This document shows positions 1-64,000 of a stretch of DNA of 64,000 nucleotides, piece after piece. The notes under the pieces are model-generated. The model worked only from the letters and a program-made list of their open reading frames with translations, was not told where the DNA came from and made no database searches. Position numbers and translations under genes: made by a program. Each line of letters starts with the position of its first letter. The first letter of the stretch is position 1. The DNA is taken from assembly GCA_903918755.1 (NCBI GenBank), contig CAIXFN010000090.1, positions 1 to 64,000 on the forward strand. Direction: 5' to 3'. This DNA is from an uncultured Pedosphaera sp. Lineage in GTDB: Bacteria; Verrucomicrobiota; Verrucomicrobiia; Limisphaerales; Pedosphaeraceae.

Positions 1-1
1 C

Positions 2-109
2 CTCCGTTTGATTAGCGCCCTCCTCGCCGAAATCAGCGACGAATGGCTCAGCGAGAAAATTTACCTCAACATGGATAACCAATACCCAGCTCTCAGTTCA
101 AAATGCTAA
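2..109 (+). CDS. C-terminal end of an IS256-type transposase (cut by window edge)
   Basis: Only the last 35 codons are inside the window, ending at a TAA at 107-109. The reading frame contains LISALLAEISDEWLSEKIYL, which resembles the C-terminal segment of IS256/mutator-type transposases (an alpha-helical stretch with a conserved Trp followed by a Tyr-Leu). These enzymes use a DDE catalytic core that would lie to the left of the window. The bases after the stop (about 112-140) are AT-rich and then GC-rich, which could be the terminal repeat of the element, but the partner end is not visible. Whether the transposase is intact cannot be judged. Confidence 0.55.
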   Translation, partial: LRLISALLAEISDEWLSEKIYLNMDNQYPALSSKC

Positions 110-750
110 AACATTTTACAGAAAAAAACTTGCGCGGCCCCGGTTGTATATATTTGGGAGTTTCCTGCATGATTTCTTAACAGGTTGTCTTACTTGGAAC
201 ACAACGTATCACTCTACGTCGGTTCTTGCAAGAGCAAAACATAACGATCTCTCAACCCATTGAATTTCCATTTGCGGCCCAATGCCTGCCCACGAATTTT
301 GCAATCAGCCCTTTACCTCCATCGCCACCCGATTTCGCTGGCAAGCCCTTATATGATGATTTCCATGGCCATTCTCTTCGTTGATTCAGTTGCGTTACCG
401 GTTCTGACCCCTGGCGGGCTATGGAACCCAGGTGAGCGAAGCGAACCAAGTTGAACAACCCGCCAGGGGGCAGCGCGCCGTTGCCCATTTCATTTTTCCT
501 TCCTCGCTTCCCTTTTACTTTCCTTGCTGCGGCAAGGTGTTCATTCTGGTTCCACGCAAACGGTGCCAGTGGCGTGCGCGAGATCGTCAAGCCCTCTGAT
601 GGCCTCTGGTCAGTCCAACTTTCAGCAGGATCCGTGCACGCTCCGTGTTTTGAACTCGAACCGTTACTTGAGCCACGGCCTTGGCCACGAGTTCGCATGC
701 ATAAGGCGGAGTCCGAGCACCTTCATTGGCCTAGCGAATCCTCCGCTATT
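110..750. other. Gene-free stretch between two insertion-sequence remnants
   Basis: About 640 bases lie between the IS256-type tail and the IS110 fragment. Open frames exist on both strands but none has a recognisable domain, a signal peptide or neighbours that would support a gene. The only structure I see is a long-range inverted repeat at 408-469. The stretch is best read as insertion-sequence flanks and decayed sequence. Confidence 0.5.
408..469. repeat. Perfect 11-bp inverted repeat with 40-bp spacer
   Basis: CCCCTGGCGGG at 408-418 is exactly complementary to CCCGCCAGGGG at 459-469. The spacer also holds a smaller self-complementary stretch around GAGCGAAGCGAACC. The element lies between the IS256-type remnant and the IS110 remnant and may be a short palindromic repeat of the kind IS110/IS1111 elements use as targets; that role is inference. 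Confidence 0.5.
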
Positions 751-1143
751 ATGATCCCAAATATTGCCACTGTTTATGTCGGCCTGGATGTGGCCAAAGC
801 CACTTGCCAGATGCACCTGATCTGTGCCCAATTCGAGTTTGCTAACGCTCCCGGAGGCCGCGCCAAGATGTTGGCCAAACTGAGTCTGGTGCCTGCAGCT
901 CACGTGGCCTGTGAAGCCACCGGTGGTTACGAACGAGCGCTCCTGGCGGATTTGCTACAAGCGCCAACTCCCGTCTCCGTCGTCAATCCCGCCCGAATGC
1001 GCGCGGCCGCCAAAGCCCGTGGCCAGCATGCTAAAAGCGACCCCATTGACGCGCGGGAACTCAGCGATTTTGTCAAACGTTACCAAACTAACGAGGCCGT
1101 GAGACGAACCCTGGCAGCAAGACATGGCGGTACCGGACTCTAA
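751..1143 (+). pseudogene. Truncated IS110-family transposase, N-terminal DEDD domain only
   Basis: The 130-residue product has the hallmarks of the IS110 DEDD (RuvC-like) domain: VGLDVAK near residues 10-16, CEATGGYE near 53-60 and KSDPIDARELSDF near 96-108, supplying the acidic catalytic residues. Full IS110 transposases are roughly 300-400 residues and carry a second domain with a catalytic serine; that half is absent and the frame ends shortly after the DEDD core in unrelated sequence. An in-frame extension upstream to 451 exists but does not look like transposase, so the ATG at 751 was chosen. The remnant should be inactive. It sits about 640 bp from another transposase tail, marking this edge as a site of past insertions. 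Confidence 0.8.
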
Positions 1144-1219
1144 AGAATCGCTCGCCATGTTGGTCGAGCGGCTATATTTACCGAGCCGCGTTTAGCAAGG
1201 CGGATTCGTAGCGCCTCCC

Positions 1220-1525
1220 TCATTCTGTGTGCGCTGAGAGATGCGCGCAGATGAGACAGACTACGGCGAGGTCGGTCACGCCGATGGCCAACATGATCCC
1301 ATCACCGGCGCCCAGTGCAGTTGCAAGGAGGAGGGGGCCGACCAATATGGCCAGCAGGAGCAACAAAACTGGGATCGCGACGGGTCGGGCGGCGTTGATG
1401 GTCCAACCCATCCACGGGTAGCGCTTGGGGACGATCACCCGGGGGTCGGCTTGGCAATAGTAGAAGATGCCCCATTTCCGATTGCGGGGGTCCTTTTGCT
1501 GGCGTTCCAATTCTTCCCGGGTCAT
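1220..1525 (-). CDS. DUF5808-type small membrane protein
   Basis: The 101-residue product has, near residues 11-47, the pattern of DUF5808 proteins: an N-R-K-W-G-I-F-Y-Y run, an acidic DPR, then VPKR and a G-W-T-x-N-x-A-R-P ending. Two hydrophobic segments follow (about 48-70 and 76-96), so it is probably a two-helix inner-membrane protein. The function of the family is unknown to me. The start at 1525 puts the domain close to the N-terminus; the frame is open up to 1729 but the extra 68 residues are Pro/Arg-rich and unlike the family. It stands alone, between the IS110 remnant and tRNA-Leu. Confidence 0.7.
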   Translation of the reverse strand: MTREELERQQKDPRNRKWGIFYYCQADPRVIVPKRYPWMGWTINAARPVAIPVLLLLLAILVGPLLLATALGAGDGIMLAIGVTDLAVVCLICAHLSAHTE

Positions 1526-1829
1526 TGAGTCAAAGGTTGGGCCTTGGGACGCTTGATCCGGCGCATTGAATTTGGACGGGCGGGGAAGATTGCTGGCACC
1601 ACCTCTCCCCGGCCCTATATTCGGAATCGTGGAGAAGGGGAAGAGGGCTGGGCGGTCATCGTTGCGGGCGACGCAAGTTCTATGGGCTGAGGGGAACTGG
1701 GGCTGGGGTTGTTGCGGCGGGCAAAGCATGGAGATCGCTGGTGGACGTTGGTGTTGAGTTTGCCGAGGGGGGAAGTTGTGAGGCGATGGTCAGTAAATTG
1801 GGGTCAATCAACTAAACCGGAAGAAAACG
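1526..1829. other. Gene-free stretch upstream of the DUF5808 gene and downstream of tRNA-Leu
   Basis: About 300 bases with no supported gene on either strand. It should contain the promoter of the leftward DUF5808 gene, but I see no convincing -35/-10 pair. Confidence 0.4.
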
Positions 1830-1914
1830 TGGTGCCCACGACAGGACTTGAACCTGTACGATGTTACTCACTAGAACCTGAATCTAGCGCGTCTGCCAAT
1901 TCCGCCACGTGGGC
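1830..1914 (-). tRNA. tRNA-Leu (anticodon CAG)
   Basis: Read on the minus strand, the gene starts GCCCACG and ends CGTGGGCA followed by an encoded CCA (1830-1832). The acceptor stem pairs fully. The anticodon stem is CTAGA/TCTAG with the loop TTCAGGT, giving CAG. A T-arm with GGTTCAAGTCC is present, and a long variable arm is expected for a class II tRNA of 85 nt. It decodes CUG leucine codons, which should be frequent in this GC-rich genome. Confidence 0.95.
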
Positions 1915-2089
1915 ATGGGGTAAACCAGTGATGTTTGCGCCACCGGTCAATCCACATTGTTGATATGCCACCCGTTTCCCGGCCCAACCCGCAGCCGTTC
2001 CAGAGGCGATTCCACCAACGAGTTCAAACTACCATAGCGGTACCCGATGACGCAAGTGTTCAATTTGGTCTTTCGCAGGGGCGTTGAGG

Positions 2090-5000
2090 CTACCGTTTGG
2101 CGGGGCGGTGGTAGGCCATGTAGTAGAGGACGGGGACGGCCATGCGACTGATGAGCAGGGAGGCGATTTCGCCGGCCATCAGGGCGATGGCCAGGCCCTG
2201 AAAAATGGGATCGGCCAGAATGACGGAGGCGCCCACGACGACCGCCAGGGCGGTCAGGAGCATGGGCCGAAAGCGCACGGCGCCGGCGTCCACCACGGCT
2301 TCGGCCAGCGGCATGCCTCCGGCCACCCGGAGTTCGATGAAATCGACCAGGATAATGGAATTGCGGACCACGATGCCGGCCCCGGCCATGAAACCGATCA
2401 TGGAAGTGGCGGTGAAGAACGCGCCCAGCAGACCATGCGCGGGGAGGATGCCCACGAGGGAAAACGGAATGGCCACCATGACAATCAAGGGGGTCAGGAA
2501 GGAACGGAACCAGCCGACCAACAGGATGAAGATCAGCACCAGCACGGCGGCGAACGCGGTGCCGAGGTCCCGGAAAACCTCGATGGTGATGTGCCATTCG
2601 CCATCCCATTTCATGGATGGCTGGTCATCGGTGAAGGGCTGGACGGCGTTGTAAATCCTGAGGGGCGTTCCGTTCCCGCCAAATTGCCGCGAGTCGAGAG
2701 CCCGGAGCGCGTTGTTCATTTGCAGGATCGCGTAGACCGGGCTTTCCACCACGCCGGCCACGTCGCCGATGACGTAGGTCACCGGGAGCAGGTTCTTGTG
2801 GTAGATGCTTTTGTCAATGGTGGTGGATTCCACTTTTACCAGTTCGCGCAAGGGAACCAAGGGGGCGGTCGGTTGTCGGTCCGAACGCACCTGCAAGGCC
2901 AGCAACTCGTCCGGGGTGGTGCGATTGGCGCGAGGCAATTGGAGCACGATGGTGACATCCTCCTTGTCCCGCGGCACGTGCAGCAGGTCCACAGCGCGTC
3001 CGCCCACGGCGAGGCGGAGGGTTTCGGTGATGGTGGCGGGGCTGATGCCGCTGAGGGCGGCCTTTTCCTGGTCAATCACAAACCGGACTTTGGGCTGATC
3101 AGCCTCGCGGTACCAATCCGTATCCACCACCCCGGGGGTAGTTTGGAAGACGTGGATGACCTGGTCGGCCAGGGCGTCGCGGCTCTTTTCGTCCGGTCCA
3201 TAGATCTCCGCGACGAGCGTCTGGAGCACGGGCGGTCCGGGGGGAACTTCCGCGATGGCCACGCGACCGCCGTATTTCGCGGCGATCGCGGTGGCCCGCG
3301 GGCGGACCCGGCGCGCGATGTCATGGCTCTGGGCCCGGCGCTGATCCCGGGGAACCAGGTTCATTTGCACATCCGCGATGTTCGGACCACGGCGCATAAA
3401 ATAGTGGCGGACGAGGCCATTGAAATTGAAGGGCGAGGCCACCCCGGCATAAACCTGGTAATCCGTGACTTCCGGTTCCACCCGCAGGGCGGCGGCGATT
3501 TCACGCGCGCAGCGGGCGGTATCCTCCAGCGGGGTGCCTTCGGGCAGGTTGAGAATCACTTGGAATTCGCTCTTGTTGTCAAACGGCAGCATCTTGACCT
3601 TCACCCAGCCGATACCCATCAAGGCCATCGCGCCGAGGAGCAAACCCACAATCCCCACCAGAAAGGCATAACGCCATTTCCGCGCGGCAATCATGGGCTC
3701 CATGATCCGGCGATAGAGGCGCGTGAAGAAGTCTTCCTCGTGCCCGAAAGGAGTGGCGGATCCGGACGGCGCACCGGGGACGGTCGCAACGGCGGTGACG
3801 GAGGAGTATTTGCGACCCCAGCGCAAAATGCGAATAGCGGCCCAAGGGGTGACGATGAAGGCAATCGCCAGGGAGAAAAACATGGCGGCCCCGGCGCCGA
3901 TCGGGATCGGGCGCATGTAGGGTCCCATGAGGCCACCGACAAACCCCATCGGGAGCACTGCAGCAATGACCGCGAGCGTGGCGAGGATGGTGGGATTTCC
4001 CACCTCGTTCACGGCGGCCACGGCAATAGCCGACCAGTTGCGCCCGCGGTTTTGCGGCAGATGGAAATGGCGCACCACGTTTTCCACGACCACGATGGCG
4101 TCGTCCACCAGGATGCCGATGGAAAAGATCAGGGCAAACAGCGTGATGCGGTTGAGGGTGTAGCCCCGGAGATAGAAGACGAGCAGGGTCAGGGCCAGCG
4201 TGGCCGGAATAGCCAGGGCCACGATGAGGGATTCCCGCCAACCCAGCGCCAGCAGGACCAGCACCGAAACCCCCACCACCGCGATGCCCATGTGCCACAG
4301 GAGTTCGTCGGACTTGCTGGCGGCAGTTTCCCCGTAATTGCGCGTGACGGATACCTGCACCTGGTTGGGGATGGTGCGCCCCTGGAGCGCGGCGACTTTG
4401 CGCAAAACCTGGTCTGCCACGGTAATGGCGTTGGCGCCGGGCCGCTTCGCGATGGCGAGGGTTACGGCCGGCTCCTCCCCGCCGGACGGGGAACGAGCCG
4501 GGCCGGAACCGAAGAAAACATATTGGGCGGGTTCGCCGGCGCCATCCTGAATTTCCGCGACATCGCGCAAGTAAACGGGCCGATCCCGGAAGACCCCAAC
4601 GACCACACTGCCCACTTCCCGCGCGGAGGAGAGAAAGTCGCCCACTTCGAGGATAACCTCCCGGTTATTGGCGGCCAATCCGCCCGCCACCACTTGCCGA
4701 TTGGCCTGGGTGAGCCGAGGCACAATTTCCAGCGCACTGAGGTGGCGCGACGCCAGGCGGGCAGGGTCCAACAAGACGCGTAATTGCCGTTGAGCGCCGC
4801 CGATGATGGTGGTCTCCGCTACCAGGGGCACCTGCTTGACCGCATCCTCCACCTGGGTCACGACCCGCCGGAGGGTGAGATGATCCATCGCCGGGCCGTG
4901 AAAAGTCAGCGCCAGGATCGGCACGTCATCGATGGAACGCGACCGGATGAGGGGTGCGGTCACTCCCGGGGGGATGCGGTCGAAGTTGGATTGCAACTTC

Positions 5001-5371
5001 TGGTTCAGCTTGACCAGGCTTTTCTCGACATCCTCCCCCACCTGAAAGCGCACAATCGCCAGGCTCTCCCCGGGACGGGAAGTGGAGTAGATGTATTCCA
5101 CACCGGGAATTTCCCACAGCAGCTTTTCCATCGGGCGCGTGGCCCGTTCCTCCACTTCCCGGGCGCTGAAGCCGGGCAACGCGACCAGCACATCAATCAT
5201 CGGGACTTTGATCTGCGGTTCCTCCTCGCGCGGGAGCAGCCAGATGGCGGCGGCGCCTAGGAGCACCGCCGTGATCACGACCAGCGGGGTCAGCTTGGAA
5301 TCGATGAATGCCCGGGCGATGCGGCCGGCCAGGCCCAGCCGCGCTTCCTGATGGTCTGCGGGTAGGCTCAC
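2090..5371 (-). CDS. RND-family efflux pump, inner-membrane transporter
   Basis: The 1093-residue protein has the size and layout of an AcrB-like RND transporter: a transmembrane helix at about 29-47, a large periplasmic porter loop (about 48-350), a block of helices from about 355, the TM4 motif [11 protein letters not shown] at 421-431 with the paired Asp residues that carry the proton relay, then a second periplasmic loop and a second helix block. It would use proton-motive force to move substrates through the TolC-like channel encoded two genes upstream. Its GTG start overlaps the stop of the adaptor gene by 4 bp (GTGA), so translation is probably coupled. The N-terminal repeat is closer to HAE-1/drug-type pumps than to metal-type CusA, but the substrate cannot be deduced. 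Confidence 0.93.
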
Positions 5372-6426
5372 TTCACCTCCACCGGTTGACCGTCGGTCAA
5401 CTGCGCCGGGTCGGAGACCACAATGACATCTCCGGCGTGGAGTCCGGCGAGAATTTCCACCTCGGCACCCGTGCGCTGACCGGACTTGACCAAGTGCATG
5501 ACCGCGTGACGATCCACGACCACGAAGACGAGTTCCAACTGGCCGCGCGCCAACAGCGCCGCTGCGGGCACGCGCAAGGTGTCGCCGTTGCCCACCGGCA
5601 CCAACAAGCGTGCGAACTGACCGGAACTCAGTCCCGACGGGGAGGGCAGAGTGAGTTTCACCCGGAGGGTCCGGCTGCCCGGATCCAGCGCGGGGGCCAA
5701 CTCGCTCACCTGGCCGGTGAGCTCGCCCGCGAGGCCATCCACAACAACGGCCAGACGGTCCGCCGGGCGGATCCGGGCGGCGAGCGACTGCGGGATGTCC
5801 GCCTCCAATTGCAGGACGGAGGAATCTTCCAAGGCGACCAGGGGCTTGCCGGGAGCAGCGAAATCACCGACCTGGGCAAATTTGCCGGCGATGACCCCAT
5901 CAAACGGGGCCACGACATCCAGATAACTTCGCATGGCCCGCGCCTCCGCCACGGCGGCCTGGGCGGCCCGCTGGCGGGCCTGCGCGGTTTCGTTATCGGC
6001 GCGGGTGGCGGCCTGCTCCTGGAACAAGGCCTTGACCCGTCCGGCATCGCGCCCGGCCTGTTCCGCGGCGGCCTCGGCGGCATCCAGGCGGGCGCTCATT
6101 TCCACCGCATCGAGTCGGGCAATCAGTTCGCCAGCCTTCACCCGCTGGCCCACGACCACGGGGAACTGGTCGATGCGGCCACTGATTTTCGCCTCGAGGG
6201 TGGCGTGCTGGCGGGCCTGGACCGTCCCGACGACGGCTTCGGTGAGCGCCTGCGACCGGGGTTGGACCGTTTGCACACCCACCGCCAGCGAGGGCAGAAA
6301 GGGGGAGTGTGCGGGTGGCTGGCCGGGCTTCGGACCGCAGCCCGGGAGCAACAAGACGGCGGTCAAAAGGGAACCCACAACCGTAGTGGCGGAGGAAATC
6401 CGCGGCGGGGAGAAGAATCGCATCAT
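5368..6426 (-). CDS. Efflux RND periplasmic adaptor (membrane fusion lipoprotein)
   Basis: The 352-residue protein starts with a lipoprotein signal peptide ending LLLPGC, with Cys30 as the expected lipidation site. Its middle has the adaptor pattern: a lipoyl-like half ([20 protein letters not shown]), an Ala/Gln-rich alpha-helical hairpin, and the second lipoyl half ([20 protein letters not shown]), followed by beta-barrel segments. It would bridge the RND pump and the outer-membrane channel. The stop overlaps the pump start, and the start is 1 bp from the stop of the tolC-like gene, so the three form one transcription unit. Confidence 0.92.
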
Positions 6427-6427
6427 A

Positions 6428-7741
6428 TTATTGGGTCACGGCCGGGCCATCGATTTGGGGAAGGGCGAGCGCGTGGCGCAAGGCGGCCACGGCAATCCGT
6501 TGATCGGCCTCGGCTTGCGCGCGGCGCACCCGGGCGGCGACCAGGGCACTCTCGGCATCAAGCAATTGGGTGGCCAAGGCGGTCCCCTGTTCAAAGCGGT
6601 GGCGGGTCAGTTCGGCACTTTGGGTGGCCTGTTCCACGGTTTTGGCGCCCACCACGAGGCGCTCGTCGGCCGCGCGGAGATTGCGCCGAGCTTGTTCGAC
6701 GGCGAAGTTCAGGTTCAGGCGCAGCTTGCGTTCCTCCTCGCGGGAGGTCTGCAGGCTGGCTTCGGCCTCCCGTACTTTGCCGCGGGTGGCCCAACCATCC
6801 CACAAATCCCATTGCACCAGCACCCCGGCACCATAGCTGCGACCATCCCCGTGGGTGATCGGACCGTAATCATAGTCGAGGCTGGCGAAGGCACTCACGC
6901 GCGGTAGATGGCCGCTTTGCGCCCCCCGGACCTGCGCCTCGGCCGCCTGGGCCCGTTCCCGGGCGGCGGCAAATTCGGGTCGTTGCGACACCATCCCCGC
7001 CGCAGGTGCCCGGACAGCGGGCACCGCATCGGAGACGGTGAAATCACCTTCCTCCAAACCGAGCAGATTGTGGAGCGCCAACTCGGCCAGGGCGGCTGAA
7101 TTTTGGGCCCGCACAAGGTCCTCCCGGGCCTGGGCGAGGTGGACCTCCAGATCCAGCACGTCGGATTTCAACAAGTTACCGGCGTCCAGACGATGTTGAG
7201 CCACCACCACGTTGGTGGTCAAGGAGAGCACGGCGGCCTCCGCGGCCTGGATGAATTGGCGGGTCTTTTGGACCGTGTGAAAGGCCGCCGCCACCTCAAA
7301 TCCGAGCAGGTTACGGACCGCCGCAATGTCCTGCCGGGCGGCGGCGCGATTAGCGGCGGCGGCCTGACGGGCGGCGACCGTGCGGCCGCCAGTGTAAAGG
7401 GGAACCGTTACCACCCCCCGCACGTTGACGTCATCCACTGCGGGAACATCATTGAAATTGAGGGAGGAGGAGTAAGCCCGCTGATTGAGGATATTGCCGA
7501 AAACCTGCATCGGATTGTCCGTGCGAGTGTAGCCGGACTGAAGTTGCACGTGGGGCCAATAGGCAGCCGATGCCTGTTCCAAAACCGCCTGGGCGCCGGC
7601 AATGCGCTGCTGGGCTATGCGCGCATCCGGGTTGTGGGTGAGGGCGTAATCAAGCGCCCGGGGGAGAGTCCACGGTTCCGCGGCTTCAGCCGCCAGCCCA
7701 CCGGCCAGGAAAAGAAGGAGCAACCGCCGCAAGATTCTCAT
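6428..7741 (-). CDS. TolC-family outer-membrane efflux protein
   Basis: The 437-residue product begins with a Sec signal peptide (MRILRRLLLLFLAGGLAAEA). It then shows two copies of the outer-membrane-efflux repeat with long Ala/Gln/Arg-rich helices and the usual ALDYALTHNPDARIAQQRI opening. It should form the trimeric outer-membrane channel of the adjacent RND pump. The frame is open upstream to 7951, but the signal peptide sits directly after the ATG at 7741, which overlaps the stop of the DUF2892 gene by 4 bp; this decides the start. No missing domain is seen. Confidence 0.92.
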   Translation of the reverse strand: MRILRRLLLLFLAGGLAAEAAEPWTLPRALDYALTHNPDARIAQQRIAGAQAVLEQASAAYWPHVQLQSGYTRTDNPMQVFGNILNQRAYSSSLNFNDVPAVDDVNVRGVVTVPLYTGGRTVAARQAAAANRAAARQDIAAVRNLLGFEVAAAFHTVQKTRQFIQAAEAAVLSLTTNVVVAQHRLDAGNLLKSDVLDLEVHLAQAREDLVRAQNSAALAELALHNLLGLEEGDFTVSDAVPAVRAPAAGMVSQRPEFAAARERAQAAEAQVRGAQSGHLPRVSAFASLDYDYGPITHGDGRSYGAGVLVQWDLWDGWATRGKVREAEASLQTSREEERKLRLNLNFAVEQARRNLRAADERLVVGAKTVEQATQSAELTRHRFEQGTALATQLLDAESALVAARVRRAQAEADQRIAVAALRHALALPQIDGPAVTQ

Positions 7742-7965
7742 GGGGTGGGGGTGGGATTTTTCGCATTTTGCCCGGCGCAGCAGGCCCCACCCACGCCGCA
7801 TTTTCGAAGGATGATTTCCAACGGACAGAAATTGGTAAACGAAGATTGCAACAGGTTGAAACCGACAAAAGCAGTAAACCAAAGCCATTTGGGATCGTGA
7901 TAGTGCGCGAGCGCCAGGCTGAGAAGGATAAAGGTGCCGGCGAACCGGCAAATGATAAGGTCCAT
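7738..7965 (-). CDS. DUF2892-type small inner-membrane protein heading the efflux operon
   Basis: This 75-residue protein has two hydrophobic segments (about 3-22 and 27-43) followed by LLQSSFTNFCPLEIILRKCGV. The FCPL motif after a Q-S-S-F-T turn is typical of DUF2892/YgaP-like membrane domains, which often occur alone or fused to rhodanese domains. The extra Cys pair near residues 62-63 is less common. It ends with an ATGA overlap on the tolC-like gene, so it belongs to the pump operon. A rhodanese gene lies only 3 kb upstream on the same strand, but in another unit. The role in efflux is unknown. Confidence 0.8.
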   Translation of the reverse strand: MDLIICRFAGTFILLSLALAHYHDPKWLWFTAFVGFNLLQSSFTNFCPLEIILRKCGVGGACCAGQNAKNPTPTP

Positions 7966-8139
7966 TTTTTAGGTAGTTATCAAATTGCGAGGCGCTGACG
8001 CGGTCCCGCTACGCGAGATGGCCACCGCGGCCGGTCCAGTGTGTTAGTGGTCCCGATCGCAGGCACAGTGCCTGATGCTGGTAACCGAGCCAGTAGGCGC
8101 TAAAAAGTTACAACCAAACGGAGGAAGTTTGCGACACTC

Positions 8140-8153
8140 CCCGGCGCGCCGGG
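8140..8153 (-). terminator. GC-rich palindrome downstream of cydB, possible terminator
   Basis: CCCGGCGCGCCGGG is a perfect palindrome about 35 bases after the cydB stop on the minus strand. No T-run follows, so it is either a weak or factor-assisted terminator or an mRNA-stabilising hairpin. Confidence 0.3.
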
Positions 8154-8185
8154 AGCATTCGGGCGCCCGGGCTGGCCACAACGTT

Positions 8186-9217
8186 TCAATAGCTCGTTTT
8201 GTCGAGTTTAACTTTGCCCCGGAAAATCCAGTAGATGCTGATGGTATAAGCCAACACGATGGGAACCCCGGTCAGCGCGATGGTGAGCATGATACCCAAC
8301 GTTTTTTGCGAGGAGGCCGAGTTGTGAATGGTCAGGCTGTTGGCGGGAAGGGGATTGCTCAGGACCAGGTTGGGATACATTTCGAGGCCGAACAGACCCA
8401 TCAGGGCCAGCATGGCAAGGCAGGAGGAAACGAAGGCCCGCCCGTCCCGCCCGTGATGGATTTCGCGGGGGATGTTGGCGATGGCCAGCATGTTCACCAA
8501 CACAATGCTGAACAGCCAGGGATTGGCCCGCACGCGGGCGGCCATGTGCGGCACATAAAGGAGGGTCGCCATGGTGGTCACCGCATAGCAGATAATGAAA
8601 AAGATGATGCAATTATTGATCCAGCCGCGCAACCGGTCGTGGAGGGCGCCCTCGGTCTTCATCAAGGCGTAAATCGCCCCGTGCATCATGAACAAGGCCA
8701 CGGTCGTGATGCCCAGCAGAACCGGGTAGGGCTGCAGCAGGGTCCAAAACGTTCCCGCATATTCCCCCCGGGCATCAATCGGGATGCCCCAGGCGATGTT
8801 GCCCATGGCCACGCCGATCAGGAAACTGGAAAGCACGCTGCCGCAGGAAAATCCGACATCCCACATTTGCCGCCACCAGCGCATCGGCTGCTTGCTCCGG
8901 AACTCGATGGCCACGCCCCGGAAAATCAACGCCACCAACAGCAGCACGAACGCCAGGTAAAAACCGGAAAACACGGTCGCATAAACATCCGGAAAAGCGG
9001 CAAAGAGCGCCCCACCGCCCGTGACCAGCCAGACTTCGTTGCCATCCCACACAGGTCCGATGGCATTGAGCATAAGGCGCCGCTCTTCATCCTTTTTCGT
9101 GAACAGGTGCAGCGCCCCCACCCCAAGGTCAAAGCCGTCGAGCATCGCGTAGCCGGTGAACAACACCCCGATGAGGATGAACCAGGTTGAGTTCAGATCC
9201 AGGTGGCCGAAATTCAT
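8186..9217 (-). CDS. cydB: Cytochrome bd ubiquinol oxidase subunit II
   Basis: The 343-residue polytopic protein matches CydB in length and motifs: the N-terminal helix with [20 protein letters not shown], then [20 protein letters not shown] and FPDVYATVF. About eight hydrophobic segments follow to the C-terminus. CydB is the structural partner of CydA in the quinol oxidase that reduces oxygen without pumping protons and is typically used at low oxygen. Its start overlaps the cydA stop by 4 bp (ATGA), so the subunits are co-translated. No cydX-like small subunit was recognised downstream. Confidence 0.95.
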
Positions 9218-10587
9218 GACTTCCTCCTTTCCGGCAAGGCCAGTTTTCCCGACGGATGCAGGTCGGTATCGTCCGGCCCGTGCCGGATCTTGTCGTTGAG
9301 CACATAGACGAACACGGCGAAGAGCAAAACGTAAACCGAACTGAAGAGCAGCATGGCAGCCAGCACGCTATTGGCTTTGACCACGGCCGATAGTCCGGCG
9401 GAAGTGCGGAGCAACCCCTGCACAATCCAGGGTTGGCGGCCGACTTCGGCGGCAAACCAGCCGGCCTGGTTGGCAATCTGGGGTCCGAGAACCGAGAACA
9501 CCAGCAGCCATAACAACCACCGCTTGGTAAACAGCGATCCCCGCCAAAAATAAAAGCAACCCAGCGCGGCAATGCCGATCAAGGCGAAACCAATAGCCAC
9601 CATCAGATGAAAAAGCTGAAAGGTGACATTTACCGGGGGACGGTCGCGGGCGTCCGGAGCGGCTTCCCGCAAGCCGGTGACCGGTTCGCTGGCGCGGTTG
9701 TGGGCCAGAAAACTAAGCATACCCGGAATTTTTGGGCCGAAAACTCGTTGCCCCGACTCATCCACCCAGCCGAATAAAGTCAGCGGCGCGTTTGGGGTGG
9801 TCTCATAAAGTCCCTCAAACGCGGCAAGCTTGACCGGTTGATTTTTCGCCACGCCTTGGGCACTGGCATGGCCGCTGACCAGTTGCAGCAGGGAGGCGAC
9901 CAAGCCGACCAGCAAGCCCACCCGCAAGGAGGCCCGGGCGAAGGCCTCGTGTTTACGCCGGAGCAAATACCAGGCACTGACGCTGACGACGAGGAAAGCG
10001 CCAGCCTGCCAGGCCCCGCACAAGGTGTGGAACAGGCGATCCACGGAAGAGGGGCTGAACACCATCGCCCAAAAATCGGTGATTTCAGCGCGGGCCTTGA
10101 GGCCTTCCCCCACAATGTGAAAACCGGCCGGGGTTTGCATGAACGAATTGGCCACCACAATCCAAATCGCGCTGAAATGGGCGCCCAGGCAAACCATGCA
10201 GGTTGCAAAGAAATGCATTTTGGGTCCGACTTTGTCCCAGCCGAACAACAACAGGGCGAGGAATCCGGATTCGAGGAAAAAGGCAAAAATACCTTCCGCC
10301 GCCAGGGCACTGCCAAAAACATCCCCCACGTAGCGGGAATAGGTGGCCCAATTGGTGCCGAATTCAAATTCCATGACGATGCCGGTGGCCACCCCCATGG
10401 CGAACGTCAGGGCAAACACCTTGGTCCAGAATCGGGCCAGCTGATGATACAGCGGATTTCGCGTGCGGAGCCACAGGCCCTCCATCAGCACCAACACCAC
10501 CCCCAGCCCAATACTCAACGGCGGATAGATGTAGTGAAAGGAGATCGTCAGCGTAAACTGGATTCGGGATAGGGTCAGGACATCCAT
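9214..10587 (-). CDS. cydA: Cytochrome bd ubiquinol oxidase subunit I
   Basis: The 457-residue protein carries the heme and quinol site of cytochrome bd. His18 in FHYIYPP corresponds to the heme ligand near the N-terminus. A KLAAFEG segment marks the start of the quinol-binding loop, and [15 protein letters not shown] the conserved loop end. At 457 residues, against about 520 in the E. coli enzyme, it appears to be of the short Q-loop type. It is followed without a gap by cydB and preceded by a rhodanese gene 42 bp upstream on the same strand, within a minus-strand series that begins with an ECF sigma factor. Redox-stress control by that sigma factor is possible but not shown. Confidence 0.95.
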
Positions 10588-10629
10588 GCGGTAACGTTAT
10601 GCAGGGTGCCTGATTTGTCCACCCCTTCC

Positions 10630-10995
10630 TCAGGCCCCGGCCACGATGCGCCGGGCCCGACCCAGCGAGCCGAGATTGAACACCTGCGGGTAGCCAAGTT
10701 TCCGCGCCACCCGACTGCCCAGGGCGCTGCGACCGCCGCTCAGGCAGTGGAGAAGTAAAACCCGGTTGCGATCCGGGACGAGGCGCGGCAATTCCTCGCG
10801 TAAAACAGCCAAGTCAAGGTTAACCGCCTGCGGCAAGTGTCCGGCGCGGAATTCCTCCGGCGATCGCACATCAATCACCAGCGCCCCGGCGGCCAAATGA
10901 CGACGGGCGACTTCCGGCCGGACAAAAGCCAAACGCTGGAATAAGAACAGCGTGCCACCGAGGGCTCCCAGTACGAGGAGGAAGGGCCAGTCCAT
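10630..10995 (-). CDS. Membrane-anchored single-domain rhodanese
   Basis: The 121-residue protein has an N-terminal membrane helix (about 4-20) and one rhodanese domain: a VIDVRSPEEFRAGHLPQAVN stretch near 40-58 and an active-site loop CLSGGRS with Cys84. Such proteins carry persulfide sulfur; here the domain would lie beside the membrane. The gene sits between a zinc-finger anti-sigma gene (30 bp upstream) and cydA (42 bp downstream), a context that suggests sulfur or redox handling linked to respiration. The specific acceptor is unknown. Confidence 0.85.
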   Translation of the reverse strand: MDWPFLLVLGALGGTLFLFQRLAFVRPEVARRHLAAGALVIDVRSPEEFRAGHLPQAVNLDLAVLREELPRLVPDRNRVLLLHCLSGGRSALGSRVARKLGYPQVFNLGSLGRARRIVAGA

Positions 10996-11025
10996 TTTGG
11001 AGGCGGGGGGGGCGGGTGGGATCAG

Positions 11026-11271
11026 TTAATCGGCGGAATGGGTTTCCCGCCATTTGGCGCGGAGGGCCTGGTGCAGGCGATCGCGAAACTCCAGCGGCAA
11101 TTCATACGGCACGCCGGCCCGGTACAAAGTGATCGTTTTGCGAATGTTGTCCACCACGACCTGACAGGGGTTGCAACCCGCCATGTGCCGCTCAAATTCC
11201 GCGCAGATCCCGGGGTCCACCGTGCCATCCACGTATTCGTTCAATTGTTTGAGCAATTCTTCGCACTTCAT
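11026..11271 (-). CDS. Small zinc-finger (ZAS/HC2-type) anti-sigma-like protein
   Basis: The 81-residue product holds His29-x3-Cys33-x2-Cys36 (HMAGCNPC), the zinc-binding core of ZAS anti-sigma factors, preceded by the usual amphipathic helix with a CEELLKQLNEYVDG pattern. It has no transmembrane segment, so it would be a soluble, possibly redox-responsive anti-sigma factor like the RsrA class. The ECF sigma gene lies two genes upstream on the same strand (separated by the methyltransferase-like gene), which makes it the natural partner. Direct binding is inference. Confidence 0.8.
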   Translation of the reverse strand: MKCEELLKQLNEYVDGTVDPGICAEFERHMAGCNPCQVVVDNIRKTITLYRAGVPYELPLEFRDRLHQALRAKWRETHSAD

Positions 11272-11310
11272 GTTCGCCTGATTAAGATTGGGCCGGGAGA
11301 GGTCAAAAAG

Positions 11311-11811
11311 TTACAATCCTGCCTTGGTCGGAGTTTTCCAACGGGGGACAAAGCGCGGGACCCGACGCGCGTACTCGATGTAGCCGGGGAACCGAACCAC
11401 CAGCCAGCGTTCCTCACGCCGGGCTTTGGCATAAAAAAATGGGATGAGGAGCAGGGCCGCCGCCAGAGCCGGACGGCTTCGCCAAATCAGCGCCCAACCC
11501 AGGCAAACCAGGATTACGCTCGTATAGAGGGGATGCCGCACGCGCGCATAAATGCCGGATTGCACCAAATGTGCCTCCGGCAGCGGTCGCGGATAGGGCG
11601 TGCGATTGCGCCCCAATCCCCGCACCCCGGCGATGCCAAAATAGCCCCCGACGGCGCAAAGCAGCGCGCCAGTGGTCAGTAGTGGTGGGTTCGGCCCCTC
11701 ACCCCGATTGGTCACCCCCAAGACGAGCACCGCCACCATCAGGATTGATTGGGCCACGACCCAACTGCCGCCGCGTTCCCGGAAACTGCCGGCGAACGGT
11801 TCAATGCTCAT
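11311..11811 (-). CDS. Isoprenylcysteine carboxyl methyltransferase (ICMT)-like membrane protein
   Basis: The 166-residue integral membrane protein ends with the signature of the ICMT/PEMT-like superfamily: SGIYARVRHPLYTS near residues 82-95, then a conserved E-E-R and FPGYIEYARRVPRFVPRW at the C-terminus. Bacterial members methylate unknown lipids or small molecules using S-adenosylmethionine. The ATG at 11811 lies inside the end of the sigma-factor gene (11-bp overlap); the frame is open further upstream but only in the sigma-factor sequence. Its insertion between a sigma gene and the anti-sigma-like gene is unusual. Confidence 0.82.
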   Translation of the reverse strand: MSIEPFAGSFRERGGSWVVAQSILMVAVLVLGVTNRGEGPNPPLLTTGALLCAVGGYFGIAGVRGLGRNRTPYPRPLPEAHLVQSGIYARVRHPLYTSVILVCLGWALIWRSRPALAAALLLIPFFYAKARREERWLVVRFPGYIEYARRVPRFVPRWKTPTKAGL

Positions 11812-12442
11812 GGTGCCCCGGGGTGAGGCGCGTGGCGGGGTCGCCCAATGCTTGGGTGAGTTGCTCGCGCAATTGGAGGCGGGCCCGCAGCAGCCGCACT
11901 TTGGTATTGCCTTCACTCAGGCCCAGGGCCGTGGCGGTTTCCCGGATGGAAAACCCCTCCACATCGCGGAGCAAAAAGACCAGTCGATGCTTTTCGTCCA
12001 GCCGGGCCAGGGCTTCCTCCAACAACCGCCGGGTCTCGTGTTGTTCGACCAATTGCGCGGGCGACCAACGCCAATCGGCAATAAACTCAGGATGCGGGAT
12101 CTGGCCGAATTCCTCGGCCGGTTCGGTGACTGCTTCCAAGGAAGTGAGATCCAGGCCCCGGCGCTTCCGGATGACCTTGAGCGCGGCATGGCTGGCGATG
12201 CGCAGGAGCCAGGTGGAAAAGCTGGACTCCCCGCGAAACCCCGGAAGGCTTTCCAAAGCGCTGAGAAAAGTCTGCTGGGTGACATCCTCGGCGTCCTGTT
12301 CGTGGCGCAACATGCGCAGAGCCAGGGAATACACCCGCTCCGCATGACGGGTGGCCAGGGCTTCGAACGCGGCCAAATCACCAGCCTTGGCGCGGTGCAC
12401 CAATTCCAGGTCGGTCGTTGCGGATGGGTTCAGTTCGGTCAC
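11801..12442 (-). CDS. RNA polymerase ECF sigma factor (RpoE-like)
   Basis: The 213-residue protein has sigma region 2 at about 10-85 (core-binding DAEDVTQQTFLSALESLPGF and a Trp-containing STWLLRIASHAAL) and region 4 at about 145-200 with the helix-turn-helix GFSIRETATALGLSEGNTKV. Regions 1.1 and 3 are absent, as in ECF sigma factors. The start codon is GTG. It heads a minus-strand series containing an ICMT-like protein, a zinc-finger anti-sigma, a rhodanese and cydAB. A 7-bp inverted repeat lies about 80 bp upstream and may take part in its regulation. Confidence 0.92.
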   Translation of the reverse strand: MTELNPSATTDLELVHRAKAGDLAAFEALATRHAERVYSLALRMLRHEQDAEDVTQQTFLSALESLPGFRGESSFSTWLLRIASHAALKVIRKRRGLDLTSLEAVTEPAEEFGQIPHPEFIADWRWSPAQLVEQHETRRLLEEALARLDEKHRLVFLLRDVEGFSIRETATALGLSEGNTKVRLLRARLQLREQLTQALGDPATRLTPGHHEH

Positions 12443-12519
12443 ACTAGGATCACAGTAAAATCATGGGCCAGAGGGCCACTTACAGCAAGGATGGAGGAGG
12501 GTTGGGAGACCGGTTTTGA

Positions 12520-12538
12520 CGAAAATGGAGGATTTTCG
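12520..12538. repeat. Inverted repeat between the sigma-factor gene and the HU gene
   Basis: CGAAAAT at 12520-12526 and ATTTTCG at 12532-12538 pair perfectly around a 5-nt centre. It sits in the divergent intergenic region, so it could be an operator for the leftward ECF sigma gene or the rightward HU gene. Confidence 0.35.
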
Positions 12539-12549
12539 CGGTTTTCCCC

Positions 12550-12578
12550 TTGCACTTTGGCGCCTTAAGCCGTAAACC
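12550..12578 (+). promoter_or_regulatory. Candidate sigma-70 promoter of the HU gene
   Basis: TTGCAC at 12550-12555, a 17-bp spacer and TAAACC at 12573-12578 resemble a housekeeping promoter (weak -10). The start site would give a leader of roughly 40 nt before the HU start codon. Confidence 0.35.
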
Positions 12579-12625
12579 CAGCACTCAAATCAGTCAAAAC
12601 CGTAGTCAAGCAAAGTAATATCGTT

Positions 12626-12913
12626 ATGGCCAAAGCCCTTACCAAGTCCCAAATCACGGCTCTCATCGCCGAAAAACATAGCCTGAGCAAAAAGCAGGTC
12701 GGTGAATTGCTCACAACCCTGGCCGAACTGGCCTATAAGAATGCCAAGAACACCTTCACCCTGCCCGGCCTGGGCAAGTTGGTGCTCGTGAACCGCAAAG
12801 CCCGCATGGGACGCAATCCCGCCACCGGCGCGACCATCAAAATCGCCGCCAAACGCGTGGTTAAATTCCGCGTGGCCAAGGCCGCCAAGGACGCGATCCT
12901 CGGCAAGAAGTAA
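12626..12913 (+). CDS. HU-family DNA-binding protein
   Basis: The 95-residue basic protein follows the HU/IHF fold: two N-terminal helices (TKSQITALIAEKHSLSKKQV), then a beta-arm region with GLGKLVLVNRKARMGRNPATG. The arm carries the conserved Arg-x-x-Arg-Asn-Pro-x-Thr-Gly turn that intercalates with a proline and bends DNA. The C-terminal tail is Lys/Ala-rich. It is monocistronic, with a strong hairpin right after the stop. Whether it acts as general HU or a more specific bender cannot be told. Confidence 0.93.
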   Translation: MAKALTKSQITALIAEKHSLSKKQVGELLTTLAELAYKNAKNTFTLPGLGKLVLVNRKARMGRNPATGATIKIAAKRVVKFRVAKAAKDAILGKK

Positions 12914-12933
12914 TTCCGCAGCGATGCCGACCG

Positions 12934-12957
12934 GCACCCTGATCTTGATCAGGGTGC
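12934..12957 (+). terminator. Hairpin terminator of the HU gene
   Basis: GCACCCTGATC and GATCAGGGTGC form an 11-bp perfect stem with a 2-nt loop 20 bp after the HU stop. A T-run is lacking, but position and stability argue for termination. Confidence 0.6.
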
Positions 12958-13002
12958 AATCCGGCCCTTCCTCCCGCCGGCGTCGGCGCGGGGCTTTTCC
13001 CC

Positions 13003-15087
13003 ATGAACCGGCGTTCTCGTGGCCGGGTTAAATTCGGTTTCACCGCCTGGACGCGCGGCAAAGCAACGCGGGCGTCACTCGCGACCCTGCTGATCCTGGC
13101 GGTCCGGTTCCCGATCGTTTTCGCCGCTCCTTTCCCGCTGGAGTTGCGAGGTACTAGCGTCATCCCCCACAGCCAGTCCACCACCCTGCGCTACCGGCGC
13201 GAGCCGGATCGGAGTCTGGGAGCCCGGGTACAGTTATTCCTGTTGAATGAAGGAGCGACGTCACTTTCGCTTCCAGCAGCAACTCCGCTAACGCTCCGCG
13301 GCAAGACGCCGGACGAATTATTGGCCGGAGACGAGTGGGCCTGGCATGACTTTCCCTCCGCCTATACCAATGCCACTCTGGACTTGCCGCCCGGAGCCCT
13401 CACCGTGTGGTCGTTCAACGGCAAACGGACCAATTGGGGGACGGGGACGATGGCGGACCTGACGGTGGCGGGCACCACCAAAGAGTTCGCGATTACCACT
13501 CCGGGAGCCTGGCTTTCCGCCATCACATTTTTAGGTGAAGGCACCAACCTCCGGCCCAACCGCGTCGTTTTTCAGGTGGCCAATCGCACCGAATTGTCAC
13601 TGCGACTGAGGTCGCTCCGGTTCTGGCTACCGGCGACAAATTCTTCCTGGCGGGCCTTGTTTCCGCAACCATGGCTGACCAACCTGGCGTCGTTTTCGGC
13701 AGACGGGGTCATTCCCGCGGGGGACAGCGGCGGAGCGCGGGTGATCACGGGACCATTGCCACTGACCTATGCGGCGTTGGAATTGCGGCTTGAAACCGGG
13801 GCGGGCGAAACCGTAACCCTTTGGGCACACTTGCGCATCAAGCGGGAGAGCTTTGATCTCGGCGGTGGCTGGCTGAACAGCAATGTGGCGGGTCGCAGCA
13901 CGCTTACCTGCGAGCCGTTTCTCCAGACTTTGCGGCGAATGCATATCAACACCGGGATGCATGAAGCCGTGCCGGGCTACACCGACAACCCGGGACTTTA
14001 TTCCCGCTATCCGCTTAAGTACATGAATCGCTGCCAACCCCTGTCGGAATATGACACGGCGGAGGTGCTGCCGCGGATTCATGCCGTGGAGTTTCTCGGG
14101 GAACCGCAATATGGAGGCGGCCGGCCGGTGGCCCCGATGGCGGTATGGCGCGCTTTGGCTCCGTATCAGGCCACACGTTTGCCCACCTCGGTTACCCACA
14201 GCGAGGAAAGAATCTGGCGCGAGTATGCCGGTTTGAGCGATTTCCCCCACTTTGACGCTTATCGGGTGATCGCGCCGGCGGCGGATGCCTGGTCCAAATA
14301 CGATCGTTGGGACGGTCGAACCCTCCGCTGGGGAGCCCCGCTGGAAACCCTGGGTGATCTCGCCCGTAGTTTGCGCGACCTGAATCGCCCCGTTCCGATT
14401 GCCTGCTGGGCGCAGGGCCCACACGATGGCTGGGGAGCTTCCGGCGGTCGGCGCCGCGCGGCCCCCACCCCCGAGGAATTGCGGGTGCAGGCCTATGAGG
14501 TGCTGAGCAGCCGGCTTACCTCGCTCTACTGGTTCAACCTCAGCTTGAAATCCCTCGTCAAATTCCCCGATCTGATTGAACCGATCACCCGCGTGAACCG
14601 GGAAATTCTCATGTTGGAGGATTATTACCTGGAGGGGGACGCCTACCATTATGAGCGCCAACTGCGCGACGGCCGACCGGACTGGGATCTCGCCGTCATT
14701 GCCGGTCCCCGCGGCGCCTTGCTCTTCGCGCTGGATCTGGCCTATGAACCCGACCCCGTGGAAAACGTTTTCCGGTTCGCCCCGCCACGGGAAGCAACCC
14801 TTAACTGGCCGGTTCCAGCCTATCTGGCAACCGCCAATTCACTTTGGCAGATAACCGCGGACTCCGTGACACCCGTGCTCATGGAATGCCGGAGCCGCCG
14901 CGTGGCAATCCGGGCCCGGTGCGGTCCGGTGAGTGTCTTCCTGCTGGCCACCGACCCGGGCGCAGCAGCGCAACTGGAGGCGCGTCGTCGCGAATTGGTG
15001 GCGGAGGAAAATTCCGTCCACTTTGACCCTGCCCACCAAGCGGCCGATCTGGCAACCTTGCGAACACTGCTGGCTCCGGCGCAGTAA
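13003..15087 (+). CDS. Large secreted protein of unknown function, possibly glycoside-hydrolase-like
   Basis: The 694-residue protein begins with a basic N-terminus and a hydrophobic stretch (about 25-42) compatible with a Sec signal peptide. Residues about 45-280 look like beta-rich, Ser/Thr-rich domains. Residues about 290-560 contain motifs suggestive of a TIM-barrel (repeated W/Y/H/D-rich blocks such as GLSDFPHFDAYRVIAP and IACWAQGPHDGWG), followed by a short beta domain. I do not recognise the family; a glycosidase-like role is only a guess from the pattern. It stands alone after the HU terminator and before another secreted orphan on the same strand. Its composition matches the neighbourhood. 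Confidence 0.6.
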   Translation: MNRRSRGRVKFGFTAWTRGKATRASLATLLILAVRFPIVFAAPFPLELRGTSVIPHSQSTTLRYRREPDRSLGARVQLFLLNEGATSLSLPAATPLTLRGKTPDELLAGDEWAWHDFPSAYTNATLDLPPGALTVWSFNGKRTNWGTGTMADLTVAGTTKEFAITTPGAWLSAITFLGEGTNLRPNRVVFQVANRTELSLRLRSLRFWLPATNSSWRALFPQPWLTNLASFSADGVIPAGDSGGARVITGPLPLTYAALELRLETGAGETVTLWAHLRIKRESFDLGGGWLNSNVAGRSTLTCEPFLQTLRRMHINTGMHEAVPGYTDNPGLYSRYPLKYMNRCQPLSEYDTAEVLPRIHAVEFLGEPQYGGGRPVAPMAVWRALAPYQATRLPTSVTHSEERIWREYAGLSDFPHFDAYRVIAPAADAWSKYDRWDGRTLRWGAPLETLGDLARSLRDLNRPVPIACWAQGPHDGWGASGGRRRAAPTPEELRVQAYEVLSSRLTSLYWFNLSLKSLVKFPDLIEPITRVNREILMLEDYYLEGDAYHYERQLRDGRPDWDLAVIAGPRGALLFALDLAYEPDPVENVFRFAPPREATLNWPVPAYLATANSLWQITADSVTPVLMECRSRRVAIRARCGPVSVFLLATDPGAAAQLEARRRELVAEENSVHFDPAHQAADLATLRTLLAPAQ

Positions 15088-15266
15088 TCTGGTTGCGGAC
15101 GGACGACGCGGGAGAACCGGACCGAACCCGCCGCCGCCCGACGCGGCGTCGTAAGCAGCTGCGGCCGGATTCCGTCGCGATAATGGATAATCGAATCTAG
15201 TGCATTAATTCTCCTTGACTTAGCAATAGTTTTAATGGCAATAAGAAACCCATCAACCACCGCGCT

Positions 15267-17207
15267 ATGAATGCCTTACCGCCAAAACTCCGTCTCGGCG
15301 TAATCTTTCGCCGAACCCTCGTTCAAATCTCGATTGTTGGCTCCCTCCAGCTAGCGCCCGGACTGTGGGCGCAGACCGACAATTTCAACGCCGGCAACGA
15401 TTCCCTTTGGTCGCATTCGGACCTCGGAACACTCGGGGACCCACGACTCCGCCCCAACTACGGTTTCCCGGCCGACCCCACGAATGGGCATGCCTACCGG
15501 ATCCAGGTGCCGGCCAATCCGTATTATCCGACCGCCGGTCCGGGCCGGGCGGCCACGTACCGGGCGCAAGTCAATTACGGAGCAAGATTCGCGATCGGGG
15601 TGGATGTGAATTCGTGGAATGACACCATCGACCAGGATTTTGGATTGTTTTGGTACCTGACCAATCCCGGCCTCGGTTCCAGTGATGGCTATACCGTGAC
15701 CTATGGCCCCCAGGATCATCTCCGGGTCAGCCAAATTTCCTCGGAAAGCCCGACGGAAATCGGCCGCGTCAACCCCTTTCACATGGATCCCACACAGCGC
15801 TACCGGATGCAAGTGAGCAGTCACGATGGCAGCACGTTCCTGGCGCAGGTGTTTTCATTGAACGATCTGCGGAATCCACTGGCTTCGGTGGTAACGGCCG
15901 ACACGACGTGGTCCGGCGGCTTTGGCGGCTTGGTGCTTTATGACGGCACCTCGCCGTCCACGACGGGTTGCGACGCCACCTTTGATAATTATGCCGCGAC
16001 AGCCCCGGCGGCGAGCGCATTACTGACAACGGTGGTCGATCTGTATCCGCCCCCCGGCGGTCGCGCCCCGGAACTCTATCCCACGATCAAGGTGGGGATC
16101 CTGGACCGGGACACTTTTGTGGATCCGAATTCGCTGCAATTGTGGTTGGACGGCGTTGCGATTTCCGCGGCGGACCCGAACCTGACAGTGGTTCCGGAAC
16201 TCGACCGCCCGGGCAATCCCGGCGGGTATAATGGCCCCTTTTCGGGCGCGACCCTGAGCTATGTGCTTCCGAATCTCCTGCCGGCGGGGAGCCGCCATAC
16301 CAACGTGGTGGCGTACTTGGACGGCACCAGCACCTGGCAGACCAACACCTGGAGCTGGACCACCGCCTATCCCTTCCTGGCGGCCGCCAATTCCCTGCCC
16401 CCCGGCAGCTTGACAGTGCGGGGCTTTGACGCACGGACGGTGCAAACCAACGGAGGTGTCAACCTGGATAACAGCCTGGCACGGGCGTTGCGGCAACTGG
16501 CGATTCCCCCCACGATTCCGTATGAATTGACCGCCACCAGTATCGTTCAAGTGCTGGCTTGGAACCAGAACGGGACGCCGAACAACGTCCCCGGCTTGTG
16601 TGTCAACGCCACGGAAATCAAAAACATCGCGGTCGAATCGCTTACTTACCTGGAACTCAGCGCCGGGGTGCACCGGTTTCATGTCCAGACGGATGACCGG
16701 GCGGGATTTTATTCCGGCCGCCGACTGGAGGATCCCAGTGGCACCATTCTTTGGGAAGCCCCGGGCAACACGGCCAACACCACCTTCGATTTCGTGGTGG
16801 AAGCCCCGGGATTGTATCCCTTCCGGTGCATCTGGGAGCAGGCGGGCGGCGGCGCCGTGCTGAACGTGACCAGCGTTAATTTGGATGACCTTACCGAAGT
16901 GATGCTCAACGATCCGAACGATCCCCCCAATGTCGTCCGCGCCTGGTACCCGCTCGTATGCGAATCCGCGGCGACCGTGAAGGGACCTTATGCGGCGGAT
17001 GCCACGGCGGTTCACAGCCCTGCGCTGGCAGACCTCCAGTGCGGCAGTACGGGTGACGTGATCAATCAGACCCTCACCGGCGGCACGTTCACGGTGCCGA
17101 TTTCCGGGTCACAAAAATTCTACCGGCTCGATGGGCCGCGCGCGACGAAGATCACGGGGATCGCCAAGGTGGGCGGCAACGTGGTGATTACCTATCAAGT
17201 TCAGTAA
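15267..17207 (+). CDS. Large secreted beta-rich protein of unknown function
   Basis: The 646-residue product has an N-terminal signal peptide (hydrophobic segment about 19-35 ending LWAQ). The mature part is Gly/Asn/Thr/Asp-rich with predicted beta-strands. Residues about 35-250 look like a concanavalin/LamG-type jelly roll; the section about 440-560 (LTYLELSAGVHRFHVQTDDR, then FYSGRRL) resembles a PA14-like carbohydrate-binding fold. The C-terminus (KFYRLDGPRATKITGI) is typical of secreted Verrucomicrobiota proteins. No catalytic motif was found. It has its own terminator and shares no operon. Confidence 0.65.
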   Translation: MNALPPKLRLGVIFRRTLVQISIVGSLQLAPGLWAQTDNFNAGNDSLWSHSDLGTLGDPRLRPNYGFPADPTNGHAYRIQVPANPYYPTAGPGRAATYRAQVNYGARFAIGVDVNSWNDTIDQDFGLFWYLTNPGLGSSDGYTVTYGPQDHLRVSQISSESPTEIGRVNPFHMDPTQRYRMQVSSHDGSTFLAQVFSLNDLRNPLASVVTADTTWSGGFGGLVLYDGTSPSTTGCDATFDNYAATAPAASALLTTVVDLYPPPGGRAPELYPTIKVGILDRDTFVDPNSLQLWLDGVAISAADPNLTVVPELDRPGNPGGYNGPFSGATLSYVLPNLLPAGSRHTNVVAYLDGTSTWQTNTWSWTTAYPFLAAANSLPPGSLTVRGFDARTVQTNGGVNLDNSLARALRQLAIPPTIPYELTATSIVQVLAWNQNGTPNNVPGLCVNATEIKNIAVESLTYLELSAGVHRFHVQTDDRAGFYSGRRLEDPSGTILWEAPGNTANTTFDFVVEAPGLYPFRCIWEQAGGGAVLNVTSVNLDDLTEVMLNDPNDPPNVVRAWYPLVCESAATVKGPYAADATAVHSPALADLQCGSTGDVINQTLTGGTFTVPISGSQKFYRLDGPRATKITGIAKVGGNVVITYQVQ

Positions 17208-17223
17208 GGCGAATTGGCAACGT

Positions 17224-17265
17224 CCCGGAAGCGGCAGGCCAACCTGCTGCTTCCGGGGTTCTTTT
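17224..17265 (+). terminator. Rho-independent terminator after the secreted beta-rich protein
   Basis: CCCGGAAGCGGCAGG and CCTGCTGCTTCCGGG form a 15-bp stem with a single G-T wobble and a CCAA loop, followed by GTTCTTTT. This is a textbook intrinsic terminator. Confidence 0.85.
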
Positions 17266-17321
17266 GCGAGAGGGAGGTTACAGCCAGTTCCGGGGGAGGG
17301 GTCGGAGGTGGCGGCTGGACT

Positions 17322-17734
17322 TTACTTTCGGTTCACGGACGGATCCCAAATATTGAGATCGAGAAAATAATCACGGTAATAACCGCGATCCCACGCCAGC
17401 AACCGATTGGCAATTTTTTGCGCGTGGGCGGCAATCATAAAATCCGGCACAATGCGCCCCCTCCTTCCACCCCGATCAAGATAGAGACGGAACATTTCAC
17501 CCGCGAGTTCAGCGACATCCCGGGAACAGGGGGAAAAAACGATTCTCCAATCGACCATGAATTGACCAAGCGCTTCTTTGGGGAGGACCGGAACCAATTT
17601 TGCAAGGGCCACATCACAGATCACCAAATCGCCTTGGTTTCCAGCCTGCTGTAAAGCGTTGGAGGAATTTCTGGCGTACCGAACGTCATTCAACGGACGT
17701 CGAGCAAAACGGAGGTGTCAATGGCTGTCACCAT
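17322..17734 (-). pseudogene. PIN-domain (VapC-type) toxin, frameshifted and with a lost catalytic Glu
   Basis: Reading from an ATG at 17734 gives the PIN start MVTAIDTSVLLDV, with the first catalytic Asp, and then a stop. From 17693 the other frame continues as LNDVRYARN and the rest of a PIN domain to 17322. The two parts join naturally (expected ...LLDVxLND...) if one base is restored at about 17694-17695, so a 1-nt deletion has broken the gene. In addition, the acidic position usually found as AEL is AKL here (VALAKLVPVL), removing a metal ligand. The later Asp residues (DFMIAAHA, LLAWDRGYY) are kept. VapC toxins are ribonucleases; this copy should be inactive. The start overlaps the antitoxin stop, as in functional pairs. 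A sequencing error could explain the shift but not the Glu-to-Lys change. Confidence 0.8.
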
Positions 17735-17951
17735 CGCGGATTAAACGAAGGTAGCCATCGGTCTCGCTTCCCACCGGCAAATGCCCTCGACCACACCACT
17801 TCTCAAACGGATCCTGCGGGGATTTTTTCCACACAACCAACCGACCACCTTCAACACAGATTTCGAGTGTTTGACCGGGAAGCAACCCCAACTGTTGGCT
17901 CAGCTCGGCCGGCAAAGGTAATTGACCAGCTTTTGTGACCACCGCAGTCAT
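17718..17951 (-). CDS. VapB-type antitoxin with AbrB/SpoVT DNA-binding fold
   Basis: The 77-residue product has the AbrB-like swapped-hairpin pattern at about 3-43 (VVTKAGQLPLPAELSQQLGL, LPGQTLEICVEGGRLVV). Its C-terminal tail contains DPFEKWCGRG, typical of antitoxins that pair with PIN toxins; this tail would insert into the toxin active site. The gene precedes and overlaps the toxin remnant. A palindrome (17961-17985) lies 10 bp upstream of its start and is the likely autoregulatory operator. The antitoxin itself looks intact, so it may persist as a solitary DNA-binding protein. Confidence 0.85.
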   Translation of the reverse strand: MTAVVTKAGQLPLPAELSQQLGLLPGQTLEICVEGGRLVVWKKSPQDPFEKWCGRGHLPVGSETDGYLRLIRDGDSH

Positions 17952-17960
17952 ACGTAATCT

Positions 17961-17985
17961 TTGCCAGAATTTATGATCCTGGCAA
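17961..17985 (-). promoter_or_regulatory. Candidate autoregulatory operator and promoter of the vapBC-like locus
   Basis: TTGCCAG at 17961-17967 and CTGGCAA at 17979-17985 are exact inverted repeats around 11 bp. On the minus strand the right arm also supplies a -35 (TTGCCA, 17980-17985), 17 bp before AAAGAT, which ends 5 nt from the vapB ATG. Binding of the antitoxin here would block the promoter. Confidence 0.5.
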
Positions 17986-18215
17986 GGCGCCCAGCCGAAC
18001 TGAGCTCGTTTCTACAGGGATCGATGCGATGGAAACGCAAGGCAGGCGCCCCCCCGGGCTCGAAAGCTCCATCCATCGCTGAGACAGCTGCGGACGGCAG
18101 GTCGGGGGCCAGGGAAGGCGGAACTCCAAACCAGGGGGGCAAAAAATTCCTCGCCTCGGGGGCTGGCTTTCCCCAACATCCTGGGAAATGGTTCGCTGGC
18201 AGTTTTCGTAACGAC

Positions 18216-18452
18216 ATGAAAGCAAAAATCATCATCACGCCCAAAAAGGCGGTGCTTGACCCGCAGGGCAAGACCGTCCAGACCGCCTTGGAGCATATGG
18301 GCTATCAGGGCATCGGCGCGGTCCACGTCGGCAAGTACCTCGAAATCGAGGTCACCGGCGACCTGGAGACGGTCCGGAAGCAAATCGACGAGGCCTGCCA
18401 CAAGTTTTTGAGCAATCCGGTGATTGAGGATTACAAATTTCAAATCGAATGA
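18216..18452 (+). CDS. purS: Phosphoribosylformylglycinamidine synthase subunit PurS
   Basis: The 78-residue protein matches PurS in length and pattern: [20 protein letters not shown], then ALEHMGY and VGKYLEIEV with a conserved C-terminal helix. PurS bridges PurL and PurQ in the three-subunit FGAM synthase that converts FGAR to FGAM. The start at 18216 is chosen because the upstream open frame (to 17961) has no PurS-like content. The stop overlaps the purQ start by 4 bp (ATGA). Confidence 0.95.
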
Positions 18453-19162
18453 ACTTCGCCGTCCTCCAGTTCCCGGCCTCGAATTGCGACCAGGATGCGG
18501 TCCATGTGCTCCGGAATGTGCTCGGGCATTCGGCGCGGCTCCTGTGGCACAAGGAAACCTCCCTGGGCGGGGCGGACGCGGTCATCGTTCCCGGCGGTTT
18601 CAGCTACGGGGATTATCTCCGGACCGGAGCCATCGCCCGGTTCAGCCCGGTGATGCAGGCGGTCCAAGCCTTTGCGGCAAATGGCGGGCCGGTGTTGGGG
18701 ATTTGCAACGGTTTTCAGATTCTGTGCGAAGCCGGACTCCTGCCGGGTGCCTTGATTCGCAATCGCTCCCTCCAATTCCGGTGCGAACACGTTTTTCTCA
18801 AGACCCTGACGCCGGATTCCGCGTTCACGAACCAGGTGCCAGACGGCAAACTGCTCCGGGTGCCCATCGCGCACGGGGAAGGCTGCTATTTTGCCGATGC
18901 CGAGACCATCGCCACGCTGAAGGCCCAAAACCGGATTCTCTGGCAGTACGTGGATGCCGCCGGCCAGCCCACTGACGCCGCCAACCCGAACGGTTCGCTG
19001 GAGAACATCGCCGGGGTGTGCAACGAGCGGCGGAATGTGGCCGGACTCATGCCGCATCCGGAACGCGCGGCCGAGGACCTCCTGGGCAGTTCCGATGGCC
19101 GGCTCATTTTCGCGAGCCTGGTCCACGCCATAACGACCAAATCGCTGGCCCAAGCCGCCTGA
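18449..19162 (+). CDS. purQ: Phosphoribosylformylglycinamidine synthase glutaminase subunit PurQ
   Basis: This 237-residue class I glutamine amidotransferase opens with [15 protein letters not shown] and [11 protein letters not shown]. It carries the nucleophile in [11 protein letters not shown] and the catalytic His-Glu pair in GLMPHPERA near the C-terminus. It releases ammonia from glutamine for PurL. The gene is translationally coupled to purS and 48 bp upstream of purL, so the operon supplies all three subunits of the enzyme. Confidence 0.96.
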
Positions 19163-19210
19163 CGCCCCCGGCCCGGCGCCCCCTGAATTCACCCGCGAAC
19201 CCCCATCCCG

Positions 19211-21559
19211 ATGCCTGACCCCGTCATTACCCCCGCCCTCACCAAACAACACGGCCTGACGCCGGAGGAATTTGACCGCATCCGCGGCATTCTCGGCCGC
19301 GAGCCCAATTACACGGAACTGGGCATCTTTTCCGTGATGTGGAGCGAGCATTGCTCCTACAAGAACAGCCGCCCGCTGTTGAAGACCTTCCCGACAAAAT
19401 CGCCCAAAATTCTCGTGGGCGCGGGGGAGGAAAATGCCGGCATTATTGATATTGGCGACGGGTTGGCCATCGCTTTCAAGATCGAGTCGCACAACCACCC
19501 GAGCGCCGTGGAACCCTTCCAGGGCGCGGCCACGGGTGTGGGCGGCATCATTCGCGATATTTTCACGATGGGTGCCCGTCCGGTTTGCGCCGTGAATTCC
19601 CTGCGGTTTGGTCCGATCACCGCCCGGGAAGGCGCCCCGGCCGCTCCAGCCACGGCGGCGGTGGCGAAGAATCGCCGTTTGTTCACCGGCGTGGTCGCCG
19701 GCATTGCGCATTACGGCAATTGCTTTGGCATTCCGACCATCGCGGGCGAGGTTTATTTCGACGAATCCTACGAGGGCAATCCGCTCGTGAATGCGTTCTG
19801 CCTGGGCGTGTTGCGGCATGAACAAATCGCCCGCGGCGCCGCCAAGGGAATTGGTAATCCGGTGTTTTATGTGGGCCCCGCCACCGGGCGCGACGGCCTG
19901 GCCGGGGCGGCGTTTGCCTCCCAGGATCTGACCGAGGAATCCGCCGAGCAACAGCGGGGCGCGGTGCAGGTGGGCGATCCGTTCATGGAAAAGCTCGTCA
20001 TGGAAGCCTGTCTGGAGTTGCTGGCCACCGGCGCAGTTGCCGGGATTCAGGACATGGGAGCGGCGGGTTTGACTTGCTCCACCTGTGAGACGGCAGCCCG
20101 GGCGGGCACGGGGATCGAAATCGATCTGGCCAAGGTGCCCCAGCGGGCGCCGAACATGACGCCTTATGAGATCATGCTCAGCGAATCGCAGGAGCGCATG
20201 CTGATCATTGTTCATCAGGGTCGCGAAGCCGAGGTGAAGCGCATTTTCGACAAATGGGACCTGCCCTGGGCGGAGATCGGCACCGTGACCGACACGGAAC
20301 GCATGGTGGTGAAAAACCACGGCGTTGTGGTGGCCGAGATTGTGGCCCGAAAACTGGCGGACGAGGCGCCGGTCTATCAGCGGGAAGCCACGGAACCAGC
20401 TTATTTGCAAGCCGTGCGCGCCTTCACCCTGGCGGGCGTGGCGGATACCCAGGACCCGGCGGGTAATCTGAACACCCTGCTGGCGTGGCCAACGATTGCA
20501 TCCAAGAACTGGGTGTACCGGCAGTATGACCACATGGTGCGCGACGGCTCGGTGGTTTGCCCGGGATCGGACGCCGCGGTCATTCGAATCAAGGCAGACT
20601 CCCTGCCCACGGAAGCGGACCAGGCGACCCCGCGGCCCGATAAATACCTCGCGCTCAAGGTGGATTGCAACGCGGTTTACGTTTACCTGGATCCGTACGA
20701 GGGCGCCAAGACCGTGGTGGCCGAAGTCGCCCGCAACCTCGCCTGCGCCGGCGCGGTGCCCCTGGGTTCGACCGACAATCTCAATTACGGCAACCCGCAC
20801 AACCCGGAGATTTTCTGGCAATTGCGGGAATCCATCCGGGGCCTGGCAGAAGCCTGCCGCGCATTCAACGCCCCGGTCACGGGCGGGAATGTCAGCCTGT
20901 ACAATCAAAATCCAGGCGGACCCATCGATCCGACGCCAACCGTGGCCATGGTCGGCCTGGTGGAAAAGCCCGAGCACATCACGACGCAGTGGTTCAAGGA
21001 CGAAGGGGATGCCATCCTGCTGTTGGGAGAACCGGTGGACCGGACCGACCCCTTGTTGGGTCTAGGCGGATCCGCCTATCTCCAACGCGTCCACGGTTTG
21101 AAAACCGGCACGCCGCCGCGGTGCAATCTGGAAACGGAAGCGAATCTGCATCTCGCCCTCATCGCCCTGATTCATTCCGGCGTCGTGAAGAGCGCGCACG
21201 ATTGCAGTGACGGCGGCCTGGCGGTGGCGCTGGCCGAGTCCTGCATTTCGCGTCCGATTGCGCGGGAAACGCCCGGCTTGATCGGGGCAGACATCGACCT
21301 GACAGCGTTTGCGGACGTCCGTCAGGATGCGCTGTTGTTTGGCGAAACGCAGGGTCGGGTGGTGATTTCCGTGGCGCCCCTGCAGGCGGCCAAAGTGCTG
21401 GCGCAGGCGAAGACACTCGGAGTACCGGCCTACCGACTGGGGACGGTGGGCGGATCGGCATTGCAAATCAAGACGACTCAAGGCAGTGTTACCAGTGAAA
21501 CGCGCTCCTTGCACGACTCCTGGTGGAACGCCATTGCCCGGGCGATGAGCGCCGATTAA
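19211..21559 (+). CDS. purL: Phosphoribosylformylglycinamidine synthase subunit PurL
   Basis: The 782-residue protein is the small PurL type that needs separate PurS and PurQ. It has [12 protein letters not shown] near residue 44, the ATP/FGAR site with [20 protein letters not shown], and two tandem PurM-like halves, the second with [20 protein letters not shown] and an [12 protein letters not shown] stretch. It catalyses the ATP-dependent amidation of FGAR. Slightly longer than the B. subtilis protein (about 740 residues). It lies between purQ and purF in one operon. Confidence 0.97.
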
Positions 21560-21571
21560 CGCCCCTTGAAC

Positions 21572-23032
21572 ATGCAGATCTACCCCAAACATTATTGCGG
21601 TGTCTTCGGCATTTTTGGCCATCCCGAGGCCGCGAAGCTTACTTATTACGGGCTGTACGCGTTGCAACATCGCGGCCAGGAAAGCGCCGGCATTGTCACC
21701 TGCGACAACGGCCAGTTTCACGAGCACCGGGGGATGGGGCTGGTTTCGGCCATCTTCAAACCGGAAGTCATGGCGCCGCTGACGGGCGAGCGCGCCATCG
21801 GGCACACCCGCTATTCCACGACCGGTTCCTCCCACCTGCGCAACGCGCAACCCCTCACCGGGAATTGCCGCCGCGGCCAGATCGCCATTGCGCACAATGG
21901 CAATCTGACCAACGCCGCCCAGGTGCGGGATGATCTGGAAGCCCAGGGGCTGATGTTCCAGACCACCGTGGACAGCGAGATCATTCTCAACCTGCTGGCC
22001 CAGCCCACGCTGGGGGGGCATGAAAACAATCTCATCGCCACCTGCCGCCGCATTGAGGGCGCGTATTCGCTGGCCATTCTCACAGAGCAGGAGTTGATCG
22101 GGGTGCGGGATCCGCACGGATTTCGCCCGCTCTCCATTGGCCGGTTGGACGACGCCTGGGTTCTCGCGAGTGAAACCTGCGCGTTCGACCTCATCCAGGC
22201 CGAATTCGTGCGGGATGTCGAACCAGGGGAGATTGTCATCATCGACAAAAACGGATTGCGCAGCATCAAGGCCTTCCCGGACCACCAACGCCGCGCTTTC
22301 TGCATTTTCGAGTACGTCTATTTCGCCCGCCCGGACAGCACCATTGCCAACCGCAATGTTTACAAAGTCCGCGTGGAAATGGGCCGCCAACTGGCACGGG
22401 AAAACCGGATTGAGGCCGACCTCGTGATTCCGGTACCGGACAGCGGCAATTGCGCCGCCCTGGGCTACTCCCTGGAGACGGGGATTCCTTTTGAAATGGC
22501 GTTCGTGCGCAATCACTATGTGGGCCGCAGCTTTCTGCAACCGTCCCAGCGCATCCGGGATTTCGATGTCCGCGTGAAGTTGAACCTGATCCGGGAGCTC
22601 GTGGAGGGGAAACGCGTCATCGTGGTGGATGATTCGATTGTCCGGGGCACCACCAGCAAATCCCGCGTCAAGCATCTCAAGGATGCCGGGGCCAAGGAAG
22701 TTCATGTCATGGTCAGTTGCCCGCCGCACATGAACCCGTGTGTCTATGGGATCGACTTTCCCGACCGCAGCAAACTGCTGGCGGTTTCGCACACGATTGA
22801 GCAAATCCGGGATTATCTCAGCGCGGATTCCCTGACCTATCTCTCGATCGACGGAATGGTGAAGGCCACCGGGCTCCCCCGGGAAGGCTTCTGTATGGCT
22901 TGTTACGACGGCAATTATCCGGTGCCCTATGATCCACTGGTGGACAAACACATCATGGAACGTCGCGGAGTAAGGGCCCAGGGACTGGGGGAAGACCTGG
23001 TCCGCGAAGAATTGCAGGCCAAGTTGCTCTAA
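21572..23032 (+). CDS. purF: Amidophosphoribosyltransferase
   Basis: The 486-residue enzyme makes phosphoribosylamine from PRPP and glutamine, the first step of purine synthesis. Cys9 in YCGVFGIFGH is the glutaminase nucleophile; the 8 residues before it look like a propeptide removed on maturation. The PRPP loop is VIVVDDSIVRGTTS. Cysteines in FCIFEYVYF, HMNPCVYG and FCMACYDG match the positions of the [4Fe-4S] ligands in the B. subtilis-type enzyme, so an oxygen-sensitive cluster is likely. An in-frame TTG lies 6 bp upstream, but the ATG gives the usual N-terminus. It is the last gene of purSQLF. Confidence 0.96.
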   Translation: MQIYPKHYCGVFGIFGHPEAAKLTYYGLYALQHRGQESAGIVTCDNGQFHEHRGMGLVSAIFKPEVMAPLTGERAIGHTRYSTTGSSHLRNAQPLTGNCRRGQIAIAHNGNLTNAAQVRDDLEAQGLMFQTTVDSEIILNLLAQPTLGGHENNLIATCRRIEGAYSLAILTEQELIGVRDPHGFRPLSIGRLDDAWVLASETCAFDLIQAEFVRDVEPGEIVIIDKNGLRSIKAFPDHQRRAFCIFEYVYFARPDSTIANRNVYKVRVEMGRQLARENRIEADLVIPVPDSGNCAALGYSLETGIPFEMAFVRNHYVGRSFLQPSQRIRDFDVRVKLNLIRELVEGKRVIVVDDSIVRGTTSKSRVKHLKDAGAKEVHVMVSCPPHMNPCVYGIDFPDRSKLLAVSHTIEQIRDYLSADSLTYLSIDGMVKATGLPREGFCMACYDGNYPVPYDPLVDKHIMERRGVRAQGLGEDLVREELQAKLL

Positions 23033-23126
23033 GAGAAGACGCTCATTGACCACCGCCGGGCGGTTGCAGGTAAGGGCAGCCGGGAATCAAACCCGCCGCC
23101 GAAAGCCGAACGAAGCGGGAGCACTA

Positions 23127-23186
23127 AGCGGGTTATCCGGCGTAAGAGCGAGAAATAACCCGCTGACGGCCAATTACTTGACCGTC
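23127..23186 (+). terminator. Two consecutive hairpins after purF, probable terminator region
   Basis: AGCGGGTTAT (23127-23136) pairs with ATAACCCGCT (23155-23164), and directly after it GACGGCCAA pairs with TTGACCGTC (23165-23186, one mismatch). There is no T-run, so termination may rely on Rho, or the hairpins may protect the mRNA end. The genes on both sides converge here. Confidence 0.45.
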
Positions 23187-23230
23187 GCGGTCCCGTATCC
23201 CAACCCCGCCTAACAACAGGGGACCGGTGA

Positions 23231-23389
23231 TTACTTGTTCGCCGGAGCAGCGGGGGCGGCGGGAGCGGCCGGAGCAGGAGTGTTCGTGGAAGGAGGAGTC
23301 GGAGTCGTCGTCGAGCCGCTATCGCCACAACCCGTGAGCATCGAAGCACTCAGAACGGCCAACAAACCAAAAAGGGATAATTTTTTCAT
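23231..23389 (-). CDS. Small Ala/Pro-rich lipoprotein
   Basis: This 52-residue product has a clear lipoprotein signal: a basic start (MKKLS), a hydrophobic core and the lipobox MLTGC with Cys21. The mature part of about 31 residues is only Gly, Ser, Thr, Pro, Ala and Asn (PAPAAPAAPAAPANK end), so it is a tethered, unstructured tail with no enzymatic domain. It could be an envelope spacer or a small Lpp-like anchor; no homologue is recognised. A 7-bp palindrome sits 6 bp upstream of its ATG. Convergent with purF and 53 bp downstream of recG on the same strand. Confidence 0.7.
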   Translation of the reverse strand: MKKLSLFGLLAVLSASMLTGCGDSGSTTTPTPPSTNTPAPAAPAAPAAPANK

Positions 23390-23395
23390 GTGTTG

Positions 23396-23413
23396 TGACT
23401 GATATCTCAGTCA
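23396..23413 (-). repeat. Palindrome just upstream of the small lipoprotein gene
   Basis: TGACTGA and TCAGTCA flank TATC as a perfect 7-bp inverted repeat ending 6 bp before the start codon. It may be an operator or a leader hairpin that limits ribosome access. Confidence 0.4.
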
Positions 23414-23426
23414 TTAGTTCAACACA

Positions 23427-23449
23427 AGCGAAAATTAAGATTTTACGCT
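23427..23449 (-). terminator. Possible intrinsic terminator overlapping the recG stop
   Basis: On the minus strand AGCG-T-AAAAT can pair with ATTTTCGCT around a CTTA loop, with one bulged T. The hairpin overlaps the recG stop codon. The stem is AT-rich and the T-run lies inside it, so the call is tentative. Confidence 0.3.
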
Positions 23450-25449
23450 GTACCCCCGGGCGGCGGGACCAATTTGACCGCCAGTTCCCGGGCCAGGCGC
23501 ACCAATTCACCATCCTCCGCCAGATTCCCAAATCGGAAGTCGGGCGCGCCACTCTGGAGCTGGCCCAGTAACTCTCCCGGTCCCCGCAATTTCAAATCCT
23601 CCTCCGCAATCCGGAATCCGTCGCCGGATTCCTCGAGTATTTTCAATTTGGCCCGGCCGGCCGCGTTGTCCACTCCCGCCACCAGGATGCACCAGGAATC
23701 GTGCGCGCCGCGGCCGATGCGGCCGCGCAATTGATGCAACTGGGCCAGCCCAAATTGGTCGGCATTCTCGATCACCATCACCGTGGCGTTGGGCACATCG
23801 AGGCCCACTTCGATCAAAGGGGTGGCCAGCAGCGCCTTCACCGTGCCGTCCCGGAAGGCCGCCATGACCCCTTCCTTTTCCCCACTCTTCAGCCGGCCGT
23901 GCAACAAACCCACCGCGTGGGGGGCCAGCAAGGATTGCAAACTGGCGAATTCCTTCGTCACGGCTTTCAAGCCCTTGCCCGTGTCCTCCACGCGGGGGTG
24001 GACGATGTAGGCCTGCCGCCCTTCGGTGAGCTTTTCGCGGAGAAAATCCCAGACTTTCGGTAACCGCTCCGCGGTTCGTGCAAACGTCTTGATCACCCCC
24101 CGGCCACGGGGTAACTCATCCAAGACTGACCAATCCAGCTCCCCGTAGAGCGTCAATCCCAGCGTCCGGGGAATGGGGGTTGCCGTCATCACCAGCAAAT
24201 GCGGGTAATTGCCCTTGCGCAACAATTCCTCGCGCTGACTGACTCCGAATTTGTGCTGCTCGTCAATAATGACCAAGCCCAGGCGCTGCGGGGCATAACC
24301 GGCCTCAATCAAGGCATGAGTGCCGACGGTAAGCGTGGCCCCGTTGGCCAGCAGGGGATCGTCATCCGTCTTACGCGCGCCGGTCCGCAGTTTCACAGTC
24401 AGGCCCAGGGGTTCGAACCACCTGGCAAAAGTCCGAAAATGTTGTTCCGCCAGAATCTCCGTGGGGGCCATCAGCGCGGCGTTGTAGCCGCTTTCGAGCG
24501 CCATGAGAATGGCCCCGCCCGCCACGACCGTCTTGCCCGAGCCGACGTCGCCCTGCAGCAAGCGGCGCATGGGATAGGCCCCGCCCAAGTCCTGCTGCAA
24601 TTCGCGGAGGACGCGGGTTTGGGCATTCGTCAAACCGAAGCCCAACCCGGCCAGGAAGGGTTTCATCCACCGATTGTCCCCGGCACACGGCAAACCCCGC
24701 GCCTTGGCTTCAAAGCGTCTCCGCCGGGCCAGAATGTCCCGCTGCAATTCGATGAATTCATCCAGCGCCAAGCGGCGCCGGCCGGTTTCGATGTCCGCGG
24801 GAACTTCCGGAAAATGCAATTTTTGCAAGGCTTCCGCCAGGGTGGGCCAGGGCGTCCCGGCGACGCGCGCCAAATCCGGCCAGGGGTCGGGAACCAGGGG
24901 GCCAAACTCCAACAGCGCCCGCCAAACCAGCGCCCGCAGGAAGCGCTGGGGAAGGCCCTCGGTCAAAGGATAGACGGGGGCAATCCGATTGATGTGAATG
25001 GAGCTTTCCTCGCCGCCCTCAATCACTTCGCTCTCCGGATGATCAATGGTGCGGGGTTTCAACGCCTTGGGTGTGCCGAAGACAAAGACTTCGTCATCCA
25101 TGCGGAAGTAATTGCGCATGTACGGCACGTTCCACCAGCGGCAATGCAGTCGCGCGGTGCCATCGTCGAGGATGATTTCAAACACCGATTGGCTGCCTTG
25201 CTTGAAGGTCTTGGTCCCCATGGCAACTATCCGGCCGCGGGTCGTGGCCGCTTCCTGCAGGCGCAACTCGGCGATGGTGCAAAAATGCCGCCGATCTTCA
25301 TGCCGCCGGGGGCGGTGCCGGAGCAAGTCCGCCACGGTGAAGAGCTCCAGCCGCGCCAATTGCGCCGCGCGCTCCGGGCCGACGCCGCGCAGTTCCGTCA
25401 GTGGCCGCGCCAGGGGCGGCAGCGGAGCGGGGGCGGGCGGCGCAGTCAT
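23443..25449 (-). CDS. recG: ATP-dependent DNA helicase RecG
   Basis: This 668-residue protein (from the ATG at 25449; another in-frame ATG lies at 25461) has the RecG architecture: an N-terminal wedge/OB domain with ELRGVGPERAAQLARL at about 20-35, then the helicase core with Walker A GDVGSGKTVVAGG, a DEQHKFG box, SAT-like MTATPIPRT, motif V around LLATPLIEVGLDVPNATVMV and motif VI QLRGRIGRG. RecG remodels stalled replication forks and Holliday junctions. Frame sequence upstream of the start is not RecG-like. The gene is divergent from the Ser/Thr kinase gene. Confidence 0.95.
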   Translation of the reverse strand: MTAPPAPAPLPPLARPLTELRGVGPERAAQLARLELFTVADLLRHRPRRHEDRRHFCTIAELRLQEAATTRGRIVAMGTKTFKQGSQSVFEIILDDGTARLHCRWWNVPYMRNYFRMDDEVFVFGTPKALKPRTIDHPESEVIEGGEESSIHINRIAPVYPLTEGLPQRFLRALVWRALLEFGPLVPDPWPDLARVAGTPWPTLAEALQKLHFPEVPADIETGRRRLALDEFIELQRDILARRRRFEAKARGLPCAGDNRWMKPFLAGLGFGLTNAQTRVLRELQQDLGGAYPMRRLLQGDVGSGKTVVAGGAILMALESGYNAALMAPTEILAEQHFRTFARWFEPLGLTVKLRTGARKTDDDPLLANGATLTVGTHALIEAGYAPQRLGLVIIDEQHKFGVSQREELLRKGNYPHLLVMTATPIPRTLGLTLYGELDWSVLDELPRGRGVIKTFARTAERLPKVWDFLREKLTEGRQAYIVHPRVEDTGKGLKAVTKEFASLQSLLAPHAVGLLHGRLKSGEKEGVMAAFRDGTVKALLATPLIEVGLDVPNATVMVIENADQFGLAQLHQLRGRIGRGAHDSWCILVAGVDNAAGRAKLKILEESGDGFRIAEEDLKLRGPGELLGQLQSGAPDFRFGNLAEDGELVRLARELAVKLVPPPGGTA

Positions 25450-25593
25450 GGGGGTGACCATACAAACCGGCCGCCAGCGGTTCAACGGGAATTCGGCTGA
25501 CTGGACGGCGCGGCGCGGCGGTCGCATAATAGCGACATCCGGAGTGCATTTTTTTGGTAACCACGGGCGTCCGACCACTCAGGAAGCGGGTAT

Positions 25594-27387
25594 ATGAATA
25601 CGCAACTGAATTTAAATCCGTGCCCGCAGTGCGGTACCCCCATCCCCGGGGACGCCCCGCAAGGTTTGTGCCCCCGTTGTGTCCTGGCCCGGGCCGCGAC
25701 GCCCACCGAAGGCGGATCCCCCGCCGGCGGGCGCCTGGTGGCACCGGCCCTGGAGGTAGTCGCCGCCGCTTTTCCGACACTGGAAATTCTCGAACTGCTC
25801 GGTTTCGGCGGCATGGGAGTCGTTTACAAAGCCAGGCAGCCGCAATTGGGTCGCCTGGTCGCCCTCAAACTGCTGCCGCAATCGCTGGGAGCGGATCCGG
25901 CGTTCGCCGAACGGTTCCAGCGGGAAGCCCGCTGCCTCGCCCGACTCCATCATCCGAACATTGTGAATGTTTATGAGTTCGGCCAATCCGGCGGGTTTTG
26001 CTACCTGCTGCTGGAGTATGTGGATGGCGTCAATCTGCGGCAGGCCATGCAGGCCGGCCGGTTTTCCCCGAAAGAGGCGCTCGCCATCGTCCCCGCCATC
26101 TGCGGCGCATTGCAATATGCGCATGAGCAGGGGGTGCTCCACCGCGATATCAAGCCGGAAAACATCCTGCTGGACACGCAGGGCACGGTAAAGCTGGCGG
26201 ACTTTGGCATTGCCAAGCTTTTGCGGGAACCGGGCGATACCCACGCGGAACTGACACTGACCCAGACAGGCTCGCGGCTCGGCACCCCACACTATATGGC
26301 GCCTGAACAAGTCGAGAACCCGGGCTCGGTCGATCATCGGGCGGACATTTACTCGTTGGGGGTGGTCTTCTATGAATTGCTGACGGGCGAGCTGCCATTG
26401 GGACGATTTGCGGCGCCTTCCGCCAAAGCCGACCTCGACGCCCGTGTGGATGCCATCGTTTTCCGGGCGCTTGCCAAGGAACGGGAATTGCGGCAACAAA
26501 GCGCCGGGGAGGTGCGCACGGATGTGGAGGGACTGAGCCAGGCACAACCCCCGGGTGCGGGCGGCTCGCGCGCGGTTTCGGACGCCGCTCCCAATCCCTG
26601 GCCGCACCGATTGTTCTGGCTGTTACTCGGCTTGGTCGTTCTGCCCGTGGCGGCGGTGATCGCCGCAATCCTGGCACCCATCTTGATGAAAGGCGGGGTC
26701 CGTTCCTTCGGCGGACTGATCGTCGCGCTCGTGCCCATGGTCGCCGGCGCCGCCCTCGTTTTAGGCTACCGGCAGTCCCGACCCGGGGCGGCACAAGCCC
26801 AGCCGCGGGCGGCCTGGAATCCCTGGCCGCGCCGGGTCTTTTGGTCGGTGATCGGGTTGGTGGTGTTACCGGGACTGCTGATCGTGATCGGACTGATCGT
26901 CCCCATTGTGGCGTTCCGCCAGCACCCCTTGCCACCAGCGATCGACTCGTCGCTGCCCGAGGCTGCAGATGGCGGTCTGCCCAACCCCCTGCCCGCCCCC
27001 AACGCCAAATTGCCGGCCGTGTTGCCGGCGGGCCCTTCCGGTCCGAGTCCATCGGCCCGCAAACGGCAACTCGCGGGGGAACAATTGGAAATGCTGCGCA
27101 AACAGGCAGAAGTGGGCCTAGTGGCGCCCCGGGGGCAGGAAATTCTAGGCGCTGAGCGCGACCTCGCGGTGGCGGAAGCCGAGGTGCGGGGAGATGCTGC
27201 CGCGGTTGCCGCGGCCCGCCTGACTTACGCCAACAGCATTCTGGCCATCATGCAACGCCTATTTGACAACGGCAAAGTGTCCGCCAGCGAGCTCTACTCC
27301 GCTAAAACCGCAGTGGCGGATGCCGAGATCGCCAGCCAACAATTTCCACCGGCCGGCACCAACACAGTCACGCCCCTACCGCGATGA
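25594..27387 (+). CDS. Membrane Ser/Thr protein kinase with N-terminal zinc ribbon
   Basis: This 597-residue protein starts with a zinc-ribbon-like pair (Cys10-x2-Cys13 and Cys26-x2-Cys29). A Hanks-type kinase domain follows at about 62-310: glycine loop LLGFGGMGVVYKA, ATP-binding Lys92, catalytic HRDIKPEN at 183-190 and DFG at 203-205. Hydrophobic segments around 340-430 provide membrane anchors; the C-terminal part (about 470-590) is Ala/Glu/Arg-rich and possibly coiled. The kinase domain faces the cytosol. AGGAAG 7 nt before the ATG is a good ribosome-binding site. The stop overlaps the start of an ECF sigma gene by 4 bp, so kinase and sigma factor are co-expressed and may form one signalling pathway. 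Confidence 0.93.
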   Translation: MNTQLNLNPCPQCGTPIPGDAPQGLCPRCVLARAATPTEGGSPAGGRLVAPALEVVAAAFPTLEILELLGFGGMGVVYKARQPQLGRLVALKLLPQSLGADPAFAERFQREARCLARLHHPNIVNVYEFGQSGGFCYLLLEYVDGVNLRQAMQAGRFSPKEALAIVPAICGALQYAHEQGVLHRDIKPENILLDTQGTVKLADFGIAKLLREPGDTHAELTLTQTGSRLGTPHYMAPEQVENPGSVDHRADIYSLGVVFYELLTGELPLGRFAAPSAKADLDARVDAIVFRALAKERELRQQSAGEVRTDVEGLSQAQPPGAGGSRAVSDAAPNPWPHRLFWLLLGLVVLPVAAVIAAILAPILMKGGVRSFGGLIVALVPMVAGAALVLGYRQSRPGAAQAQPRAAWNPWPRRVFWSVIGLVVLPGLLIVIGLIVPIVAFRQHPLPPAIDSSLPEAADGGLPNPLPAPNAKLPAVLPAGPSGPSPSARKRQLAGEQLEMLRKQAEVGLVAPRGQEILGAERDLAVAEAEVRGDAAAVAAARLTYANSILAIMQRLFDNGKVSASELYSAKTAVADAEIASQQFPPAGTNTVTPLPR

Positions 27388-28136
27388 GCCATCCCGCAAC
27401 TCCACCGGCAGCCCGCGGCGGTGCGTTTGTCACCACCCGGTGGAGTTGCGTCCTGGAAGCCCGTGGGGCGTCACCGGCCGCCCGCGCCGCCCTCGGGGAA
27501 TTGTGCGCGGCCTATTGGAGTCCAGTGTTTCGCTTCCTGTGTTGTGAAGGACGCAGCGAGGACATCGCGCGGGAATTGACGCAGGAATTCTTCGCCCGGA
27601 TGCTGGCGGGTGACAGTCTCGCCCACGCGGACCCGGCACAGGGGCGGTTCCGTTCGTATCTGCTGGGGGCGGTCAAACATTTCCTGGCGGATCAGCGGCA
27701 GCGGGAGGGGGCCTTGAAACGGGGGGGCGGCACGACCACCCTGCCACTGCCGGGACCGGGGGATACGGAAGTGACCGGATGCGGTGAAATCGCCGATGTC
27801 ACCGCGATGGTGCCGGACAGCTACTTTGACCGCCAGTGGGCGTTCACCCTGATGGACCGGGCTTTGACCCGGCTGGCGGAGGAAATGGCCGCAGACGACA
27901 AGTCCACCCAGTTCAATCGGTTGAAACCCTGGTTGGTCGGGGATGCGCTCGCGCTATCCCAAAGCGAGGCGGCCCGGGAATTGCGGCTCAGCGAGGGGGC
28001 GGTCAAGGTGGCCATTCACCGGCTGCGGAAACGATTCCGGGAAATCCTCCGGGAAGAGGTGGCCCAGACCATTCCGGCCGGAACCGACATCAGCGGTGAA
28101 TTGCGCTACCTCGTGGAAGTGCTGGCGACCGGTTGA
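27384..28136 (+). CDS. ECF-type sigma factor coupled to the Ser/Thr kinase
   Basis: This 250-residue protein has sigma region 2 at about 22-100 (VTTRWSCVLEARG, ELTQEFFARMLAG, GRFRSYLLGAVKHFLADQRQ) and a region 4 helix-turn-helix at about 190-235 (LSQSEAARELRLSEGAVKVA, then HRLRKRF). It is longer than the classic ECF length and has a linker of about 80 residues between the regions, which I associate with planctomycete/verrucomicrobial ECF factors encoded beside protein kinases. No anti-sigma gene is nearby, so phosphorylation by the overlapping kinase is the obvious candidate control. Target promoters are unknown. Confidence 0.85.
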   Translation: MSHPATPPAARGGAFVTTRWSCVLEARGASPAARAALGELCAAYWSPVFRFLCCEGRSEDIARELTQEFFARMLAGDSLAHADPAQGRFRSYLLGAVKHFLADQRQREGALKRGGGTTTLPLPGPGDTEVTGCGEIADVTAMVPDSYFDRQWAFTLMDRALTRLAEEMAADDKSTQFNRLKPWLVGDALALSQSEAARELRLSEGAVKVAIHRLRKRFREILREEVAQTIPAGTDISGELRYLVEVLATG

Positions 28137-28152
28137 CCGGCCGCCCCCTCAG

Positions 28153-28902
28153 TCAGTTTACGCCCTTAAGGAGGGCAACCCCGTATTCGCGATTCAGGCG
28201 CGCGATGAAATTCAGGCTGATTTCCTTCGGGCAAGCCGCCTCACAAGACCCGGTGACGGTGCAATTGCCAAAGCCTTCGGCGTCCATTTGCGCGACCATC
28301 GCGCTGACCCGGCGCTCCCGTTCCACCTGACCCTGCGGCAGGAGGCTCAAATGGGAAACCTTGGCGGCGACGAACAGCATGGCGGAGGCATTTTTGCAGG
28401 CGGCCACACAGGCCCCGCAGCCGATGCAGGCGGCGGCATCCATGGCCAGATCGCTGTCCACCTTGGCAATCGGCAGCGCATTCGCATCGGGAGTCCCCCC
28501 CGTGTTTACAGAGACGAAGCCGCCGGCCTGAATGATGCGATCGAAGGCCCCGCGGTCGGTCACCAGATCCCGCAGCACGGGAAAGGCGCGGGCGCGCCAG
28601 GGTTCCACGGTGATGGTGTCGCCGTCCTGAAAATGGCGCATGTGCAACTGGCAGGCCGTGGTCCCCTTCTGGCCCCCGTGGGCGCGGCCATTGATGACGA
28701 GGGAACAGGTGCCACAGATGCCTTCGCGGCAATCGGAATCGAAGGCAATGGGTTCCTCGCCCTTGGCAATCAAGCCCTCGTTGACCACGTCCAGCATCTC
28801 AAGGAAGGACATGTCCGGGATGATGCCAGCCACGGGATAATCCACCATCCGCCCCGGTTGCTGCGCGTCTTGCTGCCGCCAAACTTTGAGAGTAAGATTC
28901 AT
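28153..28902 (-). CDS. sdhB: Succinate dehydrogenase / fumarate reductase iron-sulfur subunit
   Basis: The 249-residue protein has all three cluster motifs: Cys58, Cys63, Cys66 and Cys84 for [2Fe-2S]; [12 protein letters not shown] (159-169) for [4Fe-4S]; and Cys214, Cys220 and Cys224 for the [3Fe-4S] centre. It passes electrons between the SdhA flavin and the cytochrome b quinone site. It is the third gene of sdhCAB, with a 55-bp gap after sdhA, and its stop is 16 bp from the converging ECF sigma gene. Confidence 0.96.
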
Positions 28903-28957
28903 GAGATCGGAAATCAGACCGTGATCGCCGGCCGGGTTGAGGGGGAGGTCCGGAAGG

Positions 28958-30867
<1,910 letters not shown>

Positions 30868-30871
<4 letters not shown>

Positions 30872-31581
30872 TTCGACAACCCCACGTATTGGCTCCCGTA
30901 GCCGAACAACAGGACGGCGATCGGGATGGAAATATAACCCAGGAAGACCAGCCAGGTGGCCGCCACGGCAAACCGGGCGATGAGCGGCGCATAGGCCGGA
31001 TTGCGCCAGCCCAAGGATTGGAACATCGCGCCCACCCCATGGCTCAAATGCAGAAACAACAAGCTCATGGCCACAATGTAGAAGAGCGACACCACGGGGT
31101 TGCGAAAGCCCAGAATGATCATCTTGAAGACATCATGCCGGTGCTGCGCATCCTCCAGACCCTTGAAATCCTGCCCCGTGAAGTTGACGGCCTGAACCTG
31201 GACGGTGTAATGCAAAAGATGAAAAATGATGAAAGCGAAGATGATCAGACCGCTCATCATCATCGTGCGGGAAGCGTAGCTCGCGACCACCAGTTCATGC
31301 CGCGCGTAGGGCTGGGGCCGGGCGGCACGGTTTTCGGCGGTCAACCGCACGGCCGACCAAATGTGCAACGAGATGATGACCAGCAGCCCGATCCGGGCCG
31401 GCCAGAGCAGTTCGACATTCCCCTGCAGGAATGCGCCATAGCGATTGATTTCCTCGGCACCGAGGAAGATCTGCAAGTTGCCCACCATGTGTGCGACCAC
31501 GAACAGGAACATTGCCATGCCTGTGATCGCCATGATGAACTTCCGGCCCACCGAGGACTTAAATAGCTTGTTTATGTTCAT
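30868..31581 (-). CDS. sdhC: Succinate dehydrogenase cytochrome b subunit (single-chain type)
   Basis: The 237-residue integral membrane protein has five hydrophobic segments and several conserved His residues (in [30 protein letters not shown] and FLHLSHGVG) able to ligate two b-hemes, as in the single-chain diheme cytochrome b of B-type enzymes. It anchors SdhA/SdhB and holds the quinone site. No SdhD is encoded, consistent with the single-chain class. It is the first gene of sdhCAB and has a convincing housekeeping promoter upstream. Confidence 0.9.
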
Positions 31582-31636
31582 CAGAACCCGGCTTAACCGG
31601 CCTTATTTAACTCACTAAATCCGCCAAACGTGAGCG

Positions 31637-31665
31637 AATCTAATGATGCCCGGGCGCGGCGTCAA
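31637..31665 (-). promoter_or_regulatory. Sigma-70-type promoter of sdhCAB
   Basis: On the minus strand TTGACG (31665-31660), a 17-bp spacer and TAGATT (31642-31637) match the housekeeping consensus at 5/6 and 4/6 positions. The start site would give a leader of about 50 nt before sdhC. Confidence 0.65.
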
Positions 31666-31752
31666 TCCATCTTATCAATTTATAAGCCGGCCTTGGTTCC
31701 GGGTAATCCATGCTTATTAGATCACTGCTGGAACCCGGCCATTGTCCGGTTG

Positions 31753-32427
31753 TCAGTGCCCCAGCAACCCGGCCAATTCCCCGAGGGTCGGAATGCCCGC
31801 CGGACTGGCATCGTGCCCCGAACGCGCCAGGTGCACGGCCTGAAATCCAGCATTCCTGGCTCCGGCGACGTCCCGGGTGGCGCAGTCACCCACGTGGAGA
31901 ATTTGTCCGGGGGGCACCCCCAGCATCCGGGCGGCATGGGCGAAAATGACCGGGGAGGGCTTGGTGAAGCCCACTTCACAAGAAATGACCAGGGTTTCGA
32001 AATATTTGTCCAAGCCCAACCGCTCCAACAGCGGCCGCAGACGGTCATCCCAGTTGGAGATTACTCCCAGGGAAAAACCGGCAGCGGACAACGCCTCCAA
32101 CGCGGGCCGGGTGTCGTCGAAAACCTGCCACACCCGGGGTTCCCGGAACTCGTCGTAGATTTCCGCGAACAAACTCTCCCCCACGGGCGGCGCCCCGCAG
32201 GCGGTAAAAGTGAAATCCACCAACCGAGCCCATTCTTCCCGGGAATAATGGAACTCGCCGGCCTGACGCCAGGCGGCAGCAAAATGCTGGTGTAGCATTC
32301 CGGGGTCCACCACCAACCCGTGCCGGGCCGCCACCCGGGCATACACGGTGCCAACGGACGGCCAGGGACGGATCAAAGTGCCGCCGACATCCAGCGTCAG
32401 CGCGCGGATTTTGGGGAAGGAATTCAT
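31753..32427 (-). CDS. HAD-superfamily hydrolase lacking the usual second catalytic Asp
   Basis: This 224-residue protein has the four HAD motifs: motif I LTLDVGGTLI near residue 10, motif II GVISNWDDRL, a conserved Lys in GFTKPSPVIF and motif IV VGDCATRDVAG. In motif I the normal DxD is DxG, so the acid/base Asp is missing, as in the HDHD3/REG-2-like branch; activity may differ from classical phosphatases. A cap domain lies at about 20-100. The start at 32427 places motif I near the N-terminus; an upstream in-frame extension is Arg-rich and unlike HAD. Substrate unknown. Confidence 0.85.
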   Translation of the reverse strand: MNSFPKIRALTLDVGGTLIRPWPSVGTVYARVAARHGLVVDPGMLHQHFAAAWRQAGEFHYSREEWARLVDFTFTACGAPPVGESLFAEIYDEFREPRVWQVFDDTRPALEALSAAGFSLGVISNWDDRLRPLLERLGLDKYFETLVISCEVGFTKPSPVIFAHAARMLGVPPGQILHVGDCATRDVAGARNAGFQAVHLARSGHDASPAGIPTLGELAGLLGH

Positions 32428-32467
32428 CGGGTTAACCGTCCGACGGGCAGCCCCGCCGGACGGTTCG

Positions 32468-34867
32468 TCAAAAAACCCGGTTTCGCGCCGGCGGCGGGGT
32501 GGGTTCAGTCTGTTGGTGTTCCGGCGCACCGGCGTGCCGGGCTCCGCTGGCGGAGGAATGCGGTTTAACCGGCGGGGCGGCCGGGAGCAGGAGGGGGATT
32601 TGCAATTCCTGGACCAGAAAAGCCCATTTGTCCGCCGCTTCTTCGATCAATTTTCCCGTGGGCTTGCCGGCCCCGTGACCCGCCCGGGTCTCAATCCGGA
32701 TCAAAACCGGCTTGGGCCCATCCTGGTCCGCCTGCATGGTCGCGGCAAATTTGAAACTGTGCGCCGGCACCACGCGGTCATCATGATCCCCGGTCGTGAT
32801 CAAGGTCGCCGGATAATTGGAGCCGGGTTTGAGTTGGTGCAGGGGGGAATAGGCGTAAAGCACGGGAAAGTCATCCGGATTCTCCGCGGACCCGTAGTCG
32901 GAAGTCCAGGCCCAGCCGATCGTGAACTTGTGAAACCGGAGCATGTCCATCACCCCCACGGCGGGCAGGGCGGCCCCAAACAAATCCGGCCGCTGCGTCA
33001 GGCAGGCACCTACCAGCAAACCGCCATTGCTACCGCCGCCGATCGCCAGCTTTTCCGGACGGGTGTAGTGGTTCGCCACGAGCCATTCACCGGCGGCGAT
33101 AAAATCATCAAAAACATTTTGTTTGTTATGCCGCATCCCGGCCTGGTGCCATTCCTCGCCGTACTCACCGCCCCCGCGCAGGTTGGCCATCGCATAGACG
33201 CCGCCCATTTCGAGCCAGTTAAGATTGGCGGGACTGAACGCGGGCGTCAGACTGATGTCGAACCCGCCATACCCATAAAGGTAGGTTGGGTTGTTGCCAT
33301 CCAGGATCATCCCTTTCCGGGTGGTAATGAACATCGGCACGCGGGTGCCATCCTTGCTGGGGTAAAACACCTGGCGAGTTTCAAAGTCCAGCGGGCGGAA
33401 CGGCACGTTCGGCTGACGGAAGAGCGTGCTGACGCCCGTGGTCAGGTCGTACCGGTAAATCGTGGCGGGGATCGTGAAACTGGTGAAAGAATAAAAGGTT
33501 TCGGTGTCCCGCCGCCGGCCCCCAAAACCCGCCGCGCTGCCCAGACCAGGCAACTCCACCGACCGAACCACCGCCCCTTCCCGGGTGCACACGCGGATCT
33601 CGGAATGCGCATCCCGGAGGTAATCGAGCACGAGTTGGTCATTGACCAGAGTAACCCCTTGCAGCCGGTCGGCGGTCGGCGGGATGATCTCCCGCCAATC
33701 CACGCGGTTGGGCTTGGTCACATCGATGGCCACGACCCGGCCGCGCGGGGCGTTCAGATCGGTCCGGAAGTAAAACACCGGCCCAACGTTGTCGATGAAT
33801 TGGTAGGAAGCGTCAAAATCATTGAGCAATTCCACGACCGGGCTGTTGGTCGCCGCCAGGTCCCGGTAGAAGACCCGGTTGCGGGTATCAGTACCCTCCG
33901 AGACTTGAATGATTAGGTATTGGCCGTCGTCCGTAACCGAGCCCTGGAAGCCCCACTCCTTGTGGTCTTGGCGTTCGTAAACCAAGGCATCCTCCGCCTG
34001 GCGCGCGCCCAACCGGTGGTAATACAATTTATGGTAGTAATTGACTCCGGTCAGGGCGCTGTTTTCGTCCGGCTGGTCGTACCGGCTGTAAAAAAAGCCC
34101 CGACTGTCCCGAGTCCAGGCCGCGCTGGAGAATTTGACCCAGTTCACGGAGTCGGGCAAATCCCGGCCGGTGGCAACGTCCCGCACTTTCCATTCCTGCC
34201 AATCCGAGCCCCCGCGGGCCAGGCCATAGGCAAACAGGCGACCATCGGGACTGGCCTGGTAGCCGGCCAGGGCGACCGTGCCATCCTTGGAAAGCCGGTT
34301 GGGATCCAGCAGCAGGACGGGTTCCGCCGCGAGATTTTCCAAGGTGTAAATGACACTCTGATTCTGGAGTCCGTCGTTACGGGTAAGGAAATAGCGCCCC
34401 CCCTCCTGAAACGGCACGCCGAAGCGCTCGTAATTCCACAATTCCGTCAGGCGCTGACGGATGGGCTCGCGGGCCGGAATGCGCCGGAGGTACTCAAAGG
34501 TGAGGTGGTTTTGGGCTTCCACCCAGGCCTTGGTGGCCGGGGCGTTGTCATCCTCCAACCAGCGATAAGGATCCGCCACCATGGTGCCGTGATAATTGTC
34601 CACGGTGTTGGTCGGGCGTGTAATGGGGTACACCAACGGCGGAAGCGCGACCGGCGCCCGCGGGACGGGCACGACCGCCACCACCGCCGGCAGGTCGCGG
34701 GAGGCAGGGGCAAGCACCCCTTCCGTGACGTTGGTGGACGCGGACGAGTAAGTCGGTGAGTGGGTCGGTTCAGTCATACAGCCATTAAACCAGAGCAGCA
34801 GCAGAGCCATCGCCGCGCGGGGAAGCCACGAGCGGCTCCGCTGATAATCAGCCAATTGGTTTTTCAT
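32468..34867 (-). CDS. Prolyl oligopeptidase family (S9A) lipoprotein
   Basis: The approximately 800-residue protein carries a lipobox in MALLLLWFNGC, so it is likely an anchored envelope enzyme. An N-terminal seven-bladed propeller (about 85-450) starts DPYRWLEDDNAPATKAWVEA; the C-terminal alpha/beta hydrolase has the catalytic Ser (about 613) in GGGSNGG, an Asp in GDHDDRVVP and a His in RAGHGAGKP. It cleaves short proline-containing peptides. The ATG at 34867 fits the signal peptide; an alternative ATG at 34894 would add 9 residues. It overlaps the end of folC by 20 bp. The tail after the hydrolase domain (about 50 residues, Pro/Ala/Thr/Gln-rich) is unusual. Confidence 0.9.
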   Translation of the reverse strand: MKNQLADYQRSRSWLPRAAMALLLLWFNGCMTEPTHSPTYSSASTNVTEGVLAPASRDLPAVVAVVPVPRAPVALPPLVYPITRPTNTVDNYHGTMVADPYRWLEDDNAPATKAWVEAQNHLTFEYLRRIPAREPIRQRLTELWNYERFGVPFQEGGRYFLTRNDGLQNQSVIYTLENLAAEPVLLLDPNRLSKDGTVALAGYQASPDGRLFAYGLARGGSDWQEWKVRDVATGRDLPDSVNWVKFSSAAWTRDSRGFFYSRYDQPDENSALTGVNYYHKLYYHRLGARQAEDALVYERQDHKEWGFQGSVTDDGQYLIIQVSEGTDTRNRVFYRDLAATNSPVVELLNDFDASYQFIDNVGPVFYFRTDLNAPRGRVVAIDVTKPNRVDWREIIPPTADRLQGVTLVNDQLVLDYLRDAHSEIRVCTREGAVVRSVELPGLGSAAGFGGRRRDTETFYSFTSFTIPATIYRYDLTTGVSTLFRQPNVPFRPLDFETRQVFYPSKDGTRVPMFITTRKGMILDGNNPTYLYGYGGFDISLTPAFSPANLNWLEMGGVYAMANLRGGGEYGEEWHQAGMRHNKQNVFDDFIAAGEWLVANHYTRPEKLAIGGGSNGGLLVGACLTQRPDLFGAALPAVGVMDMLRFHKFTIGWAWTSDYGSAENPDDFPVLYAYSPLHQLKPGSNYPATLITTGDHDDRVVPAHSFKFAATMQADQDGPKPVLIRIETRAGHGAGKPTGKLIEEAADKWAFLVQELQIPLLLPAAPPVKPHSSASGARHAGAPEHQQTEPTPPPARNRVF

Positions 34868-36185
34868 TTTTGGTTGGGGTTGCAGTCCATTCATTCAAAT
34901 TGCGTTCACCGATTGGCGGGGGCGGGAATTCCCCCAACTGTTCCAGGGCTTCCCCGACCAACTGGAGCGACCCAGCCACCAGCACCAGCGGGAGCGCCGC
35001 CGTCCGGTCCAAAGCTTCCGCGAGGTCCCCACACTCAACGATCTCTGCCGTCGGATTGGCCAACCGGCAGGACGGCGCGAGATCGGCGGGCCGCGCCCTG
35101 CGCGGGCTGTTCACCGGCACCAAAAAAACCCGTTCCGCCAGGGGGGCCAGCAGCCGACACATCGGCTCGAAATCTTTGTCCTGCAAAATTCCAAGCACCA
35201 GCCCCGGCAACCGCCGATCATAATTCGCGATGATGGCGGAACGCAAGGTCGCGGCCCCCGCCGCATTATGCGCCCCATCCAATAAGACCTGGCGTCCTTG
35301 CCCCCGCTCCACCAATTGGAGACGGCCGGCCCAGCGTGCCGTAGCCAAACCCGTCCGCAACATCGATTCGCTCACGGTGATCGCGGGCGCTAGCGCCTGT
35401 ACAGTAGCGCAAACCAGGGCCGCATTCAATCGCTGATGCGCGCCCGCCAGGGGCAGAATCAGCCCGGCGGGCAGGGCCGCTTCGACCTGATCGGTGCGGA
35501 TCGTGAAAAAGGGAGCCCCCCGTTCCCGGGCCATTTGTTCCAATACCGCGCGCGCGGCCGCTTCCTCCGTTGCGGTGATAACGGGAACACCGGGTTTGAT
35601 GATGCCCCCCTTTTCGCGGGCGATCTGCTCCAAGCTAGTGCCCAACCAGACTTGGTGATCGAATTGGATATTGGTAATGACACTGGCCAGCGGGGTCACA
35701 ATGTTGGTGGCATCCAACCGCCCGCCAAGTCCCGTCTCCCAGATCACGAGATCACAATGCTGTTCCGCAAAATAGCGGAGCGCCAGAACTGTCACCACTT
35801 CAAAGAGGGTCGGTTGCACGCCGGCGGGAAGTAGGGCAATAAGGGACGGCATTTCCGCGGTCAAACGCACCAAGTCCGCCGGGGGGATGATTTGCCGGTC
35901 GATCTGGATGCGCTCTCCGAACGCCACCAAATGCGGCGAGGTATAAAGTCCCACCCGCAAACCTGTTGTCCGATAAACGCTCTCCAGCAAGGCGCAAACG
36001 GAACCCTTGCCATTGGTGCCCGCCACATGAATGAAGCGCAGGCGATGCTGGGGATCGCCCGCCAAGGCCGCTAGCTGGCGCGTTGTCTCCAGGCCCAGTT
36101 TCGCCCCCCGGGCTTGAAGGCCGTAGAGGTATTGGATGGCCTCCGAATAGCTCTGGATCGGTGCTATTCCAGGTTGCCCGCTCAC
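34848..36185 (-). CDS. folC: Folylpolyglutamate synthase / dihydrofolate synthase
   Basis: The 445-residue ligase has the Mur-ligase-like P-loop VAGTNGKGSVCALLES near residues 54-69, IWETGLGGRLDATNIV at about 148-163, and the conserved DGAHN of the C-terminal domain. It adds glutamate to dihydropteroate and folates. The start overlaps the preceding secretin-like gene by 4 bp, and the stop overlaps the peptidase gene. The chain secretin-like-folC-peptidase is probably one transcript with a single promoter at 37082-37110. Confidence 0.93.
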   Translation of the reverse strand: MSGQPGIAPIQSYSEAIQYLYGLQARGAKLGLETTRQLAALAGDPQHRLRFIHVAGTNGKGSVCALLESVYRTTGLRVGLYTSPHLVAFGERIQIDRQIIPPADLVRLTAEMPSLIALLPAGVQPTLFEVVTVLALRYFAEQHCDLVIWETGLGGRLDATNIVTPLASVITNIQFDHQVWLGTSLEQIAREKGGIIKPGVPVITATEEAAARAVLEQMARERGAPFFTIRTDQVEAALPAGLILPLAGAHQRLNAALVCATVQALAPAITVSESMLRTGLATARWAGRLQLVERGQGRQVLLDGAHNAAGAATLRSAIIANYDRRLPGLVLGILQDKDFEPMCRLLAPLAERVFLVPVNSPRRARPADLAPSCRLANPTAEIVECGDLAEALDRTAALPLVLVAGSLQLVGEALEQLGEFPPPPIGERNLNEWTATPTKNEKPIG

Positions 36186-37075
36186 TTGTCCGTCCCTGCC
36201 AGTACGGCTTTGATGGCTTTGTCCCCGACATCCTCGAACTCAATCCGCTGCCACCGAAAAAGAATATCGAGCGCATAAACCACCTCCTCCTTCGTCAGCG
36301 GTGTCTGTGTGTGCAACACGATTTTCCCCGACGGCAATTCACGGCCGGGAGGAATCAGGGTGCGTCCGCGCAGCTCCGCGTAGACTTGCGCAACCTGGCG
36401 CCAGTCCGTATTCAGGAAATTGATTTCACCGGCCCCGATTTCCAGCGGTTTTCCAGTATCGCGTCGCGCGTACCGTTCCGCCGCCGCCCCGCTTTTCGGG
36501 GACCGCTGCCTGGTGGCCTGCATCGCCAAGGCCTTGGGCACCACCATGACAAAATGCTCCCCTTCCGGCAGGACGACAATTTCATTGGTTTTTAACAGAG
36601 CTTCCAAGGCATGCAGCGTGTCCAATCGGTTGGTAGCGGGGGCAGCCAGACTCAAGGAGACAACTGGCAGTCTGGGATGTTGCAATACAGTGCGTCCGAC
36701 CGCCTCGGCGTACAGGCGTAAGACCGTTTCCAAGTCGGCCTGGCGCAAACTCAGCGCCGTCGGGGACGCGTTGGTGGTCCCCGTTGCGAGTGGCAAAGTG
36801 ATTTCCTTGCCAGCCATGCGCAAAATCACCTGCGCCTTGACGAGATCAATCGCTAACACTTCCACACTCCCCAGGCGCTCCCCTTCGTGAAGGGCAAGCC
36901 TTTCCGGCGGATGCCCATTCTCTCCCCTGCCCAGCTCCAGCATGGCCAGCGGCTGGCCATCCGCCGAATGGGCCAATCCGATGAGTTTGGGTTGGGACGG
37001 AGGATCCGCGGCCGCGAGGGATCCCAGCCCCAACCAGGCCAGGAATAGAAAAGCGCCCGCCAATCTCGTGCTCAT
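36182..37075 (-). CDS. Periplasmic protein with secretin N-domain-like sequence, function unknown
   Basis: The 297-residue product has a Sec signal peptide (MSTRLAGAFLFLAWLGLGSL start). Residues about 30-95 hold two beta-rich repeats with LVKAQVILRMAGKEI, recalling GspC/PilP-like modules. Residues about 110-180 (LSLRQADLETVLRLYAEAVG, then a VSLSL strand) resemble the N0 domain of secretins or TonB plugs. A second such stretch lies near 215-285. No secretin pore domain follows, so it is not a GspD itself; it may belong to a type II/IV secretion or pilus accessory set. The start at 37075 agrees with the signal peptide and a TTGACA promoter. It is first in a folC operon. Confidence 0.55.
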   Translation of the reverse strand: MSTRLAGAFLFLAWLGLGSLAAADPPSQPKLIGLAHSADGQPLAMLELGRGENGHPPERLALHEGERLGSVEVLAIDLVKAQVILRMAGKEITLPLATGTTNASPTALSLRQADLETVLRLYAEAVGRTVLQHPRLPVVSLSLAAPATNRLDTLHALEALLKTNEIVVLPEGEHFVMVVPKALAMQATRQRSPKSGAAAERYARRDTGKPLEIGAGEINFLNTDWRQVAQVYAELRGRTLIPPGRELPSGKIVLHTQTPLTKEEVVYALDILFRWQRIEFEDVGDKAIKAVLAGTDK

Positions 37076-37081
37076 GGGAAG

Positions 37082-37110
37082 AAATTGGGGCGGCGCGGAG
37101 GGCTTGTCAA
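37082..37110 (-). promoter_or_regulatory. Candidate promoter of the secretin-like/folC operon with almost no leader
   Basis: TTGACA (37110-37105) is a perfect -35, followed after 17 bp by CAATTT (37087-37082, weak -10). Only 6 nt separate the -10 from the ATG, so transcription would begin at or next to the start codon. Confidence 0.45.
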
Positions 37111-37139
37111 ATCGCAACGATACCCGCGACGGTACGCAA

Positions 37140-37829
37140 TCAATAAAGCCAGCGCAGGCCGAAACAAAAAAGGCCGCAGGCCAGCACTCCGAGCCCCAGC
37201 GCCACCGCGCCTGGCAGACGCGTGTGGGGCAACCTCCACCACAGGTAGAGGCTGCTCAAGACCATGAAGATCAAACCCACCGCGGTGGCGTCCATTGCGA
37301 ACACCCAGAGCGTTGTCAGCACCCAATCCCGGGTATTGCGGGGGTCATCCGTTTGCACTCCCGTAAAGGCATGCAGCACTTTGACAACCCCCCAGCCATT
37401 GACCTCCGCCTGGCGCACTGCCACCCGGCCCTGCTTCCAATCGGCTTTGAGGAAATAGAAATGCCCGGGTCGGCGGACCTGGAATTCAAAAACGTTGGTA
37501 TCCGCCCGCGTCACGGTCCAGAGGATCTCCCCCTCGATCCCGATCTGGCGCATGATCGAATGCGCCTCCGCGAGATCCCCCTGCTCCGTGGGTCCGGGAG
37601 CGGTGATTTCGCAGACGTAGTTCGTCTCCCGGCGGTTGTTCCACGATTCCGCAAAGTTCCAGGTCGGATGATTGAGCAACAACCCACTGGCGGCAAATAG
37701 CCAGAGGAAGAACAACAAAAACAAGCCCACCAAATAGTGCAGCTGGCGATTCCAGCGTTCCAACTTTTCCCGCACTCCACGGGAGGGAGCGGGATGGCCC
37801 GGGCTGGGGTTTTCAGTGACTGAGGGCAT
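37140..37829 (-). CDS. PepSY-associated transmembrane protein (second of a pair)
   Basis: This 229-residue membrane protein opens with the helix pattern WNRQLHYLVGLFLLFFLWL typical of PepSY-TM proteins (RxxHxxxG-like), then a periplasmic PepSY-like domain at about 60-155, and two further helices near 170-225. PepSY-TM proteins are linked to iron-siderophore reduction or heme transfer in proteobacteria; here no siderophore genes are near. The start overlaps the stop of the preceding paralogue by 17 bp. Together they could form the two halves of one functional unit. Confidence 0.75.
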   Translation of the reverse strand: MPSVTENPSPGHPAPSRGVREKLERWNRQLHYLVGLFLLFFLWLFAASGLLLNHPTWNFAESWNNRRETNYVCEITAPGPTEQGDLAEAHSIMRQIGIEGEILWTVTRADTNVFEFQVRRPGHFYFLKADWKQGRVAVRQAEVNGWGVVKVLHAFTGVQTDDPRNTRDWVLTTLWVFAMDATAVGLIFMVLSSLYLWWRLPHTRLPGAVALGLGVLACGLFCFGLRWLY

Positions 37830-38442
37830 AGACCATTCCGAAAAATGTGAGCGCTCCCGCCCCCAGCATCATCCAGCCCGTCCGCCGGCTGGCACGCAGG
37901 GCATACCAAAGATAGACTCCGCTAAGGGAAATGAACAAGACCAGCCAGGCCGTGGCGTCCGCCGCCACCCGCCATGCTTTCATAAACAACCAATTCATGC
38001 GAATGGCGGGTCCATGCTGACCAGGTGATTTGTGGAGCAATACCAAGGCTTCAGCCAGCCCCGTCTCCCGGGTCACAATGGTCGCTTCCCGGTTGGTGAG
38101 GTTCAGGCTCACGATTGTTTCCCGTCCGGGAATGGTCACAGGAATCACCAAACGCTCTTCCTTGACCTGGTGGCGGATGAAGCCCACTTCACCGGGCACA
38201 CCCACCTGCTCCAGCCCGGGTTTGAGTGCCTCGATGAGCGGACGGGCCGCCAGCCCCGCCCAGTTCGCAGGTAAAGCGAATGCCGGAACAATCCGCGTGG
38301 AGGTGGCGGGCGGGCCGAACTTGGGAAGCCAGGCATGGGTGAGGAAGAAAACGCTGATCGCAAACACCAGCACAAAGGGGCTGAGGAACAGTCCGAGGTA
38401 CCGGTGCAACGCGCGCACCAGCCGGAAAAAACGGGCGCTCAT
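37813..38442 (-). CDS. PepSY-associated transmembrane protein (first of a pair)
   Basis: This 209-residue protein has the same layout as its downstream neighbour: an N-terminal helix with ALHRYLGLFLSPFVLVFA, a periplasmic PepSY-like segment with ALKPGLEQVGVPGEVGF, and two helices at the C-terminus around LVLFISLSGVYLWYAL. The two genes probably arose by duplication. Each is shorter than full proteobacterial PepSY-TM proteins. Conserved His residues in the helices could bind heme, which would suit an electron-transfer role; this is inference. Confidence 0.75.
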   Translation of the reverse strand: MSARFFRLVRALHRYLGLFLSPFVLVFAISVFFLTHAWLPKFGPPATSTRIVPAFALPANWAGLAARPLIEALKPGLEQVGVPGEVGFIRHQVKEERLVIPVTIPGRETIVSLNLTNREATIVTRETGLAEALVLLHKSPGQHGPAIRMNWLFMKAWRVAADATAWLVLFISLSGVYLWYALRASRRTGWMMLGAGALTFFGMVYALSH

Positions 38443-38580
38443 TTTGGGCCCCGCCCTGGGGGAGGCAACCAGCCGACAGATTCACCATCTGGGAAGCTTC
38501 CCGCGTTGCCGGATGGACACTGGGGCATGAGCGATACTGGAGCGAGCTGGCCTGCAACGTCAAGGCCCGACGCAGAAACG

Positions 38581-38613
38581 AAAAAACTTGCGGCCGTTTA
38601 CCGGCCGCAAGTT
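38581..38613 (-). terminator. Rho-independent terminator of the cytochrome c/propeller gene
   Basis: AACTTGCGGCCG (38585-38596) and CGGCCGCAAGTT (38602-38613) form a 12-bp perfect stem with a 5-nt loop. On the minus strand the stem is followed by a T-run (A's at 38581-38586 on the plus strand). It lies 38 bp after the stop of the leftward gene. Confidence 0.85.
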
Positions 38614-38650
38614 GTGCCAAACCAAAGCTTGGAGAGGTTCGAGTCCGCGT

Positions 38651-41194
38651 TTACCGGAACATCTTGTTCTTCGAATCGCCGCGGGAAAGGAGATAAGCCA
38701 TGAGGTCCTCGATGTCCTCCGGCTTGAGACTGTTCAACAAGCCTTCCGGCATCATCGAAACTTTGGAGGTTTGGATGGATTCAATGTCCTTCCGGCTCAC
38801 ATTGGTCATGTTACCCGGGTCATACATGTCCTCAATGATGTTGAGGTTTTCCCCGCTCATGTTGCCCACCCGGCCGGTCACGCTGTCGCCGCCCTTTTTG
38901 GTGACGATGATGGCGGCATACTGGTCACTGATGACCTTGCTGGGTTCCACGATGGATTCCAACAGGTCGCGCACACTGAACCGGCCGGCGACCGCCGAAA
39001 GATCGGGGCCGACCAGGCCACCGTCATCCACAAAGCGGTGACACGAGGCACAGGAGACCTCGCCGTAGAGCGTGCGGCCACGCTCAAAATTGCGCCGGCT
39101 CTTGAGCCCGCGTTCCACCACGGGCACCAGTTCATCGAGGGTGTATTCCTTCACGAACGGACGGGCCGCCAATGCCTGGCGGGGCGATTCCTTCTTGGGC
39201 TTTACGTCCAAGATTGCCTTCAATTGGGTCTTCTCCGCTTCGCTCAGACCCTTGACGGCTTCCTTCTTCATGTTGTTGATGGAACTCGCAAAGGTATTGC
39301 CGCCGCGGTAATAGGGTGCTTTTTCCACAAACCAGCGGAAATATTCCTCCCGCAGGGCCGGCGTCCAGCCCGTCTTCAGGGTGCGCAGGGCCAGGACATA
39401 CTCGATCTGTTCCTGCTGCGTGGGCGCCCGGTGCAGGGCGGCCAGAACCTTCGGCGCCGCGGCGGGATCCTGGAGGTAAATGAGCAGATTGGCCAGTTGG
39501 ACATTGATGTCACGGGACTGGTCCGGGAAGCACGGATTGAATTTAGCCGCCAGTTCTTCGCAGGTCTTGTCATCGGGGCGACCCAAACGGATGAGAGTCA
39601 GCGAATAGGCGCGCAGCAGGTCCAGCCGGTCGCTTTTGCCGAGACGCGCCCAGGAGATTTTGTTCAGTGCTTCCAGCATCCGGCCTTCCAGCGCCGGATC
39701 GGGTTTCGGATCGGAATCCTTGTGGTGGATCTTGTCCTTGCCGCTCACCCGGGCCAGGGCGACCAGCGCCGCAATCGACCGGCGCGGGTTGGTTTCCTGA
39801 AGCGCCTTCTCGCGCCATTCGCCGGCATCCTGCCATTCGATGGCGGTCCGGGCCGCGAACCGGATTGCGCGATCCTGATCGTCCAGATAGCGCCAGGCGG
39901 TTTTCACCGCCGCCGGGTCGGCATGACCGTGGAATTGTTCGAGCTTATGGCGCAGGTCGCGCTTGGATTGCGATTTCGTCTCGGACTTGCTGGTGGCGGT
40001 GGACTCCTTGCCGGTATACGTCACACGGTAGAGCGCGGATTGCGTGCCGCGCCCGCCCACGGCGAAATACATAGCGCCATCGACAGGATTGATCACAATG
40101 TCCGTGACGGCCAGGGGCTGGCCGCTGATGAACTCTTCAACTTCCGCCTGATAGCTGGCCCCGGAGGGATGCAGGTGCAGGGCGCGGATCTTGCCGAAAC
40201 TCCAATCGTTGAGAAAGAGGGTCTCCTGGTATTTGGCCGGGAATTTCGCCCCGTAACCGAAAGTGATTCCGGTGGGCGAACCCGGGCCGATATCAAGCAC
40301 CGAGCCAAAGCTGTCCACGTAATAATCCGGCCATTTGCCGGAGCCATTGCGGAAGCCAAACTCCGCTCCGCTGATCACGTGATTCACGCGCGTGGGGCGG
40401 TACCAGGGATCACCAATATCCCATTCCATGTCCGCATCGTAGGTGAAGAGTTCGCCGAGGCGATTGAAGGCCAGGTCAAATTCATTGCGGAATCCCGCCG
40501 CGAAAAGTTCCCAAGTTTTGCCGTCGGGATCGGTTTTCGCAATCCAGCCCTGCGGGGCCATCGAGTCATCCATGAACCCGGTCGCGATGCGCGGGATGAG
40601 ATTGTCTTCGCACCAGACCTGGGGGACTTTCGAAGAGTCGATGGTGGTCAGCGTGCTGCTGTTGCCGACGACAATGTAGAGCGATTTTCCGTCCGGCGAC
40701 ACCACCAATGAATGCGCGCCATGCTCGCCGCTGGCGTCCAGTTTCCGCAGCAGTTTCACCTCATCAAAATGGTCGGTGCCCTTGGTGTCGCGCACGCGGT
40801 AAAGGCCATGCGGGCGGCTGCCTTCGTTCACCACCACGTACAGGCTGTCAAAGGCATAGAGCAACCCATGGGCCTGGCCGATGGGGAGGTCAATCAATTC
40901 GGGCTTGATCTCACCGGTTTGTCCGACGGCCGGCGGGGTCAGCCGGTACAGCTTGCCGTTCTGATCACCAACAATCAGCCGGCCTTTGGGATCCGTGCAC
41001 AGGCAGACCCAAGAACCTTCCTTGTCCCGGGGCACCGTGTAAAGTTTCTCGAGTTGGAAGTCTTTCGGGACATACAGATTCCCCACCGCGAAGGATTCGG
41101 CGGATTTCGGCGCTTTGTCATCGGCAGCCACAGCGGCGGTCGCGAAAACCGCCCCGACAAGCAGGGGCAGGATTATTTTGAATTGGTTTCTCAT
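38651..41194 (-). CDS. Secreted PVC-type protein: beta-propeller, HEAT repeats and C-terminal cytochrome c domain
   Basis: The 847-residue protein has a signal peptide (hydrophobic segment about 8-24, ending AVAA). Residues about 40-420 form a glucose/sorbosone-dehydrogenase-like propeller (for example FAAGFRNEFDLAFNRLGELF and WDIGDPWYRP), followed by an alpha-helical HEAT-like region at about 440-690. The C-terminal part holds one c-type heme motif CASCH in YGEVSCASCHRF and a distal Met region. Proteins of this build are abundant in Planctomycetes and Verrucomicrobia, where they are probably periplasmic oxidases of sugars or alcohols; the substrate is unknown. It is monocistronic with its own terminator. 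The start at 41194 matches the signal peptide. Confidence 0.85.
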   Translation of the reverse strand: MRNQFKIILPLLVGAVFATAAVAADDKAPKSAESFAVGNLYVPKDFQLEKLYTVPRDKEGSWVCLCTDPKGRLIVGDQNGKLYRLTPPAVGQTGEIKPELIDLPIGQAHGLLYAFDSLYVVVNEGSRPHGLYRVRDTKGTDHFDEVKLLRKLDASGEHGAHSLVVSPDGKSLYIVVGNSSTLTTIDSSKVPQVWCEDNLIPRIATGFMDDSMAPQGWIAKTDPDGKTWELFAAGFRNEFDLAFNRLGELFTYDADMEWDIGDPWYRPTRVNHVISGAEFGFRNGSGKWPDYYVDSFGSVLDIGPGSPTGITFGYGAKFPAKYQETLFLNDWSFGKIRALHLHPSGASYQAEVEEFISGQPLAVTDIVINPVDGAMYFAVGGRGTQSALYRVTYTGKESTATSKSETKSQSKRDLRHKLEQFHGHADPAAVKTAWRYLDDQDRAIRFAARTAIEWQDAGEWREKALQETNPRRSIAALVALARVSGKDKIHHKDSDPKPDPALEGRMLEALNKISWARLGKSDRLDLLRAYSLTLIRLGRPDDKTCEELAAKFNPCFPDQSRDINVQLANLLIYLQDPAAAPKVLAALHRAPTQQEQIEYVLALRTLKTGWTPALREEYFRWFVEKAPYYRGGNTFASSINNMKKEAVKGLSEAEKTQLKAILDVKPKKESPRQALAARPFVKEYTLDELVPVVERGLKSRRNFERGRTLYGEVSCASCHRFVDDGGLVGPDLSAVAGRFSVRDLLESIVEPSKVISDQYAAIIVTKKGGDSVTGRVGNMSGENLNIIEDMYDPGNMTNVSRKDIESIQTSKVSMMPEGLLNSLKPEDIEDLMAYLLSRGDSKNKMFR

Positions 41195-41280
41195 CGGATT
41201 AGTGTTTCGCCCACTCTGCCAAGCAACGTTTGTCCGACGCAACCCAATACTTTATTTCGGGCCGGAAATTGCTCGGCCGA

Positions 41281-41517
41281 TCACGGAGGAAAATGCCATC
41301 CGTCAATTCCACCCGGAGGTGGCAACGGCCGCCGCCGCTGCAGGCACAAGGCCAGCAAGAGTCCGCCGAAGATGCTGATAAGGGCTACCCATAAGAGTTG
41401 CCCGGAGTTTTCCGCGAAGAAATGGACCGGCTCATTGGTGATGAAATCTTGGACCAAATCACCGACCGCGGAAACGGTGACCACCGCCGTCGCAAAGAGG
41501 ACGACCCTTTTCTTCAT
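41281..41517 (-). CDS. Small membrane protein of unknown function
   Basis: The 78-residue product has two hydrophobic stretches (about 5-18 and 41-58), an LLALCLQRRRP end to the second helix and a Pro/Gly-rich tail. No motif is recognised. It lies 63 bp downstream of the halogenase-like gene on the same strand, so it could be the last member of that operon. It may be a chance frame; the clear two-helix pattern and Lys/Arg-flanked ends support a real small membrane protein. Confidence 0.45.
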   Translation of the reverse strand: MKKRVVLFATAVVTVSAVGDLVQDFITNEPVHFFAENSGQLLWVALISIFGGLLLALCLQRRRPLPPPGGIDGWHFPP

Positions 41518-41580
41518 GAACCAGAGCCTGACCTCCGCCCGCCGACGCGAGAGACGCGCACGGCGGACGGAGTCAATTCC

Positions 41581-42867
41581 TCAAGCCGCCACAGCCGTAA
41601 CGGCTTGCGGTACTTCCAGCGGTTGCCCCACCGGCAAGGAATCGGGGAGCGTGACGAATTCCGAGATTTGCGTCCACAGCACCGAGAAATCCTTGTTCAC
41701 GTCGCCGCTCAGGCAGTCGGTGATGGAACCGGTCGCGTCGGGGTATTTGTTGGTCACCTCGCGAAAGCTGAATTTCGGGTCGTAAAAGGCATAAACCAAT
41801 TTGCGCATGTTTTCCACGCCCTGGCGCAGGGCCGTGGCATAGGCGGCAAATTGACCGGGGGAAAAGTCCCGCGCCACCAGGGCCTGATGCACGGCATCCG
41901 CGGCCATCACGCCACTCTTGAGGGCGAGCATCACGCCGGAGGAAAACACCGGGTCCAGGAAGGCGAAGGCATCACCCACGAGCAACAATCCCTCGGTTCC
42001 GCAGTGCCGGGAATGATGCGAATACTCGCTGGTCAGATGATACTGCCCCGTGGATTTGCCGGCCGCCAGATGCTGTTTGATCCACTGGTTCTGCTCCACC
42101 TCGCGGTTGAAGATTTCCTCGGGAGCCTTAACACCGTCCCGGGTCAGGTACTTGCCTTCCGCCACGACGCCGACGCTGATGATGTCATTATGCTGCGGGA
42201 TGTACCAGAACCAGCCCTTTTCGGGCACGTACGCCACCGTGGTGGCACCGCCATCTACGCCCTCATCGCGCAGCGCTCCTTTGTAGTAGGTCCATACGGC
42301 GACCTTGTTCAAATAAGGGTCCTTCATGCGCCAGTTGTTACGGACGGAAGCGAAGGCTTCCTTACCGGTGCAATCCAGGGTCATGGGCGCCAGATAATCG
42401 ACCGTTTCGCCGGTGCGCGTCAGCGCCCGTACCCCGGTCACCCGCCCGCCGTCCTTGAGCAACTCCTTGACGGTAATCTCCTCAATCACCGCCGCGCCCT
42501 TGGCCCGCGCGTTGTCCAGAAGCATCTGATCAAATTCCGAACGCAGGACCTGCCACGTTTGCGCCACGCTTTCCCGATCGTAGCGGTTGAAGAAATAGAA
42601 CGGCTGGCTCGCGCGCCCCGAAGGGGAAACGAACTGCACGCTGTATTTTTTCACGAAGGCGGATTGCCGCATCTGGTTGATCAGTCCCAGCCGTTCCAGT
42701 GGTTGGAACGTGAACGGCAGCAGGGATTCGCCAATATGGTAGCGGGGAAATGTTTCCCGTTCCAGCACCAGCACGCGATGGCCCTGCTCGGCCAGCAGCG
42801 CGGCGGCCGAGGTGCCGGCGGGCCCGGCGCCAATGATCAAAACGTCGTAATCAGAGTTGCTTTTCAT
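41581..42867 (-). CDS. FAD-dependent oxidoreductase with flavin-halogenase motifs
   Basis: The 428-residue protein has the FAD GxGxxG motif at 13-18 (GAGPAG), GESLLP at 46-51, Lys73/Lys74 in FVKKYSVQF where halogenases place the lysine that carries hypohalous acid, and the WxWxIP halogenase signature at 219-224 (WFWYIP). Flavin-dependent halogenases chlorinate or brominate aromatic substrates such as tryptophan, pyrroles or phenols. The substrate cannot be read from the sequence; a carrier-bound phenol is possible because the upstream gene resembles a chorismate lyase. Related non-halogenating reductases share the FAD fold, so the activity remains a prediction. It is 53 bp after the chorismate-lyase-like gene. 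Confidence 0.75.
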   Translation of the reverse strand: MKSNSDYDVLIIGAGPAGTSAAALLAEQGHRVLVLERETFPRYHIGESLLPFTFQPLERLGLINQMRQSAFVKKYSVQFVSPSGRASQPFYFFNRYDRESVAQTWQVLRSEFDQMLLDNARAKGAAVIEEITVKELLKDGGRVTGVRALTRTGETVDYLAPMTLDCTGKEAFASVRNNWRMKDPYLNKVAVWTYYKGALRDEGVDGGATTVAYVPEKGWFWYIPQHNDIISVGVVAEGKYLTRDGVKAPEEIFNREVEQNQWIKQHLAAGKSTGQYHLTSEYSHHSRHCGTEGLLLVGDAFAFLDPVFSSGVMLALKSGVMAADAVHQALVARDFSPGQFAAYATALRQGVENMRKLVYAFYDPKFSFREVTNKYPDATGSITDCLSGDVNKDFSVLWTQISEFVTLPDSLPVGQPLEVPQAVTAVAA

Positions 42868-42920
42868 ATTTGGGAATAGGGGTTTTGGTCAGGAGTTAAA
42901 AAAAGTTCGCGGCCGGGGGA

Positions 42921-43520
42921 TCAGCGTGGTGCGCTTTCCCGGCCAGCGGCCACCGGGAGAATCTCCACGATTTCCGCCAGCGCGCGTTGATGGGGATCAA
43001 ACAGGGTATTGCGCCGCCCATATAAGACCTGCGCTCCGGACAGCTGCAACAGCTCATTAATGAGCCGATCCGAGGCAATCCGGAAAAATGCGCTGGGGCG
43101 GCTGGTGTGTTGGATCCGGCAGGATTCCAGGATATGTCCCAGTGGTTGGTGTTCCTGCAGGATCTCGGCCTGAGCGGACGCCGGGAACAGGTGGAGACTG
43201 ATTTTGATGGCCCCGAATTCCACCGGCTGGTTGTTGTCATCCCGCAGCAGTGTCACCTCGCGGAAATAATCCCCGCCCTGGCGACGGGAGCCGATCACGC
43301 GGAGATGAAGAAGGGTACCGTGAAACTTTTCCAAAGTGGGCGTCATATCCGCCTGATGCACCAGCAGGCGGCGATAAGGTTCGGGCACCGCTTCGCCCTC
43401 GATCACGGACAAGGGGGGCAGCGGCTTCCCGGCTTGCGCGTAAAATTGGTCCAGCGGATGAACCAGCGCGGAGCCGGAGCAGATCGGACCGTCGGCGGGA
43501 ATGGGTCCGGGTTCAAGCAT
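42921..43520 (-). CDS. Chorismate-lyase-like (UbiC/DUF98 fold) protein
   Basis: The 199-residue protein resembles the chorismate lyase/UTRA fold: LDQFYAQAGKPLPPLSVIEG near residue 24, a central HLRVIGSRRQGGDYFREVTL, and the C-terminal YGRRNTLFDPHQRALAEIVE. Members convert chorismate to 4-hydroxybenzoate and pyruvate or sense related ligands. It overlaps the end of the radical SAM gene by 8 bp and precedes the halogenase-like gene. If it makes 4-hydroxybenzoate, the neighbouring halogenase-like enzyme would have a phenolic substrate. The catalytic residues could not be confirmed by eye. Confidence 0.65.
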   Translation of the reverse strand: MLEPGPIPADGPICSGSALVHPLDQFYAQAGKPLPPLSVIEGEAVPEPYRRLLVHQADMTPTLEKFHGTLLHLRVIGSRRQGGDYFREVTLLRDDNNQPVEFGAIKISLHLFPASAQAEILQEHQPLGHILESCRIQHTSRPSAFFRIASDRLINELLQLSGAQVLYGRRNTLFDPHQRALAEIVEILPVAAGRESAPR

Positions 43521-44880
43521 AGCGCACGTTTTTGTGCTCCGGCAGGAAGAATTCCGGCAGCAAACGGTCCACCTGGAGCAAGCCTTCCCGGTTCAGCCGG
43601 ATGATGTCGCCGTCCACGGTGAGGAATCCCCAATCGTGCAAGGTTCGCAACGGCGTGGCGAAATGGGTCGCCGGATCCGCGCCAAATTTTTGGGTGAAGT
43701 AAGCCCGGCTCACGTGACCCAGTTTCATTTGCAGAATGAATTCCCGGATGTACCGCTCCTCGGCCGTCGGCGTCAAAGCCCGGTAAACCGGCAGTTCGCC
43801 GGCTTTGATTTTGGCCAGATACGGGTCGAATTCGTGGTGGTTTTGGTAATGCGTGCCCCCGATGTGCCCAAAGGAGGCCACCCCCAGCGAGAGCAAATCA
43901 GCCCCCGCCCACAGGCGGTCGCGGTAGATAAATTTCGTCTTGTCCGGATTCTTGATCGCGGTATACGCGCTGGAAATTGTGTAGCCGGCGCGTTCCATTT
44001 CCGTGAAGGCGTAATCCACCCAATGCCGCTTGGTTTCCCAGTCCGCCACCGGGGCCACCAATTTGCCTTCGGCCTTCATCTGGCGGTAGATGGTGGTGTT
44101 GTACGGAACTTCCATTTCGTAGATCGTCACGCTGTCCGGCGCCATGGCAATCGTCTGCCGCACACAATCACGCCAATTGTCCTCGGTTTCCTCCACCATG
44201 CCGGCGATGAGATCGATGTTGATCTGCGGGAAGTTCAGCTCCCGGGCATAGCCGTAGGCTCGGGTGATTTCCTTGCTGTGATGGGCCCGGCCATTGATTT
44301 CCAGGATGTGGTCGTTAAAATTTTCCACGCCAAGGCTCAGGCGCGTCACCCCCAGATCCCGAATGGCCTTCAGCTTGTGATCGGTCAGGGTGCCGGGCTC
44401 CGCCTCAAACGCCACTTCTTCCGCCTCGTCCCACGGCAGCAGGGCTTTCATGCCATCGGTGAGGAAGCGCAGTTGATCCACCGACAAATAGGACGGGGTG
44501 CCGCCGCCAAAATAGATGAAATTCGGTTTGCGCCCGGCAATGGCCGGGCGGGTGGCATAGGCGGCAAACTCCTGCAAAGTGGCGTCCAGATAATTGCGAA
44601 TGGCCGCCGAATCCTTGTCCGTGTAAACTTTGAAATAGCAGAAGTGACAGCGCTTCCGGCAAAACGGGATGTGCAGATAAACTCCCAGCGGCGGGACTGG
44701 CGCACCGTCAACACCCGGCACCCGGTCCAAAGCCGCCGCGAGTTGGGGCGCGAATTCCGGTTTCCAAAACGAAAAGGGCGGGTAATTCGAGACGAAGTAA
44801 TTGCCCACGGTGGTTTGCTTCTCCAAGGGTGGAGCGGTCGGGGTGGGCGGCAACGGCGGAGGCAGGATGGGGTTGCTCAT
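43513..44880 (-). CDS. HemN/HemW-like radical SAM protein
   Basis: The 455-residue protein has the radical SAM triad in FCRKRCHFCYF (Cys-x3-Cys-x2-Cys) near residue 74, the following FIYFGGGTPSYLS and EAEPGTL, and a C-terminal HemN-like domain (TAEERYIREFILQMKLG). It resembles coproporphyrinogen III oxidase-family enzymes, but the third Cys is followed by Tyr-Phe instead of the common Asp-Phe. HemN-like enzymes also include class C methylases used in natural-product synthesis and heme-degrading or heme-chaperone proteins. It overlaps the MGMT-like gene (ATGA) and the chorismate-lyase-like gene, so it belongs to that operon. Heme synthesis proper is not supported by context. Confidence 0.8.
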   Translation of the reverse strand: MSNPILPPPLPPTPTAPPLEKQTTVGNYFVSNYPPFSFWKPEFAPQLAAALDRVPGVDGAPVPPLGVYLHIPFCRKRCHFCYFKVYTDKDSAAIRNYLDATLQEFAAYATRPAIAGRKPNFIYFGGGTPSYLSVDQLRFLTDGMKALLPWDEAEEVAFEAEPGTLTDHKLKAIRDLGVTRLSLGVENFNDHILEINGRAHHSKEITRAYGYARELNFPQINIDLIAGMVEETEDNWRDCVRQTIAMAPDSVTIYEMEVPYNTTIYRQMKAEGKLVAPVADWETKRHWVDYAFTEMERAGYTISSAYTAIKNPDKTKFIYRDRLWAGADLLSLGVASFGHIGGTHYQNHHEFDPYLAKIKAGELPVYRALTPTAEERYIREFILQMKLGHVSRAYFTQKFGADPATHFATPLRTLHDWGFLTVDGDIIRLNREGLLQVDRLLPEFFLPEHKNVRYA

Positions 44881-45374
44881 TTCAGTTCAGCGTACAGGGC
44901 TTTCTCGTAATCCGCCACCCGGGGCGGACGTTTACCTTGGGCAGGCAGCAGGCGGTGACCTTCGGAAGCCAATAGGCGGGCCTGGGTTTCCCCGCCGCCA
45001 GGGTATCTGGGGTTCAATGTCCCCCCGGCTTTCAACGTCCGCCACCAGGGCGTCCGCTGATCGTTGCCAGCCGCCGCTGCTTCCTCGGCCGCGTGGGCCG
45101 CGATCCAGGCAAAAATTCCGGTGGTCAGGGGGCAGGCGATATTCACCCGGTGCTTTCTTGCAAGCGCCGCCCGCAATTCGTTGATGGTGGCCACTTTCCC
45201 CAGGGGAATTTGCCGCATCAGCGCGTCCACTTCCAGCGGGGCTGGCACCACCATGGTTCCCGAGCCCCAGTTCTTCGTCATCCGCTCCGTGATGGGCTCC
45301 ACTTTGGGCAGACCTTTGCTGTCGGCCAACTTTTCCTGCCACGATTTGCGCTGCTTGGCGGCGGAGGTTTTCAT
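44877..45374 (-). CDS. MGMT-like (alkyltransferase-like) protein without the active-site Cys
   Basis: The 165-residue protein has the DNA-binding half of O6-alkylguanine transferases: an IPLGKVATINELRAAL stretch near 56-71 and CPLTTGIFAWIAAHAAEE near 81-98. Where repair enzymes have PCHR, this has Pro-Trp-Trp-Arg (109-112), the arrangement of alkyltransferase-like proteins that bind but do not repair alkylguanine. A larger N-terminal segment (about 1-45) precedes it, so the family may have another job. It overlaps both neighbours by 4 bp (PQQ-type propeller upstream, radical SAM downstream). Confidence 0.75.
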   Translation of the reverse strand: MKTSAAKQRKSWQEKLADSKGLPKVEPITERMTKNWGSGTMVVPAPLEVDALMRQIPLGKVATINELRAALARKHRVNIACPLTTGIFAWIAAHAAEEAAAAGNDQRTPWWRTLKAGGTLNPRYPGGGETQARLLASEGHRLLPAQGKRPPRVADYEKALYAELK

Positions 45375-46492
45375 TTGGGTTTGGCGCCAAAACAATAGAC
45401 GTTCCCGTCGTCGCACCCGATGACAATCCGCCCGTCCGCGATCGCCGGCGAACTGTCCAGCGGCCGGCCGATTTCATAGGACCAAAGTTCTTTGCCTTCA
45501 CCCAAGGAGACCACATACAGCCGGCCGTCGTCGGAGCCCACGACTGCCTTGCCCGCGCAAACGGCCGGGGAGCTATCCACCTTGCCCCGGGTGGCGAAGG
45601 ACCACAGCGGCTGACCATCCGCGCGATTCACGCAGTGCAATTGCTTGTCCCGGCCGCCAAAGATCACCCGGTCTGGCAGCACCGCGGGGGAGGAAAAATA
45701 GGGAAAGGCGCGATCGCGGAACGTCCAAATCTTTTTACCGGCAGCCAGATCCACGCATTGAAACTCGTTTTCGAAATGGCCGAAATAAGCCCGATCCTCC
45801 GCCAGGGCCAGTGAGCCGGCGACGTATGCTCCCGCCTCCACCTCTTTTACCTGTTGCCCGTCCGCCAGGGAAATAACGTGCAGCAGGGCGTCGCAGCCGC
45901 CAAATACCGTCTTGCCGCCCGCCACGGCCGGCGAGCCGTTGATGTAATTACCGCTTTCGTAGGTCCAAACCGCCCGGCCGGTCACCGCGTCCACGCAGTG
46001 CAGTTTGTAATCATAACTGCCGACGATGATGCGGTTGGTCTCACCGATTTTGACCCAGTTGGGGCCGCCGAGAATTTTGTCGCCGGTTTCATACTTCCAG
46101 ATCTGTTTGCCCGTCCCGGCATCCACTGAGTAGAGAAAAGCATCGGTGGAACCGACATAAACCCGACCGTTCAGCACCAGCGGAGAGGATTCCACGGGTC
46201 CACCCGTGGGAAAAATCCAGACCTGCTTGCCGGTGGCCAGATCCAGGGCATACAGGTTGGTGTCACCGGAACCGATGAATACGCGCCCGTTAACAATGGC
46301 CGCGGAAGATTTGACGGGACCTCCAGTCTTGAAAGTCCAAAGCAATTGCAAGTCATCCGGGAGTTGGCTGGAAGTCACCCCCAATAAGGCGGGCCCCCCA
46401 CGAAACATGGGCCAAGCCTCCGCCCCGGCGGCCGGGAGGGTCGCCAACAGCGCCAGGAGAGCCAGCAGCGCGAAATAACGGGTCAGTTTCAT
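45371..46492 (-). CDS. Secreted PQQ-like beta-propeller protein
   Basis: The 373-residue protein has a signal peptide (MKLTRYFALLALLALLATL start) and about eight PQQ-type blades, each with the W-x-F/Y-x-T-G-G-x-V-x-S-S-P/A pattern (for example LWTFKTGGPVKSS and VWIFPTGGPVESSP). It should be a periplasmic propeller, perhaps binding PQQ or acting as a BamB-like scaffold; quinoprotein catalytic residues were not found. GGAAG 6 nt before the ATG is a suitable ribosome-binding site. It is the first gene of the MGMT-like/radical SAM/lyase/halogenase operon and is divergent from the DUF1080 gene. Confidence 0.88.
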   Translation of the reverse strand: MKLTRYFALLALLALLATLPAAGAEAWPMFRGGPALLGVTSSQLPDDLQLLWTFKTGGPVKSSAAIVNGRVFIGSGDTNLYALDLATGKQVWIFPTGGPVESSPLVLNGRVYVGSTDAFLYSVDAGTGKQIWKYETGDKILGGPNWVKIGETNRIIVGSYDYKLHCVDAVTGRAVWTYESGNYINGSPAVAGGKTVFGGCDALLHVISLADGQQVKEVEAGAYVAGSLALAEDRAYFGHFENEFQCVDLAAGKKIWTFRDRAFPYFSSPAVLPDRVIFGGRDKQLHCVNRADGQPLWSFATRGKVDSSPAVCAGKAVVGSDDGRLYVVSLGEGKELWSYEIGRPLDSSPAIADGRIVIGCDDGNVYCFGAKPK

Positions 46493-46642
46493 TCGGTCTT
46501 CCGCTTCAACAGGTTGCCAAGACACCAGTCACGGCACTATCGCCCAGCCCATTATTTTTGCAAACAAATAATACTTATACGTATCAAATTCTTCCGCGTG
46601 CATCCCCGGCATCGTTGATCGTCCGGATAATTTGGAGCCCGC

Positions 46643-46670
46643 TTGACAGGGCGCACCAGTCTTGAATAAT
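46643..46670 (+). promoter_or_regulatory. Consensus promoter of the DUF1080 gene placing transcription start at the ATG
   Basis: TTGACA (46643-46648, 6/6), a 16-bp spacer and AATAAT (46665-46670, 5/6) form a strong sigma-70-type promoter. Only TCCCCA separates the -10 from the ATG at 46677, so the start site should be the A of the start codon or next to it. Confidence 0.7.
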
Positions 46671-46676
46671 TCCCCA

Positions 46677-47516
46677 ATGAACTTCACCGCCTGTTTCCGG
46701 TCCTGGGCCTCGGTTTTGCTCAGCCTTGGATTAGCCATGCCAACTCACGCCCAAACGAACTCCGTTCATCTGGGCTATAGCGACACGCCGATCATTCCCG
46801 GCACCAGCTGGCATGTCCACGACGGCGACCGGCCCCAGCCACGTGTGGTCACCCCCGGCACCACTTTCAGTCAAGGGGCGGGCGCACCTTCCGATGCCAT
46901 TGTCCTTTTTGATGGAAAAGACCTGGCCAAGTGGCAGGGCAATCGCGGAGCCGCGCAATGGGTGGTGAGAGATGGTTATATGGAGATGAACGGCACCGGC
47001 GGAATCCGAACGAAGGAGAAGTTTCCGGACTTCCAATTACACGTCGAATGGTCCACGCCCGCGCCGCCGCGCGGCGACGGTCAAAGCCGGGGAAATAGCG
47101 GGATTCTCATCAACGGGATGTATGAGGTCCAGGTCCTGGATTCCTACCAGTCGAAGACCTACCCCGATGGCCAGGCCGGCGCGCTGTATGGTCAAACCCC
47201 GCCGCTGGTCAATGCCAGCAAAGCCCCCGGCGAATGGCAAACCTATGACATTATTTGGGAATCCCCCCGCTGGGATGACACTCAGAAAGTCATCAAGGCG
47301 GGATGTGTCACCGTCCTCCACAACGGGGTCGTCCTCCACCACAAGCGGGACTACATCGGCCGGACCGACGGTATCGGGGGAATCGCCCACAAATCGTTGG
47401 GCGTCTATGGCAAACCCCATGCGCCGGAAGTCGTGATTGAATTGCAGGATCACAGCAGCCCGATTCGCTATCGAAACATCTGGGTGCGGCCCCTGGGTCA
47501 ATACGACAAACCATGA
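46677..47516 (+). CDS. Secreted DUF1080 (3-keto-disaccharide hydrolase-like) protein
   Basis: The 279-residue protein has a signal peptide (about residues 1-25, SLGLAMPTHAQ). The DUF1080 jelly-roll domain begins FDGKDLAKWQGN near 80 and continues with WVVRDGYMEM, FPDFQLHVEW, NSGILINGMYEVQVLDSY and GEWQTYDIIW to a terminal IRYRNIWVRPLG. Family members include 3-keto-glucoside hydrolases and are widespread in Planctomycetes/Verrucomicrobia polysaccharide loci. The ATG fits the signal peptide and the promoter; a TTG 15 bp earlier lies inside the promoter. No carbohydrate-degrading operon surrounds it. Confidence 0.88.
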   Translation: MNFTACFRSWASVLLSLGLAMPTHAQTNSVHLGYSDTPIIPGTSWHVHDGDRPQPRVVTPGTTFSQGAGAPSDAIVLFDGKDLAKWQGNRGAAQWVVRDGYMEMNGTGGIRTKEKFPDFQLHVEWSTPAPPRGDGQSRGNSGILINGMYEVQVLDSYQSKTYPDGQAGALYGQTPPLVNASKAPGEWQTYDIIWESPRWDDTQKVIKAGCVTVLHNGVVLHHKRDYIGRTDGIGGIAHKSLGVYGKPHAPEVVIELQDHSSPIRYRNIWVRPLGQYDKP

Positions 47517-47536
47517 TTCTGGCCGGGTTCAGGCGC

Positions 47537-47571
47537 AAAAAAACCGGCTGCGTTTGACCGCAGCCGGTTTT
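47537..47571. terminator. Bidirectional intrinsic terminator between the DUF1080 gene and tsf
   Basis: AAACCGGCTGCG (47541-47552) and CGCAGCCGGTTT (47559-47570) form a 12-bp perfect stem with a 6-nt loop, preceded by a run of A's and followed by T's. It serves both the rightward DUF1080 gene and, with seven T's on the minus strand, the leftward tsf. Confidence 0.9.
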
Positions 47572-47594
47572 GGCTAAATGGTTTGGCCGAAGGA

Positions 47595-48437
47595 TCAGGC
47601 GGCGGCGGATTCGCCAACCTGGAAACGGACAAAGCTACGAATCGTGATCTCGTCGCCGAGCTGTTTGGCAACAGAAGCCACGTGCTCCTTGACGGTCACT
47701 TCGGCGTTGCGCTTGACGAAGCCCTGGTCGACCAGGCATTGGCCCTGGAAGAACTTCTCCAGCTTGCCTTCGACGATCTTGGCAACCGCTTGCGGCGGCT
47801 TGTTTTTGACCTGTTCGGCGGCAATTTCGCGTTCCTTGTCGAGAATCGCGGGGTCGATCTGTTCGCGGGAAACGCACAGCGGATGACCGGCGGCGATTTG
47901 CAAAGTGATGTCGCGGACGAGTTGTTTGAAATCCTCGTGCGCCACGGTGGCTTCCTTGCCGGCGCCGACTTCGACCAGCACGCCAACCTTGGCGCCGGTG
48001 TGAATATAGGCGGCAACCATGCCGTTACCGACAACTTCAATGCGGTGAAAGCGGGAGATCCGGATGTTTTCCCCGATTTTAGCCACTTGCGCCACGCGGA
48101 CGGCCTCGAGATCCGTCTTGGGATCGGCGAGCAGGGTGCGGGCAATGTCATCCGCGAACGCGCGGAAACTGTCATTGCGCGCCACGAAATCGGTTTCGCA
48201 ATTGATCTCAACCAGAATACCGGCGCGGGAGCCGGGTTGGAGCGCCTGGGCGATCAAACCTTCGTTGGCTTCGCGCGCGCCCTTTTTGATGGCGGTGGCC
48301 GCGCCCTTTTTGCGCAGGATTTCCGCGGCCTTATCGAGATCCCCGGCGGACTCGGTGAGGGCTTTTTTGCAATCCATCAGACCAGCACTGGTCATTTCCC
48401 GTAATTTGCCGACGGCGGCGGCGGTGATTTCAGCCAT
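47595..48437 (-). CDS. tsf: Translation elongation factor Ts
   Basis: The 280-residue protein has the EF-Ts signature LREMTSAGLMDCKKALTES near residue 13 with DLDKAAEILRKKG, followed by the second motif INCETDFVARNDSF. EF-Ts exchanges GDP for GTP on EF-Tu. The ATG at 48437 is used; a longer frame upstream reads through the intercistronic hairpin and is not EF-Ts-like. It is cotranscribed with rpsB across a 96-bp gap containing that hairpin. Confidence 0.96.
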   Translation of the reverse strand: MAEITAAAVGKLREMTSAGLMDCKKALTESAGDLDKAAEILRKKGAATAIKKGAREANEGLIAQALQPGSRAGILVEINCETDFVARNDSFRAFADDIARTLLADPKTDLEAVRVAQVAKIGENIRISRFHRIEVVGNGMVAAYIHTGAKVGVLVEVGAGKEATVAHEDFKQLVRDITLQIAAGHPLCVSREQIDPAILDKEREIAAEQVKNKPPQAVAKIVEGKLEKFFQGQCLVDQGFVKRNAEVTVKEHVASVAKQLGDEITIRSFVRFQVGESAAA

Positions 48438-48484
48438 TTTATGTGTGGGGTTGGGAGTTAAAAAATCGGGTTTTGAATGGGGAA

Positions 48485-48508
48485 GGGCGCGGCGACTCCG
48501 CCGCGCCC
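48485..48508 (-). terminator. Intercistronic hairpin between rpsB and tsf
   Basis: GGGCGCGGCG and CGCCGCGCCC form a perfect 10-bp stem with a 4-nt loop (ACTC on the plus strand). No T-run follows directly. Partial termination or mRNA processing here would lower tsf relative to rpsB. Confidence 0.5.
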
Positions 48509-48533
48509 CCAAATCCAGTTGTGCAGACCAACC

Positions 48534-49361
48534 TTAGGCGGGAGCCTGGAGGCTGGCGATCTGGTCGGCGGTCGCGGGAGCAGCCGCGGCGACTTCCGCG
48601 GGGGTCGGCACGGGGGCCGCCGGAGCGACTTCGGCCGGACCGGACTCCGCTTGCTTGCGGCGGGAATACTGGGCCTCAAATTCCGCGCGGGCCTGGGTGA
48701 CCACCTGGCAAACCGTCGAGAGAATCATGCGCACGGAGCGGATGGCGTCGTCGTTGCCGGCGATGGGGTAGTTCACCAAATCAGGATCGCAGTTGGTGTC
48801 CACGATGGCGACCACCGGAATGTTCAAGCGACGGGCTTCCGCCACGGCGTTATGCTCGCGCTTGATGTCCACCACAAACATGATGGCGGGATACTTTTCC
48901 ATGGCGCGGATGCCATCAAAATACTTGAACTGACGGGCCGCCTCGCGGCGGATCATCGATTGCTCCTGCTTGACGTAATTATTGATGGTGCCGTCGGTTT
49001 CCATCTTCTCGATCTGCTTCATGCGCGCGATCGATTTCTTGACGGTCTGGAAATTGGTCAGGGTGCCGCCGAGCCAACGTTCGGTGACATAGAATTGGCC
49101 GCAATCCTTGGCGGTTTCCATCACAGCCTGCTGGGCCTGCTTCTTGGTGCCCACGAAGAGCACGCGGCCGCCCTTGGTCACGGTGGTGGCGAGAAAGTCA
49201 CAGGCCGCCTGGAGGCCGGCGAGCGTCTTGCTCAGGTCGATGATATGGATGCCGTTGCGGGCATCGAAGATGAAGGGCTTCATCTTGGGGTTCCAACGCT
49301 TGGTTTGGTGCCCAAAGTGCACGCCCGCTTCCAACAGTTCTTTTACGCCGATACTAATCAC
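48534..49361 (-). CDS. rpsB: 30S ribosomal protein S2
   Basis: The 275-residue product has S2 motifs: LLEAGVHFGHQTKRWNPKMK near residues 9-28, FVGTKKQAQQAV, and PVVAIVDTNCDP. The C-terminal 45 residues are Ala/Pro-rich and longer than in E. coli S2. The start is GTG with AAAGGA 7 nt upstream as a good ribosome-binding site. It heads the rpsB-tsf operon, divergent from coaD. The leader holds a small hairpin (49402-49420) whose role is unknown. Confidence 0.96.
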   Translation of the reverse strand: MISIGVKELLEAGVHFGHQTKRWNPKMKPFIFDARNGIHIIDLSKTLAGLQAACDFLATTVTKGGRVLFVGTKKQAQQAVMETAKDCGQFYVTERWLGGTLTNFQTVKKSIARMKQIEKMETDGTINNYVKQEQSMIRREAARQFKYFDGIRAMEKYPAIMFVVDIKREHNAVAEARRLNIPVVAIVDTNCDPDLVNYPIAGNDDAIRSVRMILSTVCQVVTQARAEFEAQYSRRKQAESGPAEVAPAAPVPTPAEVAAAAPATADQIASLQAPA

Positions 49362-49619
49362 AAGTTTCCTTTGTTAAGAGCCCGCCGCCGTGCGGCCAGC
49401 CATTCCGCGGAAAACGGAATTCATTTTAGTGTTATTGTGGCCACCGACACCCGCCCGGGCACCGGCAAATTTAAGACCGTTCAATCCCCCCCGGCAACCG
49501 CCCAGCCATGCTGAGCACTGCCTTCAGGGCCGGGTAAGATAGCAAACCGCCCGGGCTTGGCAACTGTTATTTCGCCCGATTTTTGTGGGCATTCCCCGGG
49601 CGGCTGGTAAAGTCCCCGC

Positions 49620-50108
49620 ATGCGCACGGTTATTTACCCTGGCAGTTTCGACCCCTTGACCAACGGCCATTTGGACGTCATTCAACGGGCGGCCAAGCTA
49701 TTTGACCAGGTCATTGTGGCGGTCGCCAAGAATGAGAGCAAAACCCCCCTCTTTGCGCTGGAGGAGCGGCTGCAACTGGTGAACGCCTCCATCGCCCATC
49801 TGGCCAACGTTCGGGCGGACGCGTTTGACTGTCTCCTGGTGGATTATGTGGAACGCCAGTCCGCACAGGCCATCATCCGGGGTTTGCGGGCCGTGTCCGA
49901 CTTTGAATTTGAATTTCAGCTCGCCCTGATGAATCGTAAACTAAACGAGCGCATCGAAACGATATTCATGATGCCGAAGGACACCTACACCTTTCTGAGT
50001 TCGCGGATCGTGAAAGAGATTGCGCGACTGGGCGGGGATGTCAGCTCGTTTGTTCCGCCGGTGGTGCAAAGTGCGCTGAAGTCACGACTGGCCCGTCCGG
50101 CGGCCTAG
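49620..50108 (+). CDS. coaD: Phosphopantetheine adenylyltransferase
   Basis: The 162-residue enzyme has the nucleotidyltransferase motif YPGSFDPLTNGHLDVIQRA at the N-terminus and the C-terminal LSSRIVKEIARLGGDVSSFV. It adds AMP to 4'-phosphopantetheine to give dephospho-CoA. Length is standard. A weak -10 (TAAAGT, 49608-49613) ends 6 nt before the ATG and no ribosome-binding site is seen, so the transcript may be leaderless. It is the first gene of coaD-yceD-rpmF-plsX-fabH. Confidence 0.95.
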   Translation: MRTVIYPGSFDPLTNGHLDVIQRAAKLFDQVIVAVAKNESKTPLFALEERLQLVNASIAHLANVRADAFDCLLVDYVERQSAQAIIRGLRAVSDFEFEFQLALMNRKLNERIETIFMMPKDTYTFLSSRIVKEIARLGGDVSSFVPPVVQSALKSRLARPAA

Positions 50109-50120
50109 AAAGGACAAATT

Positions 50121-50615
50121 ATGCCGCTATTGATTAATCTGCGGGATTTGGAGCAGCACCCGGTATTGCAACTGGAAGGCCAGCTCCCGGTGGTGGACCT
50201 GGATCTCGACAACATCGACGAATTGATCCATCTGACCCGTCCAGTGGAGTACCGGCTCGAAGTGGAGAAGCTGGAAGAGAGCCTGCTGGTGCGCGGCCGG
50301 GTGGAGTGTGTGCTGGATTGCGAGTGCGCCCGGTGCCTCAAACCTTTCCCCCTTAAACTCAGTTTTAACCACTGGACCTGCCACCTGCCCCTGGAGGGGG
50401 AGGAGAAGGTCCCCGTGGCAAATGATACGGTGGACTTGACGCCATTCGTCCGAGAAGATATTCTGCTTGAGTTTCCGCAGCACCCGTTGTGCCGGCCGGA
50501 ATGCAGCGGGCTGCTGAAAAAGCCTGTCGGCAAGAAGAAAAAGATCGAAAGCGGTGCCGGTCAGACCAAAGATAATGCGTCTGCTTGGGCCGAGTTGAAC
50601 AAATTAAAGTTTTAA
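50121..50615 (+). CDS. YceD/DUF177-family protein
   Basis: The 164-residue acidic protein follows the DUF177 pattern: a beta-rich N-terminal half (PVEYRLEVEKLEESLLVRGR), then CDCECARCLKPFPLKL-like cysteines and a C-terminal conserved GLLKKPVGKKK-type tail near a Cys-x3-Cys region. In most bacteria this gene precedes rpmF, and the protein is involved in 23S rRNA accumulation. It is 12 bp after coaD and 6 bp before rpmF, which supports the call. Confidence 0.85.
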   Translation: MPLLINLRDLEQHPVLQLEGQLPVVDLDLDNIDELIHLTRPVEYRLEVEKLEESLLVRGRVECVLDCECARCLKPFPLKLSFNHWTCHLPLEGEEKVPVANDTVDLTPFVREDILLEFPQHPLCRPECSGLLKKPVGKKKKIESGAGQTKDNASAWAELNKLKF

Positions 50616-50621
50616 GAATTT

Positions 50622-50810
50622 ATGGGCGTTCCCAAGCGTAAACCTTCGCGCAGTCGCATGCGCCAACGTCGGGCCTACAACAGTGTGCTCGCCTTGCCCC
50701 AACTCAATCCCTGCCCCCAATGTGCCGCTCCTTCGGTCCCCCACCGGGTCTGTCCCGCGTGCGGATTTTATAAGGGCCGCCAAGTCCTGACCATTACGGC
50801 CACGGCCTAA
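50622..50810 (+). CDS. rpmF: 50S ribosomal protein L32
   Basis: The 62-residue protein starts MGVPKRKPSRSRMRQRRAY, a classical L32 N-terminus, and has two Cys pairs (CPQC and CPAC) that bind zinc, ending YKGRQVL. It lies between yceD and plsX, the standard bacterial order. Confidence 0.95.
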   Translation: MGVPKRKPSRSRMRQRRAYNSVLALPQLNPCPQCAAPSVPHRVCPACGFYKGRQVLTITATA

Positions 50811-50866
50811 TCCAGCCGGTTTGGGCTGGCGGAGTCGTTGGTCGCTGCTCCGCCGTCCCGCAAAAT

Positions 50867-51910
50867 ATGCGCATCGTTGTGGATGTGATGAGTGGCGATC
50901 AGGGGCCAGCAGTGGCCATCGAGGGCGTAAAGTTAGCCCTTGCCGACGATTCCACCATCACCAGTCTGCATCTGGTTGGTAACGAGGTTCAGATCAAAAC
51001 CGAGCGTCAACGCCTGGGTTTGACCGATCCGCGGGTGCAGGTGCTCCATGCCAGCGAAGTGCTGACCATGGACGATGATCCCCGCGAAGCCATCCGGCGC
51101 AAGCGGGATTCCTCCCTCGTGCGTGCCATTGGACTCGTGCGCGAGGGACGGGCGGATGCCGTGATCTCACCGGGCAACACCGGGGCGCTGGTCGCGGGTT
51201 CGTTACGACTGCACCGTCTGGACGGAGTGGAACGGCCGGCACTGGCCGCCCGCATGCCTTCGCGTACGGGTGATTTCGTCCTCATAGATGCCGGGGCCAG
51301 CCCGGTGTGCGAACCCCTGCATCTGGCGCAATTTGCCGTGATGGGTGACGTCTATGCCCGGGAGATCCTCGGTCTGGCGCGGCCGCGCGTGGGAATTCTC
51401 AGCAATGGCTCCGAGGAATCCAAGGGCACCGACCTGACCCGGGAGGCCGCGCGACTGTGCGGTCAATTGGGACTTAATTTTATCGGCTATGTCGAGGGTT
51501 TCGACCTGTTTGACGACGCGGTGGATGTGGTGGTGACCGATGGTTTTACCGGCAACATCGTGCTGAAGACCGCCGAAAGTCTGGGCTACGCCATTAAAGA
51601 TCTCCTGAAGGCGGAAATTACCGCCAGTCCCTGGCGGAAACTCGGTGCAATGCTCGCCCGGGGAGCTTTTCTAAAACTGAAACAGCGCATGGATCCAGAG
51701 GTTTATGGCGGCGCGGTGCTGTTAGGATTGAATGGAATTGTGATCAAGACCCACGGTTCTTCGCGCGCCCGGGCCATCGCAAACGCCATCCGCGTCGCGG
51801 CGGACGAGATCCGCCATGACGTCAATCGGAAGCTGGGCATCGAAATCGCCCGCGCCAACCAGGTCCTGACCGCGACGGCCGCCGCCACCCCAGCGCCGAT
51901 TCCCGCATGA
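50867..51910 (+). CDS. plsX: Phosphate acyltransferase PlsX
   Basis: The 347-residue protein begins VDVMSGDQGPAVAIEG and contains HASEVLTMDDDP, AVISPGNTGALVAGSLRL and DVVVTDGFTGNIVLKTAES, all PlsX signatures. It turns acyl-ACP into acyl-phosphate for phospholipid synthesis at the membrane. The stop overlaps the fabH start by 4 bp (ATGA). The frame starts with ATG 56 bp after rpmF. Confidence 0.96.
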   Translation: MRIVVDVMSGDQGPAVAIEGVKLALADDSTITSLHLVGNEVQIKTERQRLGLTDPRVQVLHASEVLTMDDDPREAIRRKRDSSLVRAIGLVREGRADAVISPGNTGALVAGSLRLHRLDGVERPALAARMPSRTGDFVLIDAGASPVCEPLHLAQFAVMGDVYAREILGLARPRVGILSNGSEESKGTDLTREAARLCGQLGLNFIGYVEGFDLFDDAVDVVVTDGFTGNIVLKTAESLGYAIKDLLKAEITASPWRKLGAMLARGAFLKLKQRMDPEVYGGAVLLGLNGIVIKTHGSSRARAIANAIRVAADEIRHDVNRKLGIEIARANQVLTATAAATPAPIPA

Positions 51911-52944
51911 GTTTATCCGCCTTGAAAACGTTCAAAAACCCCCGGGCCAAATATAACTTCGAAGGCCGCAGCTGCTCGATTACGGGCGTCGGTTCCTATG
52001 TCCCCGCCCGCGTCGTCACCAATGCGGATCTGGAGAAAATGGTGGATACCACGGATGAGTGGATCACCAGCCGCACCGGGATCCGGGCCCGTCGCGTAGC
52101 GGCCAGCGATGAATACACCTCCGACCTGGCCGCCCACGCCGCCACCCGCGCCATGCAAAAAGCCGGGGTGAAGCCCGAGGAGATTGATCTCATCATCCTC
52201 GCCACCATCACGCCGGACATGCCCTTCCCGGCCACGGCGTGCATCGTGCAGCAAAAGATCGGCGCCTACCGGGCCGCGGCTTTTGACATTGAAGCGGCCT
52301 GTTCCGGATTCATTTTCGGTTTGGAGATTGGCCAGCAATTCATCATGTCCCGCACGTACAACACCGTGCTGGTCATCGGCGCCGAAAAGCTTTCCTCCAT
52401 CGTGAATTGGACCGACCGCAACACTTGCGTGCTGTTCGGCGACGGGGCGGGCGCGGCGATCCTCCAGAATCGGCCGGAATCCCACGGTTTGCTGACGGCC
52501 TGCATGGGTTCAGACGGCCAGAAAGCAGACCTGCTTTCGATGCCGGGGGGCGGAAGTCGTTGTCCGGCCAGCACCCAATCCGTCGCGGCGGGACTCCATT
52601 TCCTCCGGATGGATGGCAAGGAGACCTTCAAGAACGCAGTTCAGGCCATGCACAACGCGGCCAAGGAAGTTCTGCGCCGTTGTGAACTCGATATCACCCA
52701 GATCAAGTGCATCATCCCGCACCAGGCAAATCTGCGGATCATCAACGCGGTCAGCGAGCGTCTGGGGGCCACTCCCGAGCAGGTGTTCATCAATCTGGAC
52801 CGTTACGGCAACACCTCCGCCGCTTCCGTGGCGATTGCCCTGGACGAGGCAGTGGAAGGGGGCAAGATCGTGCGGGGGGACCTCGTCCTCCTGGTGGTTT
52901 TTGGGGCCGGCCTGACGTGGGGCGCCGCGGTGATCGAGTGGTAA
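51907..52944 (+). CDS. fabH: 3-oxoacyl-ACP synthase III
   Basis: The 345-residue ketosynthase starts the fatty-acid cycle by condensing acetyl-CoA with malonyl-ACP. Its catalytic triad is visible: the Cys in FDIEAACSGFIFGL, the His in IPHQANLRII and the Asn in DRYGNTSAAS. A short N-terminal extension of about 20 residues (KTFKNPRAKYNF) precedes the usual start. It is translationally coupled to plsX and ends the operon. Confidence 0.96.
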   Translation: MSLSALKTFKNPRAKYNFEGRSCSITGVGSYVPARVVTNADLEKMVDTTDEWITSRTGIRARRVAASDEYTSDLAAHAATRAMQKAGVKPEEIDLIILATITPDMPFPATACIVQQKIGAYRAAAFDIEAACSGFIFGLEIGQQFIMSRTYNTVLVIGAEKLSSIVNWTDRNTCVLFGDGAGAAILQNRPESHGLLTACMGSDGQKADLLSMPGGGSRCPASTQSVAAGLHFLRMDGKETFKNAVQAMHNAAKEVLRRCELDITQIKCIIPHQANLRIINAVSERLGATPEQVFINLDRYGNTSAASVAIALDEAVEGGKIVRGDLVLLVVFGAGLTWGAAVIEW

Positions 52945-52951
52945 CTGACTG

Positions 52952-52979
52952 TTGACGGACATTCGACCTGTGTTACATT
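52952..52979 (+). promoter_or_regulatory. Candidate promoter of pilZ-pilT with a very short leader
   Basis: TTGACG (52952-52957), a 16-bp spacer and TACATT (52974-52979) are a good sigma-70 match. The -10 ends 11 nt before the PilZ ATG, giving a leader of about 5 nt. Confidence 0.55.
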
Positions 52980-52990
52980 AAGATAATACT

Positions 52991-53308
52991 ATGAGTGCAA
53001 GAAAACTCGTCGCTGGGGCAACTTTTCAACCAGTCACCTTGGAAAACCGGCAAACCCGGCTCTCCCTCGCGCCGGCGGAAGTATGCATTCGCAAAAACGG
53101 GGTGGAATTTCTTTCTGCGACCCCAATCGCCGCCTGGACGGAAATGACCGTGACTTTGCAATCCAATCGTGATTCCGGCAAAGTGAATTGCACCGGCGTG
53201 GTCGTGGCCTGTCACGGCAATCGCCACAGTGGCTACACCGTTTCGATGGTCTTCACCAGCCTTTCCAAGCAGTCCCAAGCCCGCCTCGCCGAGTTGGCCT
53301 ATTCCTGA
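52991..53308 (+). CDS. Small PilZ-domain-like protein
   Basis: The 105-residue product is one beta-barrel-like domain with the order VTLENRQTRLSLAPAEVCIR, FLSATPIAAWTEMTVTL, CTGVVVACHGNRHSGYTVSM, resembling a PilZ fold. The usual c-di-GMP-binding RxxxR and D/NxSxxG motifs are not clear, so nucleotide binding is doubtful. It is 22 bp upstream of the PilT-like ATPase and probably co-expressed, suggesting a regulator of pilus retraction. Confidence 0.6.
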   Translation: MSARKLVAGATFQPVTLENRQTRLSLAPAEVCIRKNGVEFLSATPIAAWTEMTVTLQSNRDSGKVNCTGVVVACHGNRHSGYTVSMVFTSLSKQSQARLAELAYS

Positions 53309-53330
53309 AGTTGCCGAATCCCCAGCCGCC

Positions 53331-54419
53331 ATGGAGTTATTTCACCGGATTTTGAAGCTCGCCGTGAATGGCGGGGCTTCCGACGTGCACGTCAAAATCG
53401 GCACGCCCATTATTTTTCGCATCAACCGGCAATTGATTGCCATTGAAAGTCCGCAGCCGACAACGGAGTGGATGAACATGGTCGTCAAGAACATCGTTCC
53501 CACGCACCTGCGCAAACGCCTCGAAGAGGAACGGGAAATCGATTTTTCCTATCATGAAGCGGGCACAGGGCGCTTCCGCACCAATTTGTTCCAACAACGC
53601 GGTGAGTTTTGTCTGGCGATGCGTTACGTCAAGACCGTCGTCCCCACCTTTGAGGAACTGGGCCTGCTGGAAACCATCAAAAAGCTCGCGGAAGTTCCGC
53701 GGGGAATTGTGCTGGTGGCCGGTTCCACGGGTTCCGGTAAATCCACGACCCTGGCCGCCATGCTGGAGCACATCAATGCCACCAGCAAACGCCACATCGT
53801 CACGATGGAAGATCCCATCGAATTCGTTTTCGAGGATAACCAATCCGTGATCGAGCAGCGCGAAGTAGGGCTGGATACCCTTTCGTTCGAACACGCCCTC
53901 CGACATGTGCTGCGGCAGGACCCCGACGTGATCATGATCGGCGAAATGCGAGATGCCACCAGTTTTACGGCGGCCATGAGCGCCGCCGACACCGGGCATC
54001 TCGTGCTTTCCACGTTGCACACCACGAATGCCGCCCAATCGATCGGCCGTATTCTGGACTTTTTCAAAGCGGAGGAACGGGAACAGATTCGCCGACAACT
54101 CGCGGGCACCCTCAAGGGGGTTATCTGCCAGCGGATGGTCGGCACCATCGCGGGCAGCATGACCCCGGCGCTGGAAATTCTCATTAATACCGGCACCGTC
54201 AAAAAGATGCTGGAGGAAAACCGGCTGGATAAAATTTCCGCCGCCATCGAAACCGGGGCGGATGACGGGATGCAAACCTTCAATCAGGCGCTGTTCCAAC
54301 TCGTCAAAGATGGCAAGGTTTCCGAGAAGGAAGCCCTGGCCAAGGCGAGCAATGCGCAGGCGCTGGAGATGAATTTCAAAGGCATCTTCCTCAACGACGG
54401 CAGCCGCATTCTAGGCTGA
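53331..54419 (+). CDS. pilT: PilT-like type IV pilus retraction ATPase
   Basis: The 362-residue hexameric ATPase has Walker A GSTGSGKSTTLAAML at about 136-150, the Asp box VTMEDPIEF, Walker B VIMIGEMRD, and the His box LVLSTLHTTNAAQSIGRI. PilT powers pilus retraction and twitching motility. The ATG at 53331 was chosen over an upstream in-frame start, which overlaps the PilZ gene. No other pilus genes are in the window, so the partner pilus machinery lies elsewhere. It could also be a PilU-type paralogue. Confidence 0.92.
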   Translation: MELFHRILKLAVNGGASDVHVKIGTPIIFRINRQLIAIESPQPTTEWMNMVVKNIVPTHLRKRLEEEREIDFSYHEAGTGRFRTNLFQQRGEFCLAMRYVKTVVPTFEELGLLETIKKLAEVPRGIVLVAGSTGSGKSTTLAAMLEHINATSKRHIVTMEDPIEFVFEDNQSVIEQREVGLDTLSFEHALRHVLRQDPDVIMIGEMRDATSFTAAMSAADTGHLVLSTLHTTNAAQSIGRILDFFKAEEREQIRRQLAGTLKGVICQRMVGTIAGSMTPALEILINTGTVKKMLEENRLDKISAAIETGADDGMQTFNQALFQLVKDGKVSEKEALAKASNAQALEMNFKGIFLNDGSRILG

Positions 54420-54425
54420 TTTTCG

Positions 54426-54452
54426 CCCCACCGCTACGGCGGTGGGGTTTTT
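54426..54452 (+). terminator. Rho-independent terminator of pilT
   Basis: CCCCACCGC and GCGGTGGGG form a 9-bp perfect stem with a TACG loop 7 bp after the pilT stop, followed by TTTTT. Confidence 0.9.
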
Positions 54453-54544
54453 GCTTTTGTCCCGGGCAATTCCCCGTTGCGCCCAAACCGTAACGGCGGC
54501 AGCGACCGGGCCGCGCAGAGCTTTCCTGGTCCATCCCCCAAAGC

Positions 54545-54570
54545 AAAAGGCGCTCCCCGAAGGGAGCGCC
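54545..54570 (-). terminator. Intrinsic terminator of the long greA gene
   Basis: GGCGCTCCC (54549-54557) and GGGAGCGCC (54562-54570) form a 9-bp stem around a CGAA loop; on the minus strand it is followed by TTTTGCTTT. It lies 26 bp after the gene's stop. Confidence 0.85.
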
Positions 54571-54596
54571 GATTGATATTCTATGCGACCAGACGA

Positions 54597-56456
54597 TTAC
54601 GCGGCCGGGGTCGCCGGAGCGGCTTCGGTGGTTTCCACCGTTTTGTAGGCGGCGATGGTGTCAATGCGGTAGCGCTTGTGGGCGCCGCCTTCCATCTCAA
54701 ACTCAACTTCCTCGCCGGCCTTCTTGTTGAGCACCGATTGGGCCACGGGTGTGAGATAGCTGATCACCCCTTCTTCCGGGTTGGAATCCCAGGCGCCGAG
54801 CACAATGAAGTTTTCCGGCAGGTTGGTGTTCAAGTCGGTCAGTTGCACGCGGGTGCCCACGCTGACGATGTCCGTGCGGGGGTTGGCGAAATCCGAGCCC
54901 CGGGCCCGGACGAGTTGCGCCTCGAGTTCGGACTTCTGCCGCATGAGCAACTTCTGCATTTCCTTGGCGGCCTTGTATTCGTGATTTTCACGCAAGTCCC
55001 CGTAGCTGCGGGCAATGGCGATTTCCTTGGAATTGGCGGGAATTTTCTTCTGCACCAAGTCGTTGTACTGGTCTTTGCGCCGTTCCAGACTTTCCCAGGA
55101 AACAATCAGGTTATTCTCCTGCTTCGTGGTTTCACCCGAGATCAGCGATTGGATCGCCGGATAGCTCTTCACAATCCGGGCGAGCAGGGAACGCTTGTCC
55201 ATGTCATCAAAGCAGGGCGAGAGTTGCAGCGCCCGGGTCAGATCCTTGATGACTTCGAGATCCGCCGAACCAATCAACTCCACCAGCAACTGCTGATCGG
55301 CGAGGATGAAATCCCGCAGCCGGTTCGAACGCTTCTCGTTGAATTGGTCGCGCTCCATGGCGCTCAACATGGCGCGGAACACTTCCGGCCCGAGGATGTC
55401 CGCGAAGGCATCGGAACGTTCCTTGGCCAGCCAAAGCAACAGTTCACTGCTCGCCATGTGCTGGCTGATCAATTTGGCCAAGGTTTCCTTGAGCACATCA
55501 ATCCGCTGCTCGTGGAGCAGCAATTGCACGCACTCTTTGCACAATTTGGCGGACACCGTGTTCAGCGTGGTGCGGATCACTTCCAACCAGCGATCGGGAT
55601 TGGCCGCTTTGAACGATTCCAGGGTGCGATGGTGTTTCACCGCCGGCATCAGCTCCAACAACGCCCCCAGCTTCAAATCCTGACTCCAGATCGAGCGCAC
55701 GGTCAATTCCGTATCCGCCATCGCCAATCCGGCAGCTTCGTGCAGATCATCCCGCACAAAGATGGCTTCGAGGGCCACCGCCGGCTGGGTCCGCTGATGG
55801 GTGGCGATTTCAACATTGAGCGCCGGGATAATTTCCGCCGCCGCCGCGGTCTTGTCCTGCAAATCCGGGACGTTCTTGAGCACTTCGCCGGCCACCAGAA
55901 TGCGGGCCTTCAGCCCTTTGGCGGCGCGGAAGTCGGTCATCAGGCGGTCCTGCAGGCTGACCTCTTTGACCTGGTAAATGATCGGCTCGGTTTTCTTCAG
56001 GGGCACTTGAAAATGGCCGTCCTTTTTCAGTTCCTTCTTGGCCGCTTCCCACCATTTCTTCCAGTCGTCCTTGATGACGTCGGGCACGAGGGCTTGCTGG
56101 ATTTGATCCACCGTGGCGCGCCCGTTGTAACTCTTCAGCACCAATTTGATCAGGTCGAGGTGATGGAGGGCCGCCATTTGGCGCAGGCCTTCCAGATCCG
56201 CCGCCTTCCGGGCCAGAATATGGTCCTTGGCGATCGGTTTAAGGGATTCGGCGGCGAAGGCCAGATCCATCGTGTGACTGGCTTTGGTCTGAAAATCAAT
56301 CGTAAACCGCGCGAAGACGGTATCGACGGTAGTGATTTTTCCAAATCCCCAGCTCCGATGCATGCAATAGCCGCTGGTGGTGAGGAGCACGAGAGGCTCA
56401 ACCTGATGCCTTTCCAGCTTGCCCGCGACCACCAATTTCTCAAACTCTTCTTTCAT
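54597..56456 (-). CDS. greA: Transcript cleavage factor GreA with a large N-terminal domain
   Basis: This 619-residue protein has GreA at its C-terminus: the coiled-coil tip ARSYGDLRENHEYKAAKE near 482-499 with Asp487 and Glu490 at the positions of the catalytic acidic residues, then a GreA/GreB C-terminal globular domain (RVQLTDLNTNLPENFIVLG, GVISYLTPVAQSVLNKKAGE). The first 450 residues are helical; the opening (about 28-75, with SWGFGKITTVD) resembles the N-terminal extension of chlamydial GreA (transcript cleavage factor/unknown-domain fusion). GreA rescues backtracked RNA polymerase by inducing cleavage of the nascent RNA. The GTTTTT between a -10-like TAAGAT and the ATG suggests a leaderless mRNA. 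Confidence 0.9.
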   Translation of the reverse strand: MKEEFEKLVVAGKLERHQVEPLVLLTTSGYCMHRSWGFGKITTVDTVFARFTIDFQTKASHTMDLAFAAESLKPIAKDHILARKAADLEGLRQMAALHHLDLIKLVLKSYNGRATVDQIQQALVPDVIKDDWKKWWEAAKKELKKDGHFQVPLKKTEPIIYQVKEVSLQDRLMTDFRAAKGLKARILVAGEVLKNVPDLQDKTAAAAEIIPALNVEIATHQRTQPAVALEAIFVRDDLHEAAGLAMADTELTVRSIWSQDLKLGALLELMPAVKHHRTLESFKAANPDRWLEVIRTTLNTVSAKLCKECVQLLLHEQRIDVLKETLAKLISQHMASSELLLWLAKERSDAFADILGPEVFRAMLSAMERDQFNEKRSNRLRDFILADQQLLVELIGSADLEVIKDLTRALQLSPCFDDMDKRSLLARIVKSYPAIQSLISGETTKQENNLIVSWESLERRKDQYNDLVQKKIPANSKEIAIARSYGDLRENHEYKAAKEMQKLLMRQKSELEAQLVRARGSDFANPRTDIVSVGTRVQLTDLNTNLPENFIVLGAWDSNPEEGVISYLTPVAQSVLNKKAGEEVEFEMEGGAHKRYRIDTIAAYKTVETTEAAPATPAA

Positions 56457-56462
56457 AAAAAC

Positions 56463-56491
56463 ATCTTATTCCTCGCGCCGCGTGAAAACAA
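56463..56491 (-). promoter_or_regulatory. Candidate near-leaderless promoter of greA
   Basis: On the minus strand TTGTTT (56491-56486), a 17-bp spacer and TAAGAT (56468-56463) stand 6 nt before the greA ATG. The -35 overlaps the rsmB start codon. The match is moderate (3/6 and 4/6). Confidence 0.4.
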
Positions 56492-57822
56492 TGTCATTAT
56501 TAAATGCCGTGGCCTTGCAAAAACCAAGACAAATTGCCGCGCGCATTCTCCATGACTGTGCGCGGACGGCTGAATTCGTGGAAAACCGCCTGGAGGTGGA
56601 ACTCGGTGCCCATCCGCTTTCCCCGGTGGATCGGGGGTTGTGCCATGAATTGGTGCATGGGGTGGTACGCTGGCAGGGAACCCTGGATTGGCTGATTGCC
56701 CGCAAGACTGCCGGCCGGACGCAAAAGGAAATGCTGCGCATCCTGTTGCGCCTGGGGCTGTACCAGATGTTCTGGCTGGATCGCATTCCCAATCACGCGG
56801 CGGTCAATGAAACGGTGGAACTGGCCCGGCAGCTGGGGTTGGGCTCCCAGGCGGGCTTCGTCAACGCCGTTCTGCGCGGCTACGGGCGTGAGCGGGAAGC
56901 CACCGAGTCCCTGCTCACGGCTTTGAAATCCTCCGATCCGGCGCTGGGCTATTCGCATCCGGCGTGGCTGGTGGAGCGCTGGCAGCACCGCTGGGGGACG
57001 GCCGCCGTGGTGCAGCTCCTGATCTGGAACAATACGCCCCCCCCCACCTACGCCCGCGTCAATCATTTGCGCACCACGGCAGAAGAACTGGGCACCCGCT
57101 GGGTGAGCGAGCAGGTCCGGTTCGTCCCCCGGCGTTATGACTGGGCCGGGGAGGATCTCGTCTTTGAATTGGAGTCCCACCCGCCGCTCGCCACTCTGCC
57201 CAGCTTTCAGGCGGGCCTTTTTTACATCCAGGACCCCAGTACTTTGCTCGCCGTCCGGCTGCTGGATCCCCGGCCCGGGGAATCCCTCCTGGACTTGTGC
57301 GCCGCGCCGGGCGGCAAGACAACTTTTGCGGCACAATTGATGTTGAATCAGGGGCGGATTGTGGCGCAGGACAATAACCCCGACCGCCTGCTGCGGGTGC
57401 GGGAAAACTGTGACCGCCTGGGGGTCAAGGGAGTGGTTACGGAAACGGCTTCCTCCCAGGCGCAATTGCTAGCCCGGACCCCGAAATTTGACCGGGTGCT
57501 GCTGGATGCGCCCTGCTCCAACACCGGCGTCATGCGCCGGCGGGTGGATCTCCGATGGCGGATTGAACCGGCGGAAATCGCGCGCCTGCAAATTGCGCAG
57601 GCCGGACTGCTGCGGCACGCCGCCGCCGCGCTGCGACCCGGGGGGACGCTGGTTTATAGTACCTGCAGCATGGAGCCGGAAGAAAATGGCGGAGTGGTCG
57701 CGGCTTTTCTGGCGGAACATCCCGGTTACCAATTGGAACAGGAACGCCAATTACTGCCCTTTCAGGAGGGACTCGATGGCGCCTATGTGGCGCGGCTGCG
57801 GGCACCGGGAAACCCGGTTTAG
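56491..57822 (+). CDS. rsmB: 16S rRNA m5C967 methyltransferase
   Basis: The 443-residue protein has an N-terminal NusB-like domain (about 1-140: ARILHDCARTAEF, then LCHELVHGVVRWQG) and a SAM-methyltransferase domain with LDLCAAPGGKTTFAA, LDAPCSNTGVMRRR (motif IV Cys) and VYSTCSMEPEEN (catalytic Cys). It methylates cytosine in 16S rRNA. The ATG at 56491 is chosen because the frame upstream (to 56419) runs antisense into greA. It is divergent from greA with only 34 bp between start codons, and its stop overlaps the converging gene by 4 bp. Confidence 0.94.
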   Translation: MSLLNAVALQKPRQIAARILHDCARTAEFVENRLEVELGAHPLSPVDRGLCHELVHGVVRWQGTLDWLIARKTAGRTQKEMLRILLRLGLYQMFWLDRIPNHAAVNETVELARQLGLGSQAGFVNAVLRGYGREREATESLLTALKSSDPALGYSHPAWLVERWQHRWGTAAVVQLLIWNNTPPPTYARVNHLRTTAEELGTRWVSEQVRFVPRRYDWAGEDLVFELESHPPLATLPSFQAGLFYIQDPSTLLAVRLLDPRPGESLLDLCAAPGGKTTFAAQLMLNQGRIVAQDNNPDRLLRVRENCDRLGVKGVVTETASSQAQLLARTPKFDRVLLDAPCSNTGVMRRRVDLRWRIEPAEIARLQIAQAGLLRHAAAALRPGGTLVYSTCSMEPEENGGVVAAFLAEHPGYQLEQERQLLPFQEGLDGAYVARLRAPGNPV

Positions 57823-58886
57823 AAGCGCCGTTTCGGAAAAGCCGTGCTCGGCAGGATCGGGGCCGCCGGCAACACCGGCGCCACGTATGCCGGGGCGAGG
57901 GTGGAGGGATCCGGCAGGCCCAGCGCCCGCGCGTTCACATCATCCAGCACATGGGAGCGGAAACTGGTCACGGAATTGAAATTTTGGGACGCGGCCGAAA
58001 CCGTCCGCTCTTCCGCGCCGGGCGTCCGGAACCCGGCCAGCGGATTGGGTTGCAAGGAATTGGCCGCATTGCCGTCCACCCCACCACCCACCAGGGATCC
58101 AGCGGAGGTGACCCCGGGGGGCATCCATTTGGGATCCAGCATTTTTTGAAATTCCGATTGGTGGTTCAGCGCGGATTGATCAAAACCCGGGGGCAAAAAG
58201 GAGGACGGCAGGCCCCCGCGGATGGTGGCTCCCGGCGCGGTAACCGCGAGCCCGGTGGGTTGCCCACTGCCAAACAGCTTGTCCCGCAAGTTATCGACCT
58301 GTTCCACCCGGTAGCGATCGGCACCATAGCCATTGGTGCCGGAGAAATCCCCCCGCCGTTCGGCGGCCAGGGTATCGGCATAAGGCACGGGATCCACAGA
58401 ACGTTTCGGGGCGCTGTTTTCCAGATAGCGTTCGATGGAAGTTTGCGACCGCTTATCCCGGCCATCCGGCCCGAACTGCCAAATCCCGGCGGCCTCCTCC
58501 AAGGTAGGCACCTTGGTCGCGAGATCCAAACCGTCATTGAAGGCCCAATTCCGTTGCCGGTCCATCATTTCCAAGGTCTTCTTGTCGGGGGCGGGACGCA
58601 TCGTCACCACCGGCATGGGAGCATTGGGGTTGATATCCAAGGGCCCGAGCGAGTGACCGATGGGGATATTTTTGAGGAGCAGGTCCTGGGCTTGCTTGCC
58701 CATGGAATCCCGCACGCTCGTCTGACTGCCATTGGTGCTGGTAACCGGGGCGTTGGGGCTGGAAAATTGGATTTTTTGCTGCCCGGGCGCCTGCGCCCGA
58801 GCCGAAGGTGCGAATACCCCGCCAACCAGTGTCAAACCGGTCAGCAGCGCCGTCCAGAGCATGCGGTGGGTAGGGCGAATCATCAC
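57819..58886 (-). CDS. Secreted Pro/Gly/Ala-rich protein of unknown function
   Basis: The 355-residue protein has a signal peptide (about residues 1-31, VGGVFAPSARAQ). The mature chain is Pro/Asn/Gly-rich, with no membrane segment or recognised domain. It has short repeated charged patches around 100-150 (MDRQRNWAFNDGLDLATKVP). It starts GTG-ATG and ends 4 bp inside rsmB (convergent overlap). It could be an envelope structural protein. A very strong promoter lies directly upstream and leaves no room for a ribosome-binding site. Confidence 0.55.
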   Translation of the reverse strand: MMIRPTHRMLWTALLTGLTLVGGVFAPSARAQAPGQQKIQFSSPNAPVTSTNGSQTSVRDSMGKQAQDLLLKNIPIGHSLGPLDINPNAPMPVVTMRPAPDKKTLEMMDRQRNWAFNDGLDLATKVPTLEEAAGIWQFGPDGRDKRSQTSIERYLENSAPKRSVDPVPYADTLAAERRGDFSGTNGYGADRYRVEQVDNLRDKLFGSGQPTGLAVTAPGATIRGGLPSSFLPPGFDQSALNHQSEFQKMLDPKWMPPGVTSAGSLVGGGVDGNAANSLQPNPLAGFRTPGAEERTVSAASQNFNSVTSFRSHVLDDVNARALGLPDPSTLAPAYVAPVLPAAPILPSTAFPKRRF

Positions 58887-58895
58887 TTAACAACC

Positions 58896-58923
58896 ATTAT
58901 ACAGCCGAATGCCCGTCCGTCAA
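58896..58923 (-). promoter_or_regulatory. Consensus promoter of the secreted orphan, near-leaderless
   Basis: TTGACG (58923-58918, 5/6), a 16-bp spacer and TATAAT (58901-58896, 6/6) form the best promoter in the window. The -10 ends 9 nt before the GTG start, so the leader should be about 1-3 nt. Confidence 0.75.
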
Positions 58924-58939
58924 CCCCGGGTTAAGCGAC

Positions 58940-59584
58940 TCAAGCCGTGCCGCGCTTTTTCTGCCATTCCTGGTAGGTCTCCCGGGGGATTTGAAAAAAG
59001 GCGTCCCGCGTGCGCACGTAGTTCCCCAAACCGTTCATGCGCCCGATCGTATGCATCTGGTCGGCGCGGATGTAAGGTCCCGTCGGGTCCACAAATTCAT
59101 CCCGCACATACACGGAAACAACCTGCCCCAGGATGACCCGGGACCGCCCGATCTCCATGGTGGTGACCTCCCGACATTCCAAACTGGCCGGGGAGCGGCG
59201 GATCCGCGGGACGGCCACCAGTTTGGAGGGTTCAGTTTCCAGGCCCGCGATGGCGAGTTCGTCAACTCCGGGGGGGAATTCAATGCCGCACAGATTCATG
59301 GCCTGGCCAAGTTCCTCGGTGACGATGTTGATGACGAATTCCCGGGTGTTCCGGATGTTTTGCGCGGTGTCCTTCCCCACAATGGCGGGGCCCGGCCGGT
59401 TGCCCACACCAATCGCCACCAGGGGCGGATCCGTGCCCACGTAATTGTAGGCGCTGAACGGGGCGGCATTCACTTTGCCGTGCAAGTCCAGCGTGGTGAT
59501 CCAGGCGATTGGCCGGGGCACGACCAAGCCATTCAGCAGGCTGTAAGCTTGCTGGGGCGTGGTCTGGGAAAGATCAAAGTCCAC
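58940..59584 (-). CDS. Flavin reductase family protein (FMN-binding split barrel)
   Basis: The 214-residue protein has the split-barrel pattern: VVPRPIAWITTLDLHGKVN at about 22-40, NAAPFSAYNYVGTDPPLVAIGVG, then NTREFVINIV near 85-95. Relatives are NAD(P)H-flavin reductases or flavoprotein oxidoreductases that bind FMN. The last 60 residues include SVYVRDEFVD and RADQMHTIGR. It follows the metal-binding lipoprotein by 3 bp, so they are likely co-translated. The electron acceptor is unknown. Confidence 0.82.
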   Translation of the reverse strand: MDFDLSQTTPQQAYSLLNGLVVPRPIAWITTLDLHGKVNAAPFSAYNYVGTDPPLVAIGVGNRPGPAIVGKDTAQNIRNTREFVINIVTEELGQAMNLCGIEFPPGVDELAIAGLETEPSKLVAVPRIRRSPASLECREVTTMEIGRSRVILGQVVSVYVRDEFVDPTGPYIRADQMHTIGRMNGLGNYVRTRDAFFQIPRETYQEWQKKRGTA

Positions 59585-59587
59585 TGG

Positions 59588-59800
59588 TTAATGGTTGCCG
59601 GGTTTGGGATCCAACTTCATCCCGCACTTGGGACAGGTGCCGGCGCCCGCCTGCACCACCTCCGGATGCATCGGACAGCTGTACGCCAGGGCGTGCTCCG
59701 GGTGTTTGGCGTCCGTGCTCTGACAGCCGGTCTGGCTAAGGCTCAGCCAACCGAGGGCAAGCGCCAAGCCCAAGGAGGTAATCCAGGAAGTGGTTTTCAT
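59588..59800 (-). CDS. Small lipoprotein with a heavy-metal-binding (CPMHP) domain
   Basis: This 70-residue protein has a lipobox LSQTGC and, after a short linker, YSCPMHPEVVQAGAGTCPKC followed by GMKL, the signature of the heavy-metal-binding domain often found in copper/silver efflux and in YHS-associated proteins. The two Cys, Met and His ligands are all present. It would sit on the envelope and may bind copper or iron. It follows a candidate promoter at 59818-59846 and is 3 bp upstream of the flavin reductase. Confidence 0.82.
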   Translation of the reverse strand: MKTTSWITSLGLALALGWLSLSQTGCQSTDAKHPEHALAYSCPMHPEVVQAGAGTCPKCGMKLDPKPGNH

Positions 59801-59817
59801 GAAAATAGGGTAGCTGC

Positions 59818-59846
59818 AATATTCTGCCGGGTGACGCTTCCGTCAA
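59818..59846 (-). promoter_or_regulatory. Candidate promoter for the metal-binding lipoprotein/flavin reductase pair
   Basis: TTGACG (59846-59841), a 17-bp spacer and AATATT (59823-59818) match 5/6 and 4/6. The -10 ends 17 nt before the ATG. The promoter overlaps the end of the MlaA-hydrolase gene, so the pair may be transcribed separately. Confidence 0.5.
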
Positions 59847-61849
59847 GGCGCATTGCCCGGCCGGTTTTTCGCCTGGTCAGAAGTCGGCGGCGGACCGAGT
59901 CCCGCCAAGGCTTGGATGATGGCAGCGTGCACCTCGGGCCGCCCCAGGCTGCCCAAATGGCCGCCGTGCTCAAACAGCGTTAGTTGATCCGGCCGGGTGA
60001 CGGAGCGCAACCAGTTCAAATCCTCCTCCGGGAGGAGAAAGTCGTTCCGGTTGAGCACCAGCCGCAGGTTGTGATTGGCGGCGAAGCCGGCGGCATAACT
60101 CCGCAAATCACCCGCGGCGGCCACCGCTTCCCGCGTCCCCCCGGTCACACCGTTCGTCCGGTAAAACGGCACCACAAATTTGTCGATGTAATCCGCGTAG
60201 GAATAGTCCGTCAGAATTTCCTCATACGCCGCGGCCCGGCGCCCCTCATGAATGGGGGGGATGATCCCGAGGTTGTGACGCCGCTGACTCGAGTAGATTA
60301 TATCCCGCAGGATAAAGCGGAAGTTCATGCCGATCAAAAACCGGGACTCCACTCCGGAAAATGGCAGCTGGGTGGCGGCGGTGGACTCCGCCCCGGTTGG
60401 GGGTAGCGCCCGCTTCACGGCGGCCACTTTCAGCAGGGTGTTTTCCAGCGCGGCCGAGCGTTCCGCCGCCGGCCAGGCGAGCGGCGCGTCATAGTATTCA
60501 TCCAATTTGCCAATCCCGTAGAGCAGCCGCACGGGCGTGTTCACCCCCACCACCCGGGCAAATTTTATTCCGGGCGACTGGTTGGTGTCCTGGGTCGCAC
60601 CCAAATACAGGGATAAAAAGGCACCCATGGAATAGCCCAGCAGCGCCCGGTCGCCCAGCCGGTGCGGCGCCCGCTTTTCCAGCCGTTCGTCGATCGCCGT
60701 CATCGCCGCCCGCAGATCCTGCGCGTCCGCCGGCGTATAGCCCGGCAACGGGGCTGTGGCCGCCTGCTCCATGAATTCATAGTTGTAGGGGTTGCTCAGG
60801 ATCACGACCGAATAACCGTGCTGATAAAGCAATTCCGCCAGCGCCAGCGCCGGGTCCGTCAACCGGTGCGCACCGAGACCCGGTACGAGATAGACCAGGG
60901 GGGCGGGTTGCGATTGCAGCCAGGTCGAGAATTTCAGCCGCCGGCCCGTGCCGGCAATGCGAACCGCTTCCGTCCGGCCCCGATTGGGGAATTCCGGGTC
61001 CTCGAAGGTCACCAAAGCCGCCCCCAAAGTTTCCAGGGATGACTCCTCCGGCGGCCCGTGTAATTGGAAATCCGCCTTCCGGTTCACATCGGCAAAACTC
61101 CACGCGTAACCCACAAACGAATAGGGATCCAGCTCCGCTTCGCTGAGCCGCGCCACCGCGTCCACCGAGTCGGTCAAATTATTGTATTGGATCCCGTACA
61201 AGCCATACGAATAGGGCGAAAAATAGGTGATGGGATTCGCCAGGGCGTCCGCGGCCAGCCCGACGGTGTCCCGGTCATTGCTGGGTCCGAGAACCGGCAG
61301 CATCAGGAAGAAATCCGGTTGCCAACCCCATTGCCCGAATGTCCGGCCGAAATCGGCGTCCGACCGGGGAATCTTCCACTGGGTGGCCACGTCAAACAAC
61401 CCGCCGAGACCTGCGATGGAATTGCAAATGAACCGACCCGTCTCATCCCGTGCGCCGGTCCATTTACCCTCGAGTAGGTTGTTGGCCAACCGTCCGGGAT
61501 AACCCAGATTGCGGCCAAAATTGCTGATAGAACGGCGGACCGGGGGCCGGACCACAAATCGGTAGGCCCGGGCGGTCGGCTGCACCGCATCCGCCAGCAG
61601 GAACTGGTTGAACGTCCACAACACCCGGTTGACGGGTTCCAGCGGATCAGGAACGCCACGGGGTAACCGCACCCGGTCGGCCTGCTCCACCACGGCATTG
61701 GTGGCCGGCCCGGGCGACGCGGCGGACACCGGCCGGAGACTACCGGTCGTCAAAATCAGAGCCAACCCCAAAAGCCAGCGGGCGGGGCTGGCGGGGAGTG
61801 GGGGGGGATACTTTTCAGGGCGGTAAGGCCTGTTCCTACTTTCCGACAT
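59843..61849 (-). CDS. MlaA (VacJ) domain fused to an alpha/beta hydrolase
   Basis: This 668-residue protein joins two domains. A signal peptide (about 22-44) is followed by an MlaA domain at about 65-235: VPDPLEPVNRVLWTFNQFLL, YPGRLANNLLEGKW, FICNSIAGLGGLFDVA, DFGRTFGQWGW and LPVLGPSNDRDTVGLAADAL, typical of the outer-membrane lipid-transport protein. Residues about 300-650 form an alpha/beta hydrolase with GYSMG (nucleophile Ser407), an Asp at 603 in NRNDFLLP and His residues 628 and 631 in FEHGGHLG. There is no lipobox Cys, unlike E. coli MlaA. The combination suggests an outer-membrane-associated lipase or phospholipid hydrolase acting where MlaA moves lipids. A -35/-10 pair leaves 7 nt before the ATG. 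Confidence 0.8.
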   Translation of the reverse strand: MSESRNRPYRPEKYPPPLPASPARWLLGLALILTTGSLRPVSAASPGPATNAVVEQADRVRLPRGVPDPLEPVNRVLWTFNQFLLADAVQPTARAYRFVVRPPVRRSISNFGRNLGYPGRLANNLLEGKWTGARDETGRFICNSIAGLGGLFDVATQWKIPRSDADFGRTFGQWGWQPDFFLMLPVLGPSNDRDTVGLAADALANPITYFSPYSYGLYGIQYNNLTDSVDAVARLSEAELDPYSFVGYAWSFADVNRKADFQLHGPPEESSLETLGAALVTFEDPEFPNRGRTEAVRIAGTGRRLKFSTWLQSQPAPLVYLVPGLGAHRLTDPALALAELLYQHGYSVVILSNPYNYEFMEQAATAPLPGYTPADAQDLRAAMTAIDERLEKRAPHRLGDRALLGYSMGAFLSLYLGATQDTNQSPGIKFARVVGVNTPVRLLYGIGKLDEYYDAPLAWPAAERSAALENTLLKVAAVKRALPPTGAESTAATQLPFSGVESRFLIGMNFRFILRDIIYSSQRRHNLGIIPPIHEGRRAAAYEEILTDYSYADYIDKFVVPFYRTNGVTGGTREAVAAAGDLRSYAAGFAANHNLRLVLNRNDFLLPEEDLNWLRSVTRPDQLTLFEHGGHLGSLGRPEVHAAIIQALAGLGPPPTSDQAKNRPGNAP

Positions 61850-61856
61850 GGAGGGG

Positions 61857-61885
61857 AAGCTAACCAATGACCCACATACTGGCAA
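61857..61885 (-). promoter_or_regulatory. Candidate near-leaderless promoter of the MlaA-hydrolase gene
   Basis: TTGCCA (61885-61880), a 17-bp spacer and TAGCTT (61862-61857) stand 7 nt before the ATG at 61849; the -10 is weak (3/6). Confidence 0.35.
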
Positions 61886-61924
61886 GGGGAAGTGAGGCCT
61901 TTTTTAGGAACCCCGCACTTCCCC
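61886..61924 (-). terminator. Long-range hairpin downstream of the cytochrome-LRR gene
   Basis: GGGGAAGTG (61886-61894) and CACTTCCCC (61916-61924) pair perfectly across a 21-nt loop. It lies 20 bp after the stop of the leftward gene. No T-run follows on the minus strand, so it may be a weak terminator or attenuator before the MlaA-hydrolase gene. Confidence 0.4.
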
Positions 61925-61944
61925 CCGCCACCCGTTCGGACGGC

Positions 61945-62934
61945 CTACTTCTTCTCTTCTTTCTTCTCCGCTTTGGGTTCCTCTTTTTGCGCCACGGCCG
62001 CCAATTTGGCCGCCGGTTCATTTTCCCAGCCGCGCGAAATCTGCACATTCGGCAGCGCCTTCTGCAATTCTTCGACCCCCTGGTCCGTGACTTTGGTTTC
62101 CCACAGATAGATCCGCTTGAGATTTTTCAGACCTTTGAGACTTTCCAGGCCGGCATCCGTGATGGCGGTGTCGAAAAGATTCAGATACGCCAAATGCGAA
62201 AGATTCTTCAATTGCGGGAGGCCGGCATCCGTGATTTTGGTGTGCTCCAGGTGCAGCGTCAGCAGGCTGGCCAGACTGGCCACGGGTTGCAGACCGCTAT
62301 CCGTCACGCGCGTACCCGCCAGGTTCAACTCGACGAGGGTGACCACGTCCTTGATCGGGGCAATGGTCTCATCCGTGGCATTCGTGCCCAGCATGTGAAA
62401 ATTAGCCTCGCGCCACTTCAGGTTCATGGCGATCGGGCGGACCGGCACGCCGGCGGCTTCGAGCTTGGCAATGGCCGCCGCCTCTCCCGCCGTGGGCTGG
62501 GGCTCACCGAGACTCGTGAAGGTCGTGTCCACCGTCGGCGCGGCCTCGGCCACGGCCTTGCCCACCGCGGAATCGGGCCAGACGGCCCCCTGATTGATCC
62601 AGTCGCGGATCAGGTCCGCCTGGGCTTGGGTCAGCGGATCACCCTTGCTGGGCATGATGTCGTCACTGCCGGGGGCCAGGATCACGCGGTGGTACAAATC
62701 GCTTTTATCGGCCTGGCCGACAACAATGGAGGGACCGTCCTTGCCGCCCTTCATGGCCGCCGCCTTGCTGTCCAGGCGGAGTTCTCCCTTTTGCTTCTCG
62801 GGTCCGTGGCATTTGATGCAGGCCTGCTCAAAAATGGGCTGGATGTCCTTAACGAAATCGACCTTGGCATCGGCGCCGGCCACGCGGCCGGCCAGGAGAC
62901 CGGTGACCGCGAGGATAAGAATGGAATTTTTCAT
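61945..62934 (-). CDS. Secreted cytochrome c (planctomycete type) with leucine-rich repeats
   Basis: The 329-residue protein has a signal peptide, then a PSCyt1-like heme domain: KDIQPIFEQACIKCHGPEKQ with CxxCH at about 39-43, and LRLDSKAAAMKGG. After an Ala/Pro-rich linker, residues about 200-300 are leucine-rich repeats of the LVELNLAGTRVTDSGLQPV / TDAGLPQLKNLSHLAYLNL type. The C-terminus is a charged Glu/Lys-rich tail. Such fusions are typical of Planctomycetes and Verrucomicrobia; the LRR could bind a partner or polysaccharide while the heme moves electrons. The role is unknown. Confidence 0.85.
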   Translation of the reverse strand: MKNSILILAVTGLLAGRVAGADAKVDFVKDIQPIFEQACIKCHGPEKQKGELRLDSKAAAMKGGKDGPSIVVGQADKSDLYHRVILAPGSDDIMPSKGDPLTQAQADLIRDWINQGAVWPDSAVGKAVAEAAPTVDTTFTSLGEPQPTAGEAAAIAKLEAAGVPVRPIAMNLKWREANFHMLGTNATDETIAPIKDVVTLVELNLAGTRVTDSGLQPVASLASLLTLHLEHTKITDAGLPQLKNLSHLAYLNLFDTAITDAGLESLKGLKNLKRIYLWETKVTDQGVEELQKALPNVQISRGWENEPAAKLAAVAQKEEPKAEKKEEKK

Positions 62935-63012
62935 GAATATCGGTGGTTTGGTGGTACTAATTCTCGGTCATTCTTCGTTGGACGCCGGACAGGGCCGGAG
63001 CATTGAAGCATT

Positions 63013-63876
63013 TTAGAGGTATTTCCGCAAAATCGGCTTGAGCTCCCGCACCGTTTTCGCCGGCCACGCCGAGCGCTCCGTCATGATGGCGTTCTGCAAC
63101 GCGGAGTGGCAGGGCCAATTGGGGGCCACCGGGATTTGGGTGATGGCCTGCCGCACGACTTCCTTGGCCAGGGCCGCGTTCTTGGTGAGATTGGCAATGA
63201 CCATTTCGACGGTCACATGCGCCTCATCCACCTTCCAGCAGTCATAATCTGTGATCATCGCCAGGCTGGCGTAGGCGATCTCGGCTTCCCGCGCGCATTT
63301 GGCCTCGCCCAGGTTGGTCATGCCCACGACATCGAAACCCTGCCGGTGATTGCTGATGGATTCCGCACGGGTGCTGAACAGCGGGCCTTCCATGTTCACA
63401 TAGGCGCCGCCGTCATGCGCCCGGGCCTTCAGGCCCTTGGCGGTGACCAGCAGGATGCGGCGTAACTCCTCGCAAATGGGTTCCGCGAACGCCACGTGCG
63501 CCACTATCCCACGACCGAAAAACGTGTGGGCCAGGGATTGCTTCGTCCGATCCACGAATTGATCGATCAAAACCACGTCACACGGCCGGTATTTCTCCTG
63601 CAACGAGCCCACGGCGCTCACGCTGATGATCCAGTCCACCCCGAGCTTTTTCATCCCATAGATATTGGCCCGATGGTTTAATTCACTGGGAAGGATGCGA
63701 TGGCCGCGGGCGTGGCGGGGCAGGAAGACCACCTCCCGACCGCTCAACTCACCCGTGAGAAAACTGTCGGAGGGCGCGCCGAATGGCGTTTTGACCGTCA
63801 CCCACTTCTGGCGGGTGAACCCCTCAATGTGATAAAGGCCGCTGCCGCCGATGATTCCAATCCGATTCGCTGGCAT
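63013..63876 (-). CDS. mtnP: S-methyl-5'-thioadenosine phosphorylase
   Basis: The 287-residue enzyme has IGIIGGSGLYHIEGF at the N-terminus, the phosphate-binding FLPRHARGHRILPSELNHR, and the MTA-type block GPLFSTRAES followed by GMTNLGEAKCAREAEIAYAS and a TDYDCWK stretch. It phosphorylates methylthioadenosine to adenine and methylthioribose-1-phosphate in methionine salvage. The length is normal. A TAAAAT sequence ends 5 nt before the ATG, with no clear -35. Confidence 0.93.
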   Translation of the reverse strand: MPANRIGIIGGSGLYHIEGFTRQKWVTVKTPFGAPSDSFLTGELSGREVVFLPRHARGHRILPSELNHRANIYGMKKLGVDWIISVSAVGSLQEKYRPCDVVLIDQFVDRTKQSLAHTFFGRGIVAHVAFAEPICEELRRILLVTAKGLKARAHDGGAYVNMEGPLFSTRAESISNHRQGFDVVGMTNLGEAKCAREAEIAYASLAMITDYDCWKVDEAHVTVEMVIANLTKNAALAKEVVRQAITQIPVAPNWPCHSALQNAIMTERSAWPAKTVRELKPILRKYL

Positions 63877-64000
63877 AGATTATTTTAAACTGGCGATGCG
63901 CAGCGATCCTACAATGGTCCGCTCGCGGAAGAAAGGAATTTGGGGGACGAGTTCCGGGGCTCACGCTCGTGGTTGGGGTATTGGGAGAGTACCCCCTGCC
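63877..64000. other. Sequence upstream of mtnP to the window edge
   Basis: About 124 bases with no supported gene. It holds the mtnP promoter region. GGGGTA and TACCCC at the edge could pair, but this is weak. Confidence 0.4.

Follow-up and report, generated by a model that had tools for sequence, protein, structure and literature searches.

A fused MlaA-hydrolase protein of Pedosphaera as a putative single-chain counterpart of MlaZ and MlaY

MlaYZ and related systems compared with the fusion

The nearest homologue of described function for the protein considered here belongs to MlaYZ of Pseudomonas aeruginosa (PA3238/PA3239; Guest et al. 2023, PNAS), a two-protein version of an MlaA homologue plus a lipase (PMC11131202, PMC11977310, PMC12569750). 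In the available excerpts of these papers, MlaZ, the MlaA homologue, is proposed to hand phospholipid to the lipase MlaY for destruction (PMC11131202, PMC12569750), the catalytic residues of MlaY are given as Ser187, Asp388, and His415, and a pldA mutant is rescued by MlaY together with MlaZ (PMC11977310). PMC11977310 also labels MlaY a PldA homologue, a label that we have not followed, as the only Pfam models to hit the MlaY copy described below are those of alpha/beta hydrolases, and they do so weakly.

The window, a stretch of 64,000 nucleotides from an uncultured Pedosphaera sp., encodes a protein with an N-terminal MlaA half and a C-terminal hydrolase half. By tblastn, the hydrolase half matches a gene on a P. 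aeruginosa plasmid (27% identity over 86%, E 7e-25) whose 453-residue product has Ser187, Asp388, and His415, and the next gene encodes a VacJ/MlaA-family protein. Because these three residues are the ones given for MlaY, the plasmid protein was taken as an MlaY copy. With phmmer, the hydrolase half scores 101 bits against this protein and the MlaA half 80 bits against its neighbor, and Ser187, Asp388, and His415 of MlaY align with Ser407, Asp603, and His631 of the window protein. The plasmid MlaYZ copy (locus L052, 3746 to 5914, plus strand) lies near a recombinase gene, with flanking genes that look like the chromosomal neighbors of MlaYZ. Two Skermanella plasmids carry hydrolase-VacJ pairs as well, as does a Fusobacterium vincentii record, the latter from translated frames.

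Like MlaYZ, the fusion genetically pairs an MlaA-family protein with a putative phospholipase, with both halves homologous and the triad the same; like MlaZ, the window protein has no lipobox. It differs in being one chain rather than two, and in running from MlaA to hydrolase, whereas in P. aeruginosa the hydrolase gene precedes the MlaA gene. Judged by these sequence relationships, the fusion is a putative single-chain MlaZ-MlaY. The hosts differ as well: P. aeruginosa also has the canonical MlaA pathway, according to an excerpt of the literature, whereas the Pedosphaera genome, 96.9% complete, has no match to MlaC (PF05494) or to PldA (PF02253).

With the E. coli OmpC-Mla system (MlaA, MlaC, and MlaFEDB), the fusion shares the fold of solved MlaA (5nuo_B, Z 18.9), but a hydrolase stands in the place of the MlaC that is absent from the host genome. 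E. coli MlaA itself is not known to carry an attached enzyme. The outcome proposed for the fusion, destruction of outer-leaflet phospholipid, is also that of PldA (OMPLA), a beta-barrel enzyme of another family, for which neither the host genome nor any of 54 hydrolase-bearing genomes of the phylum gave a PF02253 match.

The fused gene and its protein

The fusion gene occupies positions 59843 to 61849 (minus strand) as an unbroken reading frame of 668 amino acids from an ATG, or 680 from an upstream TTG, and its identification draws on this frame, Pfam, and homologous fusions. The first-pass annotation had described a complete MlaA block and a hydrolase in a single 668-residue protein, and this description stands. 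The MlaA domain (residues 67 to 250; positions 61100 to 61651, minus strand) gives the significant PF04333 match that the annotation had led one to expect, at 182.6 bits against a cut-off of 25 and over profile positions 2 to 188 of 195, and is also identified by the genome search and by its match to 5nuo_B. For the hydrolase domain of MlaY type (residues 290 to 653; positions 59891 to 60982, minus strand), the expected Pfam matches all lie below their cut-offs (Abhydrolase_1, 19.1 against 25.8; Abhydrolase_6, 17.9 against 26.3), whereas the fold is clear in a structure model and phmmer connects the domain to MlaY. PF02253 is absent among the Pfam matches of the protein.

The AlphaFold2 model, built on 27 sequences, has a mean pLDDT of 86.4 and a pTM of 0.85. 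Its N-terminal domain matches 5nuo_B with an rmsd of 2.4 over 188 residues at 31% identity, and residues 290 to 653 match alpha/beta hydrolases (7d78_D, Z 21.7). Searches by sequence found relatives of solved structure for the MlaA half only; the hydrolase profile returned nothing below E 0.013, chance-level rows being ignored. The Foldseek listing for the model includes, at rank 26, a membrane phospholipase A, 6i8w (PlaF of P. aeruginosa).

The putative triad consists of the nucleophile Ser407 in GYSMG (codon at 60629 to 60631), the acid Asp603 (60041 to 60043), and the base His631 (59957 to 59959), all on the minus strand. In the model, Ser407 sits at a strand-helix elbow (strand 398 to 406, helix 408 to 419), Asp603 follows strand 595 to 600, and His631 follows strand 623 to 626, the usual loop positions in the order Ser, Asp, His. 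This order and the modeled fold place the hydrolase half in the alpha/beta hydrolase superfamily. All three residues are identical in 22 of 22 aligned proteins, comprising the window protein, a second copy from the same genome, 19 other fusions, and one row in which two adjacent genes were joined end to end. Among 53 homologues, the window row excluded, Ser407 and His631 are each conserved in 53 and Asp603 in 52. The first-pass annotation had offered His628 alongside His631; Ser407, Asp603, and His631 hold up, but His628 was rejected as the base and His631 retained as the catalytic candidate, since position 628 is His in only 9 of the 53. Some homologues carry a long insertion at window residues ~485 to 495, where the window protein is short.

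An export signal is predicted at approximately residues 1 to 45 (61715 to 61849, minus strand); it was read directly from the sequence, coincides with a hydrophobic helix at residues 22 to 36 of the model, and has an Ala-X-Ala type ending as its likely cleavage site. Residues 1 to 60 of the 668-residue form contain no Cys, so the lipobox Cys is indeed missing, as the first-pass annotation had remarked; its further point, that the anchoring is thereby set apart, does not survive comparison. The second copy in the genome and MlaZ likewise have no lipobox, and several genera have MlaA without a lipoprotein signal, according to the excerpt of a review. By a motif test that is rough and errs both ways, 26 of 45 fusions have a lipobox and 19 do not (the call for L036 looks false, while L038, L039, L040, and L051 have an uncalled Cys in a lipobox-like place). 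The lipobox Cys, reported for E. coli MlaA, was therefore not treated as diagnostic of the MlaA family, as MlaZ too is without it. We rejected its absence as a special feature on these grounds, and it is an unremarkable local trait.

Several neighboring frames were recorded in passing, all on the minus strand. Directly downstream of the fusion, a small lipoprotein-like frame (59588 to 59800) encodes a heavy-metal-binding domain (PF19335, 43 bits) and has a Cys after a hydrophobic stretch, and in the upstream neighbor (61945 to 62934) a Planctomycete-type cytochrome domain occurs together with leucine-rich repeats. At 54597 to 56456, a GreA/GreB-type protein of 619 residues has Gre domains confined to residues 452 to 601, its first 450 residues being without a Pfam match at E 0.1.

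Recurrence of the fusion and the partners of MlaA

The host genome (7.19 Mb in 118 contigs) carries a second MlaA gene, likewise fused, of 656 amino acids. Named genomes yielded 27 hydrolase loci, of which 26 are fusions with MlaA and the remaining one is truncated at a contig end; at least 5 contigs of this set are the same records as in the phylum sample described below. By title, the carriers include Pedosphaera, Akkermansiaceae, Verrucomicrobiaceae, Lentisphaera, and Oligosphaera, together with metagenome-assembled genomes titled Omnitrophota, Myxococcota, and Deltaproteobacteria; Lentisphaera marina and Oligosphaera ethanolica both have the fused form. Across 116 genomes of the window's order, MlaA occurs in 30 and a strong hydrolase match in 28 (31 with any match, three weak ones having been set aside). 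Both domains occur together in 27 genomes, each time in one open frame of at least 619 amino acids, and the exceptions are two genomes with MlaA alone, one MlaA shortened at a contig end, and one hydrolase at a contig start. One fusion frame of 1149 amino acids (L094, 4880 to 8329, minus strand) has ~510 residues ahead of its MlaA domain, the first 480 without a Pfam match; a lipobox-like motif lies near residue 479, and the true start may therefore be internal. The frame of L100 (1152 amino acids) resembles it.

The partners of MlaA were counted in 193 genomes of the phylum, each at least 90% complete. MlaA was found in 75, the hydrolase profile in 63, MlaC in 23, PldA in 19, and MlaE in 177; nine genomes with weak hydrolase matches (best E 3e-6 to 7e-4) were set aside, leaving 54 strong ones. 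The 75 MlaA-bearing genomes contain 79 MlaA loci, of which 52 are fused to the hydrolase, 5 are followed by it as a separate gene, and 22 have MlaC adjacent (within 500 bases on the same strand), with no locus having both partners and none having neither. The G138 locus, counted among the 52, runs off a contig end, so that only the start of its hydrolase is visible, the rest lying on another contig. The hydrolase is downstream of MlaA in 57 of 57 hydrolase loci, and the two frames of each of the five split pairs either share up to 17 bases or are separated by no more than 29, as measured from longest-frame starts.

At the genome level, all 54 strong-hydrolase genomes and 22 of the 23 MlaC genomes have MlaA, and a single genome (G172), which carries two MlaA genes, has both partners. 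By family label, the hydrolase occurs in 10 families and MlaC in 12, the only shared family being that of G172. These counts are of related genomes rather than independent events, and Fisher values, which treat the genomes as independent, are descriptive only. A genome survey for fusions and for loss of PldA, put forward in the first-pass annotation, thus yielded 52 fused loci and no PldA match in any of the 54 hydrolase genomes by profile search, while PldA is present in 2 of 22 MlaA-MlaC genomes. Six of the 54 (G014, G031, G058, G097, G146, and G184) lack an MlaE match; the host genome has four copies of MlaE. As 118 of the 193 genomes have no MlaA match, the MlaA-hydrolase system is not general in the phylum.

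Outside the phylum, nine genomes were reached through named loci, and three of them, titled as Myxococcota or Deltaproteobacteria, have a fusion and MlaC together, so that exclusion at the genome level is limited to the phylum sample. Among their seven MlaC matches, both of those in G308 have a separate, normal-sized MlaA gene next to them; the same is true of two of the four in G309, the other two having no MlaA alongside; G310 has one MlaC-MlaA pair, in which the MlaA frame is long but contains no hydrolase. Pairing at the gene level holds in most of the few outside cases seen. MlaC was searched for in the 193-genome sample and in the genomes from named loci. A Myxococcota-centered sample, 143 genomes around the phylum of G308, has 22 genomes with any hydrolase match; 14 were set aside (13 weak, plus G422, whose match covers 61 positions at 1e-12), and seven of the remaining eight strong matches are fused to MlaA. 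The eighth, in G326, is a separate hydrolase gene directly upstream of MlaA (L104, 1581 to 3649, minus strand; 4-base overlap), which is the MlaY-MlaZ order and the opposite of that in the seven fusions.

Phylogenetic trees were generated for the MlaA domain (75 rows: 44 fused, 5 split, 4 MlaZ-type, and 22 MlaC-type) and for the hydrolase (53 rows), each with the second copy of the host genome but not the window's own, and with arbitrary roots chosen for drawing. In the MlaA-domain tree, the fusions fall into a few large groups with the split pairs beside one of them, apart from the four MlaZ-type rows, which cluster with the MlaC-type rows and one long-branch fused row (L051). In the hydrolase tree, the split pairs again stand beside the same 13 fusions, and the MlaY-type rows are apart. 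The topologies fit two halves that have long evolved together and would be compatible with one or several fusion events. Around 50 loci (44 fused, 5 split, and the window), the sole neighbor cluster found in at least four loci is a protein that reads as ATPase-like from its sequence, in four; this is a weak test, as neighbors were taken as longest non-overlapping frames, a choice that can pick wrong frames where GC content is high, and the flanks of many loci are short.

A proposed route for stray lipid and its alternatives

We consider it probable that the fusion acts as a single-chain MlaZ-MlaY pair that destroys stray lipid in place without MlaC. The observations behind this reading are the fusion itself, the homology of its halves to MlaZ and MlaY, the conservation of the triad, and the exclusivity of partners in the phylum sample. 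The exported protein would be seated in the outer membrane by its N-terminal MlaA domain, a location that we infer, and the MlaA channel would take up phospholipid misplaced in the outer leaflet. The excerpt available of PMC10719372 puts the docking site of E. coli MlaC on the C-terminal helices of MlaA, at the base of the channel on its periplasmic side. In the fusion, the hydrolase follows these helices and would thus lie on the periplasmic face where MlaC docks, so that lipid leaving the channel would meet the hydrolase instead, presumably by direct hand-over and in the direction of removal. As a predicted phospholipase, the hydrolase would then cleave acyl ester bonds with Ser407, Asp603, and His631, and the lipid would be degraded on site with no MlaC carrier. 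That the enzyme acts on lipids extracted by MlaA, as the first-pass annotation had suggested for a fused lipid-removal device, is supported by the homology to MlaY, the partition between MlaC and hydrolase, and the absence of PldA from 54 of 54 genomes; the concept of such a device is not new, however, as the two-protein MlaYZ, in the excerpts cited above, precedes it.

An identity of 27% to MlaY does not by itself fix the substrate, and an unlikely alternative makes the hydrolase a modifying enzyme such as an acyltransferase, for which MlaA would supply phospholipid as acyl donor to a protein, lipid A, or glycan acceptor. The triad and fold are common to enzymes of many activities; the structure matches show the same fold serving thioesterases, dehalogenases, and peptidases. 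An acceptor site could be held by the insertion at ~485 to 495 in some homologues, although the window protein is short there. PagP, an enzyme of a different fold, offers a parallel. It takes outer-leaflet phospholipid as its donor, according to the excerpt of a review. Against this, the excerpts cited describe MlaY, the closest homologue found whose function has been reported, as a phospholipase or lipase, and the neighborhood analysis, weak as a test, gives no conserved gene suggestive of an acceptor.

Less likely still is a role in scavenging, in which MlaA would admit exogenous lipids and the hydrolase digest them as food. The predicted export signal and the labeling of some carriers as gut bacteria by title would suit such a role, but the same weak test found no conserved neighbors such as fatty-acid uptake genes, and the either/or relation with MlaC points to membrane upkeep. 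Finally, that assembly or annotation artificially joined two genes, the frameshift raised in the first-pass annotation, is scarcely credible and was rejected: two-gene versions do exist (5 of 79 loci), but the fusion recurs in the second copy of the same genome, in 52 of the 79 phylum loci, in all 27 order-sample genomes with both domains, and in 26 of 27 named loci.

The hand-over from MlaZ to MlaY had been proposed already. A survey of 1083 genomes describes MlaABC as mostly proteobacterial and suggests that degradation, for example by MlaY, may serve in phyla that lack Mla (PMC10665443); the excerpts available of that survey do not mention an MlaA-hydrolase architecture. A literature search with thin coverage of subscription papers found no description of the fusion or its extent in the portions available, and the single chain and the wide partner pattern in the phylum thus appear new relative to the literature searched.

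The two-gene system of P. aeruginosa thereby becomes a recurrent one-protein design, and the phylum sample presents a clean either/or, in which MlaA goes with MlaC or with a phospholipase-like enzyme. On balance, we favor a reading of MlaA as a lipid-extraction head that is neutral as to its partner and has two alternative exits. In 54 of the 75 MlaA-bearing phylum genomes (one of which has both kinds), the exit would be an attached or operon-linked phospholipase rather than MlaC and a transporter, which would make the upkeep of asymmetry carrier-free and ATP-independent, six of these genomes having no MlaE match. On that reading, removal must be the direction in which MlaA operates in these bacteria; as an MlaA permanently tied to a degradative enzyme makes most sense as a lipid-removal device, the fusion offers a simple way into the dispute over the direction of Mla transport. 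These results suggest that, in many of these bacteria, stray membrane lipids are destroyed in place rather than transported back.
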